64,000 nucleotides of DNA, taken from the NCBI RefSeq assembly GCF_005145045.1, contig NZ_CP039693.1:62001-126000 (forward strand), written 5' to 3'. Origin of the DNA: Agrobacterium larrymoorei. GTDB taxonomy: Bacteria > Pseudomonadota > Alphaproteobacteria > Rhizobiales > Rhizobiaceae. The translations under genes were made by a program, and so were the position numbers. The notes below the pieces were generated by a model, which was given only the letters and a program-made list of their open reading frames with translations, did no database searches and was not told where the DNA came from. This document shows, in pieces, positions 1 through 64,000 of the stretch. Each line of letters begins with the position of its first letter. Position 1 is the stretch's first letter.

Positions 1-2
1 TT

Positions 3-218
3 CCTCGGCACGATCGACCTGTCCGATTTCGCTTATTTATTGTCGACGGGGGCAACAAGAGGGTCGGTGGTTCGATTCGGTTCAAGAGCAATGGTACGAC
101 TCGATATTTCGACATGCCTGTAAGGTTCGACTTCTCTTGCTCTGGGGCAGGTCGGCAAGGCGCCACCCCCTTTCCCGCTCCTTTTAACCGTTTAGAGAGC
201 AAGGTCGGCGAGACGTAG
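3..218 (+). CDS. 3' end of an unidentified gene (partial at window edge)
   Basis: The frame starting at base 3 is open from the window edge to a TAG at 216-218, giving 71 residues with no start codon of its own. The text includes RLFIVDGGNKRVGG and FDMPVRFDFSCSGAG, which looks more like protein than noise, but I recognise no domain. It would be the C-terminal part of a gene starting before the window. Its last 27 bases overlap the end of the degraded GGDEF fragment on the other strand, so one of the two is not functional. Chance remains a real alternative at this length. Confidence 0.35.
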   Translation, partial: PRHDRPVRFRLFIVDGGNKRVGGSIRFKSNGTTRYFDMPVRFDFSCSGAGRQGATPFPAPFNRLESKVGET

Positions 219-468
219 TAGATCTTCAAGTTCAGCTTGCTCACCGGAATCGATCGCAATTCCATGGATGCTCCGACGCATATTTCCACCCGAACGTTCA
301 GTGGCGCTTGAAGATTACACAACTCTGCGTTTGCTATCGACGAGATAAGATCGAGTTCCGAACCGTCGCTTCTGAGACCAATCATAAACTCGTCTCCACC
401 AAGTCTACCGACTAGGTTACAAGGCGCGCATCGGAAACGAACCGCACCAGCGACTTGCAGCGTTTAGA
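192..468 (-). pseudogene. Degraded GGDEF (diguanylate cyclase) domain fragment
   Basis: Read on the minus strand, this stretch encodes a recognisable GGDEF active-site segment, LVGRLGGDEFMIGL, preceded by VAGAVRFR. A frame change is then needed to continue into GIAIDSGEQAELEDLLRLADL, the usual C-terminal helix region of GGDEF domains, which ends at a TAA where the family normally reads ALY. An in-frame stop also lies just upstream of the active-site segment. With a frameshift, stops and no complete N-terminal half, it cannot make a working cyclase. The IS66 element to the right has inserted in the same remnant: the sequence across its target site contains FDGLARQTSF, reminiscent of the DxLTGLPNRxxF start of GGDEF domains. 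Confidence 0.6.
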
Positions 469-569
469 CAACGTTAGCGAATTCTTTGCCGTGATCCATC
501 AGGCTCTCCGATTGACCGATCGTAACGAAAGATGTCTGCCTCGCAAGACCATCAAAACAGCTCACACGT

Positions 570-577
570 TTTGATCG
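570..577. repeat. Target-site duplication, left copy
   Basis: The 8-bp sequence TTTGATCG lies directly outside the left terminal repeat of the IS66 element and is repeated exactly at 3702-3709 outside the right end. Eight-base duplications are the norm for the IS66 family. Confidence 0.9.
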
Positions 578-617
578 GTATCCCTCCGGCGTGGACCGCC
601 TTGCGAGTTTTTGGCGA
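578..617 (+). repeat. IS66 left terminal inverted repeat
   Basis: This end pairs imperfectly with the right end at 3662-3701. The shared core is CG-x-CG-x-GGACCGC followed by a T-rich stretch. The outermost three bases, GTA, agree with the common IS66 terminus, but the next few bases diverge between the two ends. Confidence 0.8.
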
Positions 618-668
618 TAACGTGATTTTGCGCTCTTGAGAGTGGACTTAAGAGCGCAATGAGGAACT

Positions 669-1010
669 ATGGCACAGGCCATTTTGCTGACGGGTCAAGA
701 ACGGCGTCGTCGTTGGTCACCGGACCGACGGCTGGAAATTCTGGAGGCAGCATTTGCTCCTGGGGCAAATGTCTCGGAGGTAGCGCGTCGTTTTGATGTT
801 TCGACGGGGCTGCTCTACACGTGGCGGCGCCAAGCGCTGACTGTGAAAGATGGGCCTGCTTTTGTGCCGGCAACAGTTCTGGATGTTTCTAGCGGTGGCG
901 ATGGTGGTGCGGCAACCATAGTTGTGGACTTTGCGAACTGTATCAAGGTGAGGATTGCCTCCGGCGTGCCTTGTGATCTTGCCGCTGCAGTGATGCGAGC
1001 GCTCAAATGA
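669..1010 (+). CDS. tnpA: IS66 family accessory protein TnpA (IS3/IS911-type helix-turn-helix)
   Basis: This 113-residue protein is the first IS66 gene. Residues about 15-60 hold a Tnp-1/IS911-type helix-turn-helix: RRRWSPDRRLEILEAAFAPG followed by VSEVARRFDVSTGLLYTWRR. In this family the small A protein is needed for transposition together with TnpB, though its biochemical role is not settled. The start is ATG at 669, just inside the left terminal repeat. The gene ends by overlapping tnpB by four bases (ATGA), so the two are probably translationally coupled. Confidence 0.9.
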   Translation: MAQAILLTGQERRRRWSPDRRLEILEAAFAPGANVSEVARRFDVSTGLLYTWRRQALTVKDGPAFVPATVLDVSSGGDGGAATIVVDFANCIKVRIASGVPCDLAAAVMRALK

Positions 1011-1354
1011 TCCCGATCAGTTCGAGCGTGCGGGTTTGGATTGCGAGCGGCCATTGCGATATGCGCAAGGGAATGCAGGGTCTTGCTCTGATCGTGCAGG
1101 AAGGTCTTGGTCGTGATCCGTTCAAGGGGGACGTTTTTGTTTTCCGCGGTAAAAGCGGCCGGCTGATCAAGGCTCTTTGGCATGACGGAATTGGGCTTTC
1201 GCTGTACGCAAAGCGGCTCGAGCGTGGCCGTTTTATTTGGCCGGTGACTGAGGGCGGAGCAATTGCGCTGACGGCTGGCCAGATGTCCTACTTGCTTGAG
1301 GGAATTGACTGGCGAAACCCGCAGCAGACATGGCGTCCGACGAGCGCTGGATAG
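1007..1354 (+). CDS. tnpB: IS66 family accessory protein TnpB
   Basis: The 115-residue product has the conserved IS66 Orf2 pattern: VRVWIASGHCDMRKGMQGLA near the start, then KGDVFVFRGKSGRLIKALWHDGIG as two adjoining blocks around residues 40-65, and YAKRLERGRFIWP. It is about the usual family length. Its ATG overlaps the tnpA stop codon. TnpB works with TnpA and TnpC in IS66 transposition, but its exact activity is unknown. A gap of 78 bases separates it from tnpC. Confidence 0.92.
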   Translation: MIPISSSVRVWIASGHCDMRKGMQGLALIVQEGLGRDPFKGDVFVFRGKSGRLIKALWHDGIGLSLYAKRLERGRFIWPVTEGGAIALTAGQMSYLLEGIDWRNPQQTWRPTSAG

Positions 1355-1432
1355 CGAATTTTGGCGAGGATTTGCCGCCATTGCCATCAAGAAAAGCTGT
1401 GCAAATCAGGGGTTTTGTGATTCACTTCGAGC

Positions 1433-3091
1433 ATGGAACCGGGCTTCGAAAATCACCGCGATCATGCTGCTGCTCTTGAAGCAGAATTGGCGACAGCGCG
1501 GGCGGAGCGTGCTGCTGCTTTGGCCGAATTGGCTGTTGCCAAGGCCAAGGAGGCCGACGATCAGGCCATCATTCTTCGCCAGAAAGTCTATATCGAAAAG
1601 CTGCAACGGGAGCTTCGCGGTCAGAAGTCGGAACGGACGGCGCGGCTGATTGCGCAGATGGAGCTGATGCTGGAGGACGCCGAAGCGACGGCGACCGAAG
1701 ATGAGCTTGCCGCCGAAATGGCCGTTGCTGCAGCATCTGCGATTGCGGTCACCGGCTTTACGCGCAAGCGGCCGGTCAAGAAGCCATTCCCGGAACATCT
1801 GCCGCGTGAGCGTGTTGTGGTGCCAGGGCCGGTTGCCTGCAGTTGCTGTGGCGGTGAACGGCTTCGCAAGCTCGGCGAAGACATCACCGAAACGATGGAG
1901 AGCGTACCGCGGAGCTGGAAGGTCATTCAGACGGTGCGGGAAAAGTTCACCTGCCGTGACTGCGAGAAGATCAGCCAGGCACCTGCACCCTTCCATGTCA
2001 TCCCGAGAGGATGGGCGGGGCCAAGCCTTTTGGCGATGATGCTCTGCGACAAGTTCGGCCAGCATATTCCCCTCAATCGCCAGGTCGAACGTTTTGCCTT
2101 GGAGGGTGTGCCGATCAGCCTGTCGACTGCAGCAGACGCGATTGGTGCGTGCTGCCAGGTCCTTGACCCGCTGGTGCGACGGATTGAAAGCCATACGTTC
2201 GCGTCTGAACGGATCCACGGTGATGACACGACCGTGCCGGTTCTAGCTCTCGGCAAGACCGCAACCGGCCGGATATGGAGCTATGTCAGGGACGATGCTC
2301 CGTTCGGCGGAACGGCTCCACCGTCGGTGATGTTCTATTATTCCCGGGACCGGGCCGGCGAACATCCACAGGCACATCTGGCCAATTATAGCGGTATCCT
2401 TCAGGCGGACGCCTATACCGGCTATGGCCAGCTCTATCTTCCTGATCGAAGTCCGGGCCCGATTTATGAAGCGGCGTGTTGGGCGCATGCCAGGCGGCCA
2501 TTCTTTGCGCAAGCCGATCTGGAGGCCAATGCGCGCCGAAAAGGGCAGGGTAAAAGTGCCGCCGTTATCTCACCAATCGCCTTGAACATGGTGCAGCGGA
2601 TCGACGCGCTGTTCGAGATCGAACGCCAGATCAATGGCCGCACTGCCGATGAGAGAAAAGCGATCCGCCAGCAATTATCAAAGCCGTTGATCGACGAGAT
2701 GGAAATATGGATACGCGACCACCGCGCCAGGTTGCCGCGTGACAACGACCTGGCAAAGGCATTTGACTATATGCTGAACCGCTGGGAATCCTTCACCCGC
2801 TTCCTCGACGACGGCCGGATTTGCCTGTCGAACAATTGCGCGGAGCGATCTCTGCGTGGTGTGGCCCTTGGACGAAAAGCCTGGCTATTTGCCGGTTCCG
2901 ACCGCGGAGGGCAAAGGGCGGCAGCCATGTACAGCCTGATCGTCACCGCGAAAATGAACCGCACTGATCCACAGACCTGGCTTGCAGATGTTCTCGCCCG
3001 CATCGCCGATCATCCTGCCAGCCTGATCGATGAACTTCTTCCCTGGAATTGGCGGAACCCCGCAACAAAATCTCTGCAGCAGGCGGCCTGA
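1433..3091 (+). CDS. tnpC: IS66 family transposase TnpC (DDE)
   Basis: This 552-residue protein is the catalytic transposase. It has an N-terminal coiled coil (about residues 5-65, rich in Ala, Glu and Lys), a zinc-ribbon-like segment with paired cysteines (CSCCGGE near 138 and CRDCEK near 175), then the IS66 core. The core includes ERIHGDDTTVPVL (first acidic residues), LQADAYTGYGQLY, and NNCAERSLRGVALGRKAWLF near the C terminus. The length matches intact family members. The stop codon overlaps the ATG of the passenger gene (TGATG). Confidence 0.95.
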   Translation: MEPGFENHRDHAAALEAELATARAERAAALAELAVAKAKEADDQAIILRQKVYIEKLQRELRGQKSERTARLIAQMELMLEDAEATATEDELAAEMAVAAASAIAVTGFTRKRPVKKPFPEHLPRERVVVPGPVACSCCGGERLRKLGEDITETMESVPRSWKVIQTVREKFTCRDCEKISQAPAPFHVIPRGWAGPSLLAMMLCDKFGQHIPLNRQVERFALEGVPISLSTAADAIGACCQVLDPLVRRIESHTFASERIHGDDTTVPVLALGKTATGRIWSYVRDDAPFGGTAPPSVMFYYSRDRAGEHPQAHLANYSGILQADAYTGYGQLYLPDRSPGPIYEAACWAHARRPFFAQADLEANARRKGQGKSAAVISPIALNMVQRIDALFEIERQINGRTADERKAIRQQLSKPLIDEMEIWIRDHRARLPRDNDLAKAFDYMLNRWESFTRFLDDGRICLSNNCAERSLRGVALGRKAWLFAGSDRGGQRAAAMYSLIVTAKMNRTDPQTWLADVLARIADHPASLIDELLPWNWRNPATKSLQQAA

Positions 3092-3675
3092 TGGCAGGTC
3101 CTCTCGTTCGCTTGAAGATCACGCTCGATGACGTTGATCCCTTGGTGATGCGGCGCGTTGTCGTGCCGTTCCGCATTCGGCTCGACCGGCTTCATGATGT
3201 TCTCCAGCAGGCTTTCGGCTGGACCAACAGTCATCTCTATGAGTTCAGGATCCGTGACATCGGATTCGGCGTGCCTGATGGCGGCTTTGATGACCCCATT
3301 GATGCTCGCAAGGAAACGCTTCTTGCCGCCATCGAAGATATCGGCGCGAAGTCATTCAAGTATCTCTATGACTTCGGTGACGGCTGGACGCACACAGTGA
3401 AAATCGAAAAGACCTTTCCGGCTACCCCCGGCTTTGATGATCCTTTCCTTCTCGAGGCTGTCGGAAGGTGCCCGCCAGAGGATGTTGGCGGCCCTTGGGG
3501 CTATGAAGAGTTCCGTGAGGCTATTGCCGACGTCAACCATGAGCGACATCAAGAACTGCTCGAATGGTGGGGAAGTTCAGACTACGACCCCAGCCAGGCC
3601 GATGCAAGAAATCTCGGCAAAAACGTCGAGGCTCTGGCTGCGAAATGGAAGCGCAGATCGCGCAAAAAAACCTGA
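3091..3675 (+). CDS. Plasmid pRiA4b ORF-3 family protein (IS66 passenger)
   Basis: The 194-residue product matches the pRiA4b ORF-3 family, first named from an Agrobacterium rhizogenes Ri plasmid: VRLKITLDDVDPLVMRRVVV at the start, LHDVLQQAFGWTNSHLYEF, then YDFGDGWTHTVKIEK and CPPEDVGGPWGYEEF. I chose ATG 3091 because it overlaps the tnpC stop; a TTG at 3049 would add 14 residues inside tnpC. The family has no established biochemical role that I know of. Here the gene lies inside the terminal repeats and therefore moves with the element. Confidence 0.9.
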   Translation: MAGPLVRLKITLDDVDPLVMRRVVVPFRIRLDRLHDVLQQAFGWTNSHLYEFRIRDIGFGVPDGGFDDPIDARKETLLAAIEDIGAKSFKYLYDFGDGWTHTVKIEKTFPATPGFDDPFLLEAVGRCPPEDVGGPWGYEEFREAIADVNHERHQELLEWWGSSDYDPSQADARNLGKNVEALAAKWKRRSRKKT

Positions 3676-3701
3676 CACTGCGGTCCTCGGCGAATGCTTA
3701 C
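3662..3701 (-). repeat. IS66 right terminal inverted repeat
   Basis: This is the right boundary of the element, ending CGAATGCTTAC at 3691-3701. It begins within the last codons of the passenger gene (stop at 3673-3675), so that gene ends inside the terminal repeat. Confidence 0.85.
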
Positions 3702-3709
3702 TTTGATCG
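3702..3709. repeat. Target-site duplication, right copy
   Basis: TTTGATCG is repeated exactly from 570-577. With the element removed, the original site would read CACACGTTTTGATCGCGACA. Confidence 0.9.
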
Positions 3710-4076
3710 CGACATCGGTATCAAAGCAGCAATCTTCGAAAAATGATTGGCAATAAAAACCAGAAATCCAAATATTGACGTTACGCCATGCGGCTTATTT
3801 TCATCTACTCAAGGCGATAAGGCGAGATAAAGCGCATCCTCCGAGTGCAAGTACATCGCACAAGGCTATCGAATGCACATCTTTGGATTGGCTTTTGACC
3901 AAGATTGCGGCAAGATTAGCATTAATGGGCTGCATATTGCCTATTTTTAAGGCGCCGTCATACCTAGTTCATTGCTAATTAATAATTATAGATGAATAGT
4001 AATATCCGAAATGCTCTCTGTCACAGATTAACCAGTCTTGGAAGGCACGATGCCGAGTGCCAGTAAAAGGATAGCT
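3710..4076. other. Intergenic region before the chemoreceptor
   Basis: This stretch is clearly more AT-rich than its surroundings and holds no convincing gene. A 67-codon frame at 3775-3978 shows no recognisable protein and has no ribosome-binding site. The chemoreceptor promoter should lie here, but no clear -35/-10 pair could be assigned by eye. Confidence 0.5.
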
Positions 4077-5981
4077 ATGTCTATTCGCGTAAAAATACTT
4101 TCATGTATCTTAGTGCTAGTTTCAATACTCGCAGCAACCTTCGCATTCAGTCTCTACTCTCTCGAGGAGCAGGGCAATAGGACCCACAGCATTGTGGCTG
4201 ACCGCGTTGTACCGATGGGTCAATTGAAGTCTATTTCTGATGATTACGCCGTCAAGATTGTTGATACTGTGCACAAGGTCAGTGCTGGCACAATGACCGG
4301 CGCGGAGGGCAGCCGCAATATTAGCGAAGCCATGGCGGATATCGACAAATCCTGGAACGCTTATACGGCGACCTATCTGACTGACGACGAAAAGAGGCTT
4401 GTCGCGGAATTCGAGGCAATTCGTAAAACCGCGGATGCGAAGATCAACGCGATTGGCCCACTTCTGTCCAGCGGAGACAACGCGGCCATCAACACCTTTG
4501 CCGATGGTCCGCTTTATAGCATTGTCGATCCATTGAGTGACTCGATTTCAAAGCTCATCGCCATCCAGCTTACCGCGGCGTTGGACGTGATGAGAACGGG
4601 CGATGAGGTCCAGTCGCTGACTTCTAATACGATGATCGTGCTTGGTATCATTGCAGCAGTCACCACAGTCATCTCGACTTTGATCGTGCAGCGCGGTGTC
4701 ATCAAACCACTTAACGCCATGACCGGCACCATGTCGGCGCTCACATCCGGCAAGCTTGATCTTGAGATCGCCGGCGCAGAGCGTAGTGACGAAATTGGGC
4801 AAATGGCACGCAATGTCGTGATTTTCCGCGACAACGCTATCGAGCGTATCCGTCTCGAACAGGAAGCCGATGCCAATCGCAGCCTGTCGGAGAAAGAACG
4901 CATGGCGCGTGAGGAGCAGAAGGCTCGGGAAGCGGCTGATACGCAGTTCGCCGTCGATAATCTTGCCGATGCGCTTTCCCGCCTGTCGGATGGCGATGTG
5001 TCCTACCGCATCAGCCAGCCGTTTGCCCAGCATCTCGATGTCGTGCGCGGCAACTTCAATGCCTCTGCCGAGAAGCTCCAGTCAGCGCTTTCGCGTGTCG
5101 CCAACAACGCCCGCGGCATCGACGCCGGTGCCAATGAAATCCGCTCAGCGGCAGACGATCTGGCCAAGCGCACCGAGCAGCAGGCCGCATCGGTCGAAGA
5201 AACCGCAGCGGCTCTGGAAGAGATCACCACCACGGTGAAGGACTCGACCAAGCGTGCGCAGGAAGCCGGTCAGCTGGTCGCCCGCGCCCGGACCGGTGCC
5301 GAACAGTCCGGCAATGTGGTGCGCAAGGCCGTTATCGCCATGGAGCAGATCGAGAAGTCTTCGTCTGAAATCTCCAACATCATCAGCGTCATCGACGAGA
5401 TCGCCTTCCAGACCAATCTGCTGGCGCTGAATGCAGGCGTGGAAGCGGCGCGTGCGGGTGAGGCGGGTAAGGGCTTTGCCGTGGTTGCGCAGGAAGTGCG
5501 TGAACTTGCTCAGCGCTCCGCCTCTGCGGCCAAGGACATCAAGGCGTTGATCACCACCTCCAACGCGCAGGTTCAGGAAGGCGTGGAACTCGTCGGTGAA
5601 ACCGGCAAGGCGCTGGAAACCATCGTCGCGGAAGTGCAGGAAATCAACCGGCATGTGATGGCGATCGTGGAATCGGCGCAGGAGCAGTCTTCGGGCCTCC
5701 AGCAGATCAACACGGCTGTGAACCAGATGGACCAGGACACGCAGAAGAACGCGGCAATGGTGGAAGAATCTACCGCCGCCAGCCACGGTCTGGCTCGTGA
5801 AGCGGCCTCGCTCAACCAGTTGCTCGGCCAGTTCAAGCTTGCCGGTTCCTACGACGCCCCGGTTCGCACAGCAACACAGGCCGAACGCCCGGCCCCGTCA
5901 CCAGCCCGCGCAATTGGCCGGAAAATCGCCTCCGCCTTCAATGGCAATGCGGCGGTGAAGCAGGATTGGGAAGAGTTTTGA
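4077..5981 (+). CDS. Methyl-accepting chemotaxis protein
   Basis: This 634-residue transmembrane chemoreceptor signals to CheA/CheW. The order is TM1 (about residues 7-29), a periplasmic four-helix-bundle-type sensor, TM2 (around MIVLGIIAAVTTVISTLIV, about 182-200), HAMP, a second HAMP-like linker, and a long cytoplasmic coiled-coil signalling domain. The hairpin tip reads EIAFQTNLLALNAGVEAARA. The last residues, DWEEF, fit the CheR/CheB docking pentapeptide. I chose ATG 4077 because AAAGGA sits five bases upstream; a TTG at 4038 and an ATG at 4050 are in frame but lack such a site. The ligand is not predictable. The gene stands alone, with a hairpin downstream. Confidence 0.95.
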   Translation: MSIRVKILSCILVLVSILAATFAFSLYSLEEQGNRTHSIVADRVVPMGQLKSISDDYAVKIVDTVHKVSAGTMTGAEGSRNISEAMADIDKSWNAYTATYLTDDEKRLVAEFEAIRKTADAKINAIGPLLSSGDNAAINTFADGPLYSIVDPLSDSISKLIAIQLTAALDVMRTGDEVQSLTSNTMIVLGIIAAVTTVISTLIVQRGVIKPLNAMTGTMSALTSGKLDLEIAGAERSDEIGQMARNVVIFRDNAIERIRLEQEADANRSLSEKERMAREEQKAREAADTQFAVDNLADALSRLSDGDVSYRISQPFAQHLDVVRGNFNASAEKLQSALSRVANNARGIDAGANEIRSAADDLAKRTEQQAASVEETAAALEEITTTVKDSTKRAQEAGQLVARARTGAEQSGNVVRKAVIAMEQIEKSSSEISNIISVIDEIAFQTNLLALNAGVEAARAGEAGKGFAVVAQEVRELAQRSASAAKDIKALITTSNAQVQEGVELVGETGKALETIVAEVQEINRHVMAIVESAQEQSSGLQQINTAVNQMDQDTQKNAAMVEESTAASHGLAREAASLNQLLGQFKLAGSYDAPVRTATQAERPAPSPARAIGRKIASAFNGNAAVKQDWEEF

Positions 5982-6014
5982 GCCAAAGACTCAAGATCAA
6001 CCATAGTGACGATA

Positions 6015-6045
6015 AGGCCGCCCACTCTCGTAATGGGCGGCTTAG
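6015..6045 (+). terminator. Hairpin after the chemoreceptor gene
   Basis: GCCGCCCA (6017-6024) pairs perfectly with TGGGCGGC (6034-6041) around a 9-base loop, 35 bases after the stop codon. Only a weak T-rich tail follows, so it is a probable rather than textbook intrinsic terminator. Confidence 0.7.
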
Positions 6046-6184
6046 TATTGTGTATGTCGCACGTCTCTGGCGCAGATCGTATGGTGAAGACCCTTCCGCA
6101 ATGCGCCTCGTTCACAACCAAGTCACGACAGGTAACGAGCAGCGCTTCCTGACCATCCTGGTATGCACTTATGGTGCCGTCCTT

Positions 6185-6222
6185 GGGGTCGTTTGCGGGA
6201 GGGGGCGGGATTTTACGCTAAG
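6185..6222 (+). repeat. Terminal inverted repeat of a Tn3-family transposon (single surviving end)
   Basis: The 38 bases from GGGGTCGTTTGCGGGAGGGG to TACGCTAAG have the form of a Tn3-family end: a G-run at the tip and the conserved ACGCTAAG at the inner end. From memory this is very close to the ends of Tn5393. The transposase remnant reads toward this end and stops within it. I found no matching opposite end in the following kilobase, so only one end remains. Confidence 0.8.
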
Positions 6223-6660
6223 GTTTCGGCCAACGATATTCTCCGGTGAGATTGATGTGTTCCCAACCGAGCGGCGAGACACGTGCCAGTAGATCGGTTG
6301 ATAACGGCTTTCCGGCCCATTTCTGGTTGGCGACGACTTCGCCGAGTTTCATGGTGTTCCAGAAGATGATGATGACTGCGAGATGGTGCGCCGAGCCATC
6401 GGATGATCGCATGCAGCGCTGGTCAGAGCTGCTTTTTCGGCTCTGCCGTCAACTCGGCTTCGACCCACAGGCCTGACCGATCATCGTCCAGTCGATATAG
6501 CCATTCAAAAGTGGTGGTGATTTTCGGTCGACAATCAAACTGGCCAGATAAGGCCGTATATTCTCCAACGCTTGCCAGGATGCGATCGGAGCGATACGAA
6601 GCTCGCAGAACTCCGAAATTTTTCGCTGACAATGACGTGATGAAATGCCGTGTTTGGTCA
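6218..6660 (-). pseudogene. tnpA: Remnant of a Tn3-family transposase (C-terminal end)
   Basis: On the minus strand, 6218-6412 encodes the characteristic last residues of Tn3 transposases, VSPLGWEHINLTGEYRWP, preceded by IIIFWNTMKLGEVVANQKW. Further upstream, in a different frame, SWQALENIRPYLASLIVDRK (about 6540-6600) matches the earlier part of the same domain. The pieces are out of frame and a large central part is missing, so the gene is dead. The stop codon at 6218-6220 falls inside the terminal repeat, as in intact members of this group. It marks a former transposon insertion later reduced by deletion. Confidence 0.8.
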
Positions 6661-6839
6661 TGCTCATTCCGTTTCTCTCGGCATCAGTACCAAGGGCGAG
6701 CGGGAATATGAGGTGCCCGTTAACAAAATATGTTTAGGGCAAGAGGTTATCTGTTGATCGCTGCGTCTTGAATGGAGAGCCGCAGCTTGTGGCACTGAGC
6801 GATAGACGGACTTGCAATAGCTCATGTGTCGCAATAATT

Positions 6840-6870
6840 ATGAGTTATAGAAAAGGCGGCTATAACTCAT
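6840..6870. promoter_or_regulatory. Perfect 11-bp inverted repeat over the fic start codon
   Basis: ATGAGTTATAG (6840-6850) is mirrored by CTATAACTCAT (6860-6870) around a 9-base spacer that contains the AAAAGG ribosome-binding site of the Fic gene. The last two bases of the right arm belong to the ATG at 6869. The dyad could be an operator for autoregulation, or an RNA hairpin masking the ribosome-binding site and start codon. The sequence alone cannot decide. Confidence 0.7.
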
Positions 6871-7975
6871 GAAATGGAACTGGCAAAACACTGATTGGCC
6901 AAACTTCAGGTACGACACCCCAAGCTTGTTACCGTTGGAGCAGAAATTCTTGCAGTCCGCCGGCGAGGTTATCGGTGCTGTCCGGCATTTCGACGAGGAC
7001 GATAGCAACCAACTTCGCATTGAGCTGCTGAGCGATGAAGCGGTTAAGACCTCAGAGATTGAAGGGGAATATCTGGACCGCGTGAGTGTTCAGTCATCGC
7101 TCCGCCGGCAGTTCGGGCTAAGCACTGATGACAGGCAGATCCGTCCCCAAGAGCGGGGGATCGCCGAGATGATGGCGGATGTCTATCGAAGCTGGCATAG
7201 GCCGCTGCGTCACGAGGGACTGTTCCAGTGGCATTCAATGCTGATGGCCGGAAATCGATATATTGAAACGGTTGGTGCTTACCGCACGCATGAAGACGCC
7301 ATGCAGATCGTGTCAGGTCGATTGGACAAGACCACAATCCACTTCGAGGCCCCCCCGTCTCGCCAGGTTACCGATGAGATGGAGACTTTCATTGCATGGT
7401 TCAATCAATCCGGGCCAGATGGTCAAACGTCGCTTCAAGCTTTGACGCGCGCAGCAGTAGGCCATCTTTATTTTGAAAGCATACATCCATTTGAGGATGG
7501 CAATGGCCGGCTCGGGCGCGCGCTCGCTGAGAAATCCCTGGCTCAGAACATAGGGCAGCCAAGCCTCATTTCACTCGCCTTTACGATCGAGAAGAGCCGG
7601 AAGGCCTACTACTCCGAACTTGAACGGCACCAACGCACGCTCGATATCACCGGCTGGATCATTTTCTTTGCAGAAACTATCCTGGATGCTCAACGGGCGA
7701 CGCTTGAGCGCATAGATTTTTTCATTCAGAAAGCAAAGTTCTATGATCGTTTTCGAGGCCAGTTGAACGAGCGGCAGGAAAAGGTAGTCGCGCGCATCTT
7801 CAAGGAAGGCACGGCAGGCTTCAAGGGGGGGCTAAGTGCCGAAAACTACATTTCGATCACAGGCACATCCCGCGCTACAGCAACACGCGACCTTCAGCAG
7901 CTCGTGGAGATCGGTGCACTGACGCGTACGGGTGAACGTCGGCATACCCGCTACTCGCTGTCACTGGAGAAATAA
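6869..7975 (+). CDS. Fic-domain protein (probable AMP transferase) with DUF4172-type N terminus
   Basis: This 368-residue protein has the full Fic motif HPFEDGNGRLGR at about residues 206-217, with the catalytic histidine and anion-binding loop intact. Fic enzymes transfer AMP or a related group from a nucleotide to a hydroxyl on a target protein. TSEIEG at residues 61-66 fits the inhibitory (S/T)xxxE(G/N) helix placed N-terminally, as in self-inhibited class II Fic proteins. The start, MKWNWQNTDWPNF, resembles DUF4172. The C-terminal third (SAENYISITGTSRATATRDL) looks like a winged helix-turn-helix, which would suit autoregulation through the palindrome over its start. No separate antitoxin gene is adjacent. 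Targets are unknown. Confidence 0.9.
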   Translation: MKWNWQNTDWPNFRYDTPSLLPLEQKFLQSAGEVIGAVRHFDEDDSNQLRIELLSDEAVKTSEIEGEYLDRVSVQSSLRRQFGLSTDDRQIRPQERGIAEMMADVYRSWHRPLRHEGLFQWHSMLMAGNRYIETVGAYRTHEDAMQIVSGRLDKTTIHFEAPPSRQVTDEMETFIAWFNQSGPDGQTSLQALTRAAVGHLYFESIHPFEDGNGRLGRALAEKSLAQNIGQPSLISLAFTIEKSRKAYYSELERHQRTLDITGWIIFFAETILDAQRATLERIDFFIQKAKFYDRFRGQLNERQEKVVARIFKEGTAGFKGGLSAENYISITGTSRATATRDLQQLVEIGALTRTGERRHTRYSLSLEK

Positions 7976-8273
7976 ATTTCGGCTAGGCAAAGCACTAGGT
8001 GAACGGCTGTTCGATTCCGCTAAAGGCGAAAAAAGCGCTCTATCGACGGGATCAGCGGCCACAGCAATGGCGCGACCACAACGTGCAACAGATAGCCTAT
8101 CGAACGTCGACTGCAGCAGGCCGCCAGAATATCGGTCCGTTTCGACCTCGATCGCCGCCAAGGCGGGCAAGCGCAACTCCGACTATCTTCAACCGCCCAC
8201 AGCGGAGTGAGGCGCTGCTCGTCCCTATCGCGCGACCGCCCCGTTACCGATCATCCAAGGGCGCTTCAGATCG
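7976..8273. other. Intergenic region after fic
   Basis: Several short frames cross this 298-base stretch in both directions, but none has a ribosome-binding site or recognisable protein. I see no clear terminator. Confidence 0.4.
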
Positions 8274-8441
8274 CTACCGAAGCCATCCAGCAAAGACGAC
8301 AGGCGCTCGTAGCGCTTCCTTGGTCGGCTCCCGAGCGTCAACGCCCTTCTTGGCCATATTATCTTCAACTGCCTGGTAAAGAAGGTCGCGGATCTCGCAC
8401 AGATTGTGCTCGATGTTTTCGCTGGTTATGTCGTCTGACAT
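8274..8441 (-). CDS. Small unidentified protein (55 residues)
   Basis: A strong GGAGG lies at a good distance upstream of this ATG (minus strand, 8439-8441), which decides the start even though the frame stays open further upstream. The product starts MSDDITSENIEHNLCEIRDL and ends APVVFAGWLR; it is acidic and helical in its first half. I do not recognise a family. It follows the small helix-turn-helix-like ORF by 28 bases on the same strand, so the two may form a short operon. Confidence 0.5.
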   Translation of the reverse strand: MSDDITSENIEHNLCEIRDLLYQAVEDNMAKKGVDAREPTKEALRAPVVFAGWLR

Positions 8442-8469
8442 CGTTTCCTCCAGAACGCTGGGCATGAAA

Positions 8470-8662
8470 CTAGCTGAGCGCATGCTCGATGCGATGTACG
8501 TGATGCTCGGGCGGCAGGACGGCATCGCCTTCTTCAGCCGCTGCAATCTCCTGAACGGTCAACCCAGTCGCCATCGCAAGGTCTTCGAGACTGTAACCCT
8601 TAGCGAGCCGCGGCCCGGCGGCTTCCTGCAGCATTGATTACCGGTTTCATAAACTGATCCAT
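8470..8662 (-). pseudogene. Small helix-turn-helix-like protein gene with probable frameshift
   Basis: From ATG 8662 (minus strand, with AGGGG upstream) the frame reads MDQFMKPVINAAG and then stops early. A one-base shift lets it continue as PRLAKGYSLEDLAMATGLTV and on to VHRIEHALS at a TAG (8470-8472). GYSLEDLAMATGLTVQEIAA has the look of an XRE-type helix-turn-helix. The second part could also start by itself at an internal ATG (MLQEAAGPRL) lacking a good ribosome-binding site, in which case the gene is intact and shorter. Confidence 0.45.
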
Positions 8663-8718
8663 TTCTTGATCCCCTTGAAAATTTTAGATGAATGCCTGAA
8701 TGCCTCGCGGGTTTCGCC

Positions 8719-8889
8719 CTATTGCGAAACATCCCGGTCACCCTCCGGCCTGAGCCGGCGAAGGCGCTTTGTCTTTTCCGCGCGCAAACGGCGCTCCTCT
8801 TCAGCCGCATCGGCCGCAAACTTGTTGGTATGTTCAAAAATCGCCGTGCATTCTTGCACGGTCAGTTTGTTCCTGAGCCGGCTTGCCAT
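8719..8889 (-). CDS. Small basic unidentified protein (56 residues)
   Basis: The frame encodes MASRLRNKLTVQECTAIFEH, then an Ala/Glu/Arg/Lys-rich helix ending RPEGDRDVSQ. The charge pattern suggests one long amphipathic helix. I chose the ATG at 8889 because GGA lies eight bases upstream; an in-frame ATG at 8898 is an alternative. It runs in the same direction as the two small ORFs below it. No family is recognised, and it is supported mainly by composition and context. Confidence 0.4.
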   Translation of the reverse strand: MASRLRNKLTVQECTAIFEHTNKFAADAAEEERRLRAEKTKRLRRLRPEGDRDVSQ

Positions 8890-9155
8890 GACAATCATCC
8901 ATGAGGTTTTCTCATAGATGGGTGACACGGAGCACCCACACAATAGGTCGAAGCTTGCCGTCTGCTAGCGTACGGGGTCTATTCCAGGGCTTGTATCGCT
9001 GACACCGCAACGCCACATCCTGAGCGCCACCCCAAACAATCGTAAACCTGTACAGCGGCATCCGCCGACGTCTGCGTGACGGTATTCGCGGGGTGAGACG
9101 GCTGCTCCCTCTATGGTCGAGCGCCGTCGGCCTCCTTTTTACCGATAGGACCTCA

Positions 9156-9755
9156 ATGCACTCTCGTGATCGCCTCATAGTTTTCCTTCACGGCATAGGC
9201 GCATCGGGCGCGCAGCTTATGCCTCTCTCCAACGCATGGAGGTCAAGCTTCCCGAACGCGCGTTTTGCAGCGCCGGACGCGCCACTCCATCACTGGAGGG
9301 GACACCAGTGGTTTTTGATCGAAGGCGACCCCCTTGATCCTGCTCGCATCCGAGCAGCACGCAAGACGTTCGACGATCTCATGACCGACGTCGTTCACCG
9401 TGAAGGCTTTAACGAGGCACATCATCGGGTTGCATTCGTCGGCGTCTCGCAAGGCGCGATCGTTGCGCTGGACGCAATTGCCTCAGGCAGGTGGCAGATC
9501 GGTGCACTTGTTTCATTCGCAGGCCTCTTGGCCCCTCAACAGGTTTCGCCGCTCAGCAAGACCACTCAGGTTCTTCTTGTTCACGGACAAGCGGACACGA
9601 TTATCCCGGCCGCAGATTCGATGATGGCGGCTTCGCAGTTCCAGGCTGCCGGGTTCGAGGTCGAACTTGACGTGGAGCCCGGCGTCGGCCACACGATCTC
9701 TTCGAGCGGAGCCGATCGCGCACGTGCGTTCTTGCGTCGATCGTTAATTTCATGA
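9156..9755 (+). CDS. Alpha/beta hydrolase (carboxylesterase/phospholipase type)
   Basis: This 199-residue protein has the small carboxylesterase fold: RLIVFLHGIGASGAQL (oxyanion region), the nucleophile elbow GVSQG, an Asp in HGQADTIIP and a His in GVGHTIS, which together make a Ser-Asp-His triad. It has no signal peptide, so it should be cytoplasmic. The length agrees with the YpfH/predicted-esterase group. I chose ATG 9156, which has AGGA six bases upstream; the frame is open to 9093. The stop overlaps the next start (ATGA), so it is coupled to the DoxX-like gene. Substrate unknown. Confidence 0.88.
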   Translation: MHSRDRLIVFLHGIGASGAQLMPLSNAWRSSFPNARFAAPDAPLHHWRGHQWFLIEGDPLDPARIRAARKTFDDLMTDVVHREGFNEAHHRVAFVGVSQGAIVALDAIASGRWQIGALVSFAGLLAPQQVSPLSKTTQVLLVHGQADTIIPAADSMMAASQFQAAGFEVELDVEPGVGHTISSSGADRARAFLRRSLIS

Positions 9756-10192
9756 CAGCATCGGGGCCGGAAAGCTCACGGGTGAGCCTGGAGGCATGGC
9801 GAAACCGCGTGCGAGCCGGTTTCTTCATCTTTTACGCCATCGCGGGCGTTATGCATCTTGCCTATCCGAGACCATTCCTGACGATCACGCCACAGTGGGT
9901 TCCTCATGCATCGCTCGTCATCGCCCTGACAGGACTGTGCGAGATTGCTGGCGCGCTCGGCCTATGGCATTTTCGGCTCCGCAAACTCGCAGGTTTTGCG
10001 TTGGCAACATACGCCGTTTGTGTCTTTCCCGCGAACGTGAAACATGCCATCGACAGCATGAGGACCGCCGATCCGACGGTCTGGTCGTGGATGTACCATT
10101 GCATCCGCCTACCGCTCTAGCCTTTACTGGTATGGGGTGCACTGTTTGCCGGAGGAATAATCAACTGGCCTATCACAAAAAAGCATCGGTGA
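9752..10192 (+). pseudogene. DoxX-like membrane protein gene interrupted by an in-frame amber codon
   Basis: The frame starts at ATG 9752, overlapping the hydrolase stop, and encodes a small multi-helix membrane protein: RVRAGFFIFYAIAGVMHLAY, LVIALTGLCEIAGALGLW, and KLAGFALATYAVCVFPANVK with the HAI that follows. A TAG at 10118-10120 ends it after 122 residues. The same frame then continues for 23 codons as PLLVWGALFAGGIINWPITK to a TGA at 10192, which is the missing last transmembrane helix. DoxX-like proteins of this type run to about 140-150 residues. A CAG-to-TAG change in an otherwise intact gene is the simplest reading. Confidence 0.75.
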
Positions 10193-10299
10193 TGCTCTAC
10201 GTTCTGAACATTGCGCAGTTCGCACGGCGCACGCATCGCCTGAGAGACGCTGCGGCATGCGTAGGTCGTAATGTCGATGCTTCAGCGATAAAAGCTTGG

Positions 10300-10782
10300 T
10301 CAGCCCCATTTTTCGAGCAGCCCGCCTGAAGGGCCGTGGACCGGATCGGTCTCGGGTAAAGGAAGCGACGCAATCTTCTGCAGCATTTCCTCTGTGGCGG
10401 CTGATCGCTGGATATCGGCGTGCTCGTCCGCGGGATAAGCTCCAACGATCTGGAAATCTTCTGAGCTTCCGAGGTTCTGGTGACCTGTGCCAGCCGGCAG
10501 GAGGAGGCAGTCTCCTGACGAAACGTCTACCATTCGGCCGTCCGGGCCGCCGATTAGCAAGGTTGCAGTTCCACTTTTGACGCCCAGCACTTCATGGGCG
10601 CCGGCGTGATAGTGCTGGTAATCGAAGACGCCGTCTGTCCAGATCCCAGCCCAGGCGTTCAGGGCAAACAGCGTTTCAAAGTCATCGCCATCGTCGAGCT
10701 GAACCTGGTAATACAAAACGGGAAGCCGCTGATTGTTGGGTACCCAATCACTTGGCTCGAATACGATTGCCTCGACTTCCAT
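10300..10782 (-). CDS. Cupin-domain protein (YjlB type)
   Basis: This 160-residue single-domain cupin has the first motif in HYHAGAHEVLGVKSGTATLL (His, His, Glu) and the second in GDCLLLPAGTGHQNLGSS (Pro, Gly, His). It resembles the YjlB group, whose members are predicted metal-binding proteins of unknown substrate. I placed the start at the ATG ending at 10782 (MEVEAIVFEPSDW), with AAGGAAA upstream; the frame is open to 10827. It stands alone on the minus strand. Confidence 0.82.
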   Translation of the reverse strand: MEVEAIVFEPSDWVPNNQRLPVLYYQVQLDDGDDFETLFALNAWAGIWTDGVFDYQHYHAGAHEVLGVKSGTATLLIGGPDGRMVDVSSGDCLLLPAGTGHQNLGSSEDFQIVGAYPADEHADIQRSAATEEMLQKIASLPLPETDPVHGPSGGLLEKWG

Positions 10783-11240
10783 GGCCGTTTCCTTCAAGAC
10801 GAGGCCGGCTTGGTGCTCTCCCATCAATAGTCCTCATTCTTGCTTACCCGAAACAAGAACGATCGGGCGCAGCCATCGTTCCGAAGCCGACCGTTTGTGG
10901 AGCTTGGATGGGAGCCTCATCACGGGCTTGAAAGGCGTTTGAAGTCAGAAGGTGAGGGCTTTAGAATGCGTCAACGCGTTCCAAAGGCTGGAATTTCCAT
11001 ACTTATGATCCGGGATGATCTGGAGAGCAACAACGCCCAGCGGGCGGCAAGCCCGCCGCCGCCCAATCCCGTCCACCCGCATCGACCAATCGGGCACGGA
11101 TCGGATCCAGCTTTTCTATTGCCATGTCCTTGTCGACGCCTTGTTTGCCCGAGACTCCAAAGTCATTCTCACTGTGGCAACGCTGATCTAGGTAGCAATC
11201 AGCGATGCCGAGTTGCCGTAAACCGTTGGTTCAGCCGTTC
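10783..11240. other. Region without a supported gene
   Basis: A 173-codon frame on the plus strand (10840-11361) crosses this stretch, but its product is Pro/Arg/Ser-rich, has no recognisable domain and overlaps the SemiSWEET remnant. A shorter frame contains FYCHVLVDALFARDSKVILT, which may be a remnant of something, but I cannot name it. Confidence 0.4.
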
Positions 11241-11516
11241 CTATCCGGAAAGGGAGTTCTTCGATTTACATTTCCCCGCAAACTCATTTGGTGCCTGTGA
11301 TCTTGCACTCGAAGCGAGATTAGCGTTGCATATGGCGCGGATTTTCTTGATGAGGATATAACCTGAGAGACAGAAGCAGATCGAATTTGTGAGAATGATC
11401 GGCCACTCGGTTCTCAGGATGCCGAAAGTTGTCCACAGCGCGAAGCCAACGACCGTTAGTGCGTACATGCGTGCGGAGATCGCGTCTGTATCGCCAGTTT
11501 CGATTACCTTCCAAGT
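11241..11516 (-). pseudogene. N-terminally truncated SemiSWEET (PQ-loop) sugar transporter remnant
   Basis: The minus strand encodes TWKVIETGDTDAISARMYAL, then GFALWTTFGILRTEWPIILT and a third helix ending GYILIKKI. This matches helices 2 and 3 of bacterial SemiSWEETs, whose three-helix units dimerise to transport sugars. The first helix and the Pro-Gln of the PQ loop should precede TWK, but a TGA stands immediately before it and no continuation is found upstream in any frame. An extra C-terminal tail of about 20 residues is also unusual. A start at the internal Met would give a two-helix fragment, so it is likely non-functional. Confidence 0.65.
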
Positions 11517-11798
11517 TCAGATTCTACAACGAAATATTCGCACTCCCTAATACTGAGACGACTTTATACCCACTACAAACAACAAAAACGGGTCACATGG
11601 ACGCAAAAACAGATTGCTTTTAAGTCATCATATGAGCGCGCCAGTGCTTGCCTGCCCATATGGTCAGCCCATGCGTTGACTGGTCGCGTCGTCCCTCTTG
11701 GAAACTTCGGCCCTGATGTAATCGGGGTCAAGCCGAATTAAAAGTCGCGATATCATCGCATTTTTCGGCCGTTAAAGACATTGTCTGGGACACCCACG
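11517..11798. other. Intergenic region between the SemiSWEET remnant and the receiver gene
   Basis: This stretch is AT-rich. It includes the lost first part of the SemiSWEET gene but no recognisable frame. No terminator or promoter could be assigned. Confidence 0.4.
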
Positions 11799-12167
11799 TC
11801 AACGGCGAAGCGTCACCAAAAAACACAGAACTTCGCGTTCCGAGTAAGGCTTGCCCACGAATCCAATCGGCTTGGACGCCTGCGCGAGCGCGCGGGTCCG
11901 CTCATCGAGGTTGGCGCTGACAAAGAGAGATGGCACGTCGAAGCGGTTGCGAAGCACCGCGGCCGTCTCCACACCGTTCGTTCCACGCGCAAGATTGACA
12001 TCCATGATGGCAACGTCGACGGCTCCATCGACTTTCTCGGCAAGAGCAATTGCCTGTAGCATGTCCGATGCCTGCCCGACGACCGTGTGGCCGGCGTCGA
12101 TCAGCATGTCCTCCAGGTCCAACGCCAGAAGCATCTCATCCTCGACGATCATCACGCGCAGCGGCAT
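11799..12167 (-). CDS. Single-domain response regulator (CheY-like receiver)
   Basis: The 122 residues form one receiver domain: MIVEDE (acidic pocket), AIMDVNLARGTNG (phosphoacceptor Asp), LFVSAN (switch Ser) and FVGKPY (conserved Lys). There is no output domain, so it must act through protein contacts. The start is ATG 12165-12167, which overlaps the stop of the upstream kinase by one base (TGATG), a strong sign of coupling and partnership. The kinase has a degenerate ATP-binding region, so the source of the phosphoryl group is uncertain. Confidence 0.9.
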   Translation of the reverse strand: MPLRVMIVEDEMLLALDLEDMLIDAGHTVVGQASDMLQAIALAEKVDGAVDVAIMDVNLARGTNGVETAAVLRNRFDVPSLFVSANLDERTRALAQASKPIGFVGKPYSEREVLCFLVTLRR

Positions 12168-13561
12168 CAACGTGCCTCCGCCGGGAATGTGACCGCCCAG
12201 AACCCCTGGTCCTCGGGGTGTAAGATCGTGCCATCGATCTGGCTCGCCATGCTGGCGATCAGCCGTTGCGAAAGCTCGCTGGATGATGAGGCGACCTCAT
12301 CGCCATGCACGCTCAAGACGCACTCGCTCGGCGAACGCCGTTTCAACGCCACTTGAACACGGCCGCCACCGGTGCGGTGGTTCCGCAGATCGTGGATCAG
12401 CTCACTGACTATCACCGAGACAGGAATCGCGCGCTCGGTGGTTAGAGAGATGTCGTCGATAGCAAGGTCGATCTCCGCTCCGCCGGCAACGGTGATGTCG
12501 CGACACAGCTTGTCCAGATGTTCTGCCATGTTGACGGCGAGCGAATTCTGGTCCCGGTAAAGACCCTCATGCACCGATATGATCGCCCGAACGCGAGAGA
12601 TCGCCCGATCGAAAGCCTGGGCAAGAGCAGGATCTTCCAGGCGGCGTGCCTGAAGCCGCAAGGTGCTGACGACCAGTTGCAGGCTGTTCTTGACGCGGTG
12701 GTTCACCTCGGCCAGCAGAAGATCCTTCTGGGCGACCAGTTCGCTCTTCTCATCGAGAGCTGATGAAAGGGCAGCCTCGCGCTCGCGGTCGGGGGTCACG
12801 TCCATCAACACGCCAATCATCCTCACTTTGCCCGTCGATGTTCTGAGAACTTCGCCGCGCGAGGAAACGTGCCGTACAGTGCCGGAATCGACAATGCGAT
12901 AGTCGAAGTTGATCACGGTATGGTCGGGGGATGCGATGGCGGAGGCAACGGTCTCACGAACTCGCCCCAGATCCTCTGGATGCATCTTTGCAAAGAATGG
13001 TGCCGCAACCGGTCCGCCTTCTCCCGGCTCGAAGCCGAACATCACGTCGACGGCGCCACTGCGACGCCAGAGGTCCGTCTCAGGCTCATATTCCCAAGAC
13101 GCAAGGTCGGCCGCGTGAAGGGCAATGCGCAAACGCGCATCGGCCTCGCGCGCCTTCAGCACGCTTTCGGTTACGTCCATCGGGTTCTGGATGATGAATG
13201 CCGGCTTGCCACCGGCACCTGCGACGGGCGTATGAATAGGGGTCCAGAATTTCTGCACGAACCCACCACCGGGCTGCGGGATATCGTACTGAATGACCGC
13301 CATCTCATGCGGCTTTCCGGTTGCCAGCACGTGGCGAAGAGACACTTCCAAAGGTCCCTGCTCGACAGTGCCAGCGGCCTCGGGATTTTCCGGAAAAGCC
13401 TCAAGAATGGAACGGCCCACAATATCGTCCAACGTGCGGTCCGTAAGCGCCAGATAGGAATTGCTGGCACCCACGATGACCAGATCGGCATCGAGGATGA
13501 GATAAGGCTGCGGCATCCCTTGCACGATTGCGACGAGATCGGTGGCGGTCAAACTGTGCAA
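12167..13561 (-). CDS. PAS-PAS HisKA_2 sensor kinase with degenerate catalytic domain
   Basis: This 464-residue cytoplasmic protein has two PAS domains (about residues 10-130 and 140-265), then a HisKA_2 dimerisation region, LLLAEVNHRVKNSLQLV, with the phosphoacceptor at His288. The ATPase region diverges at its key points. The N box, normally NELxTNALKHAF-like, reads SELIHDLRNHRTGGG with Asp in place of the catalytic Asn. The DNGxG box is replaced by VHGDEVASS, and the GLGL lid segment by ELSQRL. It may be a pseudokinase that senses or acts as phosphatase or scaffold for its coupled receiver. Frame and length are otherwise intact. Confidence 0.85.
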   Translation of the reverse strand: MHSLTATDLVAIVQGMPQPYLILDADLVIVGASNSYLALTDRTLDDIVGRSILEAFPENPEAAGTVEQGPLEVSLRHVLATGKPHEMAVIQYDIPQPGGGFVQKFWTPIHTPVAGAGGKPAFIIQNPMDVTESVLKAREADARLRIALHAADLASWEYEPETDLWRRSGAVDVMFGFEPGEGGPVAAPFFAKMHPEDLGRVRETVASAIASPDHTVINFDYRIVDSGTVRHVSSRGEVLRTSTGKVRMIGVLMDVTPDREREAALSSALDEKSELVAQKDLLLAEVNHRVKNSLQLVVSTLRLQARRLEDPALAQAFDRAISRVRAIISVHEGLYRDQNSLAVNMAEHLDKLCRDITVAGGAEIDLAIDDISLTTERAIPVSVIVSELIHDLRNHRTGGGRVQVALKRRSPSECVLSVHGDEVASSSSELSQRLIASMASQIDGTILHPEDQGFWAVTFPAEAR

Positions 13562-13753
13562 GAGGAATTGTTCTCCGGAGCGGCGGCACTCAGCTTATGA
13601 CGATAGTCTTCCAGTTCTTGCCAGAAGAACCAACTCGCCCAACTCGCGGGCGCCGAAAAAGTTTCACCAGCATGCGCAAGAATTTCTCACCGGCCTATTC
13701 AAAGCTTGCGGTTCTGTGCGCTTTTCGCCTTTCAGCGATCAACGCGGACCTCG

Positions 13754-16753
13754 TCAACTCCCTGGTGCCGGCGCCGCGGAATTCAGCATGTCGCCGATAC
13801 GCTTCGCCAGAACGGTCAGATCGAATGGTTTCGTTATGATTTCCATTCCCGGATCAAGGTGTCCATGATTGATAACGGCGTTTTCGGCGTAACCCGTAAC
13901 GAACAGCACCTTGAGGCCCGGCCTCAGTTCGCGTGCCGCATCCGCGACCTGCCTGCCGTTCATCCCACCGGGTAATCCCACGTCAGTGATCAAAAGGTCG
14001 ATCTGTTCTGTAGAACGGATAAGTTCCATTCCGGCCGGGCCATCGTCGGCTTCGATCGGCCGGTAGCCAAGCTCTTCGAGAACATCCACTATAAGCATTC
14101 GAACAAGCGGCTCGTCGTCGACTACGAGAACAGTCATCTGTTTGTCGGATTTATGGTCGGACAGAATGCCGCTCTCGACAGTTTCGTCTGCTGCCTTGAC
14201 GCCGTCGTGACGTGGCAAGAATAGCGTGACCGTCGTTCCTTTGCCTACTTCGGACTGAACGCGGACCTGACCACCCGACTGCTTGGCGAACCCGAAGATC
14301 ATGGACAGACCAAGTCCAGTTCCAACCCCTATCGGCTTCGTCGTGAAGAACGGTTCGAACACACGCTCGATGACATCGGCCGGTATCCCGACGCCGCTAT
14401 CCGAGACGGACACCGAAACGTAGTCGCCTGGATCGAGATCGAGCGAGACAGCATCTTCGTCAAGCTTCCTGTTGTTGGCCTCGATGATGATTCTACCGCC
14501 GTCGGGCATGGCGTCGCGTGCGTTGATGCAAAGATTCAGGACAGCGTTTTCGAGCTGGTTCGGATCGACCAGGGTCGCCCAGAGATCGGCCCCAGCATGT
14601 GTCTCAATGTGTATTTGAGGACCAACCGTCCGTCGCACCAGTTCTTCCATGCCGTCTATCAACGCGACGACGTCGGTGGGCTTGGGTTCCAGTGTCTGAC
14701 GCCGCGAGAACGCCAGCAATCTGTGGGTGAGCGCGGCGGCACGTTTGGTGGCGCCCTGCGCCGCGACCACGTACTTCTCCACCTCCATCAGTCTGCCCTG
14801 TTGGATGCGGGTCTCGATGAGTTCGAGGCTCCCAGAGATGCCGGCAAGAAGATTGTTGAAGTCGTGCGCCAAGCCACCTGTAAGCTGCCCTACGGCTTCC
14901 ATTTTCTGCGATTGTCGAAGTGCTTCCTCGGCCCTCATCAGTTCAGACGTGCGTTCAAGCACCCGCTGCTCGAGATTGTCATTGAGGCTACGAAGCATGC
15001 CCGTTACGCGGTCTCGCTCTGCTTCCACCGCTCGTCTCGCGTCCACGTCAAGTAGAACGCCTGGGAAGTTCGCGGCCTTTCCGTCAGGCCCAAGATCCAC
15101 TCTGCCATTGGCCTCGAGCCAGTAGTATTTGCCGTCCGCTCTGCGCGTTCGATATTGATGGGCGTAGGCGCCACCTCTCGCAATGGCCTCTTGGATGGCA
15201 GCCGCCAGTCCGGCTTGGTCATCTGGGTGAACTGTATCGACGATCTGAGCCAGTGGAATGCCGGTTCTCCCCAGTGAGGGATCTAGGCCAAATGCGGTTG
15301 CGAAGGCCTCGTCAACGGTGAACCGGTCATTCGGGATGTCCCAAACCCAGGTGCCTATAATTGCTCCAGCCGCAAGCGCGAGCTTCACGCGGTCCGCGTA
15401 TTCTTTCACCCTTGTTTCGGATTCCCGCAACTCGAGCTCTCGCCTAGACCGCTCAGCCTCGGCTCTGACGCGTTCTGCCACGTCCCGGATAAATTCGATT
15501 TCACCGTCGCTCCAGTTTCGAGGCTCCGATTGGCCGACATAGAGCAGCGCTACGAGCTTCGATTGTTCGATGAGGGGAACGCTGACAAAGGATCTAATGC
15601 CTCTACCTTGGAGGGCTTCCGCAAATCCTTCTGTTCGCTGATTGCGCGCGACATCGCAGATGACAACAGGCTCGCCGCGCTTCAAGTCCTGATCGTAGAG
15701 GCCGTAGTCGCTTATAGAAATCGGCCCAGAAGGCAGTGACAACTCTTTGCTAGCCCAGTAGCTCTCGACAACGACGTCAGCTTCCGCACTCACATTCCCA
15801 TAAGCAACGACGTTCGCATCCAATGCCACGCCCAGGATTTCCTGCGCTGCGCGTGCAATCTCTGTAGGATCAGAAAGGTCGCGAATTCTATCGCTCAACT
15901 GCTGGATGGAATTCCGGCGTGCTTCGTCTTCACGTCGAGCCGTCACATCATTGAAGAAGATAGCAATCTGGCGAGCGGCAGGATCGCCGACCCGCAACGC
16001 TCGGACATCGAACCATCTCGAAAAGGCTTTGGCGTAGCTTTCGAAATTCGCAGGTTCCCCCGTCCTGGCAACGTGTCCGTACGTCTCGAACCAGAACTTC
16101 TCCAAATCCGGTGCGAATTCCGTCACCCACTTTCCGCGCAGGTTGACGCCTGCCTGTTGCTCGAATGCAGGATTGGCCTGGAGAAAACGATAATCGATCG
16201 GATGATCGTTCTCGTCGAACTTCACCTCAACGATCGCAAAGGCCGTCTCGACCGCGTCGACGATCGTGCGGAGCCACTCCTCGTTCTGCTGAAGCTGATC
16301 GTAAGTGCGACGCTGCTCTGTTCTGTCTCGCAGCACCTTTACGAAGCCTTGCGCGCTGTCGTCCTCGTCCTTCAGGACGAACATTTCGCCCAATGCGAAG
16401 AAGCGTGTGCCGTCCTTACGAAGATGCCAGCGCTCGTCATTGGCCCGGCCATCCTTCAGCGCCAGGGCCATTTCCGTTTCCATACGGCCGACAGCCCGAT
16501 CTTCCGACGTGAAGATGGCTTCGGCGGTGCCTCCAACCATCTCCTGCGCGGTCCACCCCATGATGGAGTGCGCAGCTTTATTCCAATCGGTGATCACGCC
16601 GTTGAGATCCGTCGCTATGATCGCGTAATCGATGGTGCTTTGAAAGATCGCATCCCGACGCGCTTTCCGCGCGCTAGACTGGCCTTGCGCGCGCAATGCC
16701 AGAACTTCGGCTTCCAAATCTTCCCGTGACAGTTTTTCGAGAGTTGAGGTCAC
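13754..16753 (-). CDS. Hybrid sensor histidine kinase (PAS-PAS-GAF-PAS-HisKA-HATPase-REC)
   Basis: This 999-residue soluble hybrid kinase has PAS domains at about residues 30-150, 155-275 and 450-580 and a GAF domain in between (about 285-440). A classical HisKA follows (LTGGLAHDFNNLLAGISGSL, His in HDF), then HATPase with the N box LCINARDAMPDGG and GVGTGLGLSMIFGF. The C-terminal receiver contains VLVVDDEPLVR, LLITDVGLPGGMNG and ITKPFD. The layout suggests cytoplasmic ligand or redox sensing with an internal phosphorelay. It runs alone, with 192 bases to the next kinase on the same strand. Confidence 0.93.
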   Translation of the reverse strand: MTSTLEKLSREDLEAEVLALRAQGQSSARKARRDAIFQSTIDYAIIATDLNGVITDWNKAAHSIMGWTAQEMVGGTAEAIFTSEDRAVGRMETEMALALKDGRANDERWHLRKDGTRFFALGEMFVLKDEDDSAQGFVKVLRDRTEQRRTYDQLQQNEEWLRTIVDAVETAFAIVEVKFDENDHPIDYRFLQANPAFEQQAGVNLRGKWVTEFAPDLEKFWFETYGHVARTGEPANFESYAKAFSRWFDVRALRVGDPAARQIAIFFNDVTARREDEARRNSIQQLSDRIRDLSDPTEIARAAQEILGVALDANVVAYGNVSAEADVVVESYWASKELSLPSGPISISDYGLYDQDLKRGEPVVICDVARNQRTEGFAEALQGRGIRSFVSVPLIEQSKLVALLYVGQSEPRNWSDGEIEFIRDVAERVRAEAERSRRELELRESETRVKEYADRVKLALAAGAIIGTWVWDIPNDRFTVDEAFATAFGLDPSLGRTGIPLAQIVDTVHPDDQAGLAAAIQEAIARGGAYAHQYRTRRADGKYYWLEANGRVDLGPDGKAANFPGVLLDVDARRAVEAERDRVTGMLRSLNDNLEQRVLERTSELMRAEEALRQSQKMEAVGQLTGGLAHDFNNLLAGISGSLELIETRIQQGRLMEVEKYVVAAQGATKRAAALTHRLLAFSRRQTLEPKPTDVVALIDGMEELVRRTVGPQIHIETHAGADLWATLVDPNQLENAVLNLCINARDAMPDGGRIIIEANNRKLDEDAVSLDLDPGDYVSVSVSDSGVGIPADVIERVFEPFFTTKPIGVGTGLGLSMIFGFAKQSGGQVRVQSEVGKGTTVTLFLPRHDGVKAADETVESGILSDHKSDKQMTVLVVDDEPLVRMLIVDVLEELGYRPIEADDGPAGMELIRSTEQIDLLITDVGLPGGMNGRQVADAARELRPGLKVLFVTGYAENAVINHGHLDPGMEIITKPFDLTVLAKRIGDMLNSAAPAPGS

Positions 16754-16930
16754 TTAACACCTTCGGCGTTTCCGCACATTGCACCGCAGACATCGAGCAG
16801 CGATAAGAATGCCGCCCCATGCTTTTGTAAATTACCTTGAATTCGTTTCGGCTCATCATCAGTGGAGACCGCAGTCTCTGCAGCTTTCATTTTTTAGCGA
16901 ACTATCATGAGGTAACATGGGACGCTACAT

Positions 16931-16988
16931 AATTTGACATGCTGTGGCACAAATTGACACGATATTTACTCCGTGCCATACCGGAGAA
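16931..16988 (+). promoter_or_regulatory. Repeats upstream of the ParD-kinase fusion gene
   Basis: Two near-identical sites, AATTTGACAT (16931-16940) and AAATTGACAC (16951-16960), lie 20 bases apart, on the same face of the helix. TGGCAC (16945-16950) and GTGCCA (16973-16978) form a further dyad. TTGACA is also a good -35 hexamer. A weak ribosome-binding site, GGAG, sits two bases before the ATG at 16989. Ribbon-helix-helix antitoxins usually bind such repeats at their own promoter, so this may be an operator for the RHH domain encoded next to it. Confidence 0.45.
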
Positions 16989-19900
16989 ATGGCACACCGT
17001 CTCACCCGCAATGTTTCGCTCACTTCCGAACTGGAAGGTTATATCAACGAACAACTGGCAAGTGGCGAATATGCCAATGCGAGCGAAGTCGTCCGCGCGG
17101 GTCTACGTGCTCTGCGCGGGGTCGCTCCAGCAGCGCTTGCTACCGCTTGGCCTATTGGCGGGGGAGAATGTGGTGCCTACATCAGGGACAAGGATTGGTC
17201 TCAAACGCCGTTGGGCGCCGTTGAACGCTGGAGCATCGAGCTTCGCACGACCGTTGCGAATATCGTCAATTCGCCGGTTGCGAAGGTGGTGATGTGGGGT
17301 CCCTCGCGCATCATGCTCTACAACGACGCCTACAGTAAGATTGCAGGTCCCAAGCATCCTCAGGCGCTTGGAAGCGATGTCGCCGACGTATGGCCGGAAA
17401 TATGGGACTGGAACAGGGAGATGATACAGGCGGGGATGCGCGGCGAGCTGCGATCCTACCAGGACCAACCCCTGACGCTTGTACGTGATGGTCGCGAGCA
17501 TCACTTCATCTTCGATCTTTTCTACACGCCGGTCTACGACGCAAGTGGATCAGTGGGCGGCGTGATGTGCACGGTCGTCGACAACACCGATCGCATCGAC
17601 ATGGAGAAGAGGCTCGCTGACAGCGAAGCAGAGCTGCGCGGCGTCACCGACGCTGTCCCAATGCTCATATCCTGCGTTGATCATGACCACGTCTACACCT
17701 TCGCCAATGGCACCTACAAGGAGTGGTTCGGCACTGATCCGCAAGAGATGGTCGGCCGTAAGGTCGCCGATATCATCGGCGAGAAAGCTTACCAGAACCG
17801 CCGCCCCGATATCGAGCGCGCGCTCCAAGGCGAGACTGTCGTCGCTGAAGCGGACATCGCCCATGCCGGCGGATCGCCGCGACGCATCGAGATCCGCTAT
17901 GTACCAAGGTATGAGCGCAACGGCAGCATTTCCGGCGTCTTCATACTTGGGATAGATATCGAGGAGCGGGCGGTTCGCGAAGCGGAAGTTGCAATCAGCA
18001 ACAATCGTTTCCGGACAGCCATGGATGCGGTTCACGGAGTGCTTTGGACCAATACTGCGGACGGCCAGATGATGGGCGAGCAGCCGGGCTGGTCGAATTT
18101 AACCGGACAGTCTTTTGACGAGTACCAGGGCTTCGGTTGGGCAAGTGCTGTTCATCCTGAAGACCAGGAGGCTAGCGTAGCCGCATGGAGCGAGGCCGTC
18201 GCCACCAAATCCATGTTCATTCACGAGCACCGCGTGCGACGCCACGATGGAGCGTGGCGTCAATTTGCGATCAGGGCGCTCCCAATCATCGGATCGAAAG
18301 GCGACATCGTCGAGTGGGTCGGCGTTCATACCGACATCTCACACCAGCGGGCGGCAGAAGCTTCCTTACGAGAGCAAGCGGAGATGCTGTCGCGTCAGGT
18401 TCGTCACCGTGAACGGGCGGAGGAACAGCTCAGACAACTAAACGAGAACCTCGAGGCTCGCGTTATTTCCGAAATCGCCGAAAGGCGGCAGACCGAGGTC
18501 AAGCTTGCCCAAGCCCAGAAGATGGAGACGGTGGGCAAGCTGACGGGCGGCGTTGCGCACGACTTCAACAACCTGCTTCAGGTCGTTTCTGGAAACCTCC
18601 AACTCCTTGGCAAGGATGTTGCTGGTAACGAGCGTGCGGAAAAGAAGATCGCAAACGCGATGGCGGGCGTGGCACGCGGTTCGAAATTGGCAAGCCAGCT
18701 CCTCGCGTTCGGCCGCAGGCAGGCACTGGAACCCAAGACGGTCAACGTAAGTCGTTTCGTCCAAGGCATGGACGACATGATCCGTCGTGCCATCGGAGAA
18801 GCCATCGAAGTCGAGACCGTAGTGGGTGGAGGACTGTGGAACACCTTCATCGATCCAACGCAGATCGAAAACGCTTTGCTCAACCTTGCCATCAATGCGC
18901 GCGACGCCATGGACGGTCGGGGCAAGCTGACGATCGAACTGTCCAACGCCCATCTGGATGACGATTACGCACGAACGCATGAAGAGGTTGTGCCTGGTCA
19001 ATACGTGATGATGGCTGTGTCCGATACCGGCTCCGGCATGTCGGCCGAGATCATCGAAAAGGTTTTCGAGCCGTTCTTCTCGACCAAGGCTGAAGGGAAA
19101 GGGTCCGGACTGGGCCTTTCCATGGTCTACGGTTTCGTGAAGCAGTCCGGCGGCCACATCAAGATTTACTCCGAGGTAGGGCATGGTACGACGATCAAGC
19201 TCTATCTGCCTCGCGCACTCGACGCTGAAGACATTGAAGTCCTTGTCGACAACGGACCAATCGTGGGCGGTACGGAAACGGTTCTCGTCGTGGAGGATGA
19301 CGCCGAGGTTCGCGAGACCGTAGTCGCCATGCTGACAGATCTCGGCTACCGCACGCTCAAGGCCGTGGATCCGGATTCGGCCCTTACCGTCATCGATAGC
19401 GGCATTCCAATCGACATCCTCTTCACCGACGTCGTCATGCCCGGAACAATGAAAAGCCCAGAGCTGGCTCGCAAGGCGAAGGAAAGGCTACCCCACATCG
19501 CGGTCCTGTTCACTTCCGGATATACGGAGAACTCAATCGTTCACGGGGGTCGACTTGATGCGGGCGTCGAACTTCTCTCGAAGCCCTATACGCGTGAGGC
19601 GTTGGCACGCAAGTTTCGGCATGTCCTCGCCAACCAAGCGCAGCGAAAAGCTCTGCCGAAAAAGTCCGAAAGAGGCACTCAGTCGATTAATCTTGGCATG
19701 CATCCTTCGGAAGGGGAGAAAGTTGGTCGCAAGACCGTCCTGCTTGTCGAAGACGATGGCTTGATCCGGATGAATACGGCAGAGATGCTGGAGGATGCAG
19801 GTCTTATCGTGGTCGAGGCGGAAAGTGCCGAAGAAGCCAGAGCTGCTCTTCAGACGATGGCAATCGATGTCCTTGTGACAGACGTCAACTTGCCGGGCGC

Positions 19901-20126
19901 GTCAGGAGTTCAGCTTGCGGAAGAAGCGAAAAACCGACATCCCTCTACCTTGATCGTGTTCGCGACGGGCGATCCCGCGTCGGTGAGAGATCAGAAGCAT
20001 GCTGTGGTCATCGCCAAGCCATATGATGCGCGTAGCCTTGCGTCTACGATAACCGGGGGGAACGACCGTTTGGTGACTGCGAAGGACGAGTCTAGGTCGG
20101 TTGTAGACGCCATGGACAAGGAATAG
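16989..20126 (+). CDS. Hybrid sensor histidine kinase with an N-terminal ParD-like RHH domain (PAS repeats-HisKA-HATPase-REC-REC)
   Basis: Residues 1-42 of this 1,045-residue protein are a ParD-type antitoxin ribbon-helix-helix: VSLTSELEGYINEQLASGEY and ASEVVRAGLRAL. The frame then runs without a stop into WPIGGGECGAYIRDKDWSQT, the usual start of a family of PAS kinases. At least three PAS domains follow, then HisKA (LTGGVAHDFNNLLQVVSGNL), HATPase (NLAINARDAMDG, GSGLGLSMVYGF) and two receivers (LFTDVVMPG with SKPY; LVTDVNLPG with AKPY). I chose ATG 16989; an in-frame GTG at 16944 adds 15 residues. No ParE toxin gene follows. A DNA-binding domain on a kinase of this sort is unusual; it could tether the kinase to DNA or reflect a recent gene fusion. 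Confidence 0.9.
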   Translation: MAHRLTRNVSLTSELEGYINEQLASGEYANASEVVRAGLRALRGVAPAALATAWPIGGGECGAYIRDKDWSQTPLGAVERWSIELRTTVANIVNSPVAKVVMWGPSRIMLYNDAYSKIAGPKHPQALGSDVADVWPEIWDWNREMIQAGMRGELRSYQDQPLTLVRDGREHHFIFDLFYTPVYDASGSVGGVMCTVVDNTDRIDMEKRLADSEAELRGVTDAVPMLISCVDHDHVYTFANGTYKEWFGTDPQEMVGRKVADIIGEKAYQNRRPDIERALQGETVVAEADIAHAGGSPRRIEIRYVPRYERNGSISGVFILGIDIEERAVREAEVAISNNRFRTAMDAVHGVLWTNTADGQMMGEQPGWSNLTGQSFDEYQGFGWASAVHPEDQEASVAAWSEAVATKSMFIHEHRVRRHDGAWRQFAIRALPIIGSKGDIVEWVGVHTDISHQRAAEASLREQAEMLSRQVRHRERAEEQLRQLNENLEARVISEIAERRQTEVKLAQAQKMETVGKLTGGVAHDFNNLLQVVSGNLQLLGKDVAGNERAEKKIANAMAGVARGSKLASQLLAFGRRQALEPKTVNVSRFVQGMDDMIRRAIGEAIEVETVVGGGLWNTFIDPTQIENALLNLAINARDAMDGRGKLTIELSNAHLDDDYARTHEEVVPGQYVMMAVSDTGSGMSAEIIEKVFEPFFSTKAEGKGSGLGLSMVYGFVKQSGGHIKIYSEVGHGTTIKLYLPRALDAEDIEVLVDNGPIVGGTETVLVVEDDAEVRETVVAMLTDLGYRTLKAVDPDSALTVIDSGIPIDILFTDVVMPGTMKSPELARKAKERLPHIAVLFTSGYTENSIVHGGRLDAGVELLSKPYTREALARKFRHVLANQAQRKALPKKSERGTQSINLGMHPSEGEKVGRKTVLLVEDDGLIRMNTAEMLEDAGLIVVEAESAEEARAALQTMAIDVLVTDVNLPGASGVQLAEEAKNRHPSTLIVFATGDPASVRDQKHAVVIAKPYDARSLASTITGGNDRLVTAKDESRSVVDAMDKE

Positions 20127-20312
20127 AACTTCAGGTTCGCGCCTGACGCGGACCTTCTCCACAAAGGCCGACGCCGTCGACTGCCGTCACCCAAAATAAT
20201 CCACTGATTCGACAGTGATTGTTATGCGTGTTAGCGTCGACTATCGTTTGCAGATTGATGAGGGCGCAGACGGCTGAGAGCCTATTCGCTCTGGCCCCAA
20301 GGGGAGAGAGCT

Positions 20313-21079
20313 ATGACCAGCACTCCTTACTCCCATTCGCAGAACCAGCTACTCACGATGTTGCCCGCTCCATCACGGCGACGGCTTTTTTCGAAGCTAG
20401 AACTCGTGCCGCTGGTGCAAGGCTACCGCATCGCGTCCAAAGGCGAGATTATCAAATTCGTCTACTTCATGAATTCCGGGGTCGGATCGGTCATCGTCTC
20501 GTCAAGCAAAGGTCGCATGTCGGAAACCGGCATCATTGGCAATGACGGTTTTGCTCCCTTGGCGTTGAGCTTTGGAATTGATCGGAGCCCATTCGACATT
20601 ATCGTCCAATGCGAAGGAGATGGGTTCCGGATGGGGCAGATGCGTTTCAAGAAATCATGTTATGCGATCCAATCGTCGCGCAAATGGCTCGTTGGTACGC
20701 TCATATTTTCTTGATCCAGGCAGCTTGTACGGCCCATTCCAACGCTCTTGACAAGGTCGAGGTCCGTTTGGCTCGTTGGTTATTGATGTGCCATGATCGG
20801 ATTTGGGGGAACAAGATCGCACTTACCCATGAGTATCTTGCACTTATGCTCGCCGTTCGCCGTCCAAGCGTTACGACAGCGTTGCACGTGTTGGAGGGAG
20901 ACGGCTACATTCGTTCAACGCGAGGCGAGATATTTATCCGGGATAGGAAAGCTTTAGAGCAGTTTGTTGGCAGCTCATACGGCCATCCCGAACAGGAATA
21001 TGCCGATTTTGTTCATTGGATGGAAAGCGAGCGCCACACTTGGAACGTCGATTGTCACTCCAGATTTGCGCCGCAATAG
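20313..21079 (+). pseudogene. Crp/Fnr-family regulator gene with a frameshift
   Basis: The gene starts at ATG 20313 behind a GGAGAG site. The first part encodes the cyclic-nucleotide-binding-like domain (LLTMLPAPSRRRLFSKLELV, then FVYFMNSGVGSVIVSS). The reading frame fails at the GGGG run 20633-20636. The other frame then continues as ADAFQEIMLCDPIVAQMARW and ends in a Crp-type winged helix, LTHEYLALMLAVRRPSVTTA with EGDGYIRSTRGEIFI. One extra G would restore a protein of about 255 residues, so this is either a true -1 mutation or a sequencing error in the homopolymer. The family resembles rhizobial regulators found beside sensor kinases. Confidence 0.78.
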
Positions 21080-21251
21080 CTCCCTCAAACAACGAGCGTC
21101 TATCAAACCACCATCCCATCTTCGGTCGCGTAGAAAATTCAGCGAAACTGGAAAATTCTAGACGTTCCGGAAATGCGGACCCAGACGTTTTGTTTTGTCG
21201 CTAGCTCCGCTTCCTTTCAACGACCTCCTACTTTAATGCATAAAAGAGCGG

Positions 21252-23654
21252 TTGTGTAATAACACCATCCTCCTTGGAGAAGTGGTAGCGAGATTGAAAC
21301 AAGCACACATTGGTGAGAGTAAACGAGGCTGTTGTGGCGCGGTAGAATTGCTCAGTCAGGTCGATTGGGGTTCATCACCGCTAGGCGCGCGCAACAAATG
21401 GCCGCAAAGTCTTGTTACTGCAGTGGACATAATGATGGGTTCCGGACACGCCATGTGCATTGCATGGGGGCCTGAACGCACGTTTCTCTATAATGAAGCC
21501 TACGTACCCATGCTCGGTGCTCGCCATCCAAAGGCAATGGGCATGCCCATGCGCGAAGTATGGTCCGATGTTTGGCCAGACATTGAAGCACTTGTGGACG
21601 CAACCTTCGAAGGGGAAACGTCCAGCTTTACCGACATGCCGTTGACGATGACGCGCCATGGCTATCCCGAGGAGACCTGCTGGACGTTTTCCTATTCTCC
21701 GATCCGCGACGAACAAGGAGATGTGGCCGGCCTTCTCAACGTTACGCTTGAAACGACCGCGCGTGTCCTAGCGGAACAGCAGCGCGACAAGGCACTTGCA
21801 GACCTTGGGGCTAACGAAGCCAAGTGGCGTCAAGTCTTCGAGACGTTGGAAGAGGGCTTCATCCTTGGCGAAGTGGTGCGAAACTCCGAAGGTCAAATCG
21901 TTGACTGGCGATATGACGAGGTAAACGACGCTTGGTATGATCTCGTGGGGATAGAGCCTGGGCGTGCCTTGGGCCGGACGATTCGCGAGATATTTCCAGG
22001 CATTGAAGACGAGTGGGTACTGGAGTTCGCAAGGGTCGTCGAGACAGGGGAGCCAATTCGCTTCACCCGTCAGGTTGGCAGGCTCGAACGATGGTATGAC
22101 GGCGTCTGTCAACCAGCGGGCGACGATCGGTTCACTGTGATCTTTCTTGAAGTTACCGACCGTATTCGCGCCGAGCAGAGACGCGAAGCACTTGTCGAAC
22201 TCGCAAGAATATTATCCGCATCGACCAATCTCGATGAAATGACGAATGCCGCGACTGCCCTCATCGGCAAGTCCCTCAACGTCGGGCGAGTTGGTTATGG
22301 AACAGTCGGTACCGACGGAGAAACGTTTATCGTTCCCACCGACTGGACGGCGGAAGGCTATCCAAGTCTGGCCGGTACCTACAGAATGGACGATTATGGC
22401 GGTTATGCCGTCGACCTGAGACACGGGCGTACCGTCGTCATTTCCGATATTCGTCTCGATCCTCGCACATCGGCGGACACGGCTCCTTTGGAAAGCGTTT
22501 CCGTTCGAAGCCTGATCAATCTGCCCGTTGTTGAAAATGGTCGCACTGTTGCGGTTCTCTATGTGAATGACGACAAGCCACGCAACTGGACCCTTGACGA
22601 GATCGCCTTCATCGCTGACGCTGCCAACCGAACCAGAACAGCGTTAGAACGGCGTCGCGCCGAGCAGGAGGCTCATAGCAATGCAAGCTTTCTAAGAAGC
22701 GTTCTCGCGGCTTCGACCGATTGTATCAAGGTCCTCAATCTTGAAGGAGAGCTTACCTTCATGAGCGAGGGCGGCATGAAGGTCATGGAGATCAGCGACT
22801 TCAATTCCGTCAAAGGTTGCCCATGGCCGGATTTTCTTAAAGGTTCTGGTGGGGAGTTGGCGAAGAACGCGATTGCCGCGGCGAAGCAGGGAAAATCGAC
22901 ACACTTCGAAGCATTTGCAGATACCTATCTCGGTACGCCGAAATTCTGGTCGGTTTCGGTATCCCCAATCACGGACCCGGACGGAACCGTATCGAGCATC
23001 CTTTCCGTCTCTCGCGATCATAGCGCCTTGGAAGAAGCGCGCCAGCAACAGCGCCTTCTCAACGGCGAGCTCGATCACCGTTTGAAGAACGTTCTGACGA
23101 TCGTTCAGTCGATTGCCAATCAGACGCTGCGGGACGCGACGACGTTGGAGGATGCATCCGCCGCCTTCTCGTCACGCCTGGCATCACTGGGGCGCGCCAC
23201 CGACGTACTGACCGCTACCTCATGGGAGGTCGCTGATCTTAAAGCTGTTGTTGAGGCAGGACTGACCGCTGTCGATGGGAAGCGAGACCGGATCGATGTC
23301 GAAGGTCCACGTATCCGTCTGACACCTCAGGCAGCCCTTGCCCTGACTCTGGCTATCCATGAGCTGAGCACAAATGCTCTGAAATATGGAGCACTGAGCA
23401 ACGATAGTGGTTCCGTGACGTTAGGATGGTCAGTAACGCCCGTCGAGGGCGATCAGCAATTATCCCTGCTGTGGCAAGAACGGGGAGGACCAGCGGTTTC
23501 TCCTCCGACTCGAAAAGGCTTCGGGTCTCGAATGATCGAGCGTTCCTTACGCTCTTACTTCAAAGGAATGACGTCGCTTAGCTACCCGGTCGAAGGCGTC
23601 GAGTTTAGAATAGATGCGCCTCTTTCAGGGGCGGGCGAATTGGAGACTGCATAA
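21252..23654 (+). CDS. HWE-type sensor histidine kinase (PAS-PAS-GAF-PAS)
   Basis: This kinase of about 800 residues has an N-terminal PAS of the WGPERTFLYNEAYVPMLGAR type, a second PAS, a GAF domain (about 310-480) and a further PAS before the kinase core. The core is of the HWE class: LDHRLKNVLTIVQSIANQTL (phosphoacceptor His), IHELSTNALKYGALS (N box with the class His) and LLWQERGGP (WxE). It shows no membrane segments. The start is uncertain: TTG 21252 opens the frame and GTG 21282 is another option. The stop overlaps the start of the receiver gene by one base, which marks that protein as its likely partner. Confidence 0.9.
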   Translation: MCNNTILLGEVVARLKQAHIGESKRGCCGAVELLSQVDWGSSPLGARNKWPQSLVTAVDIMMGSGHAMCIAWGPERTFLYNEAYVPMLGARHPKAMGMPMREVWSDVWPDIEALVDATFEGETSSFTDMPLTMTRHGYPEETCWTFSYSPIRDEQGDVAGLLNVTLETTARVLAEQQRDKALADLGANEAKWRQVFETLEEGFILGEVVRNSEGQIVDWRYDEVNDAWYDLVGIEPGRALGRTIREIFPGIEDEWVLEFARVVETGEPIRFTRQVGRLERWYDGVCQPAGDDRFTVIFLEVTDRIRAEQRREALVELARILSASTNLDEMTNAATALIGKSLNVGRVGYGTVGTDGETFIVPTDWTAEGYPSLAGTYRMDDYGGYAVDLRHGRTVVISDIRLDPRTSADTAPLESVSVRSLINLPVVENGRTVAVLYVNDDKPRNWTLDEIAFIADAANRTRTALERRRAEQEAHSNASFLRSVLAASTDCIKVLNLEGELTFMSEGGMKVMEISDFNSVKGCPWPDFLKGSGGELAKNAIAAAKQGKSTHFEAFADTYLGTPKFWSVSVSPITDPDGTVSSILSVSRDHSALEEARQQQRLLNGELDHRLKNVLTIVQSIANQTLRDATTLEDASAAFSSRLASLGRATDVLTATSWEVADLKAVVEAGLTAVDGKRDRIDVEGPRIRLTPQAALALTLAIHELSTNALKYGALSNDSGSVTLGWSVTPVEGDQQLSLLWQERGGPAVSPPTRKGFGSRMIERSLRSYFKGMTSLSYPVEGVEFRIDAPLSGAGELETA

Positions 23655-24028
23655 TGGGCCAGGCAGACACGGCACGCACCATTCTCATCGTTGAGGACGA
23701 GGTGTTCATCCGTCACGACCTGATGGACTTCTTCGAAGATCGTGGCTTCGTGGTCTTTGAGGCAGAAGACGCCGACCACGCCATTGCGGTGCTGGAAGCA
23801 AATCCGATCATCCAGATCGTTTTGACCGACATCCAGATGCCCGGTTCTATGGATGGATTGCGGCTTGCTCATTATGTCCGTGATCGCTACCCACCAACCG
23901 TTCTGGTGATCGCATCGGGAGCCGTGAAAGTGACGGACAGCGATCTTCCGGATCGCGCGATGTTCGTCGCCAAGCCTTTCGATCCGAGATTCATTCTCCG
24001 TCAGATCGAGCGGTTGTCATCCTCTTAG
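23654..24028 (+). CDS. Single-domain response regulator
   Basis: The 124-residue lone receiver has acidic residues in LIVEDE, the phosphoacceptor Asp in LTDIQMPGSMDG, Ser in VIASG and the Lys in VAKPFD. It is coupled to the preceding HWE kinase (TAATG). It is a close paralogue of the receiver at 33091-33468: both share a MDGL(R/K)LAHYVR(D/E)RYPPT stretch. With no output domain it probably works by protein-protein interaction or as an intermediate in a relay. Confidence 0.92.
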   Translation: MGQADTARTILIVEDEVFIRHDLMDFFEDRGFVVFEAEDADHAIAVLEANPIIQIVLTDIQMPGSMDGLRLAHYVRDRYPPTVLVIASGAVKVTDSDLPDRAMFVAKPFDPRFILRQIERLSSS

Positions 24029-24330
24029 CCGCCGCTTCCGAAGTTGATGCGGCACGAAAAGGGCGGAAATTTTGCCGGTTGCATCACATGTTATGTGGAA
24101 CATTAAGGCTCTGGACATCGGTTGTGACTTAATCAAGTTCATCGCTTAGCGGTTGATACCGAAGACGTCAACTTACCCAAAGGTTTAGCTAAGCAAAATT
24201 ATGTTGTCGGGGGTTCTGATCCTATCAAGGCGGTGGTTAAGGCGGCTTTGCGCCAATAGCAGTCGTCGCCTCCATTTCAAACATTGCGTTTGGCACGGTG
24301 GCGACGCAGGGTGGTTACGCCGTAACTTGA
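24029..24330. other. Intergenic region between convergent receiver and nhaA genes
   Basis: No gene is supported here. Bases 24211-24262 resemble 34831-34882 over about 50 bases (shared blocks such as CAA-x-GCGGTGG and GGC-x-GCTTTGCGCCA). On the minus strand both could encode a WRKAA-containing fragment, so they may be remnants of the same lost gene or repeat. I saw no clear terminator for either neighbour. Confidence 0.4.
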
Positions 24331-25530
24331 TCATTCCGGGTTTTGTCTCTTTTTACGCCTGCTCGATACGGTCAGGATGATGGACCCAACGACACCTGAT
24401 ACCAGCGACCCCATGAGTATCCCGATCTTGACGTGATCCTGCACAGCCGGGTCGTTGAAGGCGAGCAGGCCGATGAACAGCGACATCGTGAAGCCAATAC
24501 CGCACAGAAGCGCTGTACCGGTCACTTGGCCCCAGCTTGCCTGCGCTGGAAGTTGAGCCCATTTTAGCTTGACCAGCAATGTGACGACGCCAAGTACGCC
24601 GACCAGCTTGCCGATGACGAGGCCGCCTGCAACGCCCATTGTCAACGGCTCGCTGAAGACCGAAAGGCTTAGGCCAGAAAGCGAAACGCCTGCATTGGCG
24701 AAGCCGAAGATCGGCACAATGATGAATGCAACAGGCTTGTGCAGCGCATGCTCTAGGTGATGCAGTGGAGACTTGTCCGTCGTTGCTTCCGGGGTGCCAG
24801 GGGTGAGCTTCAATGGAATGGTCAATGCCAGCATCACGCCAGCAAGTGTGGCATGAACGCCAGAGGCAAAGACGAGCACCCAGAGCACGGCGCCGAGCAC
24901 CAGATACGGCCACAGCACCTTTACATTCATCTTGTTGAAGATAAAGAGGTTACCCCAAACGAGGGCGGCGCCTATGAGAGCGATCAGATTCAGATCTGCT
25001 GTGTAGAACAGGGCGATGACGATGACAGCTCCCAGGTCATCGATGATGGCAAGCGCCGCAAGAAATATTTTCAGCGACGTCGGAACACGTGATCCGAACA
25101 GTGAGAGGACGCCGAGGGCAAAGGCGATGTCAGTCGCTGTCGGTATGGCCCATCCTTGCAAGGCGACTGGATTGTCGCGGTTCAGCAGAGCATAGAAGAG
25201 TGCGGGGAATAGCATACCGCCCGCAGCAGCCGCACCCGGCAAAACCCTGCGGCTCCAGGTGGAGAGTTGGCCATCCAGCATCTCGCGTTTGATTTCAAGA
25301 CCAACCATCAGGAAAAACACCGCCATCAAGGCATCGTTGATCCAGTGCTGAAGGCTGAGAGGTCCGATGTAGACGTGCAGGATGTGAAAGTAGTTTTCCG
25401 CCAGCGGCGAGTTCGCCGTCATGATCGCCAGAAGGGCGACCGCCATAAGGACGAGGCCGCCGGAGGACTCGCTGTCGAGAAACTTGCGAAGTGTGGAATT
25501 GATGCGACCTGGATTTGATGTCGAAGACAC
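24331..25530 (-). CDS. nhaA: Na+/H+ antiporter NhaA
   Basis: This 399-residue inner-membrane antiporter exchanges sodium (or lithium) for protons and helps pH and salt homeostasis. About eleven to twelve hydrophobic segments are visible. Signature parts are MVGLEIKREMLDGQLS, WAIPTATDIAFALGVLSLFG and AIIDDLGAVIVIALFYT, which carries the paired Asp residues of the ion site. I chose GTG 25530 (VSSTSNPGRINSTLRKFLDS), which has GGGAGG upstream; the frame is open to 25605. It runs in the same direction as the ion-channel gene 173 bases upstream but is probably transcribed separately. Confidence 0.95.
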   Translation of the reverse strand: MSSTSNPGRINSTLRKFLDSESSGGLVLMAVALLAIMTANSPLAENYFHILHVYIGPLSLQHWINDALMAVFFLMVGLEIKREMLDGQLSTWSRRVLPGAAAAGGMLFPALFYALLNRDNPVALQGWAIPTATDIAFALGVLSLFGSRVPTSLKIFLAALAIIDDLGAVIVIALFYTADLNLIALIGAALVWGNLFIFNKMNVKVLWPYLVLGAVLWVLVFASGVHATLAGVMLALTIPLKLTPGTPEATTDKSPLHHLEHALHKPVAFIIVPIFGFANAGVSLSGLSLSVFSEPLTMGVAGGLVIGKLVGVLGVVTLLVKLKWAQLPAQASWGQVTGTALLCGIGFTMSLFIGLLAFNDPAVQDHVKIGILMGSLVSGVVGSIILTVSSRRKKRQNPE

Positions 25531-25702
25531 AGGCTCACCCTCCCTAAGTTGGAAGTTGATCTTAGTCTCCGTGGATTTCGGGGGAACCCGCAGCGCACGC
25601 AGCACGCGCTGTAGGACAGCCTTATACTAAACCTCTGATTAGGTTTCCACAAAAACCGATATCGTTCTCAGATAAAAACGCATACTTCTGAGCGTTTTTG
25701 GC

Positions 25703-26506
25703 TCAATCATTATCGTTTGGAATGTTCAACAAATGCCCGCAAGCTTTGCAGTGAACGGCGTCGACCTCGTGCCTTTGCAGACCACATTTTTCGCATGCAT
25801 AGGACACCTTGTAGGGTCGCACGATCGACTGCGCCAGCCTGACGAAGAGGGAGATGCCGACAATCATAGTGACGACGGACGTGAGCTTACCAAGCGGGCC
25901 AGGCAGCGTGATGTCGCCAAATCCCGTCGTGGTCATCGTCGCAACCGTGAAGTAGAGCGCGTCAACGAAGCCGACGAGACCGCTCTGGTGATAGAAGAAC
26001 GTCGTGTAGACAAATCCTGTCACCATGAAGAGGAAGACGAGGAAGTTTAACGACGCACGGGCCACATCCTTGTAATGGTGACAACCGAGCTTGTTCAAAA
26101 TGACGGCAAAGAGCGGACTTTCACCAACAGCCCAAAGCCGCATGGCTCGTAGGAACGCGAAATTGAACAGGGCGTTCGGAAACAGCAACGTAGCGAGAAT
26201 GGCAAGATCGATCCATGTCATCGGCTTCCTTAGAAACACACCGAGTGAGCCGGTTGCAAATGCGCGCGCAAGCAACTCCGCCGTTATCCAGATCGCGATC
26301 ATGTAATCGATGATCAGGTAAGACGGCCCGGTGCGCAGAAACGGGCCGAATATAAAGAACGAAATGATGCTGACATCGATGACGGCCAAAATGGCTTGCC
26401 AACGTAGCGCCCAAGCGTCGCGCCCACGTTCGATGCGCCGCAACTTCATTTGTAAAATCTCGAGGCGGGATGGGACCGATCTCTTACTGCGTGTCGTAGA
26501 TGTCAT
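25703..26506 (-). CDS. Potassium-channel-like ion transporter with C-terminal zinc ribbon
   Basis: This 267-residue membrane protein looks like a six-helix voltage-gated-type channel subunit: several hydrophobic segments between residues 35 and 140, then a pore region with ALYFTVATMTTTGFGDITLP. The filter TTGFGD differs slightly from the canonical TVGYGD of potassium channels. After the last helix the protein ends in a small cysteine cluster, CEKCGLQRHEVDAVHCKACG, spaced as two CxxC pairs like a zinc ribbon. I read it as a potassium or mixed cation channel; selectivity is inferred only from the filter. Its position beside NhaA and a BCCT transporter suits ionic or osmotic adjustment. Confidence 0.85.
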   Translation of the reverse strand: MTSTTRSKRSVPSRLEILQMKLRRIERGRDAWALRWQAILAVIDVSIISFFIFGPFLRTGPSYLIIDYMIAIWITAELLARAFATGSLGVFLRKPMTWIDLAILATLLFPNALFNFAFLRAMRLWAVGESPLFAVILNKLGCHHYKDVARASLNFLVFLFMVTGFVYTTFFYHQSGLVGFVDALYFTVATMTTTGFGDITLPGPLGKLTSVVTMIVGISLFVRLAQSIVRPYKVSYACEKCGLQRHEVDAVHCKACGHLLNIPNDND

Positions 26507-26732
26507 TCACATTGGATACGGGCGAGCGCCAGCCTGGTCAACATGACGGCGTCAACATGCCTCCGGAACGAGCGGCCGGAAGACCGCGATGGAGCCAATT
26601 CCAAGCTAATGCATTTCCCCTACCGAAAGATGTCCAATCTGTGACGATCTTTTGTCGAAACTCTTACCTGACTCAAAGAGGATATTTGAAAATCGATTTG
26701 AGCAATATGCATGAGGGGGCACGTTCAAACGT

Positions 26733-28715
26733 ATGAAATCGTTCGTCATTAATCCGCCCGTATTCTACGGATCAGTCATTATCATCGCCCTGTTCGTGGC
26801 AATTGGGATCGCACTCCCTGGCCAAGCAGAGGCTCTCTTCACTGCCATTCAAGGCTCGATACTTGGTGCCTTCGGATGGTTCTATCTGCTCTCTGTTGGC
26901 ATATTTCTCGCCGCCATGCTGCTTTTGTGCTTCGGTAGGTTTGGTAATCTTAAACTAGGCCCGGACGATTCTGTTCCAGAGTTCAGGTTCTTGTCTTGGA
27001 TCGCAATGCTATTTGCCGCTGGCATGGGCATTGGACTGATGTTCTACGCCGTCGGCGAGCCCATGACGCATTACCTAGCACCACCGACCGCCGAACCGAA
27101 GACCGTGGCGGCCATGCGCGAAGCCATGACCGTGACCTTCTTCCACTGGGGCATTCACGCCTGGGCCATTTATGCCGTCGTTGGTCTGTCTCTTGCCTAT
27201 TTTGGTTATCGCTATAATCTTCCACTGACCGTTCGCTCTGGCCTCTACCCACTGCTCAAGAACAAGATCAACGGTCCGATTGGACACGCGGTCGATATTT
27301 TCGCCATCGTCGGCACTATGTTCGGTATCGCGACGTCGCTTGGACTTGGTGTCGCGCAGATCAACGCAGGCCTTAATCACCTTCTGGGCGTGCCAATCAG
27401 TACGACTGTCCAGCTTGTTCTGATCGTCCTCGTCACCGCGATGGCGACCGTCTCTGTGGTGACCGGCCTTGATAAGGGTGTGCGCATTCTGTCGGAGACC
27501 AACCTCGTCGTCGCCGTCCTTCTGATGCTTTTTGTCCTCGTGACAGGACCGACGACGCAGCTCTTCCGGGATTTCGTGCAGAACCTCGGCTTGTATTTCG
27601 ACACTCTCGTTCTCAGGACGTTTAACATCTACGCCTATGAGCCGACGCCCTGGATCGATTCCTGGACGCTGTTCTACTGGGCCTGGTGGATATCCTGGTC
27701 ACCGTTTGTCGGTATGTTCATTGCCCGCATCTCGCGCGGCAGAACGGTTCGTGAGTTCATCGCCGCCGTGCTATTCATCCCAGCAGGCTTCACCTTTTTC
27801 TGGATGACGGTGTTCGGTAATACTGCAATGTTCATTGACACTGGTGCGGCTTCAGGAGCGCTGGGTGCCGCGATTTCAGACGACGTATCGGTCGGTCTCT
27901 TCCGCTTTTTCGAGTATCTGCCTCTCTCGGGACTTACTTCGACACTGGCTGTTCTTTTGGTCTGCATCTTTTTCATCACGTCAGCGGATTCGGGCGCGCT
28001 TGTGGTCGATTCGATTGCGGCCGGTGGAGAAACCGAAACGACCACAGGGCAACGCGTCTTCTGGTGCTCCATGGAGGGCGTGGTTGCAGCCTGCCTGCTC
28101 ATGGCAGGTGGACTGAGTGCACTTCAATCCGCGACCGTCGCGAGTGCTCTACCGTTCACTTTCGTCATGTTGGCACTTGTGGTTTCTCTTTATCTTGGGA
28201 TGCAGCAGGATCTTGCGCAATTGGAGGTTCATAGCGCCCGCAACGCCGTACCGGCAGAGCCGGCGTCGGGACAAACTTGGCAGCGTCGTCTTGCACTGAT
28301 GCTTGCAACGACCACCGAGAAAGAAGTCGTTCGTTTCATCGACGAGAAGGTGGCTCCAGCCTTAGACAAGGTCGCGGCAGAACTGCAATCGAGAGGTCGC
28401 CCGACGGAGGTCGAACGTGAAGCTCCCGGTCTTGTCACACTTCGATGCCCAGCCTCTGATGTTCGTGACTTCATCTACGGTGTCACGGTGCAGAAGCATC
28501 GCGTCGCAAGTTTCACGACGATCCGGGCAGGAAAAGCGGAGTACCGCTACGAAGCACGCACGTTCTTCTCAAGCGGCAATAGCGGCTATGATCTTATGGG
28601 TATGACGCAGGATCAGATCATCAGCGACGTTCTCATTCAGTTTGAACGTTATCTGCACCTCGTGCATTCGCCGGAATTCCAGCTTGTGCACGGGGCTCCT
28701 GAGCACACTGCCTAA
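26733..28715 (+). CDS. betT: BCCT-family transporter (choline/glycine betaine type)
   Basis: This 660-residue transporter has about twelve membrane segments in the first 500 residues and a cytoplasmic tail of about 150, a long tail as in BetT-type choline carriers. Family signatures are [20 protein letters not shown] and [20 protein letters not shown] followed by [12 protein letters not shown]. The aromatic WxxxWWISWSP box is where BCCT proteins bind trimethylammonium substrates. Choline or betaine uptake is the likely function, but the exact substrate cannot be read from sequence. The start is ATG 26733 with GAGGGG upstream. A hairpin lies after the stop. Confidence 0.9.
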
Positions 28716-28734
28716 GGGCTCAGCCTTACGATAA

Positions 28735-28772
28735 TCATCACCCACTCGACGCTACGTCCGCATGGGTGATCA
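28735..28772 (+). terminator. Possible hairpin after the BCCT gene
   Basis: ATCACCCA (28737-28744) pairs with TGGGTGAT (28763-28770) across an 18-base loop, 21 bases after the stop. No T-run follows, so this is only a candidate terminator. Confidence 0.4.
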
Positions 28773-28793
28773 CCTGCTTGGAGCTTTGCTGAA

Positions 28794-30053
28794 ATGAAAT
28801 CAAAGTGGCGATGGTGGCTTGGGCGTTTGGTCCGGCGAATTTGGTTCAGGGCCACTTTGTTTTCGATCGCGGGCGTTTTGACCGCGTTGCTGGCGGTCGC
28901 ACTATCCCCCTACATTCCCGAGGAGTTGCCGACAAAAATTGGTGCCGATGCGGTTGATAAAATACTCGGCATCATCGCTTCGAGCATGTTGACGGTCACG
29001 ACTTTTTCCCTGAGCACGATGGTATCGGCTTATTCCGCCGCAACCACAAACGTAACGCCAAGAGCCACAACGCTGGTTATGGAAGACAGTACGACACAGA
29101 ACGTGCTGGCGACCTTTGTAGGCTCATTCCTCTTCAGTCTCGTCGGGATCATTGCGCTTACAACGGGGGCGTACGGGGACAGGGGACGCGTCATCCTGTT
29201 TGTCGTGACCCTCGGTGTCATCGTTCTCATCATCGTCACCTTACTGCGATGGATCGACCATCTTTCGCGACTCGGCCGAGTCACGGAAACGACGGAACGC
29301 GTCGAGCGAGCGACAGTGGAAGCGCTGAGGGTATGGATCGAGATGCCGCATCTTGGGGGCAATAGATTAAGCGAACACGACACGAGAACGCGCGAACCCA
29401 ACTTGCCGATCTGTCAGGAAAGCGTTGGATATGTTCAGCATGTCGATGCCGGCGTTCTCTCTGCAATAGCGGAGGAATTCGACGTAGAGATTGCCGTTGT
29501 CGCAATCGCTGGCAAGTTAGTTGCGCCCAAAACGCCACTGGCATGGGTCACGGGTAAGCTTCCCGAAGATGCTCGCGAAAAGCTTGCGGCAGCCTTTACT
29601 GTTGGAGATGTGAGGTCGTTCGATCAGGATCCTCGCTTCGGTGCAGCGGTGTTGTCGGAGATCGCCTCCAGAGCGTTGTCGCCAGCCGTCAACGATCCAG
29701 GGACTGCAATCGACGTCATCTCCAGAGCTGCACGTGTACTGGCAGTGCTGGATGGAAAGTCGGAAACAAAAGACGTGGAATACCCAAAGCTGTTCGTTGC
29801 GCCTGTAACGGTCGAAGATCTGTTCGACGACTTGTTCCTCCCGATTGCCCGAGATGGCGCCGCGCTCGTCGAGGTTTCATTGCGGCTACAGAAAACATTC
29901 GCAATACTTGCGCAGTTCAACAACCCCGAATTTAGGAACGCGTCGCTCGAGCATTCTGCTGTCGCTCTTAAGCGATGCGAAGCCTCCGCAATGATCCAAG
30001 ACGACATTACGAAGGTTCACAAGGTAGCAGACCTCATCCAGCAGGCGAATTGA
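28794..30053 (+). CDS. DUF2254 membrane protein
   Basis: This 419-residue protein matches the DUF2254 pattern: an N-terminal helix, a second segment in LGIIASSMLTVTTFSLSTMV with SAYSAATTNVTPRAT after it, two more helices (NVLATFVGSFLFSLVGIIAL; VILFVVTLGVIVLIIVTLLR), then a long soluble domain containing RSFDQDPRFGAAVLSEIASR and ALSPAVNDPGTA. The family is of unknown function; four N-terminal helices with a cytoplasmic domain would suit a channel or envelope protein. ATG 28794 follows the BCCT gene by 78 bases. Confidence 0.88.
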   Translation: MKSKWRWWLGRLVRRIWFRATLFSIAGVLTALLAVALSPYIPEELPTKIGADAVDKILGIIASSMLTVTTFSLSTMVSAYSAATTNVTPRATTLVMEDSTTQNVLATFVGSFLFSLVGIIALTTGAYGDRGRVILFVVTLGVIVLIIVTLLRWIDHLSRLGRVTETTERVERATVEALRVWIEMPHLGGNRLSEHDTRTREPNLPICQESVGYVQHVDAGVLSAIAEEFDVEIAVVAIAGKLVAPKTPLAWVTGKLPEDAREKLAAAFTVGDVRSFDQDPRFGAAVLSEIASRALSPAVNDPGTAIDVISRAARVLAVLDGKSETKDVEYPKLFVAPVTVEDLFDDLFLPIARDGAALVEVSLRLQKTFAILAQFNNPEFRNASLEHSAVALKRCEASAMIQDDITKVHKVADLIQQAN

Positions 30054-30111
30054 TGCTAGGTTGCAACATTGCCTGCGTCATTCGGCTTCAGAGGCATGCA
30101 AAAATCACAAG

Positions 30112-31047
30112 CTACCGAACCTTTTGCTCACGTCCCGCGAACCAGTTGGCGAGCAGCGCACCAGAAATGTTGTGCCAGACGCTAAAGATCGCGCTGGGCA
30201 CAGCCGCGAGCGGAGAGAAATAAGCGGTGGCAAGCGCGGCACCGAGACCAGAATTCTGCATGCCGACCTCAATGGCGATTGCTTTACGCTTTGCAAGCGT
30301 TAGGCCGCACGCCTTTGCCGCAAAGAAGCCCAGCAGATAGCCAAGACCATTGTGCAGGATGACGACGGCGAAAATCATCAGGCCTGACTGAACGATGGAG
30401 GCCTTTGATGCACCGACAACAGCAGAGACGATGAGAACGATGCCGATGACGCTGACAAGCGGTAGCGCAGGCACAGCAGCCTTGACGAAGCTGGGTAGAA
30501 GCTTCTGGAGAATGGCACCGAGCGCCAGCGGAACCAACACGACCTTGATGATGCTCATAAACATCGCCCAGCCATCCACAGGCAGATACTGGCTGGCGAA
30601 CATCCAGACGAGAAAGGGCGTGATGATCGGAGCGGCAAGCGTCGTAACCGATGTGCAGGCAACCGATAGCGCGATGTCTCCCTTAGACAAATAGGTCATA
30701 ACGTTCGAGGAGGTGCCACCAGGGCAGCAACCAACAAGGATCACTCCGGCCGCGACCTCTGGAGACATCGGTATGAGCTTTGTCAGCAAAACGGCAAGCA
30801 GCGGCATGATCAGGAACTGACCGAGGACCCCAATCATCACGTCGAAGGGCCGCTTCACGACTTCTCGAAAATCATCCAGAGAAAGGGTAAGGCCCATACC
30901 GAACATGATGATGGATAGCAGCGTGACGATCCATGGGCCAATTTGCTTGAATGTGTCTGGAAAGAAGAAGCCAAGAAAGGCAAACAGCACCACCCACGCA
31001 GCGAATGTTTTGCCAACAAATGCTGATACCAGCCCCAGTGTCTTCAT
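30112..31047 (-). CDS. Bile acid:sodium symporter (BASS) family transporter
   Basis: This 311-residue integral membrane protein has nine to ten hydrophobic segments. Family signatures are [40 protein letters not shown] and [17 protein letters not shown], the last two being the crossover motifs that form the sodium sites. Bacterial relatives carry organic anions such as pantoate or 2-oxoacids rather than bile acids, so the substrate here is open. It faces the DUF2254 gene convergently with only 58 bases between. Confidence 0.9.
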
Positions 31048-31383
31048 GGTTTATCCCTCCAAACGGTAAAGAGGGAAACCTCTAAGTCGACAACCTCCGG
31101 CGTCAAGGTCAATCGGCCAAGGTTCTTGCGTGTACGCTAATATTCTGACAGCTTTTCCCGAGACTTTTACATACGCCGTCTTACGAAAGGAGCTGATGTC
31201 CGCACAGGAGCAAGCTACTGGCATCAAACACATTTTTGCTTGAGCCTGATCAAAGCCGCACCAGCGACTGCAATCGCAGCCCCTGTTCAAGCCTGTTGTG
31301 TAAGCATTCGCAGCATCAGGCCGCTAAGTGCATAGTCATCGGCTGTTCTGTTGCGAATGGACGTGCTTATGCATGAGTAGGGA
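31048..31383. other. Intergenic region between the BASS gene and an HWE kinase
   Basis: The BASS promoter should lie at the left side of this 336-base stretch. A 79-codon frame on the minus strand (31051-31290) shows no recognisable protein. I assigned no other feature. Confidence 0.4.
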
Positions 31384-32619
31384 TCATTCCGCACCCTGGA
31401 GCTGGGAAACGGCAGCACTCATCTCGCAAAACAAACCGGCTTTGTCATAAACCACGATGACGCCGCCCAAGCCATTAAGCCCGGCACTGACCAGCTTGGA
31501 GCCGAATCCCTTGGCCAACGGCTGAGAAACTTCCGGGCCCTTGGTCTCCCTCCAGGAGAGCCTCAGCACGTCGTCATTGCCCACCCTGTCCAAACGCCAG
31601 GTGAGGTCAACACATCCTCCACCAACAGACAGAGAGCCGTATTTCAGGGCGTTGGTTGTCAGCTCATGTAGGATCAAGGCTAGGCTGAGCGCAGCTTTTG
31701 AGCCCAGTTCGACTGATGGACCAGTCATTCTAATGCGCCCAGATACACCGGCTCCATTGATTGCCGCGGTTGCGACAGCGGCTAACTGCGACGATTGCCA
31801 GTTGGATTGCAGGAGAATGTCATGAGCCGAACTTAACGCAATCAGCCGCTGCTGCAGCGTCTGGGTCCGAAGATGCTCGCTCGAACCGCGCAGTGTCTGC
31901 GAGACGACTGCGCTGACCATCGCAAACAGATTTTTCACTCGGTGGCCGAGTTCATTCGTAAGGAGCTTCTGAAGGTCTTGCGCGGCGTTGAGTTCGGCGA
32001 CCTTGTTCTGCAACTCCTTCTCACGTTCAAGGATAGCCTTCTCCGCTATGGTTCTCTCAAGAAGGTCGGCTGCCTGTCGCGCCAAAATGTCAAGCATGCG
32101 GAGGTCGCGCTCAGACGGTTCGTGTGGCTCCGACCAGTGTGTGGAGATCATGCCAAGTAGCGAACCGCTTCGGGAGAAAAGAGGAGTTGTCTGTGCAGAG
32201 CGTATTCCGGCTCTGCGAAACGCGAGGAGGTCCTCTGTCCCAGCGATGTCGCTCCAGCTCTCATAGTCCGGAATTATGGACCGTCGATTTGTTTTCAGGG
32301 CGAGAGTGCAACTGCTATAGGCTTTCGGGCTTACCCACGCCCAGACCGCCTGATCCTGGGGTGCGAGGCCACGCGAGATCAGAAGCTGCAATCCAGATTC
32401 CGATCCATCATCGGAAGGGCGCAACAATTGCATCGTCCCGAACTGCGATTTTGTGATCGCAATCGCAGCATCGACGATCTTCCCATAAAGAGTTTCGATG
32501 TCATGTTCGACAATCAGGTCCAGGCTGATTGCGTGCAGGAAATCGAGGTCTGATCGCTCTCTTGAAGCTTCATCAGCCAGCGACTTTTCATTGGTCGACA
32601 CGATCTTGAGAACGGTCAT
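31384..32619 (-). CDS. GAF-domain HWE-type sensor histidine kinase
   Basis: This 411-residue soluble kinase has a GAF domain at about residues 25-190 (the family text FGTMQLLRPSDDGSESGLQL, then IRSAQTTPLFSRSGSLLGMI), a short coiled coil, then the HWE core. The core includes ELGHRVKNLFAMVSAVVSQT (phosphoacceptor His), ILHELTTNALKYGSLS and LSWRETKGP (WxE). All catalytic motifs are present. Unlike the other HWE kinases here it has no receiver gene directly attached; the nearest, at 33091, is already paired with another kinase. Confidence 0.9.
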   Translation of the reverse strand: MTVLKIVSTNEKSLADEASRERSDLDFLHAISLDLIVEHDIETLYGKIVDAAIAITKSQFGTMQLLRPSDDGSESGLQLLISRGLAPQDQAVWAWVSPKAYSSCTLALKTNRRSIIPDYESWSDIAGTEDLLAFRRAGIRSAQTTPLFSRSGSLLGMISTHWSEPHEPSERDLRMLDILARQAADLLERTIAEKAILEREKELQNKVAELNAAQDLQKLLTNELGHRVKNLFAMVSAVVSQTLRGSSEHLRTQTLQQRLIALSSAHDILLQSNWQSSQLAAVATAAINGAGVSGRIRMTGPSVELGSKAALSLALILHELTTNALKYGSLSVGGGCVDLTWRLDRVGNDDVLRLSWRETKGPEVSQPLAKGFGSKLVSAGLNGLGGVIVVYDKAGLFCEMSAAVSQLQGAE

Positions 32620-33090
32620 GCTTTTGCCTTTGGGATGAAGGAACGCTGAGGCGTGAGTAAATACTAATTTTATCGGAGCTTCAACTAAACGACGCTGGCA
32701 TCCGTAACTGGAGTTACGAATATTTTATCTAAACTGCACCTGATTTTAATCTCGGTGCCCGCGGATCCATCGGTCTCGTTGAACTGGTATTCAGTTCACT
32801 GTCGTGAAGTTGATTTAGCAGATGATCGAAGGTTTTGTCGCTATCGACAGCTGGGATAGATGCTTGCCGTGCAGCTTGTCTAATCGCATCATGCGCCAGA
32901 AATCTAGAGAGGTTGGGTGCGCGCTGTATCATAAAAAATTTTCCCCGATCTTCCCTTTGCGCAGAACTAATCGGATGGAAGCAAGTTCCATCGAACGTTC
33001 TATGAAACAGAAAAGCGGCGGAGAGAGATATCTTTATCACAGCCGCCCTGTGTGGAAATTGGCTGGGGCAGGCAAGCACAAACCTTCCAA
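32620..33090. other. Spacer with a possible small gene
   Basis: On the minus strand a frame from about 32935 to 32729 would give MIQRAPNLSRFLAHDAIRQA and a tail with FDHLLNQLHDSE, about 67 residues. It is downstream of the receiver gene and could be co-transcribed, but it lacks a well-placed ribosome-binding site and I recognise no family. I considered a NepR-type anti-sigma factor and did not find its typical sequence. Confidence 0.3.
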
Positions 33091-33468
33091 TCAATTCGTC
33101 AGGCGTTCAATCACTTGTAGAATGCGAGGTGGATCGAAAGGCTTCGCAATAAAGTGGCTATTAGACGGAAGCGACTTCGCATCGACGGGATTGGAGCTAG
33201 ACGTCAAAAGTAGAAGCGTTGGCGGATATCTTTCGCGGACATAATGGGCGAGTTTCAGACCATCCATTGCACCAGGCAGCTGGACGTCGGTGAACACAAT
33301 TCGTATAGAACTCTCTCGCTCTAAAATCCGAATGGCCTCATCGGCATCGCTTGCTTCGAAAACTCTGTAACCATAATCCTCGAAGAAGCTTGCTAGCCCG
33401 AAACGGACGATAGCCTCGTCTTCGACAAGAAGGATTGCGTGAGTGTTGATCGGTCTACTCTGTCCCAT
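33091..33468 (-). CDS. Single-domain response regulator
   Basis: This lone receiver of 125 residues contains LLVEDE, FTDVQLPGAMDG (phosphoacceptor Asp), LLTSS and IAKPFD (conserved Lys). It begins two bases after the stop of the HWE kinase upstream, so they form one transcription unit. It is clearly paralogous to the receiver at 23654-24028, as the two kinases are to each other in their last 50 residues. Confidence 0.92.
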   Translation of the reverse strand: MGQSRPINTHAILLVEDEAIVRFGLASFFEDYGYRVFEASDADEAIRILERESSIRIVFTDVQLPGAMDGLKLAHYVRERYPPTLLLLTSSSNPVDAKSLPSNSHFIAKPFDPPRILQVIERLTN

Positions 33469-33470
33469 AG

Positions 33471-34514
33471 TTATCCTTCGATGATTCCCGCTGCTGAGAG
33501 GTCGCAGTCGATTTCAAACACCAAGCCAGATGGGCGATAATCGAGTTTCGCATCACCCTTGAAGTATGCACCCAATGATCGTTCGATCATAGTTGAGCCA
33601 AATCCACGACTAGCAGGTTTTACCACCGGAGGACCATCGATCTCCTGCCATTTGAACCTTAGATGAGGTTGCAACTGCGACCTATCGATGAACCACGACA
33701 GATCGATACGGCCCTTCTCATTGGATAATGCACCGTATTTCACGGCGTTTGTTGCAAGCTCATGAAGTGCCAGGGCAAACGCGAGTGCGACCTGAGAGTT
33801 CAACACGAGGGGCGGTCCATTTACGATTATTCGCTGTCCGATCTCCCCATGGTGAGAGAGCAGCTTATCGATAAGAACCTTTATATCGGCATGGGACCAG
33901 GAATTGGCCGTCAAGATAGCGGTGGCGTCTCCAAGTGCGACAAGCCGGGCAGACAAGGACTTGTTGGCGGAAGGGAGGTCTTGGGCTTGCCGAAGGGTTT
34001 GGAAGACAACCGACTGCACGACACTGAGAATGTTTTTGAGACGGTGTGCCAGTTCGTGATTCAGCAGAATATGTTGTTCTTCGGATTGCTTCAGCTCGGC
34101 GTTGGTCGCGGCGTGCTGTTCCACCAGCTTCCGATAACGCCGAAACGCCGCCAGCAATTCCGCAGCGAGCCACGCCAGTCCCATCGTCACAACCAGAAAC
34201 AGGATGCTGCCGGCCCACTGCGGACCGGTGAGCCAAAGGGGATTCGAAAAGCTTCCAATAGTCACAGCAGCGACGATCGTTGAAGACAAGCTTGCGTACA
34301 AGCCGGCGGCCCGTCCGAAAATGAGGCCACTCATCACAATGACAGGGATGAAAAAGAGCCAAGGCAATAACGCTGTGATCAATAAGGCTCGAAAGACACC
34401 GACGAGCACAACACTGGCACTGACGATCAGGAGCTGCGACAACAAACTGAAGCGGTGATCGGTCGACCACTCCAGCAGTCGATCCATCGACAGCGTCGGT
34501 CTGCTTTTATTCAT
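33471..34514 (-). CDS. Membrane-anchored HWE-type sensor histidine kinase
   Basis: This 347-residue kinase has four hydrophobic segments in residues 20-125 (LLSQLLIVSASVVLVGVF, LLPWLFFIPVIVMSGLIFG, and two more), similar to the DUF4118 sensor region. There is no extracellular domain of any size. A short coiled coil leads to the HWE core: ELAHRLKNILSVVQSVVFQT, ALHELATNAVKYGALS and FKWQEIDGP (WxE). Its end, RGFGSTMIERSLGAYFKGDA, closely resembles the kinase at 21252-23654. With so little outside the membrane it may sense a change in the membrane itself. Confidence 0.9.
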   Translation of the reverse strand: MNKSRPTLSMDRLLEWSTDHRFSLLSQLLIVSASVVLVGVFRALLITALLPWLFFIPVIVMSGLIFGRAAGLYASLSSTIVAAVTIGSFSNPLWLTGPQWAGSILFLVVTMGLAWLAAELLAAFRRYRKLVEQHAATNAELKQSEEQHILLNHELAHRLKNILSVVQSVVFQTLRQAQDLPSANKSLSARLVALGDATAILTANSWSHADIKVLIDKLLSHHGEIGQRIIVNGPPLVLNSQVALAFALALHELATNAVKYGALSNEKGRIDLSWFIDRSQLQPHLRFKWQEIDGPPVVKPASRGFGSTMIERSLGAYFKGDAKLDYRPSGLVFEIDCDLSAAGIIEG

Positions 34515-35070
34515 AGGCTAATCCAACAAACTCAGTTGCGAAGGCCGGTGGTAAATTCGGCCATCGCATCCTCCCAAAAGGAGGCCATCTAAAAAGGTAA
34601 TTCTGCAAAATCGCCCCTCGTCGACGAACTGTTACAAGCACAGCGGTCGGTGTTCTACAATTTTTTCGTAGCAGACCGGGTAACTGGCGCGGGCCAATAT
34701 AGTTCCTTCCTGGCTGGTTATGCCAGTCAGCTTGACCGCTTTGGGGGCCGAGGCAGCATTCGTCCAACAACAGCGTATGATTTCAATTTGGAAGAAAGTT
34801 GATGCCGCTACTGCTGTCACACGACCGGAACAGAGGTTCGATTCCATTCAAAGCGGTGGCTACGGCAGCTTTGCGCCAGATGCAGGCGTAGCGGCACACT
34901 TCGATCAGTTTCGCCTCTGGCCCCAATTTTAGTCGTTGACGCCATGCCTGAAATCCCGGAAGCTTGCTGTCTGCTTTCACTTTCATGCAACAGTTAAGTT
35001 GAGTGGTAGGTGGCGCTTGCGTCTTTGTATGCGGCCGGATACTGAAGCGTTTATATGGAAGGGGGCTTTC
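34515..35070. other. Long intergenic region
   Basis: No gene is supported across these 556 bases. The part at 34831-34882 resembles 24211-24262. On the minus strand it could encode CIWRKAAVATALNGIEPLFR, which looks like a protein fragment, but without a recognisable family. It may be the remnant of a lost gene. Confidence 0.4.
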
Positions 35071-35643
35071 ATGAAAACCATCATTGCAACTGCAGTTGCT
35101 TGCCTAATTTTCCTAGGCGGCGGCCTGACTCTCATCAGCTACGCTGGTAGTGATCCTAGCACTGAAGATTTGGACCGAGACCTCGTTAATATTGCAAACG
35201 AGATATCTACGGCAGAAGCGCAAAAGGCCCGCTACGACGGCGGTGCGATCAGCAGCCTCATCGATGTTCGCATTGAAACGCTGAAGGTGACCGCTGCCAT
35301 GCTGTAACAGAAGCGCCTCAGCTTCCTGCGGCGGATCGACCTGAACTATACTTTGAATGGTGAGCTCCATCAGCCGGACGAAAGAAGGATTGCTGCCATC
35401 GGGGCAGACCTAGCCGCAGCAACAAGCGAGCGCGACCGCTTGAGCGCTGAGGCGAGTCGGTACACCGGTGGGTTAGTCCCAGCAATCGCCTTAGCAAATG
35501 CTGCAACAGCAGAATTGAGTATTTCCCAGCTTCGATTTGCGCTGCTGTCTGAACGGTATGGTTTTACTTGGAACCGGCTATCTGAGGGGCGGTCCGCGAC
35601 TCCCATGGGTCAGGAAACAGTGGAGGACGGTGACGCGCTATGA
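35071..35643 (+). pseudogene. Small membrane-anchored protein gene with an in-frame stop
   Basis: From ATG 35071, behind an AAGGGGG site, the frame encodes an N-terminal hydrophobic segment (IIATAVACLIFLGGGLTLIS), then a helical region, and stops at TAA 35305-35307 after 78 codons. The same frame goes on as QKRLSFLRRIDLNYTLNGEL for another 111 codons to a TGA that overlaps the next gene. The continuation has no good start of its own, so one point mutation (for example GAA to TAA) probably split a 190-residue gene. I do not recognise the family; the helical content suggests an envelope coiled-coil protein. Confidence 0.65.
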
Positions 35644-36236
35644 AAAAAACATTGGCCTTTCTCGCTTTCCTTCTAATGACACTGATTCAGCCGGTTCTCG
35701 CTCAGGAAGCTTCCGCCCCTTTCGGCCTTAAATGGGTGGTCAGTGCTTCTGAAATCGAAAAACTCGGTGTTGTACTGCGTCCTGCGGATAACACGACGTT
35801 CGGCAAAACTTACGTCGCGACTTCTTTGCCCAAGGCGCTAGCTGACATGAAGCTTGTGATGCTGTCGTTCGGGCATGACGATCGCCTCTGGCGTATCGTG
35901 GTTCTGGGGGAAGAGTTCGTCAATGACCAGTATGGGTCCCGCATCATTGACCGTTACAATCAACTCGCTGCTTCTCTGGCAAAGAATTATACCGAAACTG
36001 GGGTGTACGAACGTCGGCCCAGCGATACCTTCTATGGTAGAGCGGAAAATTTTGCGTACTCCCTTAGCCAGAACGAGGCTAATTGGTTTCGGACTTACAA
36101 ATCAGATGCCAGCACAGTCGAGCTTTCGGCTAATTCAAATCACAAGAACACATTCTGGCGTCTCATTTACGTCCAGCGAGAGGGGAAGAAGGTGTTCGAG
36201 GCCAGCAAGGCTGGCGCCGAGCTTGATGCCCTTTAA
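35640..36236 (+). CDS. Exported protein of unknown function
   Basis: The 198-residue product begins with a clear signal peptide (MKKTLAFLAFLLMTLIQPVL, cleavage likely after AQA- or LAQ-like residues near 22). The rest looks like a small periplasmic domain with alternating strands: APFGLKWVVSASEIEKLGVV, YVATSLPKALADMKLVML and FWRLIYVQREGKKVFEASKA. I recognise no named family. The start ATG overlaps the stop of the broken gene before it (ATGA), so the pair was an operon and possibly a functional unit. Confidence 0.7.
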   Translation: MKKTLAFLAFLLMTLIQPVLAQEASAPFGLKWVVSASEIEKLGVVLRPADNTTFGKTYVATSLPKALADMKLVMLSFGHDDRLWRIVVLGEEFVNDQYGSRIIDRYNQLAASLAKNYTETGVYERRPSDTFYGRAENFAYSLSQNEANWFRTYKSDASTVELSANSNHKNTFWRLIYVQREGKKVFEASKAGAELDAL

Positions 36237-36511
36237 AAAAATGTGAGATAGCCTCTGAAAGCAAGTCGATGTCACCCGACTGCATGAGGAAACTGCGCGC
36301 ATTCTACCCTCATTTTAGACTTCCGAGGAATGCCTTAAAGAACGTCCGCTTAAGGGCCAATTGCGGTCTTTCGCCTTCAGCCGATGGGCAGGATGGCGTG
36401 ACGAGTCTGAAATCACTCAAGCCTTTTCGACCGCAACGACGATGATCCGGGATCTGCACATCGTTCTTTATAGTGCTACGACCGTGATCCTGGTCTAGGC
36501 TGAGACTGACA
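36237..36511. other. Intergenic region with a fragment of the 52.5-kb hypothetical gene
   Basis: Bases 36430-36492 encode TATTMIRDLHIVLYSATTVI in the plus direction, close to the end of the protein at 52547-52858 (TAATMIRDLHIVLDSGTRIN). Nothing upstream in this stretch continues the match. It looks like a decayed duplicate of that gene's 3' end. Confidence 0.55.
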
Positions 36512-37189
36512 TCAAAATAGAATGAGCTCGTCTTCCTTCTTCACCGCGATGGGTGGCGGAACGATCACCAGCATGTTGCCCGGAAGCGGTCGCTGAAGCA
36601 TTCTGGCCTCCTCCCAAGGCACTGTCAGCCACAGATCGACCTCCTCTGGTGTCGTCAGGATCGCTGGCATGGCCTTTTCATGGATCGGACTGACGACTTC
36701 GTTTGGCGTCGCCGTTAGAAACCCAAAGAGCTCGTATTCCTGCTCGCTATAGCGAACTTTCCGGACACCTTTCCATGGGGTCCAAAAGCCCGCAAAGAAC
36801 ATCAGTGGACGACTGTCATCTCTTGCAAACCACGCGTTCGGAACGCGGCCCCCTGGCACTTTGCTTGCAGGGTCCGGTTCTGCAAATGATGTAAATGGCA
36901 CGACGCAGCGGCTGATTGCCCCTAGCCACCGCCGCCAATGGGGTGATGTTACATTACGGATATTAGTGACACCTGGGTCGTAGCTTTTTACGAAGGCGGG
37001 AGGTGAGGGCATGCCCCAGGTGAGACTTGCGATTTCGCGTTTGCCATCCTCGCCCACGCGGACGACAGGTGCCTTGTATCCTGGATAGACATCGAGCGAA
37101 GGTTCATTCCAGCGTGCGGCATCGCGGAACGCCTTGGTGAACTGAAGCACGGCGTCGCTTGTCGTTGTGATGTTGTAGAGATTGCACAT
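36512..37189 (-). CDS. SOS response-associated peptidase (SRAP/YedK/HMCES family)
   Basis: The family forms a thiazolidine crosslink with abasic sites in single-stranded DNA through its second residue. Here the start is MCNLYN, giving the required Cys2; that decides the ATG ending at 37189 over an in-frame start 11 codons earlier. Other conserved points are PGYKAPVVR, the catalytic Glu in VVPFTSFAEP, FAGFWTPW and the His in SPIHEKAMPAIL. At 225 residues it is of normal length. It lies beside a DNA ligase and the imu cassette, on the opposite strand from the latter, which fits a repair role. Confidence 0.93.
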   Translation of the reverse strand: MCNLYNITTTSDAVLQFTKAFRDAARWNEPSLDVYPGYKAPVVRVGEDGKREIASLTWGMPSPPAFVKSYDPGVTNIRNVTSPHWRRWLGAISRCVVPFTSFAEPDPASKVPGGRVPNAWFARDDSRPLMFFAGFWTPWKGVRKVRYSEQEYELFGFLTATPNEVVSPIHEKAMPAILTTPEEVDLWLTVPWEEARMLQRPLPGNMLVIVPPPIAVKKEDELILF

Positions 37190-37248
37190 GGGATGTCGTC
37201 CATCTCTTCTTACGGTCAGCATGACTGTACCGCACCAGAAGATTTTCG

Positions 37249-38301
37249 CTAGTCGAGCCGGAAAACCTCAGCGTTGTCCTGCCGTTCCCGCAGACCCTTA
37301 TAAGAAGCATGTCGCAATTTGCCGTCTCCAGTCCAGGCTCTGAACTCGATCTCGGCGATCAGGGTTGGCTCGACCCAGACGATATCCGATTTTTCGGGGT
37401 AGGGCACAGGCGGCTGCTTTTGCTTCCAGCGCAGCCTGTCCAGCATCTTACGCAGCTTTGTCATCTCAGCTTCCTTGAAGCCTGTGCCGACATTTCCGAT
37501 GTGGACGAACTCGTCACCGCGGTAGGCAGCCAATACCACTGAGGCGAAGCCGCTAGGTGATACCGTCGATGGCTCAAAGCCCACGATCATGAACGCTTCG
37601 CTCGCAACGCATTTGATCTTCACCCAGTCGCCGGTGCGGCCGGAGCGATAGGGCTGATCGATGTTCTTGCCGACGATGCCCTCAAGGCCAAGGCTGCGAA
37701 CGTGTTCTAGCAAAACGTCGGGTTTGGCGTCGAGGGTTTCCGACACACGGATAGCACCCTCACATCCCTTCAATGTGTCTTCAAGAAGATGGCGGCGCGA
37801 GCGATACTCCATCTCTCTGAGATCATGGCCATCCAGATAAAGCAGGTCGAAGGCGTAAAGGACAGCATCAGAGGCTCGATTACCGGCAGCCCTGCCCGAA
37901 GCACCCAATGACTTCTGCAGTAGGCCAAAATCCGGCCGCCCCTCATCATCAAGCATGACCGCCTCGCCATCGATAATCATCGTCGCTGGTCCAAGCGCTT
38001 TGGCTGCCTGTTCAATCGCAGGAAACCTGTGCGTCCAGTCATGGCCGCCACGGGTGAGGATGCGGACTCCTGTTGGCGCGATATGAACGGCCAGACGATA
38101 GCCGTCCCATTTGATCTCCCAGCTCCACTGGTCACCTTTGGGTGGATGCGCCTGTAGCTGCGCAAGCGCTGGCTCGACGCGATCAGGCATCGGATCGATC
38201 AAAAGCTGCGGCTGTGCGGGATTGCGCTTCCGCCGCGGCTTTGAGCGGATCGGGGCTTCGGTATCACGAAGGAGCGGTTTTGATCTCGGTGGCTTCGTCA
38301 T
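37249..38301 (-). CDS. ATP-dependent DNA ligase, LigD ligase-domain type
   Basis: The 350 residues comprise a Lys/Arg-rich leader, an adenylation domain with the nucleotidyl-transfer motif EIKWDGYRLA (Lys nucleophile), motif III in LYAFDLLYLDGHDLR, motif IV EGIVGKN and motif V DWVKIKC, then an OB-fold. The nuclease and polymerase domains of full-length LigD are absent, so it resembles the stand-alone LigD-type ligases common on rhizobial replicons. It likely joins nicks or breaks in stationary-phase end joining. Ku is not encoded in this window. It lies 59 bases upstream of the SRAP gene on the same strand and may share its transcript. Confidence 0.92.
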   Translation of the reverse strand: MTKPPRSKPLLRDTEAPIRSKPRRKRNPAQPQLLIDPMPDRVEPALAQLQAHPPKGDQWSWEIKWDGYRLAVHIAPTGVRILTRGGHDWTHRFPAIEQAAKALGPATMIIDGEAVMLDDEGRPDFGLLQKSLGASGRAAGNRASDAVLYAFDLLYLDGHDLREMEYRSRRHLLEDTLKGCEGAIRVSETLDAKPDVLLEHVRSLGLEGIVGKNIDQPYRSGRTGDWVKIKCVASEAFMIVGFEPSTVSPSGFASVVLAAYRGDEFVHIGNVGTGFKEAEMTKLRKMLDRLRWKQKQPPVPYPEKSDIVWVEPTLIAEIEFRAWTGDGKLRHASYKGLRERQDNAEVFRLD

Positions 38302-38506
38302 TGAGAGAGTTCAGCACGAAAAGCTTAAGAAGATTGTGACGACGACGCTCTGTCCCCGATATCCACTTGTTTGGGCTGAACGGACGCGTCGCCTTCAAAA
38401 TAAATTCCGCAATGCTTAGTCTTTGAATCCGTTTCGAATCTTCAGCTTTGCTAATCCTGGGACAATATTCCTCAACTTTGCCCCGCTTGACTCTTTCGAT
38501 CCATGA

Positions 38507-38521
38507 GAACAAACAATGAAC
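38507..38521 (+). promoter_or_regulatory. LexA (SOS) box upstream of imuA
   Basis: GAAC-AAACAAT-GAAC is an exact match to the alphaproteobacterial direct-repeat SOS operator GAAC-N7-GAAC. It ends 61 bases before the imuA start. The cassette is known to be under LexA control in related species. Confidence 0.85.
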
Positions 38522-38582
38522 AAATAATCTGTACGACATGACGTCGATCCTCTTAGCACGACCTTGAAAGGAGCCGTGAACG

Positions 38583-39347
38583 ATGACCGCTGCCCGCCCC
38601 AAGGGCGCCTCCGATGTAATCTGCGATTTGCGCGATCGCATCGCCGCCTTGGAAGGTGTGACTGCAAAACGCGCGGGAACGCTCTCCTTCGGCGTTCGCG
38701 AAATCGATGCATCTCTTCCTGGTGGTGGACTTGCCTATGGCGCGTTGCATGAGTTTGCAGGAGGGGGCTCAGGGACTGTGGATGGCGCGGCCGCAGCCCT
38801 CTGTGTTGCCGGTATCGCTGCGCGGACAAAAGGTCCCGTCGTCTGGTGTCTGACGCGACCGGATCTGTTCTTTCCGGCACTGGCCGAGGTGGGGCTTCAT
38901 CCCGACCGGGTGATTTTCGTGGAGTCCGATAGGGAAGAGGATGTGCTGGCCAATATGGAGGAGGGCCTGTCCTTCGGTGGGCTGGGCGCCGTCGTCGGCG
39001 AACTCGTCCGCTTGCCCATGGTGAGCTCCCGAAGGCTGCAGCTTGCAGCAGAGCGGACAGGGACGATGGCGCTTGCGGTCAGACGATGGCGACGGCAGAC
39101 GGAAGCGAATGATTTCGGCCAGCCGACGGCCTCGACCACCCGATGGCGCGTCAGCGTTATGCCGTCGGAAGAGCTGCCGGTACCGGGTATGGGCAGACCT
39201 CAGTGGTTTCTGGAATTGATGCGCGTGAAAGCGGGTGAGTGTGCTGAGTTTCTCGTGAGGGCGTGCGATGACAAGGGTCGTCTCGATCTATCTACCGGAT
39301 CTGCCGACGGATCGCATTCGCCGCGGCGATCCGTCCATTCCGCCTGA
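38583..39347 (+). CDS. imuA: ImuA, RecA-like mutasome protein
   Basis: This 254-residue protein is related to RecA/SulA and works with ImuB and DnaE2 in SOS mutagenesis. Recognisable parts are GTLSFGVREIDASLPGGGLA, LHEFAGGGSGTVDGAAAALC and CLTRPDLFFPALAEVGL. A GAAAGGAG ribosome-binding site precedes ATG 38583. The 3' end overlaps imuB by 80 bases in another frame, a long overlap that ties translation of the two genes. The LexA box lies in its promoter region. Confidence 0.93.
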   Translation: MTAARPKGASDVICDLRDRIAALEGVTAKRAGTLSFGVREIDASLPGGGLAYGALHEFAGGGSGTVDGAAAALCVAGIAARTKGPVVWCLTRPDLFFPALAEVGLHPDRVIFVESDREEDVLANMEEGLSFGGLGAVVGELVRLPMVSSRRLQLAAERTGTMALAVRRWRRQTEANDFGQPTASTTRWRVSVMPSEELPVPGMGRPQWFLELMRVKAGECAEFLVRACDDKGRLDLSTGSADGSHSPRRSVHSA

Positions 39348-40779
39348 GCAGGCAATCGCCGTGATCGCGAAGAGCGGTTCGAAGCGGTGGGTTTCGTCTG
39401 CGGACGCCAACGCCCGAAAGGCAGGCGTGCATGTCGGCATGGCAGCAGCGAAGGCACAGTCGCTGTTTCGCGGTCTGATGCTGGTCGACGCAGATGATGA
39501 AGCCGACCGAGCCGCACTCGAACGCATCACACTCTGGGCGCTGACGATCTATTCGCCAATCGTCGCCGTTGACGGGATCGATGGTATCGTCATGGACACC
39601 GAGCGCGCCGACCATCTTCAGGGCGGTGAGTTGCCGATGGTCACGAAAATCGTCAACCAGTTTCTTGCCAAGAAGCTTACCGCACGAGTGGCTGTTGCTG
39701 ATAGCTGGGGTGCCGCCCACGCCTGTGCCCGCGCGATCAACCGCGAGAGGATCGTCATTCCGCCCGGTGAGACGGTCCGCGCCATTGAAAAGCTGTCGAT
39801 TGCGCTTCTGCGTCTTCCGGCAAAAATTGTGAGCGATCTGCGCCTCCTCGGTTTCCAGACGGTCGGTGAGCTCGCCAACACTCCACGCGCGCCACTGACC
39901 CTTCGCTTCGGTCCAGAGGTCGGGCGTCGTCTCGACCAGATCTTTGGACGCCTCGCCGACCCGATCGAACCCATCCGTACTCCGGAACTGGTCGAAGTCT
40001 CGAAAGCTTTTGCCGAACCCATCGGAGCGGCAGAGACAATCGACAAATATGTCGGGCGGCTTGTTGTTGAACTGGTCGCTAAACTTCAGAAGCGCGGTCT
40101 CGGCGTACGCCGCGCCGATCTCATCGTTGAGAAGGTTGATGGCACGAGACAGGCAATCCGTGCGGGGACAGCCAAGCCTGCCCGCGATGTGGCGTGGCTG
40201 ACAAAACTATTTCGAGATCGGACGGAAAAGATCGAGCCGGGTTTCGGGATCGAGAAGCTCACTCTGGTCGCTGTTATGGCCGAGCCACTGGAGGACGTGC
40301 AAAAGGCATCCTACCTGGTTGAGGAAGAGGTGAGGGACGTCACGCCTCTCATCGACATCTACGGAAACCGCGGCCAGCGGGTTTACCGTGTTGCACCTGT
40401 TGCCTCCGATGTGCCGGAACGCTCCGTGCAGCGGATCAGCCCGGTTGCTGAACCGATCACCATAGCATGGGTCAGCCACTGGCGTAGGCCAGTGCGGTTA
40501 CTGCCACATCCAGAGCTGATCGAGGCAATTGCGCTGATGCCAGACCGCCCACCGGTTTCGATCCTGTGGCGTGGCAAGCGCCGTAAAGTCAAACGTGCCG
40601 ACGGGCCTGAGCGCATTTTTGGGGAGTGGTGGCAGCGGGACGCCGAGATGGAGGCGGTGCGCGATTATTTCGTGATCGAGGACGAGTCAGGGGAGCGGCT
40701 CTGGGTGTTCCGCTCCGGCGATGGTGTTGATCCCGAAACCGGATCGCATCGCTGGTTCTGCCATGGGATTTTCGCATGA
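39268..40779 (+). CDS. imuB: ImuB, Y-family polymerase homologue
   Basis: This 503-residue protein has the Y-family fold but lacks the acidic catalytic residues: the N terminus reads [20 protein letters not shown] where active polymerases have DxDxFFAxVE. In this system ImuB is the non-catalytic adaptor that links DnaE2 to the beta clamp and ImuA. Other family text is [40 protein letters not shown] and a C-terminal region rich in WYR-type residues. It overlaps imuA upstream and dnaE2 downstream (ATGA), so all three are one operon. Confidence 0.94.
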
Positions 40780-43700
40780 GTTACGCCGAGCTTCAGGTCA
40801 CGACCCATTTTTCTTTTCTGCGTGGAGCTTCGTCTGCGCAGGAGCTCTTCGAGACCGCAAAGCTACTAGGGATACGAACACTCGGTGTCGTTGATCGCAA
40901 TTCGCTCGCCGGGATTGTCCGAGCGCTCGAAGCGTCGCGTGCAACGGGCATCCGCCTTGTCGTTGGATGTCGTCTAGATCTTGCTGATGACATGTCTCTG
41001 CTGGTCTATCCCATGGATCGAGCCGCCTATTCGCGATTGACGCGCCTCATCACGCTCGGCAAGTCGCGCGGCGGTAAGAACAACTGCATCCTGTACTGGG
41101 ATGATATCATGGCCTACGCGGAAGGCATGATCGTCGTTCTGGTGCCGGATCTACCCGATGCTACCTGTGCCGCGCAGCTTCGAAAAGTGGCGCAGCTGTT
41201 TGGCGATCGTGCTTACGTATCGCTCTGTCTGCGCAGGCGCCAGAACGACCAGATGCGGTTGCATGAGTTATCCAACCTGGCCGCCCGGTTCAAGGTCAAA
41301 ACAGTCGTTACCAATGACGTGCTGTTTCATGAGCCAGGTCGGCGGCAATTGCAGGACATCGTCACCTGCATCCGGCACAACACAACGATTGATGATGTTG
41401 GGTTCGAGCGCGAAAGACACGCCGATCGATACCTGAAGCCACCGGAAGAGATGGAGCGGCTCTTTCCGCGATATCCGGAAGCCTTGGCGCGAACGATGGA
41501 GATCGTTCGTCGTTGCACATTTTCGCTGGAGGAGCTTACCTACCAATATCCGGAAGAAGCGATCGTGCCCGGCAAGGATGCACAGGCGTCGCTGGAGCAC
41601 TATGTCTGGCAATGCGCACCCGACCGGTATCCGGAAGGTTTACCGACTGACGTCCTCAAAACCGTTCGGCATGAGCTAGATCTCATCCGCACCATGAAAT
41701 ACGCCCCCTACTTTTTGACGGTATTTTCGATTGTGCGCTTTGCCAGAAGCCAGGGCATTCTCTGTCAGGGCCGGGGATCGGCAGCCAACAGCGCTGTCTG
41801 CTACATCCTCGGCATCACCTCAATCGATCCCTCGACCAATGATCTTCTCTTTGAACGTTTCGTTAGCCAGGAACGGGACGAGCCGCCGGATATCGATGTC
41901 GACTTCGAGCACGAGCGGCGCGAAGAGGTCATCCAGTGGATCTACAAGACCTATACCAAGGATAAGGCGGCACTCTGCGCGACCGTCACACGCTACCGGG
42001 CCAAGGGCGCGATCCGCGATGTCGGCAAGGCGCTTGGCCTGCCAGAGGACGTGATAAAGGCCCTGTCATCAGGCATGTGGTCCTGGTCAGAAGAAGTGCC
42101 CGACAGAAACATCAAGGAGCTAAATCTTAACCCAGGCGACCGGCGCTTGGCGCTGACCCTGAAGCTGGCACAGCAACTGATGGGGGCACCACGCCATCTC
42201 GGTCAGCACCCCGGCGGCTTTGTCCTCACCCATGACCGCCTGGACGATCTCGTTCCCATCGAGCCAGCGACGATGAAGGACCGCCAGATCATCGAATGGG
42301 ACAAGGATGATGTCGAAGCCCTAAGGTTCATGAAGGTCGATGTTCTCGCACTCGGCATGTTAACCTGTATGGCAAAAGCCTTTGACCTCATTCGCGAGCA
42401 CAAGGGCGAGGATATCGATCTGTCCAATCTCCGTCAGGAGGATGCTGCGACCTATGCGATGATCCGCAAGGCCGACACGCTCGGCACGTTTCAGATCGAA
42501 AGTCGCGCGCAAATGGCGATGCTGCCGCGGTTAAAACCGCGCACCTTCTACGATCTCGTCGTGCAGGTGGCGATCGTGCGGCCCGGCCCGATTCAGGGAG
42601 ACATGGTCCATCCCTATCTTCGCCGGCGTGAGGGCAAGGAGCCTGTGGAATATCCGACGCCTGAGCTGGAGGCGGTGCTCGGCAAAACACTCGGTGTTCC
42701 CTTGTTTCAGGAAAGCGCCATGCGCGTCGCCATGGTCTGTGCCGGTTTTACCGGTGGCGAGGCAGATCAGTTGCGCAAATCGATGGCCACCTTCAAATTT
42801 ACGGGCGGTGTCTCGCGTTTCAAGGACAAGCTCGTCTCCGGCATGGTGAAAAACGGCTACTCGTCAGAGTTTGCCGAAAAGACGTTTTCGCAGCTCGAAG
42901 GTTTTGGCTCCTACGGTTTTCCGGAAAGCCATGCTGCTTCCTTTGCGCTCATTGCCTATGCGTCGAATTTCATCAAGTGCCACTATCCAGATGTCTTTTG
43001 TGCAGCACTTCTCAACAGTCAGCCGATGGGTTTTTACGCTCCTGCCCAGATCGTTGGCGATGCAATCAAGCATGGCGTCGAGGTGCGGCCGGTCTGTGTC
43101 AATCGCTCGCGCTGGGACTGCACGCTGGAAAAGGTTGGGAGTACCGATCGTCATGCTGTCCGGCTTGGGTTTCGGCAAGTGAAGGGGCTGGCGGTGGCGG
43201 ACGCCGCGCGGATCGTGACAGCGCGTATGAACAGCCCGTTTGTCTCTGTCGATGACATGTGGCGTCGATCCAGCGTGCCAACGGAGGCTCTTGTCCAATT
43301 GGCGGAAGCCGATGCGTATCTGCCGTCGCTGAAACTCGAACGTCGCGATGCGCTTTGGGCTATCAAGGCTTTGCGCGATGAGCCTTTGCCTTTGTTTGCC
43401 GCCGCGGCCGAGCGCGAGGTGGCGGCTATCGCGGAACAGCAGGAGCCGGAGGTGGCACTTCGGCAAATGACCGAAGGCCACAATGTCATCGAGGACTATA
43501 GCCATACCGGCTTGACCCTGCGCCAGCATCCAGTTGCCTTCCTGCGCAACGACCTGTCAGAACGTAACATCATCACCTGTGCGGACGCGATGAATGCAAG
43601 GGACGGGCGGTGGGTTTACACCGCCGGTCTGGTGCTCGTGCGCCAAAAGCCGGGATCTGCCAAGGGTGTGATGTTCATCACCATCGAGGACGAGACCGGG

Positions 43701-44030
43701 CCTGCCAACATTGTCGTCTGGCCATCGCTATTCGAGAAGCGCAGGCGTATCGTGCTGGGTTCGTCGATGATGGCGATCAATGGTCGCATCCAGCGGGAAG
43801 GGGAGGTCGTTCATCTCGTGGCACAGCAACTGTTTGATCTCTCAGGCGACCTCGTCGGGCTGGCTGATCGGGGCACGGAGTTCAGGCTGCCGACCGGGCG
43901 AGGGGACGAATTTGCACATGGCGGTGGGCCGGACTCGAGGGATAGGCCGAAGCCGGTTGTGCCGCGAGACATGTTCGTGCCCGATCTTCATATCGATACG
44001 TTGAAAGTGAAAAGCCGGAACTTCCAGTGA
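40776..44030 (+). CDS. dnaE2: Error-prone DNA polymerase DnaE2 (ImuC)
   Basis: This 1,084-residue C-family polymerase performs translesion synthesis with ImuA and ImuB. It opens with a PHP domain ([20 protein letters not shown]). The catalytic palm has [20 protein letters not shown] and [19 protein letters not shown], carrying the metal-binding Asp pair. Then come [20 protein letters not shown], the tandem helix-hairpin-helix region and an OB-fold ([20 protein letters not shown]). Its length is typical. Rhizobia often carry more than one imu cassette, on plasmids as well as the chromosome. Confidence 0.96.
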
Positions 44031-44256
44031 TTTGCAGATCAAGATTCAAAGGTTGAAGGTTCGATTTTGTCAAAAGCTTAAGTCGGCGAGCTACGAGTAG
44101 TCTGGATGCTAATTTCGTTCGGCCGACACCGCGTCGACCCAGCGATTTGCCGTAGCTTTATAAGCTGAACATTTACCGGTGGTGCGCACTCCTTACACTT
44201 GCCATTATTGGCGGCAAATCGTGGTTTTGACGGGAAGCGTTACTGATGGAGATAAA

Positions 44257-44886
44257 ATGAAATCGGGTATCGTGTGGTGCGCTGCATTCTACTTGCTTCT
44301 GACGCTCCAGGCCATGGCGCAATATTATGATCCATATTACGACGGGCCTTATGATTACCGGGAGGGCGTTCCCTATGAAGATGACGGCTCGTATTATGAG
44401 AGGCCGCTAGCGCCCCGCTCCTATGATCGTGCACCGCTCTATGATGAGGATCGAAGCTATGATCGCCGCTCCACTGCTCAAGGTCGTACAGGCTCCATCC
44501 TCATCGTAACCGGAGAGCACACCCTTTATTACACCGCACCCACGGGCGAACAGTTTGCCTATCCGATTGCCGTTGGCAGGGAGGGCAAGCAGTGGTTCGG
44601 CACCACCCGCGTCGTCTCCAAGAAAGAACATCCGGAGTGGCGGCCAACGGCTGAGATGCGTCGAAAAAATCCGAAGCTTCCTGAAGTCGTGCGCCCCGGC
44701 CCGTCCAACCCGCTTGGAACGCGTGCGCTTTATCTCGCTGATGGCCTGCTTCGCATCCACGGGACCAACGACCCGTCATCCATAGGCACCAACGCATCAA
44801 GCGGGTGCTTCCGCATGTATCGGGAGGATGTCGAGCAGCTATACGAGATGGTGCGTGCCGGAACGCCGGTGACGGTCCATCGATGA
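44257..44886 (+). CDS. L,D-transpeptidase (YkuD domain), exported
   Basis: This 209-residue protein has a signal peptide (residues about 1-21, ending AMAQ), a low-complexity Tyr/Asp/Arg-rich stretch (residues 22-75), and a C-terminal YkuD domain. The active site is complete: RIHGTNDPSSIGTNASSGCF, with catalytic His and Cys. These enzymes make 3-3 crosslinks in peptidoglycan or attach proteins to it, and rhizobia carry many copies. ATG 44257 has GGAG upstream; an in-frame GTG at 44179 would add 26 residues before the signal peptide and is unlikely. Confidence 0.92.
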   Translation: MKSGIVWCAAFYLLLTLQAMAQYYDPYYDGPYDYREGVPYEDDGSYYERPLAPRSYDRAPLYDEDRSYDRRSTAQGRTGSILIVTGEHTLYYTAPTGEQFAYPIAVGREGKQWFGTTRVVSKKEHPEWRPTAEMRRKNPKLPEVVRPGPSNPLGTRALYLADGLLRIHGTNDPSSIGTNASSGCFRMYREDVEQLYEMVRAGTPVTVHR

Positions 44887-44926
44887 CAGGCGCGCTGCGT
44901 ACACCAATCCCAAATGAGTGGGAAAG

Positions 44927-46555
44927 ATGAAGCAGTTCGACTTCACCATCCGGCTGATTGCCGCCTTTACCCTGCTTGCATTGCTGATCATGGCCCAGGG
45001 CCTGCTCAATCGTCATATTGCCACCGTCGCCGAACAGCAGGTCATTCGCGGTCGATATGCTGGCGATCTGCTTTCCGGCATGCTGGAACTTTCTGCAACG
45101 AAACAGCGGCTGCGTGCATGGTCTTTGCGTGCGTTGATCGGTGCCGATCACGCCCCGGGCGATGGCGAAATGCTACGCGCCCATATGGCGACGACCATTG
45201 CGCAGCTCCAGCGTATCAGCAGCGAAACCCGTAAGATGGACAGCCTCGCCAACGCGCCGACCGATGACGACGATGCGCGCGACGAGGCCTTGCGATTGAT
45301 ATCCGGCAGTGTGGTTGCGCTGAGACCTGCCATCGAAGACATCAGGTCTCACACCGGCGCGGAAGATGCGCGCTCGGCCTGGGCCTCCATCGAAGCGATC
45401 TTCGATCAGGGTGCCGGGCGAGACCTTCGCGAAGTTCTCAACAACACCATCTCCAAGGAACGATCCCAGCTTGCCTTCACCCGCCAGAATGCAGATATCG
45501 CCCTGCTGCGACTGAACCGTGTTCTGGCGTTCGTCACGTTCTTCATCGCGGTGATCGGCATGGGGCTGGCCTATGCCGTTGCCAATGCCATCCGCCGTCC
45601 ACTGCTTCAGATGTCGGAAGGAGCAAAGGCTTACGAGGCTGGCCAGCTGGAACATCGTATACCGGTCACCACCAGCGATGAATTCGGACGCTTTGCCAAA
45701 AGCATCAATCGCATGGCCTCGGAGCTTTTGCTGCGACGAACCGAGGAGGCAAACCAGCGGCACATCCTCGAACAGCAGGTAAAGGAACGAACGGCTGCCC
45801 TCGAAGATGCGCTAGCGCGCTTGCGTGCTTCCGAAGGGCGGCGCTTGAGTTTGCTCGCCGATATCAGCCACGAGCTTCGCACGCCCACCACCGCCATTCG
45901 CGGAGAAGCGGAAATCGCGCTTCGCAGTCAAAAGACCGAGGGCGACTATCGTGCTTCGCTTGAGCGTATCGGCCATGCGGCTGGGCAGATGGGCAGCCTG
46001 ATAGACGACCTGTTGCTGATGTCGCGCGGCGAAAACGAGGCTCTGGTGCTGAACAGGGAGCCGATCGACATTGCCGGTCCGCTTGAAGAAGCCCTGTTGA
46101 GCGCAACCGCCCTTGCCAATCAACGCAACGTGACCGTTGTCACCGAGACAGACGATAGCGAAGTCATCGTCCTCGGAGATGCTCTTCGATTGCGGCAGGT
46201 CATTGCCATTCTGCTCGATAATGCCATTCGCTATTCGCCTAATGATGCGACCATAGATGTGCGAAGCCGGGCGAGTGCCGACATGTGGGAACTGGTCGTC
46301 CGCGATAATGGCATCGGTATCGAAGCCGATGAGATGGCGCATGTGTTCGAGCGCAATTTTCGCGGCACAAACGCGCGGCGGCACCGCCCGGAAGGCACAG
46401 GTCTTGGCCTCTCCATAGCCCGTCACCTCGTCTCGCTTCATCACGGAACGATCTCGCTGCACAGCGAGCCCAGCCAGGGCACCACAGCGATGCTCCGGCT
46501 TCCGTTGCAACGAGCAGAGATTGTTCCCGAAGCTTTGATGGAGCGGCGAAAGTGA
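44927..46555 (+). CDS. Transmembrane sensor histidine kinase (HAMP-HisKA-HATPase)
   Basis: This 542-residue classical kinase has TM1 (residues 9-27), a mostly helical periplasmic sensor of about 170 residues, TM2 (around LAFVTFFIAVIGMGLAYAVA), HAMP, a coiled coil, HisKA with LLADISHELRTPTTAIRGEA (phosphoacceptor His), and HATPase with the N box LLDNAIRYSP, DNGIGIEADE and GTGLGLSIARHL. The sensor resembles helical-bundle types; no ligand can be named. ATG 44927 has GGGAAAG just upstream. The stop overlaps the regulator's GTG start (GTGA), so they form a cognate pair. Confidence 0.93.
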   Translation: MKQFDFTIRLIAAFTLLALLIMAQGLLNRHIATVAEQQVIRGRYAGDLLSGMLELSATKQRLRAWSLRALIGADHAPGDGEMLRAHMATTIAQLQRISSETRKMDSLANAPTDDDDARDEALRLISGSVVALRPAIEDIRSHTGAEDARSAWASIEAIFDQGAGRDLREVLNNTISKERSQLAFTRQNADIALLRLNRVLAFVTFFIAVIGMGLAYAVANAIRRPLLQMSEGAKAYEAGQLEHRIPVTTSDEFGRFAKSINRMASELLLRRTEEANQRHILEQQVKERTAALEDALARLRASEGRRLSLLADISHELRTPTTAIRGEAEIALRSQKTEGDYRASLERIGHAAGQMGSLIDDLLLMSRGENEALVLNREPIDIAGPLEEALLSATALANQRNVTVVTETDDSEVIVLGDALRLRQVIAILLDNAIRYSPNDATIDVRSRASADMWELVVRDNGIGIEADEMAHVFERNFRGTNARRHRPEGTGLGLSIARHLVSLHHGTISLHSEPSQGTTAMLRLPLQRAEIVPEALMERRK

Positions 46556-47262
46556 ACCTGCTGATTATAGAAGATGATCCAAGGGTGGCGGATTTTCTGG
46601 AACGCGGGCTGCGCGCGGAAGGATACGGGGTGACGATCGCCCGCGACGGCCCGAGTGGCATAGAGCGCGCCCATGAGCTTTGGCAGGAATGGCGCTCCAC
46701 CGGGCAGAGCGGCGTCATTCTTCTCGATGTCATGCTACCGGTCATCAACGGTTCGGATGTCTGCCAGACGCTGAGGGCGAGCGGTATCTCCTCCCCGATC
46801 CTGATGTTGACGGCGCTGGGCTCGGTGAATGACCGCATTTCGGGATTGCGGATGGGCGCGGACGACTATCTGGTCAAACCGTTTTCTTTCGAGGAACTTC
46901 TGGCGCGGATCGAGGCGCTGATGCGCCGCCCCATCGATCTGCGACCCCTCGTTGCAAAGGTTCTGTCAGTCGGGATGCTGGAACTTGACCGGGAATCCAT
47001 GCGTGTCACCGTCGCTGGCACGGAAATCGTCATGACGGCAAAGGAGCTTGCTTTGCTGGAATTATTCATGTCTGCACCGGGCCGCGTACTCAGCCGCGAA
47101 CGGATACTTGCAAATATCTGGGGCGCCGGGGAAGACCCGCTGACGAATGTCGTGGATGTCTATGTCCGCCGGTTGCGGGCAAAAATCGACAAGCCCTCGG
47201 GCGATCGCTCCTGTATCACGACCGTCCGGGGAATTGGCTACCGTCTGGAGCACATCGGGTAG
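46552..47262 (+). CDS. OmpR/PhoB-type response regulator
   Basis: This 236-residue regulator has a receiver domain (LLIIEDDPRVADFLERGL, ILLDVMLPVINGSDV with the phosphoacceptor Asp, YLVKPFSFEELLAR with the Lys) and an OmpR winged helix (TAKELALLELFMSAPGRVLS, NVVDVYVRRLRAKID, TVRGIGYRLE). It starts with GTG inside the kinase stop. Its stop lies only six bases from the end of the convergent exported-protein gene. Targets are not evident, though the neighbouring L,D-transpeptidase makes an envelope role plausible. Confidence 0.94.
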   Translation: MNLLIIEDDPRVADFLERGLRAEGYGVTIARDGPSGIERAHELWQEWRSTGQSGVILLDVMLPVINGSDVCQTLRASGISSPILMLTALGSVNDRISGLRMGADDYLVKPFSFEELLARIEALMRRPIDLRPLVAKVLSVGMLELDRESMRVTVAGTEIVMTAKELALLELFMSAPGRVLSRERILANIWGAGEDPLTNVVDVYVRRLRAKIDKPSGDRSCITTVRGIGYRLEHIG

Positions 47263-47268
47263 ACGCGC

Positions 47269-47832
47269 TTACTTCGTCTGATATGGCAGCGAAGAATGAT
47301 GCTGGACGATACGGATCACGCCGGCATCGTCCTTTTTGAATGTCCATGATTTATCGACGGTCGTCACTTTCCCGTCCTTGTCGGTGAAGGACACTTTTCC
47401 CAAAGTCGTCGCATATTCGCCATCGAGAAGGATCGCTGCATTCTGCACCTCGACTTCTCGCCAGCCCTTCAGGGCAAATCCGGTATCGGCAGGGTATTTG
47501 GCATTCTGTCCGACGAAATAGGCAAGCGCACCCTCCCGGTCCGTTCTGAATGTCTGAGGCTCCTGCGTCAGCGTCGGTTTGAAGAGAACCGGACCAAGCC
47601 TGTAGCCATAGGCTGAGTCGATAACATCCGCCGCCATGACCCGTGCCGCCTCCGGACCCTTTTCTTCATGCTCCTTGGAAATAGCGACGAGCGCGTCGCC
47701 CCAGTTCTTTTGCATCTTTAGAACTTCGTCCTGACTGATCGATCCGTTGTGAACTTCTACAGCAGCTGCTCCACCCGCGGTCAGCAGCAGAGCCGTCCCC
47801 GTGACGGCCATGGCTATTGCTATCAAATGCAT
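47269..47832 (-). CDS. Exported SnoaL/NTF2-like protein
   Basis: The 187-residue product has a signal peptide (MHLIAIAMAVTGTALLLTAG, cleaved near GAAAVE) and a periplasmic domain of the SnoaL/NTF2-like type: VIDSAYGYRLGPVLFKPTLT, GALAYFVGQNAKYPADTGFA and IVQHHSSLPYQTK at the end. From memory, similar proteins are often mislabelled phosphoribosyl-AMP cyclohydrolase; nothing here supports that activity. Its role is unknown, perhaps small-molecule binding in the periplasm. It is convergent with the two-component regulator gene. Confidence 0.8.
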   Translation of the reverse strand: MHLIAIAMAVTGTALLLTAGGAAAVEVHNGSISQDEVLKMQKNWGDALVAISKEHEEKGPEAARVMAADVIDSAYGYRLGPVLFKPTLTQEPQTFRTDREGALAYFVGQNAKYPADTGFALKGWREVEVQNAAILLDGEYATTLGKVSFTDKDGKVTTVDKSWTFKKDDAGVIRIVQHHSSLPYQTK

Positions 47833-48340
47833 GTCTTTCTCCTGTTTGCTTGCTCAATCGAGCGACAGAAAGAGAATGATGCGGTTGTCTGAGACAGACG
47901 TGGCTGCTTCATTAAAAGATCATGAATAGAGGATTAAAAGACGCTGTTGAGTTCTCTCTCGCTCAAGGCAAGAGACTGTCCGCGAAACGAGGATTTCGTC
48001 TCATCGCTTTTTGTCACGTGGCCGGTGCATGGATATCAAACTCTTGAGACGACGTGGGAAACGCCGAGATGAGGTGAGAAAGTATCAAACGGTGCAGTTC
48101 GTCTGACTGCGCTCTGGAACTACATTCTCTCCAGATCATTCGACGTAGGTAGAACGTTGTCCTACAAACGAAGCGCCGGGCCGACGAGCGCAATAAGATC
48201 TTGGCGCCAGCACAGGGAAATTCGGTAATATCGACATTTGAGGGGGATAAATACGACCTGGAGTGCGGTTTCATAAAGGACAGACACGTTAATGGGCGGT
48301 GTTTGCGCTGAAAAAATGATAACCCCAGCTATCCCAACAC
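47833..48340. other. Intergenic region before the ArsR gene
   Basis: These 508 bases hold no supported gene. A frame on the minus strand (48014-48274) starts MKPHSRSYLSPSNVDITEFP and has no recognisable domain or ribosome-binding site. The promoter of the exported-protein gene should be at the left side. Confidence 0.4.
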
Positions 48341-48661
48341 TTAGGCGGAGATCGAGAGATTAGGTGAGGGTTCGCTGAAAATTTCTTCTAGAGCCGCTAG
48401 AATTTGCCGTACCGGTTCTGAGTGGCTGAAATAATAAATCGTTTGGGCATCGCGGCGGGTCCGCACAACATTTGCGTTACGCAGTTTGGCAAGGTGTTGA
48501 GATAATGCTGATTGGCTGAGGCCAACCGTTTCCGCCAAATGACCCACTGGCATTTCTTCTTCAACCAGGATCCGGAGTATTGCGAGCCTTTTAGGATTCT
48601 CAATCGCGGATAAGAGCGTCGCGGCAGAATTAATCGATTGCTCATCCAGACGTCTGCTCAC
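48341..48661 (-). CDS. ArsR-family regulator, NolR-like
   Basis: This 106-residue winged helix-turn-helix protein contains LLSAIENPKRLAILRILVEE, then the recognition region VGLSQSALSQHLAKLRNANV followed by VRTRRDAQTIYYF. The last segment is characteristic of NolR-type rhizobial ArsR proteins. It lacks the Cys pair of metal-sensing members, so it is probably not a metal sensor. The start is GTG (48659-48661) with GGAGA seven bases upstream. No operon partner is adjacent. Confidence 0.88.
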   Translation of the reverse strand: MSRRLDEQSINSAATLLSAIENPKRLAILRILVEEEMPVGHLAETVGLSQSALSQHLAKLRNANVVRTRRDAQTIYYFSHSEPVRQILAALEEIFSEPSPNLSISA

Positions 48662-49122
48662 TGTGTTGTCTCCAAAGCTATTCTAGGCGTAGTCCAATAG
48701 TACATGGCTTTATTAGCCTCGGTCCACGGGCCGAGGAGGACCGAGATGGGAGTCAGAAAATCGATTGAACTAATTTAGCATAGTCGATATACGTTGATTA
48801 TCAATGCGGACATACCGGCAAAATGCCTCCACTGTGCAATAGTGTCTCTAAGGTGCATATTTATTGCGCGTTTTTATAGGAGGTGTTGGCTTGCTTAACA
48901 GATGTGGTCCGCTGCGGCCTCGGCAATGTGCTTCGTGGCTTTTGCGTGTTGGGGAACCCTGATCGGCATAACAACTCCATATGACATGTTGATCGGCCAA
49001 ATAATAAGGCCCGTCCGACTAATTCGGAAAAAACTGGGCTCATTGCTATACATAGGAAAGTCGAGACATTACACTTTTTACATGCGTTTGCCGAATTTAA
49101 CACGTTTTTGGATGTGATAGAA
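48662..49122. other. AT-rich intergenic region between divergent ArsR and AraC genes
   Basis: This stretch has no supported gene. Its base composition is noticeably more AT-rich than the rest of the window and continues into the AraC gene, which suggests that both came in by transfer. Promoters for both divergent genes should be here. Confidence 0.45.
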
Positions 49123-50082
49123 ATGTCGAACGGTCCATACAAGGAACTAAAAATTTTCTCCAGGGATATTGGAGAAGTTGAGGAATATTTGAGTGACGCC
49201 TATGCCCCAGTCGCTGTAAGTCCGATCGGTTCGCATAAGAGCTACGGGGTCAGCGGACATGTGGCCATTCTAGATCAAGTCTTCTTCGAATGGTCGAAAA
49301 CAATAGGCAGTTATAGTGTTAAACCCATCGAAATATTCGATTCCGTACTCTTCAATTTCGTCAGCAAGGGCTGGACCGGTTACCACTTCAAGAGCGATAT
49401 GTTATCGATTGCTGCCGATCAGGTGATTGGTTACCGACACGCAGATAAAGTTGATGTTCTCAACGAGAGTGAACATTCAACGGTTGTCATTTCCGATGAT
49501 CTTCTCTGTAAACGGATGTCAATATTGCTTGATAAGCCGGTGGTTCACGCGGTCGAATTTAGTAAGAGTGCCTTGGACCAGCGAAACCTTAAAGGACTTT
49601 CGGCTCTTGTGGCGGTCTTCAACAATTCACTCTTTCAACAACTCGCCGGATCGCTGAACGCACGCTCTTCAGCTGTTGGACATTTGGTCCTAGATAGTTT
49701 CCTTCTAAACTATCCGAACAACTATACCCAGACGCTGAAGGCGCCGTTGCCCTTGATCGCGCCGCGACAGGTGCGCCGAGCGATCGATTACATCCACGCA
49801 CATCCAGAGGACAGGAGCTCGCCCGAATTTCTAGCCGGCTTGAGCGCTGTTAGTGTCCGTTCGCTGCAATACTCTTTCTTGCTTTCTGTCGGACAAACGA
49901 TCAGCGAGTATCAGCGTGCTCTGCGGCTGAAAAAAGCTCGCGATGACCTCGATCAGAACAGGGATATCTCCGCAAAGAAAATCGCTGAAAAATGGGGTTT
50001 TGCGTCGCAGAGTGCCTTCACGCATAGTTTCAAAAGGGCGTTTGGCGTCACTCCCTCTCAAGTCCGTAAGGACAACTTGTAG
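49123..50082 (+). CDS. AraC-family transcriptional regulator
   Basis: This 319-residue protein has an N-terminal ligand or oligomerisation domain with no recognisable subfamily and a C-terminal AraC/XylS double helix-turn-helix. The latter includes AIDYIHAHPEDRSSPEFLAG, then SVRSLQYSFLLSVGQTISEY, KKIAEKWGFASQSAFTHSFK and RAFGVTPSQVR. I chose ATG 49123; a TTG at 49108 is in frame. Neither has a strong ribosome-binding site. AT content is higher than in neighbouring genes. The target is unknown; the closest relatives known to me by layout regulate aromatic or stress genes. Confidence 0.88.
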   Translation: MSNGPYKELKIFSRDIGEVEEYLSDAYAPVAVSPIGSHKSYGVSGHVAILDQVFFEWSKTIGSYSVKPIEIFDSVLFNFVSKGWTGYHFKSDMLSIAADQVIGYRHADKVDVLNESEHSTVVISDDLLCKRMSILLDKPVVHAVEFSKSALDQRNLKGLSALVAVFNNSLFQQLAGSLNARSSAVGHLVLDSFLLNYPNNYTQTLKAPLPLIAPRQVRRAIDYIHAHPEDRSSPEFLAGLSAVSVRSLQYSFLLSVGQTISEYQRALRLKKARDDLDQNRDISAKKIAEKWGFASQSAFTHSFKRAFGVTPSQVRKDNL

Positions 50083-50329
50083 GTTGCCATGAGTCTCATG
50101 CTTGTTTTGATTCTACATCGATGGAGGTTGGGCTTAACGTAATAGGAATGCTCCGACGTACCAGTCGACACCTGTCCCAACATCACGCCAGCCTCCTGGA
50201 CGCAGCGGCTCCGCGTCACGTCAACTTATAAAAGGTCGTGATATCATCCGATGATGTTGAACGGCCTTGGATGGTCGTCACAAACTCGTTGCCTCAATTG
50301 TCACAACGTCAGTTCAGCCAACGCACGTC
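50083..50329. other. Intergenic region after the AraC gene
   Basis: No supported gene or repeat is seen here; short overlapping frames have no recognisable content. Confidence 0.4.
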
Positions 50330-50554
50330 TCAGCGAACGAGCGAAACTTGGGTCGCACTGCAGGAGGGAATGTCCATATCAAAAACGAGACAAAACGCGC
50401 AGGCGATCAGGGCAGCACAGACAACGAAAGATGTAAAAACCACTTTGGCGGGTGCGCGAAGCCAAAGCTCCAGAAAAACAAAGGTCAGCCACGCGACGAG
50501 TAGCGCGATCACGGTCTTGCTATCGCACCCTCGGCATTTTCGACGGTGCTCCAT
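50330..50554 (-). CDS. Possible small two-helix membrane protein
   Basis: The 74-residue frame has a basic, cysteine-containing start (MEHRRKCRGCDSKTV) and two good hydrophobic segments, VIALLVAWLTFVFLELWL and VVFTSFVVCAALIACAFCLV. These are separated by a short basic loop (RAPAK), which gives a plausible inside-positive hairpin topology. GGCGAGA lies a few bases before the ATG. I recognise no family. Opposite-strand frames covering the same bases are Arg/Ser-rich and look like shadows. Confidence 0.45.
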   Translation of the reverse strand: MEHRRKCRGCDSKTVIALLVAWLTFVFLELWLRAPAKVVFTSFVVCAALIACAFCLVFDMDIPSCSATQVSLVR

Positions 50555-50876
50555 CTTCTCGCCGAGGTCGCCGAGGAAAAACTTCTAAGCCCCGCTCGTC
50601 GCCATTCTCGACCGGGCCATCAAGCTTGGAAAGGTCGGATTTTCTCGGATATCTCTACAGTCATTGCCTTTATGGCGGGGACGCACGTCCACACATCCCG
50701 GCGTGCTTCAAGCGATCCGAATCTTGGAGCAGGGCTCGCTCCACCGAACGAAACCTACTTGAGCGTTTTAAGCCCAGTGACGATGTCCGTCGGATCACCT
50801 CCTTGCTGTCGATGCAGGATGTTGCGGTTGACTGATTAGTCCCGAGCAACGCCAGCGAAATTCGATTATCTGGAAT
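50555..50876. other. Intergenic region before the XRE gene
   Basis: The overlapping plus-strand frames here (50452-50835, 50546-50839) have composition typical of non-coding frames. Nothing else is seen. Confidence 0.4.
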
Positions 50877-51122
50877 CTACTCAGTTGTGTCCTGTGGCTT
50901 CGAGAAGCGGACACCTACGCCGCCACCGTTTTCTGGAATGAACTCCAGACCGGCCTGTTCAAAAGCAAGGCGAATGGCTTCGAGTGTAGTAGCATAGCTT
51001 GGCTTGCCGGCTTCAATACGTGTTATCGTCGCTGGTGTAATTTTCGCCCGATATGCGAGATCCCGAACCCCCCATTTTAAAGCAGCTCTCGCCATTCGTA
51101 TTTGATCAGCAGTTGGCAACAT
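50877..51122 (-). CDS. XRE-family helix-turn-helix regulator
   Basis: This 81-residue protein is essentially one XRE DNA-binding domain: ADQIRMARAALKWGVRDLAY, RAKITPATITRIEAGK, then a short C-terminal strand segment FIPENGGGVGVRFSKP common in small rhizobial and phage XRE proteins. The ATG ending at 51122 (MLPTADQ) fits the domain start; the frame stays open upstream to 51221 with unrelated text. It is divergent from the hypothetical gene at 51245 and may control it. Confidence 0.85.
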   Translation of the reverse strand: MLPTADQIRMARAALKWGVRDLAYRAKITPATITRIEAGKPSYATTLEAIRLAFEQAGLEFIPENGGGVGVRFSKPQDTTE

Positions 51123-51244
51123 TAAAACCTTGACATAATCTATGAGTGGGGCGACACTCGCCCAAATTCTAATGAGTGCGGTCGAGGTAGTGCTGGAACA
51201 CCAGCCTCGACCTAACCACAACCTAGCTGTCTGGAGCTTAGATC

Positions 51245-52009
51245 ATGGCTGATTCTGAGAATAGCAGAACTTTGCCTACAATTTCGTGCGGAAAGAAGCG
51301 ATCGAGGGGTGATGCGTCGAAAAAAATGCCGCACGTGATCACTCGCCGTAATCTTCTGTCGGTTGCGGCGCGTGTTCTGGAGGAGCGCCTTGCTGAAATC
51401 CCACGACGCACTGTTGCCGGACCCACGCGTGTCAGCGAGCTTTGGCCCAACTGGTGGAACCTGCATCAGAAGCGCCTGCATGCCACAGCGGTGCGCAAGA
51501 AGCGTGAACGGCAAATGCGTGACGAAGTTGGTCTGCATAGCGAGGTGAGGATTGAAGTTGTCGGGGAGGGGGCGCCTCGGATTGTCCGCTCCTTGAAAGA
51601 GATCACTGCACTGAGAGAAACGATCGGAGCAGGCGAGGTGGCAAAGGCGAGGGCGCTTTTGCGCCAGCGTCAGCGGCAATGGCAAAAGGCCAATCAGCGG
51701 ATCGGCTACACCGCAGCACTTCTGTCGGAAGAGCATAGCAAAAGCCTGGAGGGAATTGCCGGGCGGGTGTTGCTCGTCATGCAGCCGTACCACCTCATCG
51801 AAATTGCGGCCAAGCTCCATTGCCTGCTTGTGATGAAGGATCCTGGTCTACAACAGGAAGCCGATCCCTGGCCGCATCTGCGCATAATGCTGAAGCAGAT
51901 TGTGCAGCCGCGTCTGACCCGTGAGCCGTCGTCCTTGGTTCTTTTTCATCCGCCGGTCGCGAAGACTTCGGTACGGCAGCTTGACGCGCTAATGGCGAAA
52001 ACGATCTGA
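51245..52009 (+). CDS. Conserved-looking protein of unknown function (254 residues)
   Basis: The product is basic at its start (KKRSRGDASKKMPHVITRRN), then contains a Trp-rich segment (VSELWPNWWNLHQKRLHATA), an Arg/Gln-rich helix (ALLRQRQRQWQKANQRIGYT) and a helical C-terminal half. There is no signal peptide or membrane segment. I recognise no family; the style is that of uncharacterised genes on rhizobial plasmids and islands. ATG 51245 is 123 bases from the divergent XRE start, so a shared control region is likely. Confidence 0.65.
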   Translation: MADSENSRTLPTISCGKKRSRGDASKKMPHVITRRNLLSVAARVLEERLAEIPRRTVAGPTRVSELWPNWWNLHQKRLHATAVRKKRERQMRDEVGLHSEVRIEVVGEGAPRIVRSLKEITALRETIGAGEVAKARALLRQRQRQWQKANQRIGYTAALLSEEHSKSLEGIAGRVLLVMQPYHLIEIAAKLHCLLVMKDPGLQQEADPWPHLRIMLKQIVQPRLTREPSSLVLFHPPVAKTSVRQLDALMAKTI

Positions 52010-52124
52010 GGAACCACCAGCCAGTGGTTCGCTTTGCCTGACCGGTGTTATTTTCTAAGTAGCTTGCGGAACGTCTGGAGCTCAATACCGTTTGTAGGCG
52101 CGGGACAATGCGGGACACTTTCGA

Positions 52125-52262
52125 ATGAGCGACACAGCTGAACACGCCAACGATCTGGATCTGGGCGAGATCGCACAGCGACTATCGGCGCTGGCAGAAC
52201 AGGCGATGGGCCTGTGTCAGGAGCCGATCGAACCGATCGATCCAGATACCGTCGAGGAATAG
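52125..52262 (+). CDS. Possible small acidic protein (45 residues)
   Basis: A short frame encodes MSDTAEHANDLDLGEIAQRL and SALAEQAMGLCQEPIEPIDP, ending DTVEE. It is strongly acidic with a central amphipathic helix, unlike a random frame in this GC-rich DNA. No good ribosome-binding site precedes it. It lies between two hypothetical genes on the same strand. Confidence 0.35.
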   Translation: MSDTAEHANDLDLGEIAQRLSALAEQAMGLCQEPIEPIDPDTVEE

Positions 52263-52546
52263 GGTCGCAACGAACCCGTCTCGATCTGCCTTTAACGATC
52301 GTTCCGACCTCATCTGGTGCGGTTCGCTCTCCAGTCAGGCCTGGAGCGAACGCTCTTACCAACGAGGGCCGTAGAGAGCGCAAGGCCTGCGCACGCAGTG
52401 CGAGGGAATGCCAGAGATTGATTGCCGTCGCTTTGATTGGCGCCCATGTCTCCGCAAAGACACGAGCGCAACAAGAACGTCATCTGTGCAGTGGTTGGCA
52501 ATGGGTCGGCAATTGACTCACGATCAAACAGAGCCAGATTGCGGTG

Positions 52547-52858
52547 ATGAGCACGGCAACAGATTTTATCGGCGAGCTTGTCCGCGATGCCAACCGGATC
52601 GAGCAGCTTGACGCCTATCAGAAGCGCAGGATGCTGGAGCGCGCTGTCGCGACGATCCGCGATCTTCGTGATCAGATCGGCATACCCAGAGGTCCGGGCC
52701 GCGACGCGGTTGTCGAGCTTCACACAACGGCACTGGCAATCGAGCGTGGCTGGCGAAGCGATGATCAGGTCAAAGCGGCAATGATCACTGCCGCAACGAT
52801 GATCCGCGATCTGCACATCGTTCTCGACAGCGGCACGAGGATCAATTTGCGCGCTTGA
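52547..52858 (+). CDS. Protein of unknown function (103 residues)
   Basis: This small soluble helical protein contains FIGELVRDANRIEQLDAYQK, RDLRDQIGIPRGPGRDAVVE and AATMIRDLHIVLDSGTRINL. GTG 52544 directly precedes ATG 52547, and I chose the ATG. A decayed copy of its last 20 codons is present at 36430-36492, which shows that this gene or its region has been duplicated in the genome. No family recognised. Confidence 0.6.
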   Translation: MSTATDFIGELVRDANRIEQLDAYQKRRMLERAVATIRDLRDQIGIPRGPGRDAVVELHTTALAIERGWRSDDQVKAAMITAATMIRDLHIVLDSGTRINLRA

Positions 52859-52991
52859 ACTCGCAATGTTTAATGGTCGAATTTGGCTGAGATCTGCAAG
52901 GGCCCACACAGAGCCCTCGCGAGAAAGAGTTTACGTCGTCAATATCCAAGCAGGGCGTTATTGTGATCTGCCCCATTGAGCCAGCTGGCGA

Positions 52992-53195
52992 TTAGAGAAC
53001 CTGAACGTTCTCGGCTTTGGACTTGCCGGTCTTGCGATCCTGGCCAACATCGTAGCTGACCTTGTCGCCTTCACGCAGCGCACCGCCGTAACCAAGGGCG
53101 GAAACGTGAACGAAGACGTCCTGACCGCCATCATCAGGCGTGATGAAGCCAAAGCCCTTGTCCTGCGCGAAGAATTTTACTGTACCGTTTGCCAT
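52992..53195 (-). CDS. Cold-shock protein (CspA family)
   Basis: The 67-residue single cold-shock domain has both RNA-binding motifs, KGFGFI and VFVH, in [20 protein letters not shown] and [20 protein letters not shown]. It binds single-stranded RNA or DNA. The ATG ending at 53195 is fixed by the conserved MANGTVKFF start; the open frame upstream of it is untranslated leader, which in this family often carries temperature-responsive structure. It is divergent from the PAS gene. Confidence 0.95.
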
Positions 53196-53423
53196 CTGTA
53201 TCTGCAGCTCCTGTCGTTGCCGATCAGCTTTTGAGCCATATCGACGTGACGTGCAAGTTTGAAAGGATACATACAATAAAAATTGGCAAGTGCGGGATGC
53301 CCAATGCCTCTTCCTGAGATGAGACATGTAAACATCCTGTGATTGAGTTTCGTCCAACGCTTCCATCGACGTTCCCGGTGATTTATTCTGCCGCCAGGGC
53401 AAGCGGCATGAAGGGGGTGTTGA

Positions 53424-53930
53424 ATGCAGGCAAGCAGTCCAAACCTTATCGACGATTGGAGCATATCATTGGTGTCCGACAGTGTCGGATTTTTCACATG
53501 GGATCTTGAACAGGACCGAAACTGTGGCGATCATGTCATGGCGACCTTGTTCGATATCGATCAGGATGAACTTTCAAAAGGCGTGCCGATCGATCTCATT
53601 TTGTCTCGGATCTCGGACGAAGACCGGCCCCGTCTTGCAAAAGCGGTTCATGAGGCCATCACAACCGGCGCCTTTTACGCGCAGAAGTATGTCGTGTCTC
53701 ATCGCAACGGCAAGAAGATAGCGGTTTCAGCCTTTGGTCGCTGCATCCGAGATCTTGACGGAACTCCCACACATTATGCAGGCTTCGTCACGACTGTCCC
53801 GACTGTCGCCGTTAACTCCGCGCGGGAGCACATCAAGGAGCTCTGTCGCATGCTCCAAGACTTGGCTGAAGACCATGGCCTGGAACTGGCTGCAAGACAT
53901 CTAAAGGCGGCGGGCAATAGTCTGGGCTGA
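53424..53930 (+). CDS. PAS-domain protein without output domain
   Basis: This 168-residue protein has one PAS domain at about residues 15-125 ([50 protein letters not shown]). A helical tail follows ([20 protein letters not shown]) that could make a coiled-coil contact. There is no kinase, GGDEF or DNA-binding part, so it is probably a signalling adaptor or a sensor that works with a partner. It is divergent from the cold-shock gene. Confidence 0.8.
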
Positions 53931-54060
53931 TTAGCGAAGCGCTTTTTCAAGAAATAAAGCCCCGTTCGTGAACTGCCAGACTGTCCGCCACGATTTGATG
54001 TGGCATCCGGTGCGGGCAGAGGGCACGCTTATCTCTAACGAACATCTCCGATAGCCAGAC
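53931..54060. other. Spacer between the PAS gene and the truncated regulator
   Basis: No feature is seen in this short stretch apart from a possible promoter for the downstream fragment. Confidence 0.3.
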
Positions 54061-54225
54061 ATGTCGGGGAAAAGCCGTCTGTTTGAGTTGCTCAGTGTGC
54101 CGCGCGCAAGACGGCGACCCGTCACCGCCATTGAGCTTGCATGTGATCTCAGCGTGTCGAAGCGCAGCGTCTACCGTGATATCGAAACCTTGCGATTGCT
54201 AGAGGGTCATCAAAAGTTCTTCTGA
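54061..54225 (+). pseudogene. 5' fragment of a YafY/DeoR-type regulator gene
   Basis: The 54 codons from ATG 54061 encode the start of a helix-turn-helix type 11 regulator: RLFELLSVPRARRRPVTAIE, then LACDLSVSKRSVYRDIETLR. The match stops after LLEG, and the frame ends at TGA 54223-54225 with an unrelated tail (HQKFF). YafY-type proteins have a WYL domain of about 150 further residues, of which nothing remains. It is a deletion or recombination scar at the edge of the metabolic locus. Confidence 0.7.
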
Positions 54226-54311
54226 CCCCATCGCTTTGCTGCTCGTGTTACGTCTAAGGGCGCCGATGTTGATCTGCTGTGCGTAGCAGTTCGCCCCGGC
54301 GGCTCCCAACG

Positions 54312-54752
54312 ATGCCGAGTATGCTTATGGACCTGTCGAAGATAAAAACGCTTATCGATTTTGTCGGACGATCAAATGTCTCCGAACTGACGGTTACCCG
54401 CAAAGACGTGACCGTTCGAATTTTTCGGAGCGCAAATGATGGTGTAGCTGCGACCGTTGATGCGGACCCCGAGATATCAAGTGACACAGACCTCAAGGCA
54501 TCCGAGAGCCCCAGTCTTTCCACGGCTGTGCGCGCACCGATTTTCGGCGTTCTCCATCGCGCCTCCGCTCCGGGCCAGCCTCCTTTCGTTTATGCCGGAG
54601 ATATCGTCGAAGAAGGCGACACGCTGTTCATCGTGGAGGCCATGAAGGTGTTTAACAAAATCACGGCCCCATGCGCCGGGCGCATCACTTTCCTGACGGA
54701 CATCGATGGTGGAGAAGTCGACGCCAATGAACTCTTGGCGGAGATTGCGTAA
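54312..54752 (+). CDS. Biotin carboxyl carrier protein (AccB-like)
   Basis: This 146-residue carrier starts with a helical segment (DLSKIKTLIDFVGRSNVSEL), has an acidic linker (residues about 45-70), and then the biotinyl domain: VRAPIFGVLHRASAPGQPPF, GDIVEEGDTLFIVEAMKVFN, and ITFLTDIDGGEVDANELLAE. Lys112 in EAMKVFN is the biotin site. It is probably the carrier for the biotin carboxylase whose ATG overlaps its stop codon. I chose ATG 54312; ATGs at 54321 and 54327 are also in frame. A housekeeping accB is expected elsewhere in the genome, so this copy is likely dedicated to the locus. Confidence 0.9.
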   Translation: MPSMLMDLSKIKTLIDFVGRSNVSELTVTRKDVTVRIFRSANDGVAATVDADPEISSDTDLKASESPSLSTAVRAPIFGVLHRASAPGQPPFVYAGDIVEEGDTLFIVEAMKVFNKITAPCAGRITFLTDIDGGEVDANELLAEIA

Positions 54753-56134
54753 TGGCGGACGGTTTAAACGAAAAAGAGCCGCTTTTCGATACGGTCCTTA
54801 TCGCCAATCGCGGCGAGATTGCCGCACGTATCCAGCGCGCGTGCCGAGAACTGGATTTGAAAATAGTCGCGGTGTGTTCCGAGGCCGACAGGCAGGCTTC
54901 GTATGGTGAGGCTGCCGACACGTTTCTGTGCGTCGGCCCCGCAAGCGCGACGAAAAGCTATCTTAACAAGGACGCCATATTGCTGGCGGCGCGTTTGACA
55001 GGTGCTGGCGCAATTCACCCTGGTTACGGCTTTCTCTCGGAAAACGCGGCTTTCTCGGAGGCTATCGAGAACGCCGGGCTCGTTTTCATCGGCCCGGATG
55101 CCAAATCGATTGCAACGATGGGAGACAAGATTGCCGCCAAGCGTACCATGATCACGGCGGGCGTGCCGTGCGTTCCCGGCCCTGACACGGCGCTTCCCGA
55201 TAATCTGGAAACGATTGAGTCTATCGCAGAGGAGATCGGGTATCCAGTCATCATCAAGGCGGCGGGCGGCGGCGGCGGGCGTGGTATGCGGGTGGTGCAT
55301 CAGGCTTCGGCGCTTCGCGAGGCCGTTACGTTGACCCGTGAGGAGGCGCGGCAGGCCTTCGGTTCTGCCGCTCTCTACATAGAAAAGTTTCTCCAGCGTC
55401 CACGCCATATCGAGATACAGGTGCTGTGCGATACGCATGGCAATGCCATCTGGCTCGGTCACCGTGATTGTTCGATGCAGCGACGTCACCAGAAGGTGGT
55501 CGAGGAAGCGCCAGCACCCGGTATCTCCGAGGCGATCATTCGACCCGTGGGGCTCGCGTGCGTCGAGGCCTGCCAGCAGATCGGCTATCGGGGTGTCGGC
55601 ACGTTCGAGTTCCTTTATGAAGACGGCAGGTTCTATTTCATCGAGATGAATACGCGCCTACAAGTCGAGCACCCGGTCACCGAGATGACGAGCGGAATCG
55701 ACATCGTTCAGGCGCAGATCAAATCCGCTCAAGGGCAACATCTTGAGCTTCGACAGCAAGACGTCCTCTGCACCGGGCATTCCTTCGAATGCCGCATCAA
55801 TGCCGAAGACCCGGATACATTCCTGCCGTCCGCGGGCGTGTTGACGGATGTTTCCTGGCCTAAGGGAGAGGGCATTCGCATCGATACGCACATTCACAAA
55901 GGATATCGCGTTTCGCCCTACTACGACTCCCTTATCGCCAAGCTGATCGTACACGCTCCGACACGCGGCGAAGCGATGGCGCGGATGCGCAATGCTCTGG
56001 CCGAAACCCGCGTGAACGGTATTTCCACCAATCTTCCGCTCCTTTGCGCGCTGTTCGAGGACGCTGCGTTTGCGGAAGGGGAGACCGATATTCATTATCT
56101 CGAGCAATGGCTTACAGCTTGGAGAGCGGCATGA
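54752..56134 (+). CDS. Biotin carboxylase (AccC-like)
   Basis: This 460-residue ATP-grasp enzyme carboxylates biotin on the carrier using ATP and bicarbonate. It shows FDTVLIANRGEIAARIQRAC, IHPGYGFLSENAAFSEAIEN, the glycine-rich ATP loop KAAGGGGGRGMR, HIEIQVLCDTHGNAIWLGHR, DCSMQRRHQKVVEEAPAP and the active-site FIEMNTRLQVEHPVTEMTSG. Full length and all catalytic motifs are present. It overlaps the carrier genes on both sides by one and four bases. No acetyl-CoA carboxyltransferase genes are nearby; the KipI/KipA-type proteins downstream are the obvious carboxyltransferase candidates. Confidence 0.94.
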   Translation: MADGLNEKEPLFDTVLIANRGEIAARIQRACRELDLKIVAVCSEADRQASYGEAADTFLCVGPASATKSYLNKDAILLAARLTGAGAIHPGYGFLSENAAFSEAIENAGLVFIGPDAKSIATMGDKIAAKRTMITAGVPCVPGPDTALPDNLETIESIAEEIGYPVIIKAAGGGGGRGMRVVHQASALREAVTLTREEARQAFGSAALYIEKFLQRPRHIEIQVLCDTHGNAIWLGHRDCSMQRRHQKVVEEAPAPGISEAIIRPVGLACVEACQQIGYRGVGTFEFLYEDGRFYFIEMNTRLQVEHPVTEMTSGIDIVQAQIKSAQGQHLELRQQDVLCTGHSFECRINAEDPDTFLPSAGVLTDVSWPKGEGIRIDTHIHKGYRVSPYYDSLIAKLIVHAPTRGEAMARMRNALAETRVNGISTNLPLLCALFEDAAFAEGETDIHYLEQWLTAWRAA

Positions 56135-56541
56135 GCAGGCTCGATTTTACCGATCCCGCCACTCTCGCAGCCTTGACGGAGATGCTGACGACAGCAGGCG
56201 TCGAGGGGCTGGAGATCACCACGCCCGATACGGGGGTAAAGCTGGTCGTACCGTCATCCGGGAAGGCCGTGATATCTTCGAAAGCCATGTCCGCCCAACT
56301 AACGTCGGCCACGACAGTGAAAGCACCGATAGCCGGTCTTTTTCACCTCGCTCCCCCTGCTGATGGAGAGGCGTTCCCGCGTCCCGTTACTACGGACACT
56401 GTGGTCGGGTTCATCCGCATCGGCCATGTTCTCGTTCCCGTCATTGCCGGTCGCGCCGGTTTGCTGACCGGTCAGCTTGCCGAGCAGGATGCACTGGTCG
56501 GTTTCGGTGATCCTCTGTTCGAAATCGAGCTTCACTCATGA
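56131..56541 (+). CDS. Biotinyl-carrier-like protein lacking the biotinylation lysine
   Basis: The 136 residues follow the AccB plan: an N-terminal segment (LAALTEMLTTAGVEGLEITT, then DTGVKLVVP), a linker, and a barrel-sandwich domain with VKAPIAGLFHLAPPADGEAF and DALVGFGDPLFEIELHS at the end. In the hairpin where EAMKM should be, the sequence reads IRIGHVLVPVIAGRAGLLTG with no lysine, so it cannot carry biotin. It may be a structural subunit or a regulator of the complex. ATG 56131 overlaps the biotin carboxylase stop, and its own stop overlaps pxpB. Confidence 0.8.
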   Translation: MSRLDFTDPATLAALTEMLTTAGVEGLEITTPDTGVKLVVPSSGKAVISSKAMSAQLTSATTVKAPIAGLFHLAPPADGEAFPRPVTTDTVVGFIRIGHVLVPVIAGRAGLLTGQLAEQDALVGFGDPLFEIELHS

Positions 56542-57245
56542 TTGCCACTCAAAGCATTCTCCCGTTCCGGCATGACATTCAGCCAGCAGTCAAGGGACAG
56601 GCACGCGTGTCGTTCATCGGCTCGCGGTCGTTTCTGCTGGAAGCACCTGGCGAATTCGATCTGCCAGCCCAGCGCTGGATCTGGGCTTTGTCGCAAACTG
56701 TGGGCGTATGGCCGGAGGTCGCGGAAGTCATTCCCGGCATGACCAATATTCTGACGATCCTGAAGGAAACGCCCGAGAACCCGGAAGCCGTCGTCGCCCG
56801 GTTGCTCGAAGCATGGGACAGCGCCACCAGCCTCGATCTTGCGGGAAAAACCGTAGAGATACCCGTTCACTACGGCGGAGAGTACGCGACGGACCTTGCG
56901 ACGCTCTGCGATTTCGCAGACCTGAGCGACCGTGAGGTGGTGCGCATCCATTATGAAGCGACTTACCGCGTCTTTGCGCTCGGCAGCGCGCCGGGCTTCG
57001 GTTACCTACACGGGCTGGATCAGCGCATTTACATGCCGCGAAAAACGGTGCCGTCGATCAAGATGGAAAAGGGCTGTGTAACCATCGGTGGGATGCAGAC
57101 GGGTGTTGCCATGCTGACCGGCCCTAACGGTTGGAATTCAATTGGTTACGCGGATTTGCAAATGTTCGATCCTGCCGCCTCCCGACCTGCACTGCTAGCG
57201 CCCGGAGATACGGTTCGCTTCATTCCTGCAAGGATAGAGCTATGA
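56538..57245 (+). CDS. pxpB: PxpB/KipI-family protein (5-oxoprolinase subunit or carboxyltransferase half)
   Basis: This 235-residue protein is of the AHS1/KipI family, with IPVHYGGEYATDLATLCDFA, YEATYRVFALGSAPGFGYLH, and the His/Met-rich GMQTGVAMLTGPNGWNSIGY. The family acts with KipA/PxpC in ATP-dependent 5-oxoprolinase, and its fold also forms half of the carboxyltransferase domain of urea carboxylase. It has about 90 residues before IPVHYGG, as usual. The gene is coupled to both neighbours by ATGA overlaps. Confidence 0.92.
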   Translation: MIATQSILPFRHDIQPAVKGQARVSFIGSRSFLLEAPGEFDLPAQRWIWALSQTVGVWPEVAEVIPGMTNILTILKETPENPEAVVARLLEAWDSATSLDLAGKTVEIPVHYGGEYATDLATLCDFADLSDREVVRIHYEATYRVFALGSAPGFGYLHGLDQRIYMPRKTVPSIKMEKGCVTIGGMQTGVAMLTGPNGWNSIGYADLQMFDPAASRPALLAPGDTVRFIPARIEL

Positions 57246-58237
57246 TCGAAATCATCGAAACCGGCCCGTTCAATACCGTGCAGGATCTGGGGCGTCCCGG
57301 CTTTCGCGATATCGGCGTCACTGCTGGTGGCGCAATGGACCCACTTGCGGTTCACGTTGGCAACGCTTTGCTCGGAAACGCTATCGACGCTGCGGTCATT
57401 GAGGTCCAGACATTTCCCTTCAAACTGCGGTTTTCTGCCTCCGCCGTGTTCGCTACAGCAGGCGCAGACAACGTCCCCCTACTGGATGGCAATCCACTGT
57501 TGCCATGGTGCGCGCATCTTGCAAAAGAGGGCGCCGTTCTGGAACTGTATCAACCACCTACACTCGCGCGCTCATACATTGCTGTAGCTGGCGGCCTGGA
57601 TGTACCGGTGCTGATGGGATCGCGAAGCACCGCGCTGCGTGGCAATTTCGGCGGCCACGAAGGACGGCCTCTGGCTAACGGCGACAGGCTGGAAATCGGC
57701 GAGGTTGCTGATCCGGCACCGCCGCCTTCGAATGGTCTCGCCGCGGTCGAGCCATCCCGTGCTTTAGCCGATCTTTTCCCGCCCATTGTCGATGGCGTTT
57801 TGCTGGTTCGCGCCATCTCGGCCGGCGAACATCACCTTTTCAGCGATGATGGCGAAGCGTTTTGGGCCCAGACCTGGAAGATTTCCTCACGCAGCGACCG
57901 AACCGGTTACCGGCTCTCCGGCGATCCGATCAAGCCGACCGAGACCATCGAAATGCGCTCTCACGGTGTGGTTCCGGGCGTGGTGCAGGTTCCGCCGGGC
58001 GGCGAGCCGATCATCCAGATGAGCGATGCAAATACGGCGGGCGGCTATCCGAAGATCGCAGGCGTGATCGAGGCCGATCTCTGGCGGCTAGGTCAGGCGC
58101 GCGCGGGCGGCAAGATCAAGTTCGTCAGGTCGACCCATGAGGAGGCACGGCGGGTGGAGCAGGCGGTCGCGCGCTATGTCGAAGATATCCGGCAAACCGT
58201 ACCGATGGTTAAACGCGCTCTGATTGCAATGGCCTGA
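57242..58237 (+). CDS. pxpC: PxpC/KipA-family protein (5-oxoprolinase subunit or carboxyltransferase half)
   Basis: The 331-residue AHS2/KipA protein begins MIEIIETGPFNTVQDLGRPG, with FRDIGVTAGGAMDPLAVHVG next. Further conserved text is YIAVAGGLDVPVLMGSRSTA, SSRSDRTGYRLSGDPI, EMRSHGVVPGVVQVPPGGEP and ADLWRLGQARAGGKIKFV. It pairs with PxpB; together they match the two halves of the urea carboxylase carboxyltransferase. I chose ATG 57242, which overlaps the pxpB stop; the open frame upstream of it lies within pxpB. Confidence 0.93.
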   Translation: MIEIIETGPFNTVQDLGRPGFRDIGVTAGGAMDPLAVHVGNALLGNAIDAAVIEVQTFPFKLRFSASAVFATAGADNVPLLDGNPLLPWCAHLAKEGAVLELYQPPTLARSYIAVAGGLDVPVLMGSRSTALRGNFGGHEGRPLANGDRLEIGEVADPAPPPSNGLAAVEPSRALADLFPPIVDGVLLVRAISAGEHHLFSDDGEAFWAQTWKISSRSDRTGYRLSGDPIKPTETIEMRSHGVVPGVVQVPPGGEPIIQMSDANTAGGYPKIAGVIEADLWRLGQARAGGKIKFVRSTHEEARRVEQAVARYVEDIRQTVPMVKRALIAMA

Positions 58238-58254
58238 GGGAGAGGGAGGACGTT

Positions 58255-59022
58255 ATGAAGATCGATCTCAATTCTGACATGGGCGAGGGCTTCGGCCTAT
58301 ATCGACTGTGCGACGACGAAGCGATGATGAAGCTTGTCTCCTCGGCCAATATAGCCTGCGGGTTCCATGGGGGCGACCCGGATACGATGGCGCGCATGGT
58401 GCGTCTCGCCAAACAGAACGGCGTCGGCATCGGTGCCCATCCCGGCCTGCCGGATCGCTCGAGTTTCGGTCGCCGCGAGCTACCGTTTCAACCGGATGAG
58501 CTGCGCCAGCAGATGCTCTACCAACTCGGCGCTCTGATTGCGATTGCCAGAAGCGAAGGCATGGACGTCGGCCATTTCAGCTTCCACGCGGCGATGGGAA
58601 ACATGGTCAATCGCGATCCCGCCCTTGCCGACATGATGATGAACGCCATTTCCGCAGTCGATCCCAAGCTGGTCGTCTTCGTAACGCCGGAAAGCGAGAT
58701 AGAAAGAGCGGCAAAGCGCGCCGGGCTGAAAACGCTGGCGCTGTTTCTGGCCGACCGTGCCTATGATGTAAAGGGCAGCCTCGTTGCGCGAGGCCTTCCG
58801 GGGGCCTTGGTCAAGGACGAGCCATCGGTGCGCGCCCGCGTCCGCCGCTTCCTCACGCAAGGAACGGTCGAGGCCATCGATGGCACCATTATTTCTATGC
58901 CTGCCAGGTCGATCCTCGTCCACAGCGATACGCCCGGGTCACTGGAACTCGCATCTATCGTTCGCAGCGAAATCATCTCTTCGGGCGCAACGCTCGCGCC
59001 TGCTTCCGAACTTGCCTCTTAA
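58255..59022 (+). CDS. pxpA: PxpA, LamB/YcsF-family 5-oxoprolinase catalytic subunit
   Basis: This 255-residue protein is a full-length LamB/YcsF member: KIDLNSDMGEGFGLYRLCDD, SANIACGFHGGDPDTMARMV, and GIGAHPGLPDRSSFGRRELP with the conserved Asp and His residues. It cleaves the activated lactam in the ATP-dependent 5-oxoprolinase reaction (5-oxoproline to glutamate). The spacing of 17 bases from pxpC, with GGGAGAGGGAGG upstream, keeps it in the operon. With the biotin genes in front, the true substrate may differ from 5-oxoproline. Confidence 0.94.
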   Translation: MKIDLNSDMGEGFGLYRLCDDEAMMKLVSSANIACGFHGGDPDTMARMVRLAKQNGVGIGAHPGLPDRSSFGRRELPFQPDELRQQMLYQLGALIAIARSEGMDVGHFSFHAAMGNMVNRDPALADMMMNAISAVDPKLVVFVTPESEIERAAKRAGLKTLALFLADRAYDVKGSLVARGLPGALVKDEPSVRARVRRFLTQGTVEAIDGTIISMPARSILVHSDTPGSLELASIVRSEIISSGATLAPASELAS

Positions 59023-59070
59023 CGGCCGCTGTTCGGCCCTGTTTGTCCATCTCACTGAAAGATTACGCCA

Positions 59071-60276
59071 ATGTCCTCCACCGCCGATCGATTGAAGAAC
59101 GTCTCGATTTCTGCTTCAGCCGCCATGACCCAGCGTGCCAGAGAGCTGGCAGGCCAAGGGATCAAGGTTGTCAGTCTTTCCTCGGGCGAGCCGGATTTCC
59201 CGACACCTGCACATGCCATAGAGGCCGCACATGAGGCTGCTCTTGGCGGACAGACCAAGTACCCGCCGATGGATGGCACGCCCGCAATCAAGGCGGCGAT
59301 TGCCAGAAAATTCAAGCGTGACAACAATCTGACCTATGATGCCAGCCAGATCATCGTATCGGGTGGCGGCAAACAGGTGATTTTCAATGCCATGCTGGCC
59401 ACCTGTAACCCTGGCGATGAGGTGGTCATTCCGACCCCGTCATGGGTCAGCTATGCGGATATCGTCAAATTCGCCGGAGGTGTTCCCGTCGCCGTTCCTT
59501 GTTTCGAACAGACGGGTTTCAAGCTTCGTCCGGAAGATCTGGAAGCAGCGATAACACCCCGCACGAAATGGCTTTTCCTGAACTTCCCGAACAATCCGAC
59601 CGGTGCCGCCTGCTCGCGCGTCGAGATGACGGCGATTGCAGAAGTGATGCTGCGACATCCGCATGTCTGGATACTGACGGACGATATTTATGAGCATCTG
59701 GTTTACGATGGATTCGAATTCGGCACGATCGCCGATGTCGAGCCACGGCTTTACGACCGTGTCCTGACGATGAACGGCGTGTCGAAAGCCTATGCGATGA
59801 CCGGCTGGCGTCTAGGTTATTGCGCCAGCGGTTCGAAGGAACTAATCGCCGCCATCAGCAACGTGAACGGCCAGAACAGCGGCGGCATTGCCACCGTTTC
59901 TCAGGCTGCAGCGATCGCGGCACTGGATGGACCGCAGGATTTGCTGAAGGAGCGCGCCGCGATCTACCGCGAACGCCGTGATTTCGTTTTGGGAAAGCTT
60001 GCCGAAATCGACGGCCTGCGCTGTCACAAGCCGGAAGGCGCGTTCTATCTCTACCCGAACATGTCCGGCCTCATTGGCAAGACAACGAAGGGCGGGCGCA
60101 AGATCGAAGGTGACGTTGATTTCGTCATGGCGCTGGTAGATGAGCATCACGTCGCCACCGTGCAGGGAGCAGCTTACGGCATGAGCCCCTATTTCCGTAT
60201 TTCTTACGCCACGAGCATGGAAATGCTGAACGAGGGTTGCGCCCGCATTGCGCAGTTCTGCAAGGACATGCGTTGA
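59071..60276 (+). CDS. Class I PLP-dependent aminotransferase (aspartate aminotransferase type)
   Basis: This 401-residue fold-type I aminotransferase has the PLP lysine in NGVSKAYAMTGWRLGYCAS, the cofactor-contacting NFPNNPTGAA and WILTDDIYEHLVYDG, and the substrate Arg in SPYFRISYAT. It resembles alphaproteobacterial aspartate aminotransferase A in its start, ADRLKNVSISASAAMTQRAR. It follows pxpA by 48 bases on the same strand and would convert the amino acid released by the pathway (for example glutamate) or form its oxo acid. The exact substrate is open. Confidence 0.92.
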   Translation: MSSTADRLKNVSISASAAMTQRARELAGQGIKVVSLSSGEPDFPTPAHAIEAAHEAALGGQTKYPPMDGTPAIKAAIARKFKRDNNLTYDASQIIVSGGGKQVIFNAMLATCNPGDEVVIPTPSWVSYADIVKFAGGVPVAVPCFEQTGFKLRPEDLEAAITPRTKWLFLNFPNNPTGAACSRVEMTAIAEVMLRHPHVWILTDDIYEHLVYDGFEFGTIADVEPRLYDRVLTMNGVSKAYAMTGWRLGYCASGSKELIAAISNVNGQNSGGIATVSQAAAIAALDGPQDLLKERAAIYRERRDFVLGKLAEIDGLRCHKPEGAFYLYPNMSGLIGKTTKGGRKIEGDVDFVMALVDEHHVATVQGAAYGMSPYFRISYATSMEMLNEGCARIAQFCKDMR

Positions 60277-60284
60277 TTGAAGAA

Positions 60285-60319
60285 ACGTTCACTGGCTTGG
60301 TAACCGGGCCAGTGAACTT
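60285..60319. terminator. Bidirectional hairpin between the aminotransferase and LysR genes
   Basis: GTTCACTGGC (60287-60296) pairs perfectly with GCCAGTGAAC (60308-60317) around an 11-base loop, midway between two convergent genes. It would serve as a terminator for both; no long T-run follows on either side. Confidence 0.75.
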
Positions 60320-60321
60320 CG

Positions 60322-61227
60322 TTAAAGCTTCAAGTTCTCGGTCAGTTCAACGAGAATATCCTTCACGGCAAAAGCCGGTTCAGACAGCGAGTTCTGATCG
60401 GACGTGCAGAGTGACAGAGTTTCCTCGATCCGGGGAGAGAGCAGACGGCAGACCAGAGGTTCGCTGGTTTCCGAAACGATCCGGTCGGCAATCGCCTTCG
60501 GCATGATTGTCGCTCCGAGCCCACTTGCGACAGCGCGGGCCAGCGTTCTGACGATTTCCACTTCCGCCACGACCTTGAGGTTGACCCGGCTTCGGGTAAA
60601 CGCCACGTCCACGGCACGACGCACGAAGTTGTAGGCAGGTGGCATCAGCATCGGCACGCCATCCAGTGCGGCAATAGGCATCGGCTTCGTGTCCGATTCG
60701 ATCGCGAAATCGCGGTGCGCGACGAGATAGAATTCTTCGCTCAGCAGCGGCTCGAAACGCACCCCCTTAATGGGGCCGACGCCGTGTATCAATGCCAGTT
60801 CCAGCCGGCCGTTCATGATCATCTGGCTGTAGGTCTGCCCGACGCTTTCGGTCAGATGAATGAGGATGCCGGGATGACGCTTGCGTGTTTCCGCAAGGAG
60901 ATCGACTGATAGAGTGGCAGCACTACTGAACGGCACCAGACCAACGGATACCCGGCCAGCAATCGAATTTCCCGCTGCCGACGCGTCCATCTGCGCCTGT
61001 TCCATTTGCCGAAGGATGATTTGCGCATGGCGATAAACGGCGTGGCCCGCGTCCGTCATCGTTACGCCCTGCTGACTGCGGATGAGCAGCTTCTGCCCAA
61101 AGTGCTCTTCCAGTGCAGCGAGCTGCTGGCTAAGCGCCGGTTGCGCGAGATGAAGAATGTCGGCAGCGCGCGTTATGCTACCGCTGTCCACGATGACGAT
61201 GAATGATTTTAAGCGTCTGATGTCCAT
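60322..61227 (-). CDS. LysR-family transcriptional regulator (Nac/Cbl-like)
   Basis: This 301-residue regulator has the LysR helix-turn-helix at residues 1-60 (MDIRRLKSFIVIVDSGSITR, AADILHLAQPALSQQLAALE) and a two-lobed effector domain. The start resembles Nac-type regulators of nitrogen assimilation. It is divergent from the SDR and transporter operon across 229 bases, and its 3' end faces the aminotransferase. The arrangement suggests it controls the transporter operon and perhaps the pxp operon in response to the pathway substrate. Confidence 0.93.
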   Translation of the reverse strand: MDIRRLKSFIVIVDSGSITRAADILHLAQPALSQQLAALEEHFGQKLLIRSQQGVTMTDAGHAVYRHAQIILRQMEQAQMDASAAGNSIAGRVSVGLVPFSSAATLSVDLLAETRKRHPGILIHLTESVGQTYSQMIMNGRLELALIHGVGPIKGVRFEPLLSEEFYLVAHRDFAIESDTKPMPIAALDGVPMLMPPAYNFVRRAVDVAFTRSRVNLKVVAEVEIVRTLARAVASGLGATIMPKAIADRIVSETSEPLVCRLLSPRIEETLSLCTSDQNSLSEPAFAVKDILVELTENLKL

Positions 61228-61378
61228 GCTGATGCGAAAGTATTTGCGGTTGCCGATAGCTTACAGCCTATCGCCTCTTTTGCAACGCGGAGCGCCGCTC
61301 ATGGTCAAGGCAATCATGAGGATTGGCCCGTTCCATGCAGGCAAAGACGCCTTTTGCGGCGCTCCATAAAACTTACTT

Positions 61379-61395
61379 ATTACCTCAAAAGTAAT
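61379..61395. promoter_or_regulatory. Candidate LysR-type box in the divergent promoter
   Basis: ATTAC-CTCAAAA-GTAAT is an interrupted dyad with the T-N11-A core typical of LysR binding sites. It lies 62 bases before the SDR start and 152 bases before the LysR start in the region the two genes share. Confidence 0.5.
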
Positions 61396-61456
61396 CGGTC
61401 TTAGGCAAGGCAACAAAGCTTCGCTAATGTTCACGACAACAAAAAAGGGGATCAGA

Positions 61457-62236
61457 ATGCCATTCTCCGATTACAAGACCGCATTGGTCACCGGTGCTTC
61501 ATCCGGTATCGGCGCCGCAGTCGTAGAGCGGCTCCGCCGCGAAAATATCGAAGTCCATGCCATCGCTCGCAATGCAGATGCGTTGAACGATCTGGCCAAT
61601 CGCACCGGCTGCATCTCGCACGCCATCGACGTGACGGACCGCGCAGCTTTGACCGAGCTTGCCGACAAGGTGCAGTTCGACATTCTGGTAAACAACGCAG
61701 GTGTCGACAGACCGAAAAAGTTTCTTCAGGCGGATGCGGAAGACATCGATCTCCTCGTTGATGTGAATCTTCGTGCCGTGCTGCATATCTGCCGCCTTGT
61801 CGTGCCGGGCATGGTGGAGCGTGATCGCGGTCACGTCATCAACATTTCCTCTATTGCCGGAAACTATAATTTCGGCGGTAATTCCACCTATCACGCCGTC
61901 AAGGCAGGCGTCGCCATGCTGTCGAACCAGCTGCGGATCGACGCATTCGGCAAGCGCGTCCGTGTCACCGAGATTTGCCCTGGTCGCGTCGCTACGGACA
62001 TTTTCAACCACGTCCACGGCAACGATCCGAGCATACGCGAGCGTTTCATCGACGGTTTCGAACTGCCGAAGGCTGAAGACATCGCCGATGCGATTGCTTT
62101 TGCCATCGCCGCACCCGTCGCCGTCAATATCGGCCATATGGAAATCACGCCGACCTTGCAGGTAATGGGCGGACTGCAAACGACCAAGCCTCAGGACGTC
62201 TTGGCAGCTGAAGCGGCGAAGGAGCAAAAGCCGTGA
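61457..62236 (+). CDS. Short-chain dehydrogenase/reductase
   Basis: This 259-residue SDR has the NAD(P) motif TGASSGIG near residue 13, NNAGV, and the catalytic Ser-Tyr-Lys in INISSIAGNYNFGGNSTYHA followed by VKAG. CPGRVATDIF follows as usual. It resembles SDRs acting on 3-hydroxy acids or serine-like compounds (YdfG type), which would fit amino-acid-derived substrates. ATG 61457 has GGGGA upstream; an in-frame ATG at 61427 is less likely. The stop overlaps the GTG of the first permease gene. Confidence 0.9.
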   Translation: MPFSDYKTALVTGASSGIGAAVVERLRRENIEVHAIARNADALNDLANRTGCISHAIDVTDRAALTELADKVQFDILVNNAGVDRPKKFLQADAEDIDLLVDVNLRAVLHICRLVVPGMVERDRGHVINISSIAGNYNFGGNSTYHAVKAGVAMLSNQLRIDAFGKRVRVTEICPGRVATDIFNHVHGNDPSIRERFIDGFELPKAEDIADAIAFAIAAPVAVNIGHMEITPTLQVMGGLQTTKPQDVLAAEAAKEQKP

Positions 62237-62940
62237 GCGGCTTCGATCTTTCAGCGATCCTCAGCAATCCCGAATATATCGGGATGCTGGTTCACGGCCT
62301 TCAGATGACCTTCATCATCTTCTTCGGCTCGTGGACGCTTGCCATGACGCTGGCACTGATCCTTCTCTGCATCCGGTTCTCGCCATTCCGTTTCGGGGAT
62401 CGCATCGTCGCAGCCTATGTCTCTTATCACCGTAATGTGCCGACGCTGGTACAATTGATGCTGTGGTATTTCGGTATCTTCACGCTTCTGCCGTCCGGTC
62501 TCTCCGGCTGGTTGATCGATCATAATGCCGAGGCGATTTTTGCCGTGGTAGGTCTCGGGCTCTGCCAGGCGGCCTATTTCAGTGAGGATTTGCGCTCTGG
62601 TCTGCGTTCGGTCAGTCCGGGGCAGATGGAAGCGGCCAAGGCGCTCGGCCATGGTTATCTCTCTTCCATGCGCTTCATCATCATGCCGCAGGGTGTGCGG
62701 AACGCGCTGCCACCGCTGATCAACCACAGTGTCTCGCTGTTCAAGAACAGCAGCCTTGCACTCGTAATCGGCGCGTCGGAACTTACCCACGCAGTCAAGG
62801 AAATCGAGAACCTCAGCTTCCAGACCTTCGAAATCTATCTGGTTGGAACGGTGCTCTACCTCGTCATTTCGCTGCTGATCATGGCAGTGGGTGCCTATCT
62901 TTCGATGCGCCTCGATCCGGCATGGAGGGCACGCGCATGA
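62233..62940 (+). CDS. Polar amino acid ABC transporter permease (HisMQ type)
   Basis: The 235-residue inner-membrane permease has about five helices and the EAA loop, GQMEAAKALGHGYLSSMRFI with IMPQGVRNALPPLINH after it, that docks the ATPase. The His/Glu/Gln permease signature is clear. It starts with GTG inside the SDR stop and overlaps the second permease by four bases. With its partner it forms the heterodimeric channel of an amino-acid importer. The substrate-binding protein is not within the window and probably lies downstream. Confidence 0.93.
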   Translation: MSGFDLSAILSNPEYIGMLVHGLQMTFIIFFGSWTLAMTLALILLCIRFSPFRFGDRIVAAYVSYHRNVPTLVQLMLWYFGIFTLLPSGLSGWLIDHNAEAIFAVVGLGLCQAAYFSEDLRSGLRSVSPGQMEAAKALGHGYLSSMRFIIMPQGVRNALPPLINHSVSLFKNSSLALVIGASELTHAVKEIENLSFQTFEIYLVGTVLYLVISLLIMAVGAYLSMRLDPAWRARA

Positions 62941-63695
62941 TCGGTGAGATGATGACCATCGTTCACGATTACTGGCTGCTGCTTCTGATCGGTCAGTATC
63001 CGAACGGCCCGCTGGGCGGTCTGGCGAATACGATCATACTCTCCGCACTCGCCATTGCATTTGCATTTCCGGTCAGCATCCTCATGGCGCTGGCGCGGCT
63101 TTCGAAATGGCGCGCGCTTCGCTGGCCGGTGACGGCATTGGTCTATGTTACTCGTGGCGTACCGCTGCTGATGCTGATTCTGTGGAGCTACTTCCTTATT
63201 CCGCTCTGGACCGGTGCGGACGTGCCGAGCTTCGCGATCATGCTGGTGACGCTGGTCGTTTATCAGGGCGCGTTTCTCAGCGAGGTCGTCAGAGCCGGTA
63301 TCGTGGCCCTAGGGGCAGGGCAGATGGATGCGGCGAGGGCGCTCGGCCATAGCTATATGGGAGCGATGCGCTTCATCATCCTGCCGCAGGCGCTCTACAA
63401 CATGATCCCGAGCATGATCTCGACCTTTGTGGCGACGATCAAGGACACCACGCTCGGTTACGTCATCAACGTGCCTGACCTGACCTTTGCAGCGAGCCAG
63501 GTGAACAATCAGCTTCTGACGCAGCCATTCCAGGTCTTCCTCATCCTGGCGATCGTCTATTACGCCATCTGCTGGAGCCTGACCTATCTCGCAAACACTT
63601 TAGAGCGCCGTATTGCCAAGCGCCGCGCCGGGGTCGTGAGCCGTCCGCAACAGGCGGTGATGACGCAGGCCAAAATCATAACGGAGCAGCCATGA
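62937..63695 (+). CDS. Polar amino acid ABC transporter permease, second subunit
   Basis: The 252-residue partner permease has the EAA loop GQMDAARALGHSYMGAMRFI with ILPQALYNMIPSMISTF next, and VVYQGAFLSEVVRAGIVALG before it. I chose ATG 62937, which overlaps the first permease stop (ATGA); the open frame to 62922 is part of that gene. Its own stop overlaps the ATPase start. Confidence 0.93.
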   Translation: MIGEMMTIVHDYWLLLLIGQYPNGPLGGLANTIILSALAIAFAFPVSILMALARLSKWRALRWPVTALVYVTRGVPLLMLILWSYFLIPLWTGADVPSFAIMLVTLVVYQGAFLSEVVRAGIVALGAGQMDAARALGHSYMGAMRFIILPQALYNMIPSMISTFVATIKDTTLGYVINVPDLTFAASQVNNQLLTQPFQVFLILAIVYYAICWSLTYLANTLERRIAKRRAGVVSRPQQAVMTQAKIITEQP

Positions 63696-64000
63696 CAGTA
63701 CCATCGACTGACCAGACGATCCGCATCTCGAATGTCTGCAAGAGCTATGGCGACTACGAGGTTTTGAAGAATGTCGATGCCGAAGTTGCCCGCGGCGAGG
63801 TGGTGGTCATTTGCGGTCCCTCCGGTTCCGGTAAATCCACGCTGATCCGCACCGTCAATCGTCTCGAAGAGATCAACAGCGGCTCGATCACGCTGGATGG
63901 TCAGGATATCCATGCTGCTACGAAGACGAAGGAACTCAACCTGCTGCGCAGCCGCGTGGGTTTCGTGTTCCAGAGCTTCAACCTGTTCCCGCATCTCTCG
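63692..64000 (+). CDS. Polar amino acid ABC transporter ATP-binding protein (partial)
   Basis: ATG 63692 overlaps the permease stop. The 103 codons visible encode the start of an ABC ATPase of the GlnQ/HisP type: IRISNVCKSYGDYEVLKNVD, Walker A GPSGSGKSTLIR at about residues 47-58, NRLEEINSGSITLDG, and the Q-loop VFQSFNLFPHL. The gene runs off the right edge, so the signature motif, Walker B and the end are not seen. Confidence 0.94.
   Translation, partial: MTVPSTDQTIRISNVCKSYGDYEVLKNVDAEVARGEVVVICGPSGSGKSTLIRTVNRLEEINSGSITLDGQDIHAATKTKELNLLRSRVGFVFQSFNLFPHLS

Follow-up and report, generated by a model that had tools for sequence, protein, structure and literature searches.

The window, a 64,000-nt stretch of DNA, is part of a 396,698-base plasmid replicon of the plant-associated Agrobacterium larrymoorei. 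At positions 54321-59022 it carries six + strand genes arranged head to tail, which encode a biotin carrier, a biotin carboxylase (BC), a carrier-like protein referred to here as gene 3, PxpB, PxpC and PxpA. A preliminary description of this DNA had proposed a split urea-carboxylase-like system, and each of these parts is indeed a separate + strand gene. The overlapping start and stop codons that it reported are present at four of the five junctions (overlaps of 1, 4, 4 and 4 nt), while PxpC and PxpA are separated by a 17-nt gap. Its two carriers reduce to one biotin carrier with an EAMK motif, the second (gene 3) being carrier-like but without the biotin lysine. It was right that no ordinary acyl-CoA carboxyltransferase lies nearby: the four Carboxyl_trans places of the genome are all elsewhere, and the nearest of them on the same replicon is ~190 kb away.

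The biotin carboxyl carrier (54321..54752, + strand) contains the motif IVEAMKVFNKI and scores 51.6 bits against Biotin_lipoyl (cut-off 22.1) and 81.9 against the BCCP model TIGR00531, below its cut-off of 115.2. Alternative in-frame starts are the ATG at 54312 chosen in the preliminary description, 54321 (used here) and 54327 (public record). The BC (54752..56134, + strand) exceeds the cut-off of NF006367 (665.2 over 597) and lies slightly below that of TIGR00514 (623.1 against 626.5). The alignment with solved BC enzymes spans residues 11-454, nearly the whole protein, and takes in the MNTRxQVEHP stretch; judged by its sequence the enzyme is canonical. Both proteins are labelled as parts of acetyl-CoA carboxylase in the public record. 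Gene 3 (56131..56541, + strand) matched no Pfam or NCBIfam model at E 0.001; it has the predicted fold of a biotinyl domain, and the lysine of the biotin loop is absent in 53/53 homologues. A match of 100% identity to gene 3 lies in NZ_CP072170.1 (Agrobacterium larrymoorei AF3.44 plasmid unnamed1).

PxpB (56538..57245, + strand) is a KipI-type protein of carboxyltransferase subdomains C-D (CT_C_D, 202.3 bits) and exceeds the cut-off of the PxpB equivalog TIGR00370 (173.7 over 145.55). The KipA-type PxpC (57242..58237, + strand), of subdomains A-B, scores 272.8 bits for CT_A_B and 289.5 for TIGR00724 (cut-off 230.2), and at 273.7 falls short of the cut-off of 500 set for the PxpC equivalog NF045499. 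PxpA (58255..59022, + strand) is a LamB/YcsF protein (LamB_YcsF, 294.5 bits) that passes the cut-off of the NF003814 subfamily (329.3 over 226), yet lacks the KPHG-type motif of E. coli-type PxpA, with SFHAAMGN in place of KPHGALYN.

Around the six genes there is a larger conserved set comprising an aminotransferase, a NAC-type regulator, an SDR, an amino-acid ABC importer and a CHA/HMG-type aldolase. The PLP aminotransferase (59071..60276, + strand) is aspartate-aminotransferase-like (Aminotran_1_2, 272.8 bits), and its NF004769 score of 513.5 lies under the cut-off of 617. The LysR-type regulator (60322..61227, - strand) scores 323.3 against the NAC model NF008410, above the cut-off of 309, which fits nitrogen catabolism. 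The SDR oxidoreductase (61457..62236, + strand, public-record start; adh_short, 154.8 bits) is followed by two amino-acid ABC permeases, the first at 62233..62940 (+ strand; BPD_transp_1, with polar amino-acid permease matches below equivalog cut-offs) and the second at 62937..63695 (+ strand, public-record start; assigned from family profile matches and the public record). The adjacent ABC importer noted in the preliminary description is real and extends past the window. Its ATPase gene (63692..64000, + strand; assigned from neighbouring sequence and the public record) crosses the window end, and the gene for its binding protein (L014:14480-15313) lies beyond, as does that for the aldolase (L014:15402-16076), which scores 215.6 for NF006731 (cut-off 179) and 186.6 for TIGR02798 (cut-off 304.5). 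Together, an importer for amino acids and a NAC-type regulator suggest that the substrate is used as a source of nitrogen.

We scanned a collection of species genomes with a PxpC alignment and analysed the best 80 of 588 relatives, which do not constitute a random sample. Among these 80, most of the wider gene set is found at 20 loci, from Rhizobium, Agrobacterium, Sinorhizobium, Phyllobacterium and others, plus Pseudomonas graminis, Pantoea formicae and Acetobacter conturbans. The remaining 60 loci (group E), from the Burkholderia group, enterics including E. coli, and others, all encode PxpB and PxpC and in 58 cases also PxpA, and BC was seen within the stretch in 0/60. The preliminary description had let its proposal hang on gene order being kept in other genomes, and both content and order are conserved, with rearranged order in the Pseudomonas, Pantoea and Acetobacter loci; BC was not seen in the Pantoea stretch, nor the ABC importer in the Acetobacter stretch.

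Window-type loci occupy 26 rows of our comparison, corresponding to 25 distinct loci because L181 and L042 have identical PxpC and contigs of equal length; L176, a duplicate of L039, was excluded from the groups. PxpA adjoins PxpB and PxpC in 26/26 of these rows, the NAC-type regulator is present in 25, and the aminotransferase and the SDR in 24 each. The ABC parts occur in 23 or 24 rows, whereas the aldolase is seen in 17. Seven of the rows without aldolase apparently end at or near its place (L045, L046, L048, L157, L178, L180, L181) and two do not (L049, L051). BC is found in 23/26 rows at a threshold of 250 bits and in 24/26 at 150 bits, the additional gene being that of L046, which is cut by a contig end. 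It is absent from the stretch in window-type rows L043 and L050 and in two loci of group V (L168, L172); the AMK carrier is retained in L043, L168 and L172 and not in L050.

Groups W (window-type), V, F, T, E and E2 were named from gene layout first and tested afterwards with a tree of PxpB and PxpC (128 tips, LG+G4, ultrafast bootstrap, midpoint root). Urea carboxylase joins group T (support 100), window-type loci join group V (100) with 59 of the 60 E loci as neighbours (node 96; E clade 88), and F and E2 are each supported at 100. The presence of BC tracks these clades: it is found in window-type, fused and urea-carboxylase-like forms and not in the E. coli/Burkholderia group (0/60). When 38 further loci from a phylum sample were placed on an extended FastTree, BC was linked in 9/9 that fell in F, T or V, in 0/27 that fell in E or E2, and in 1/2 at the base of E, V and W. 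Local support was low in places (0.195 for many E2-like loci, 0.48 for a V locus), so the clear result is the separation of linked from unlinked loci and not the fine branching. Since BC presence follows the PxpB-PxpC clades, the link between the two is not a matter of chance; either the linkage is ancient and has been lost repeatedly, or it arose more than once.

The window arrangement is not unique, as several BC-linked layouts exist. A second system, located at C2:245.6 kb of the same genome, is composed of PxpA, a fused PxpB-PxpC and a fused BC-carrier; by eye, a neighbour of this system resembles an oligopeptide importer. In 40 family loci picked by hand, of which 20 had mostly long open frames and the other 20 mostly shorter ones, BC was present in 35/40, in at least four layouts. 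The phylum sample comprised 63 places, from which we excluded 19 whose frame length marked them as urea carboxylase, along with three places in the genome under study and one fragment. BC lay within ~7 kb in 12 of the 40 non-urea-carboxylase PxpC loci that were left, against a chance of ~1.7% for a random 15-kb stretch of this genome, which has 6 BC genes in 5.26 Mb, the top-scoring one on C1.

We then compared active-site positions across the groups. In urea carboxylase of K. lactis, Lys1605 is described as the likely general base of carboxyl transfer, and the K1605A change is severely inhibiting (PMC5770610). This residue is the Lys of TKYNPSRT, and its column in the PxpB alignment holds Lys in urea carboxylases (7/7) and group T (12/12) and Arg in window-type rows (26/26), V (7/7), F (13/13), E (60/60) and E2 (3/3). 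The transfer step of urea carboxylase can thus not simply be carried over to the window-type proteins. As a divider between BC-linked and BC-free loci the position failed, because F, V and window-type loci are BC-linked and have Arg, and only T has Lys. In PxpA, SFHAAMGN is found in 22/26 window-type rows and the motif Lys is missing in 26/26, which hints at a different substrate. Loss of this Lys does not accompany BC linkage in general: it is retained in F (13/13), T (13/13) and part of V (3/7), as well as in E (58/58).

Urea carboxylase (TIGR02712; K. lactis 3VA7/5I8I) has the CT_A_B and CT_C_D families in common with PxpC and PxpB of the window, but is one chain where the window system has separate chains, and works with allophanate hydrolase rather than PxpA. 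The window system also has the extra lysine-less carrier. Membership in urea carboxylase was rejected although the parts agree, given the Arg at the general-base position and scores of 499.4 (BC) and 166.2 (PxpC) against the TIGR02712 cut-off of 1303.85. PxpABC 5-oxoprolinases (E. coli YbgJKL, B. subtilis, C. glutamicum, C. difficile) have adjacent PxpB, PxpC and PxpA homologues, as here; the E-group loci, E. coli included, differ in having no BC in the stretch, and the window system in its sub-cut-off PxpC and altered PxpA motif.

A comparable gene set is already in print: a six-gene operon of S. aureus includes pxpB, pxpC, pxpA, accB and accC, so that BC and carrier are co-transcribed with PxpBCA (PMC11315280). 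Its authors place accBC under fatty-acid synthesis, and the available portion of the paper makes no mention of a lysine-less carrier. One Lp. pentosus genome has pxpB and pxpC along with an extra BC and carrier, co-location not being stated in the accessible part of its description. In plants, plastid acetyl-CoA carboxylase has a carrier paralogue without the biotinylation motif, BADC, beside BC and the true carrier (PMC11926652); gene 3 is likened to it by make-up, and BADC serves acetyl-CoA carboxylase. The PDB entry 9yx5, known to us by its title ('Structure of the long chain acyl-CoA carboxylase complex from Mycobacterium smegmatis with MSMEG_0435-MSMEG_0436 bound') and chain names ('allophanate hydrolase subunit' 1 and 2, AccA3 alpha subunit), brings PxpB and PxpC homologues together with a BC-BCCP chain. 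This chain, in contrast to the role proposed for the window BC, belongs to an acyl-CoA carboxylase, and the M. smegmatis PxpB likewise has the Arg form at the Lys1605 column. Expression of MSMEG_0435 and MSMEG_0436 rises 2.4- and 2.2-fold under nitrogen limitation (PMC4617892). Openly licensed PMC papers yielded no biochemical data on the operon of the window, no assay of BC together with PxpB-PxpC and no paper on 9yx5.

These comparisons allow us to propose, with a probability of roughly 60%, that the six proteins constitute a split biotin-dependent carboxylase plus a hydrolase, in which PxpB-PxpC carboxylates the substrate and PxpA opens it. The steps, deduced from the protein families, would be as follows. 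BC would use ATP and bicarbonate to form carboxybiotin on the EAMK carrier, with gene 3 perhaps aiding assembly of BC and carrier in A. larrymoorei by analogy with plant BADC. PxpB and PxpC, as the carboxyltransferase halves, would carry out the transfer to the substrate, with an amide nitrogen, whether in a lactam or elsewhere, as the most likely acceptor. PxpA would hydrolyse the activated amide, after which the carbamate would lose CO2, and the released amino acid would be transaminated to an oxo-acid for cleavage by the linked aldolase. In line with the preliminary description, carboxylation may then take the place of ATP activation of a lactam. Of the fungal lactam genes lamA and lamB, lamA resembles urea carboxylase. 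In another enzyme family, hydrolysis of caprolactam is bicarbonate-dependent (PMC8453981). An aminotransferase acting with a CHA/HMG-type aldolase would yield pyruvate and a second oxo-acid from a 4-hydroxyglutamate-like acid. The substrate might therefore be a plant lactam that resembles 5-oxoproline and is hydroxylated or 4-substituted, a tentative guess that is more probably wrong than right. Several observations count against this carboxylation-and-opening scheme: the Arg that window-type PxpB has in common with all BC-free PxpB of group E, the lack of BC in L043, L050, L168 and L172, and the chance that the binding in 9yx5 is regulatory.

A different view of the same proteins comes from 5-oxoprolinase, whose PxpB and PxpC reportedly hydrolyse ATP themselves, with 5-oxoproline as the presumed phosphate acceptor (PMC8453981, PMC13274462). 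PxpBCA would then be an ATP-dependent lactamase that phosphorylates its substrate, while BC and the carriers do a separate job in the same pathway. The reported ATP hydrolysis, the same Arg in linked and unlinked PxpB and the few members without BC all favour it, but no other carboxyltransferase is nearby to use the carboxybiotin, BC presence tracks the PxpB-PxpC clades, and 9yx5 has PxpB and PxpC homologues bound to a BC-BCCP complex; we consider it unlikely. The genetic evidence for our proposal would equally suit a BC-fed PxpB-PxpC that carboxylates a carbon or other group of an amino-acid-like substrate, with PxpA acting on a later product, and the loss of the PxpA motif Lys means that the PxpA reaction may differ. 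We regard this as distinctly improbable, as PxpA is kept beside PxpB-PxpC in every window-type row, and urea carboxylase, which among characterised enzymes is closest to the transferase, places the carboxyl group on nitrogen (PMC5770610).

Acetyl-CoA carboxylase would account for the BC and biotin carrier, although no linked Carboxyl_trans subunit is present at the locus. E. coli-type acc genes need not adjoin, so the missing subunit weighs against this assignment without excluding it. That BC and carrier lie here by accident, as a surplus half of an acetyl-CoA carboxylase serving fatty-acid synthesis, as their public-record labels and the reading given to such genes in S. aureus (PMC11315280) and Lp. 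pentosus would have it, is very improbable given the absence of AccA and AccD nearby, the co-inheritance of BC with PxpB-PxpC clades and the other, top-scoring BC gene on C1.

The carboxylation-and-opening scheme, if right, would make biotin-dependent N-carboxylation, known for urea, a wider route to opening unreactive amides and lactams. Many genome labels of 'acetyl-CoA carboxylase' and '5-oxoprolinase' would denote parts of one enzyme, the role of PxpB-PxpC, with its carboxyltransferase fold, would become testable, and plant BADC would have its bacterial counterpart in gene 3. A bolder extension, hinted at by 9yx5 and in our judgement rather unlikely, is that PxpB-PxpC is a biotin-dependent carboxyltransferase everywhere, and that 'BC-free' PxpABC enzymes, among them 5-oxoprolinase of E. 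coli and of B. subtilis, make use of the housekeeping BC-BCCP. In that event the ATP of 5-oxoprolinase would be spent by biotin carboxylase and not on phosphorylation of 5-oxoproline. The gene content and its conservation suggest a conserved variant in which a split carboxylase of urea-carboxylase-like make-up is coupled with a hydrolase of the PxpA type, and that some cyclic amides may be broken down via biotin-aided addition of CO2 as a first step.

Besides the operon in the window, the A. larrymoorei genome carries a second PxpABC system linked to biotin carboxylase (BC) on its replicon C2 (L012:6588-17133; about 244.6-255.1 kb). This system comprises PxpA, a PxpB-PxpC fusion and a BC-carrier fusion, together with a GntR-type regulator and an importer, the last two assigned by eye. 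The same replicon also holds a urea carboxylase gene with its neighbours (L013:3266-6888, minus strand; about 458.3-461.9 kb). The front part of this gene appears to be missing, as it is a 605-aa frame whose match to the K. lactis urea carboxylase structure 3va7 starts at residue 602. By eye, an allophanate hydrolase-like gene adjoins it, and what seems to be a truncated gene for a sugar-type binding protein abuts there.

Just past the aldolase gene beyond the window lie genes for an SDR, a gluconokinase and a 2-hydroxyacid dehydrogenase (L014:16203-18469); after them the public record lists L-idonate 5-dehydrogenase. The L014 genes are probably a separate gluconate/idonate cluster.

Among relatives, the Rhizobium mongolense locus (L032) runs from PxpA directly to permease 2, with aminotransferase, regulator and SDR all absent after PxpA (9019-10529), which looks like an intra-cluster deletion. 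The window-type locus L043 and group V loci L168 and L172 retain both carriers, the one with the AMK motif and the one lacking the biotin lysine. BC was not found there within the stretch examined, and a housekeeping BC could perhaps serve them.

The T group (L143, L144, L163-L167, L169, L170 and L173-L175) is arranged as PxpA, carrier, BC, PxpB and PxpC. Its PxpB proteins keep the lysine described as the likely general base of urea carboxylase (12/12), and the group clusters with urea carboxylase on the PxpB+PxpC tree with a support of 100. Among split forms, the T group is possibly the closest relative of that enzyme.
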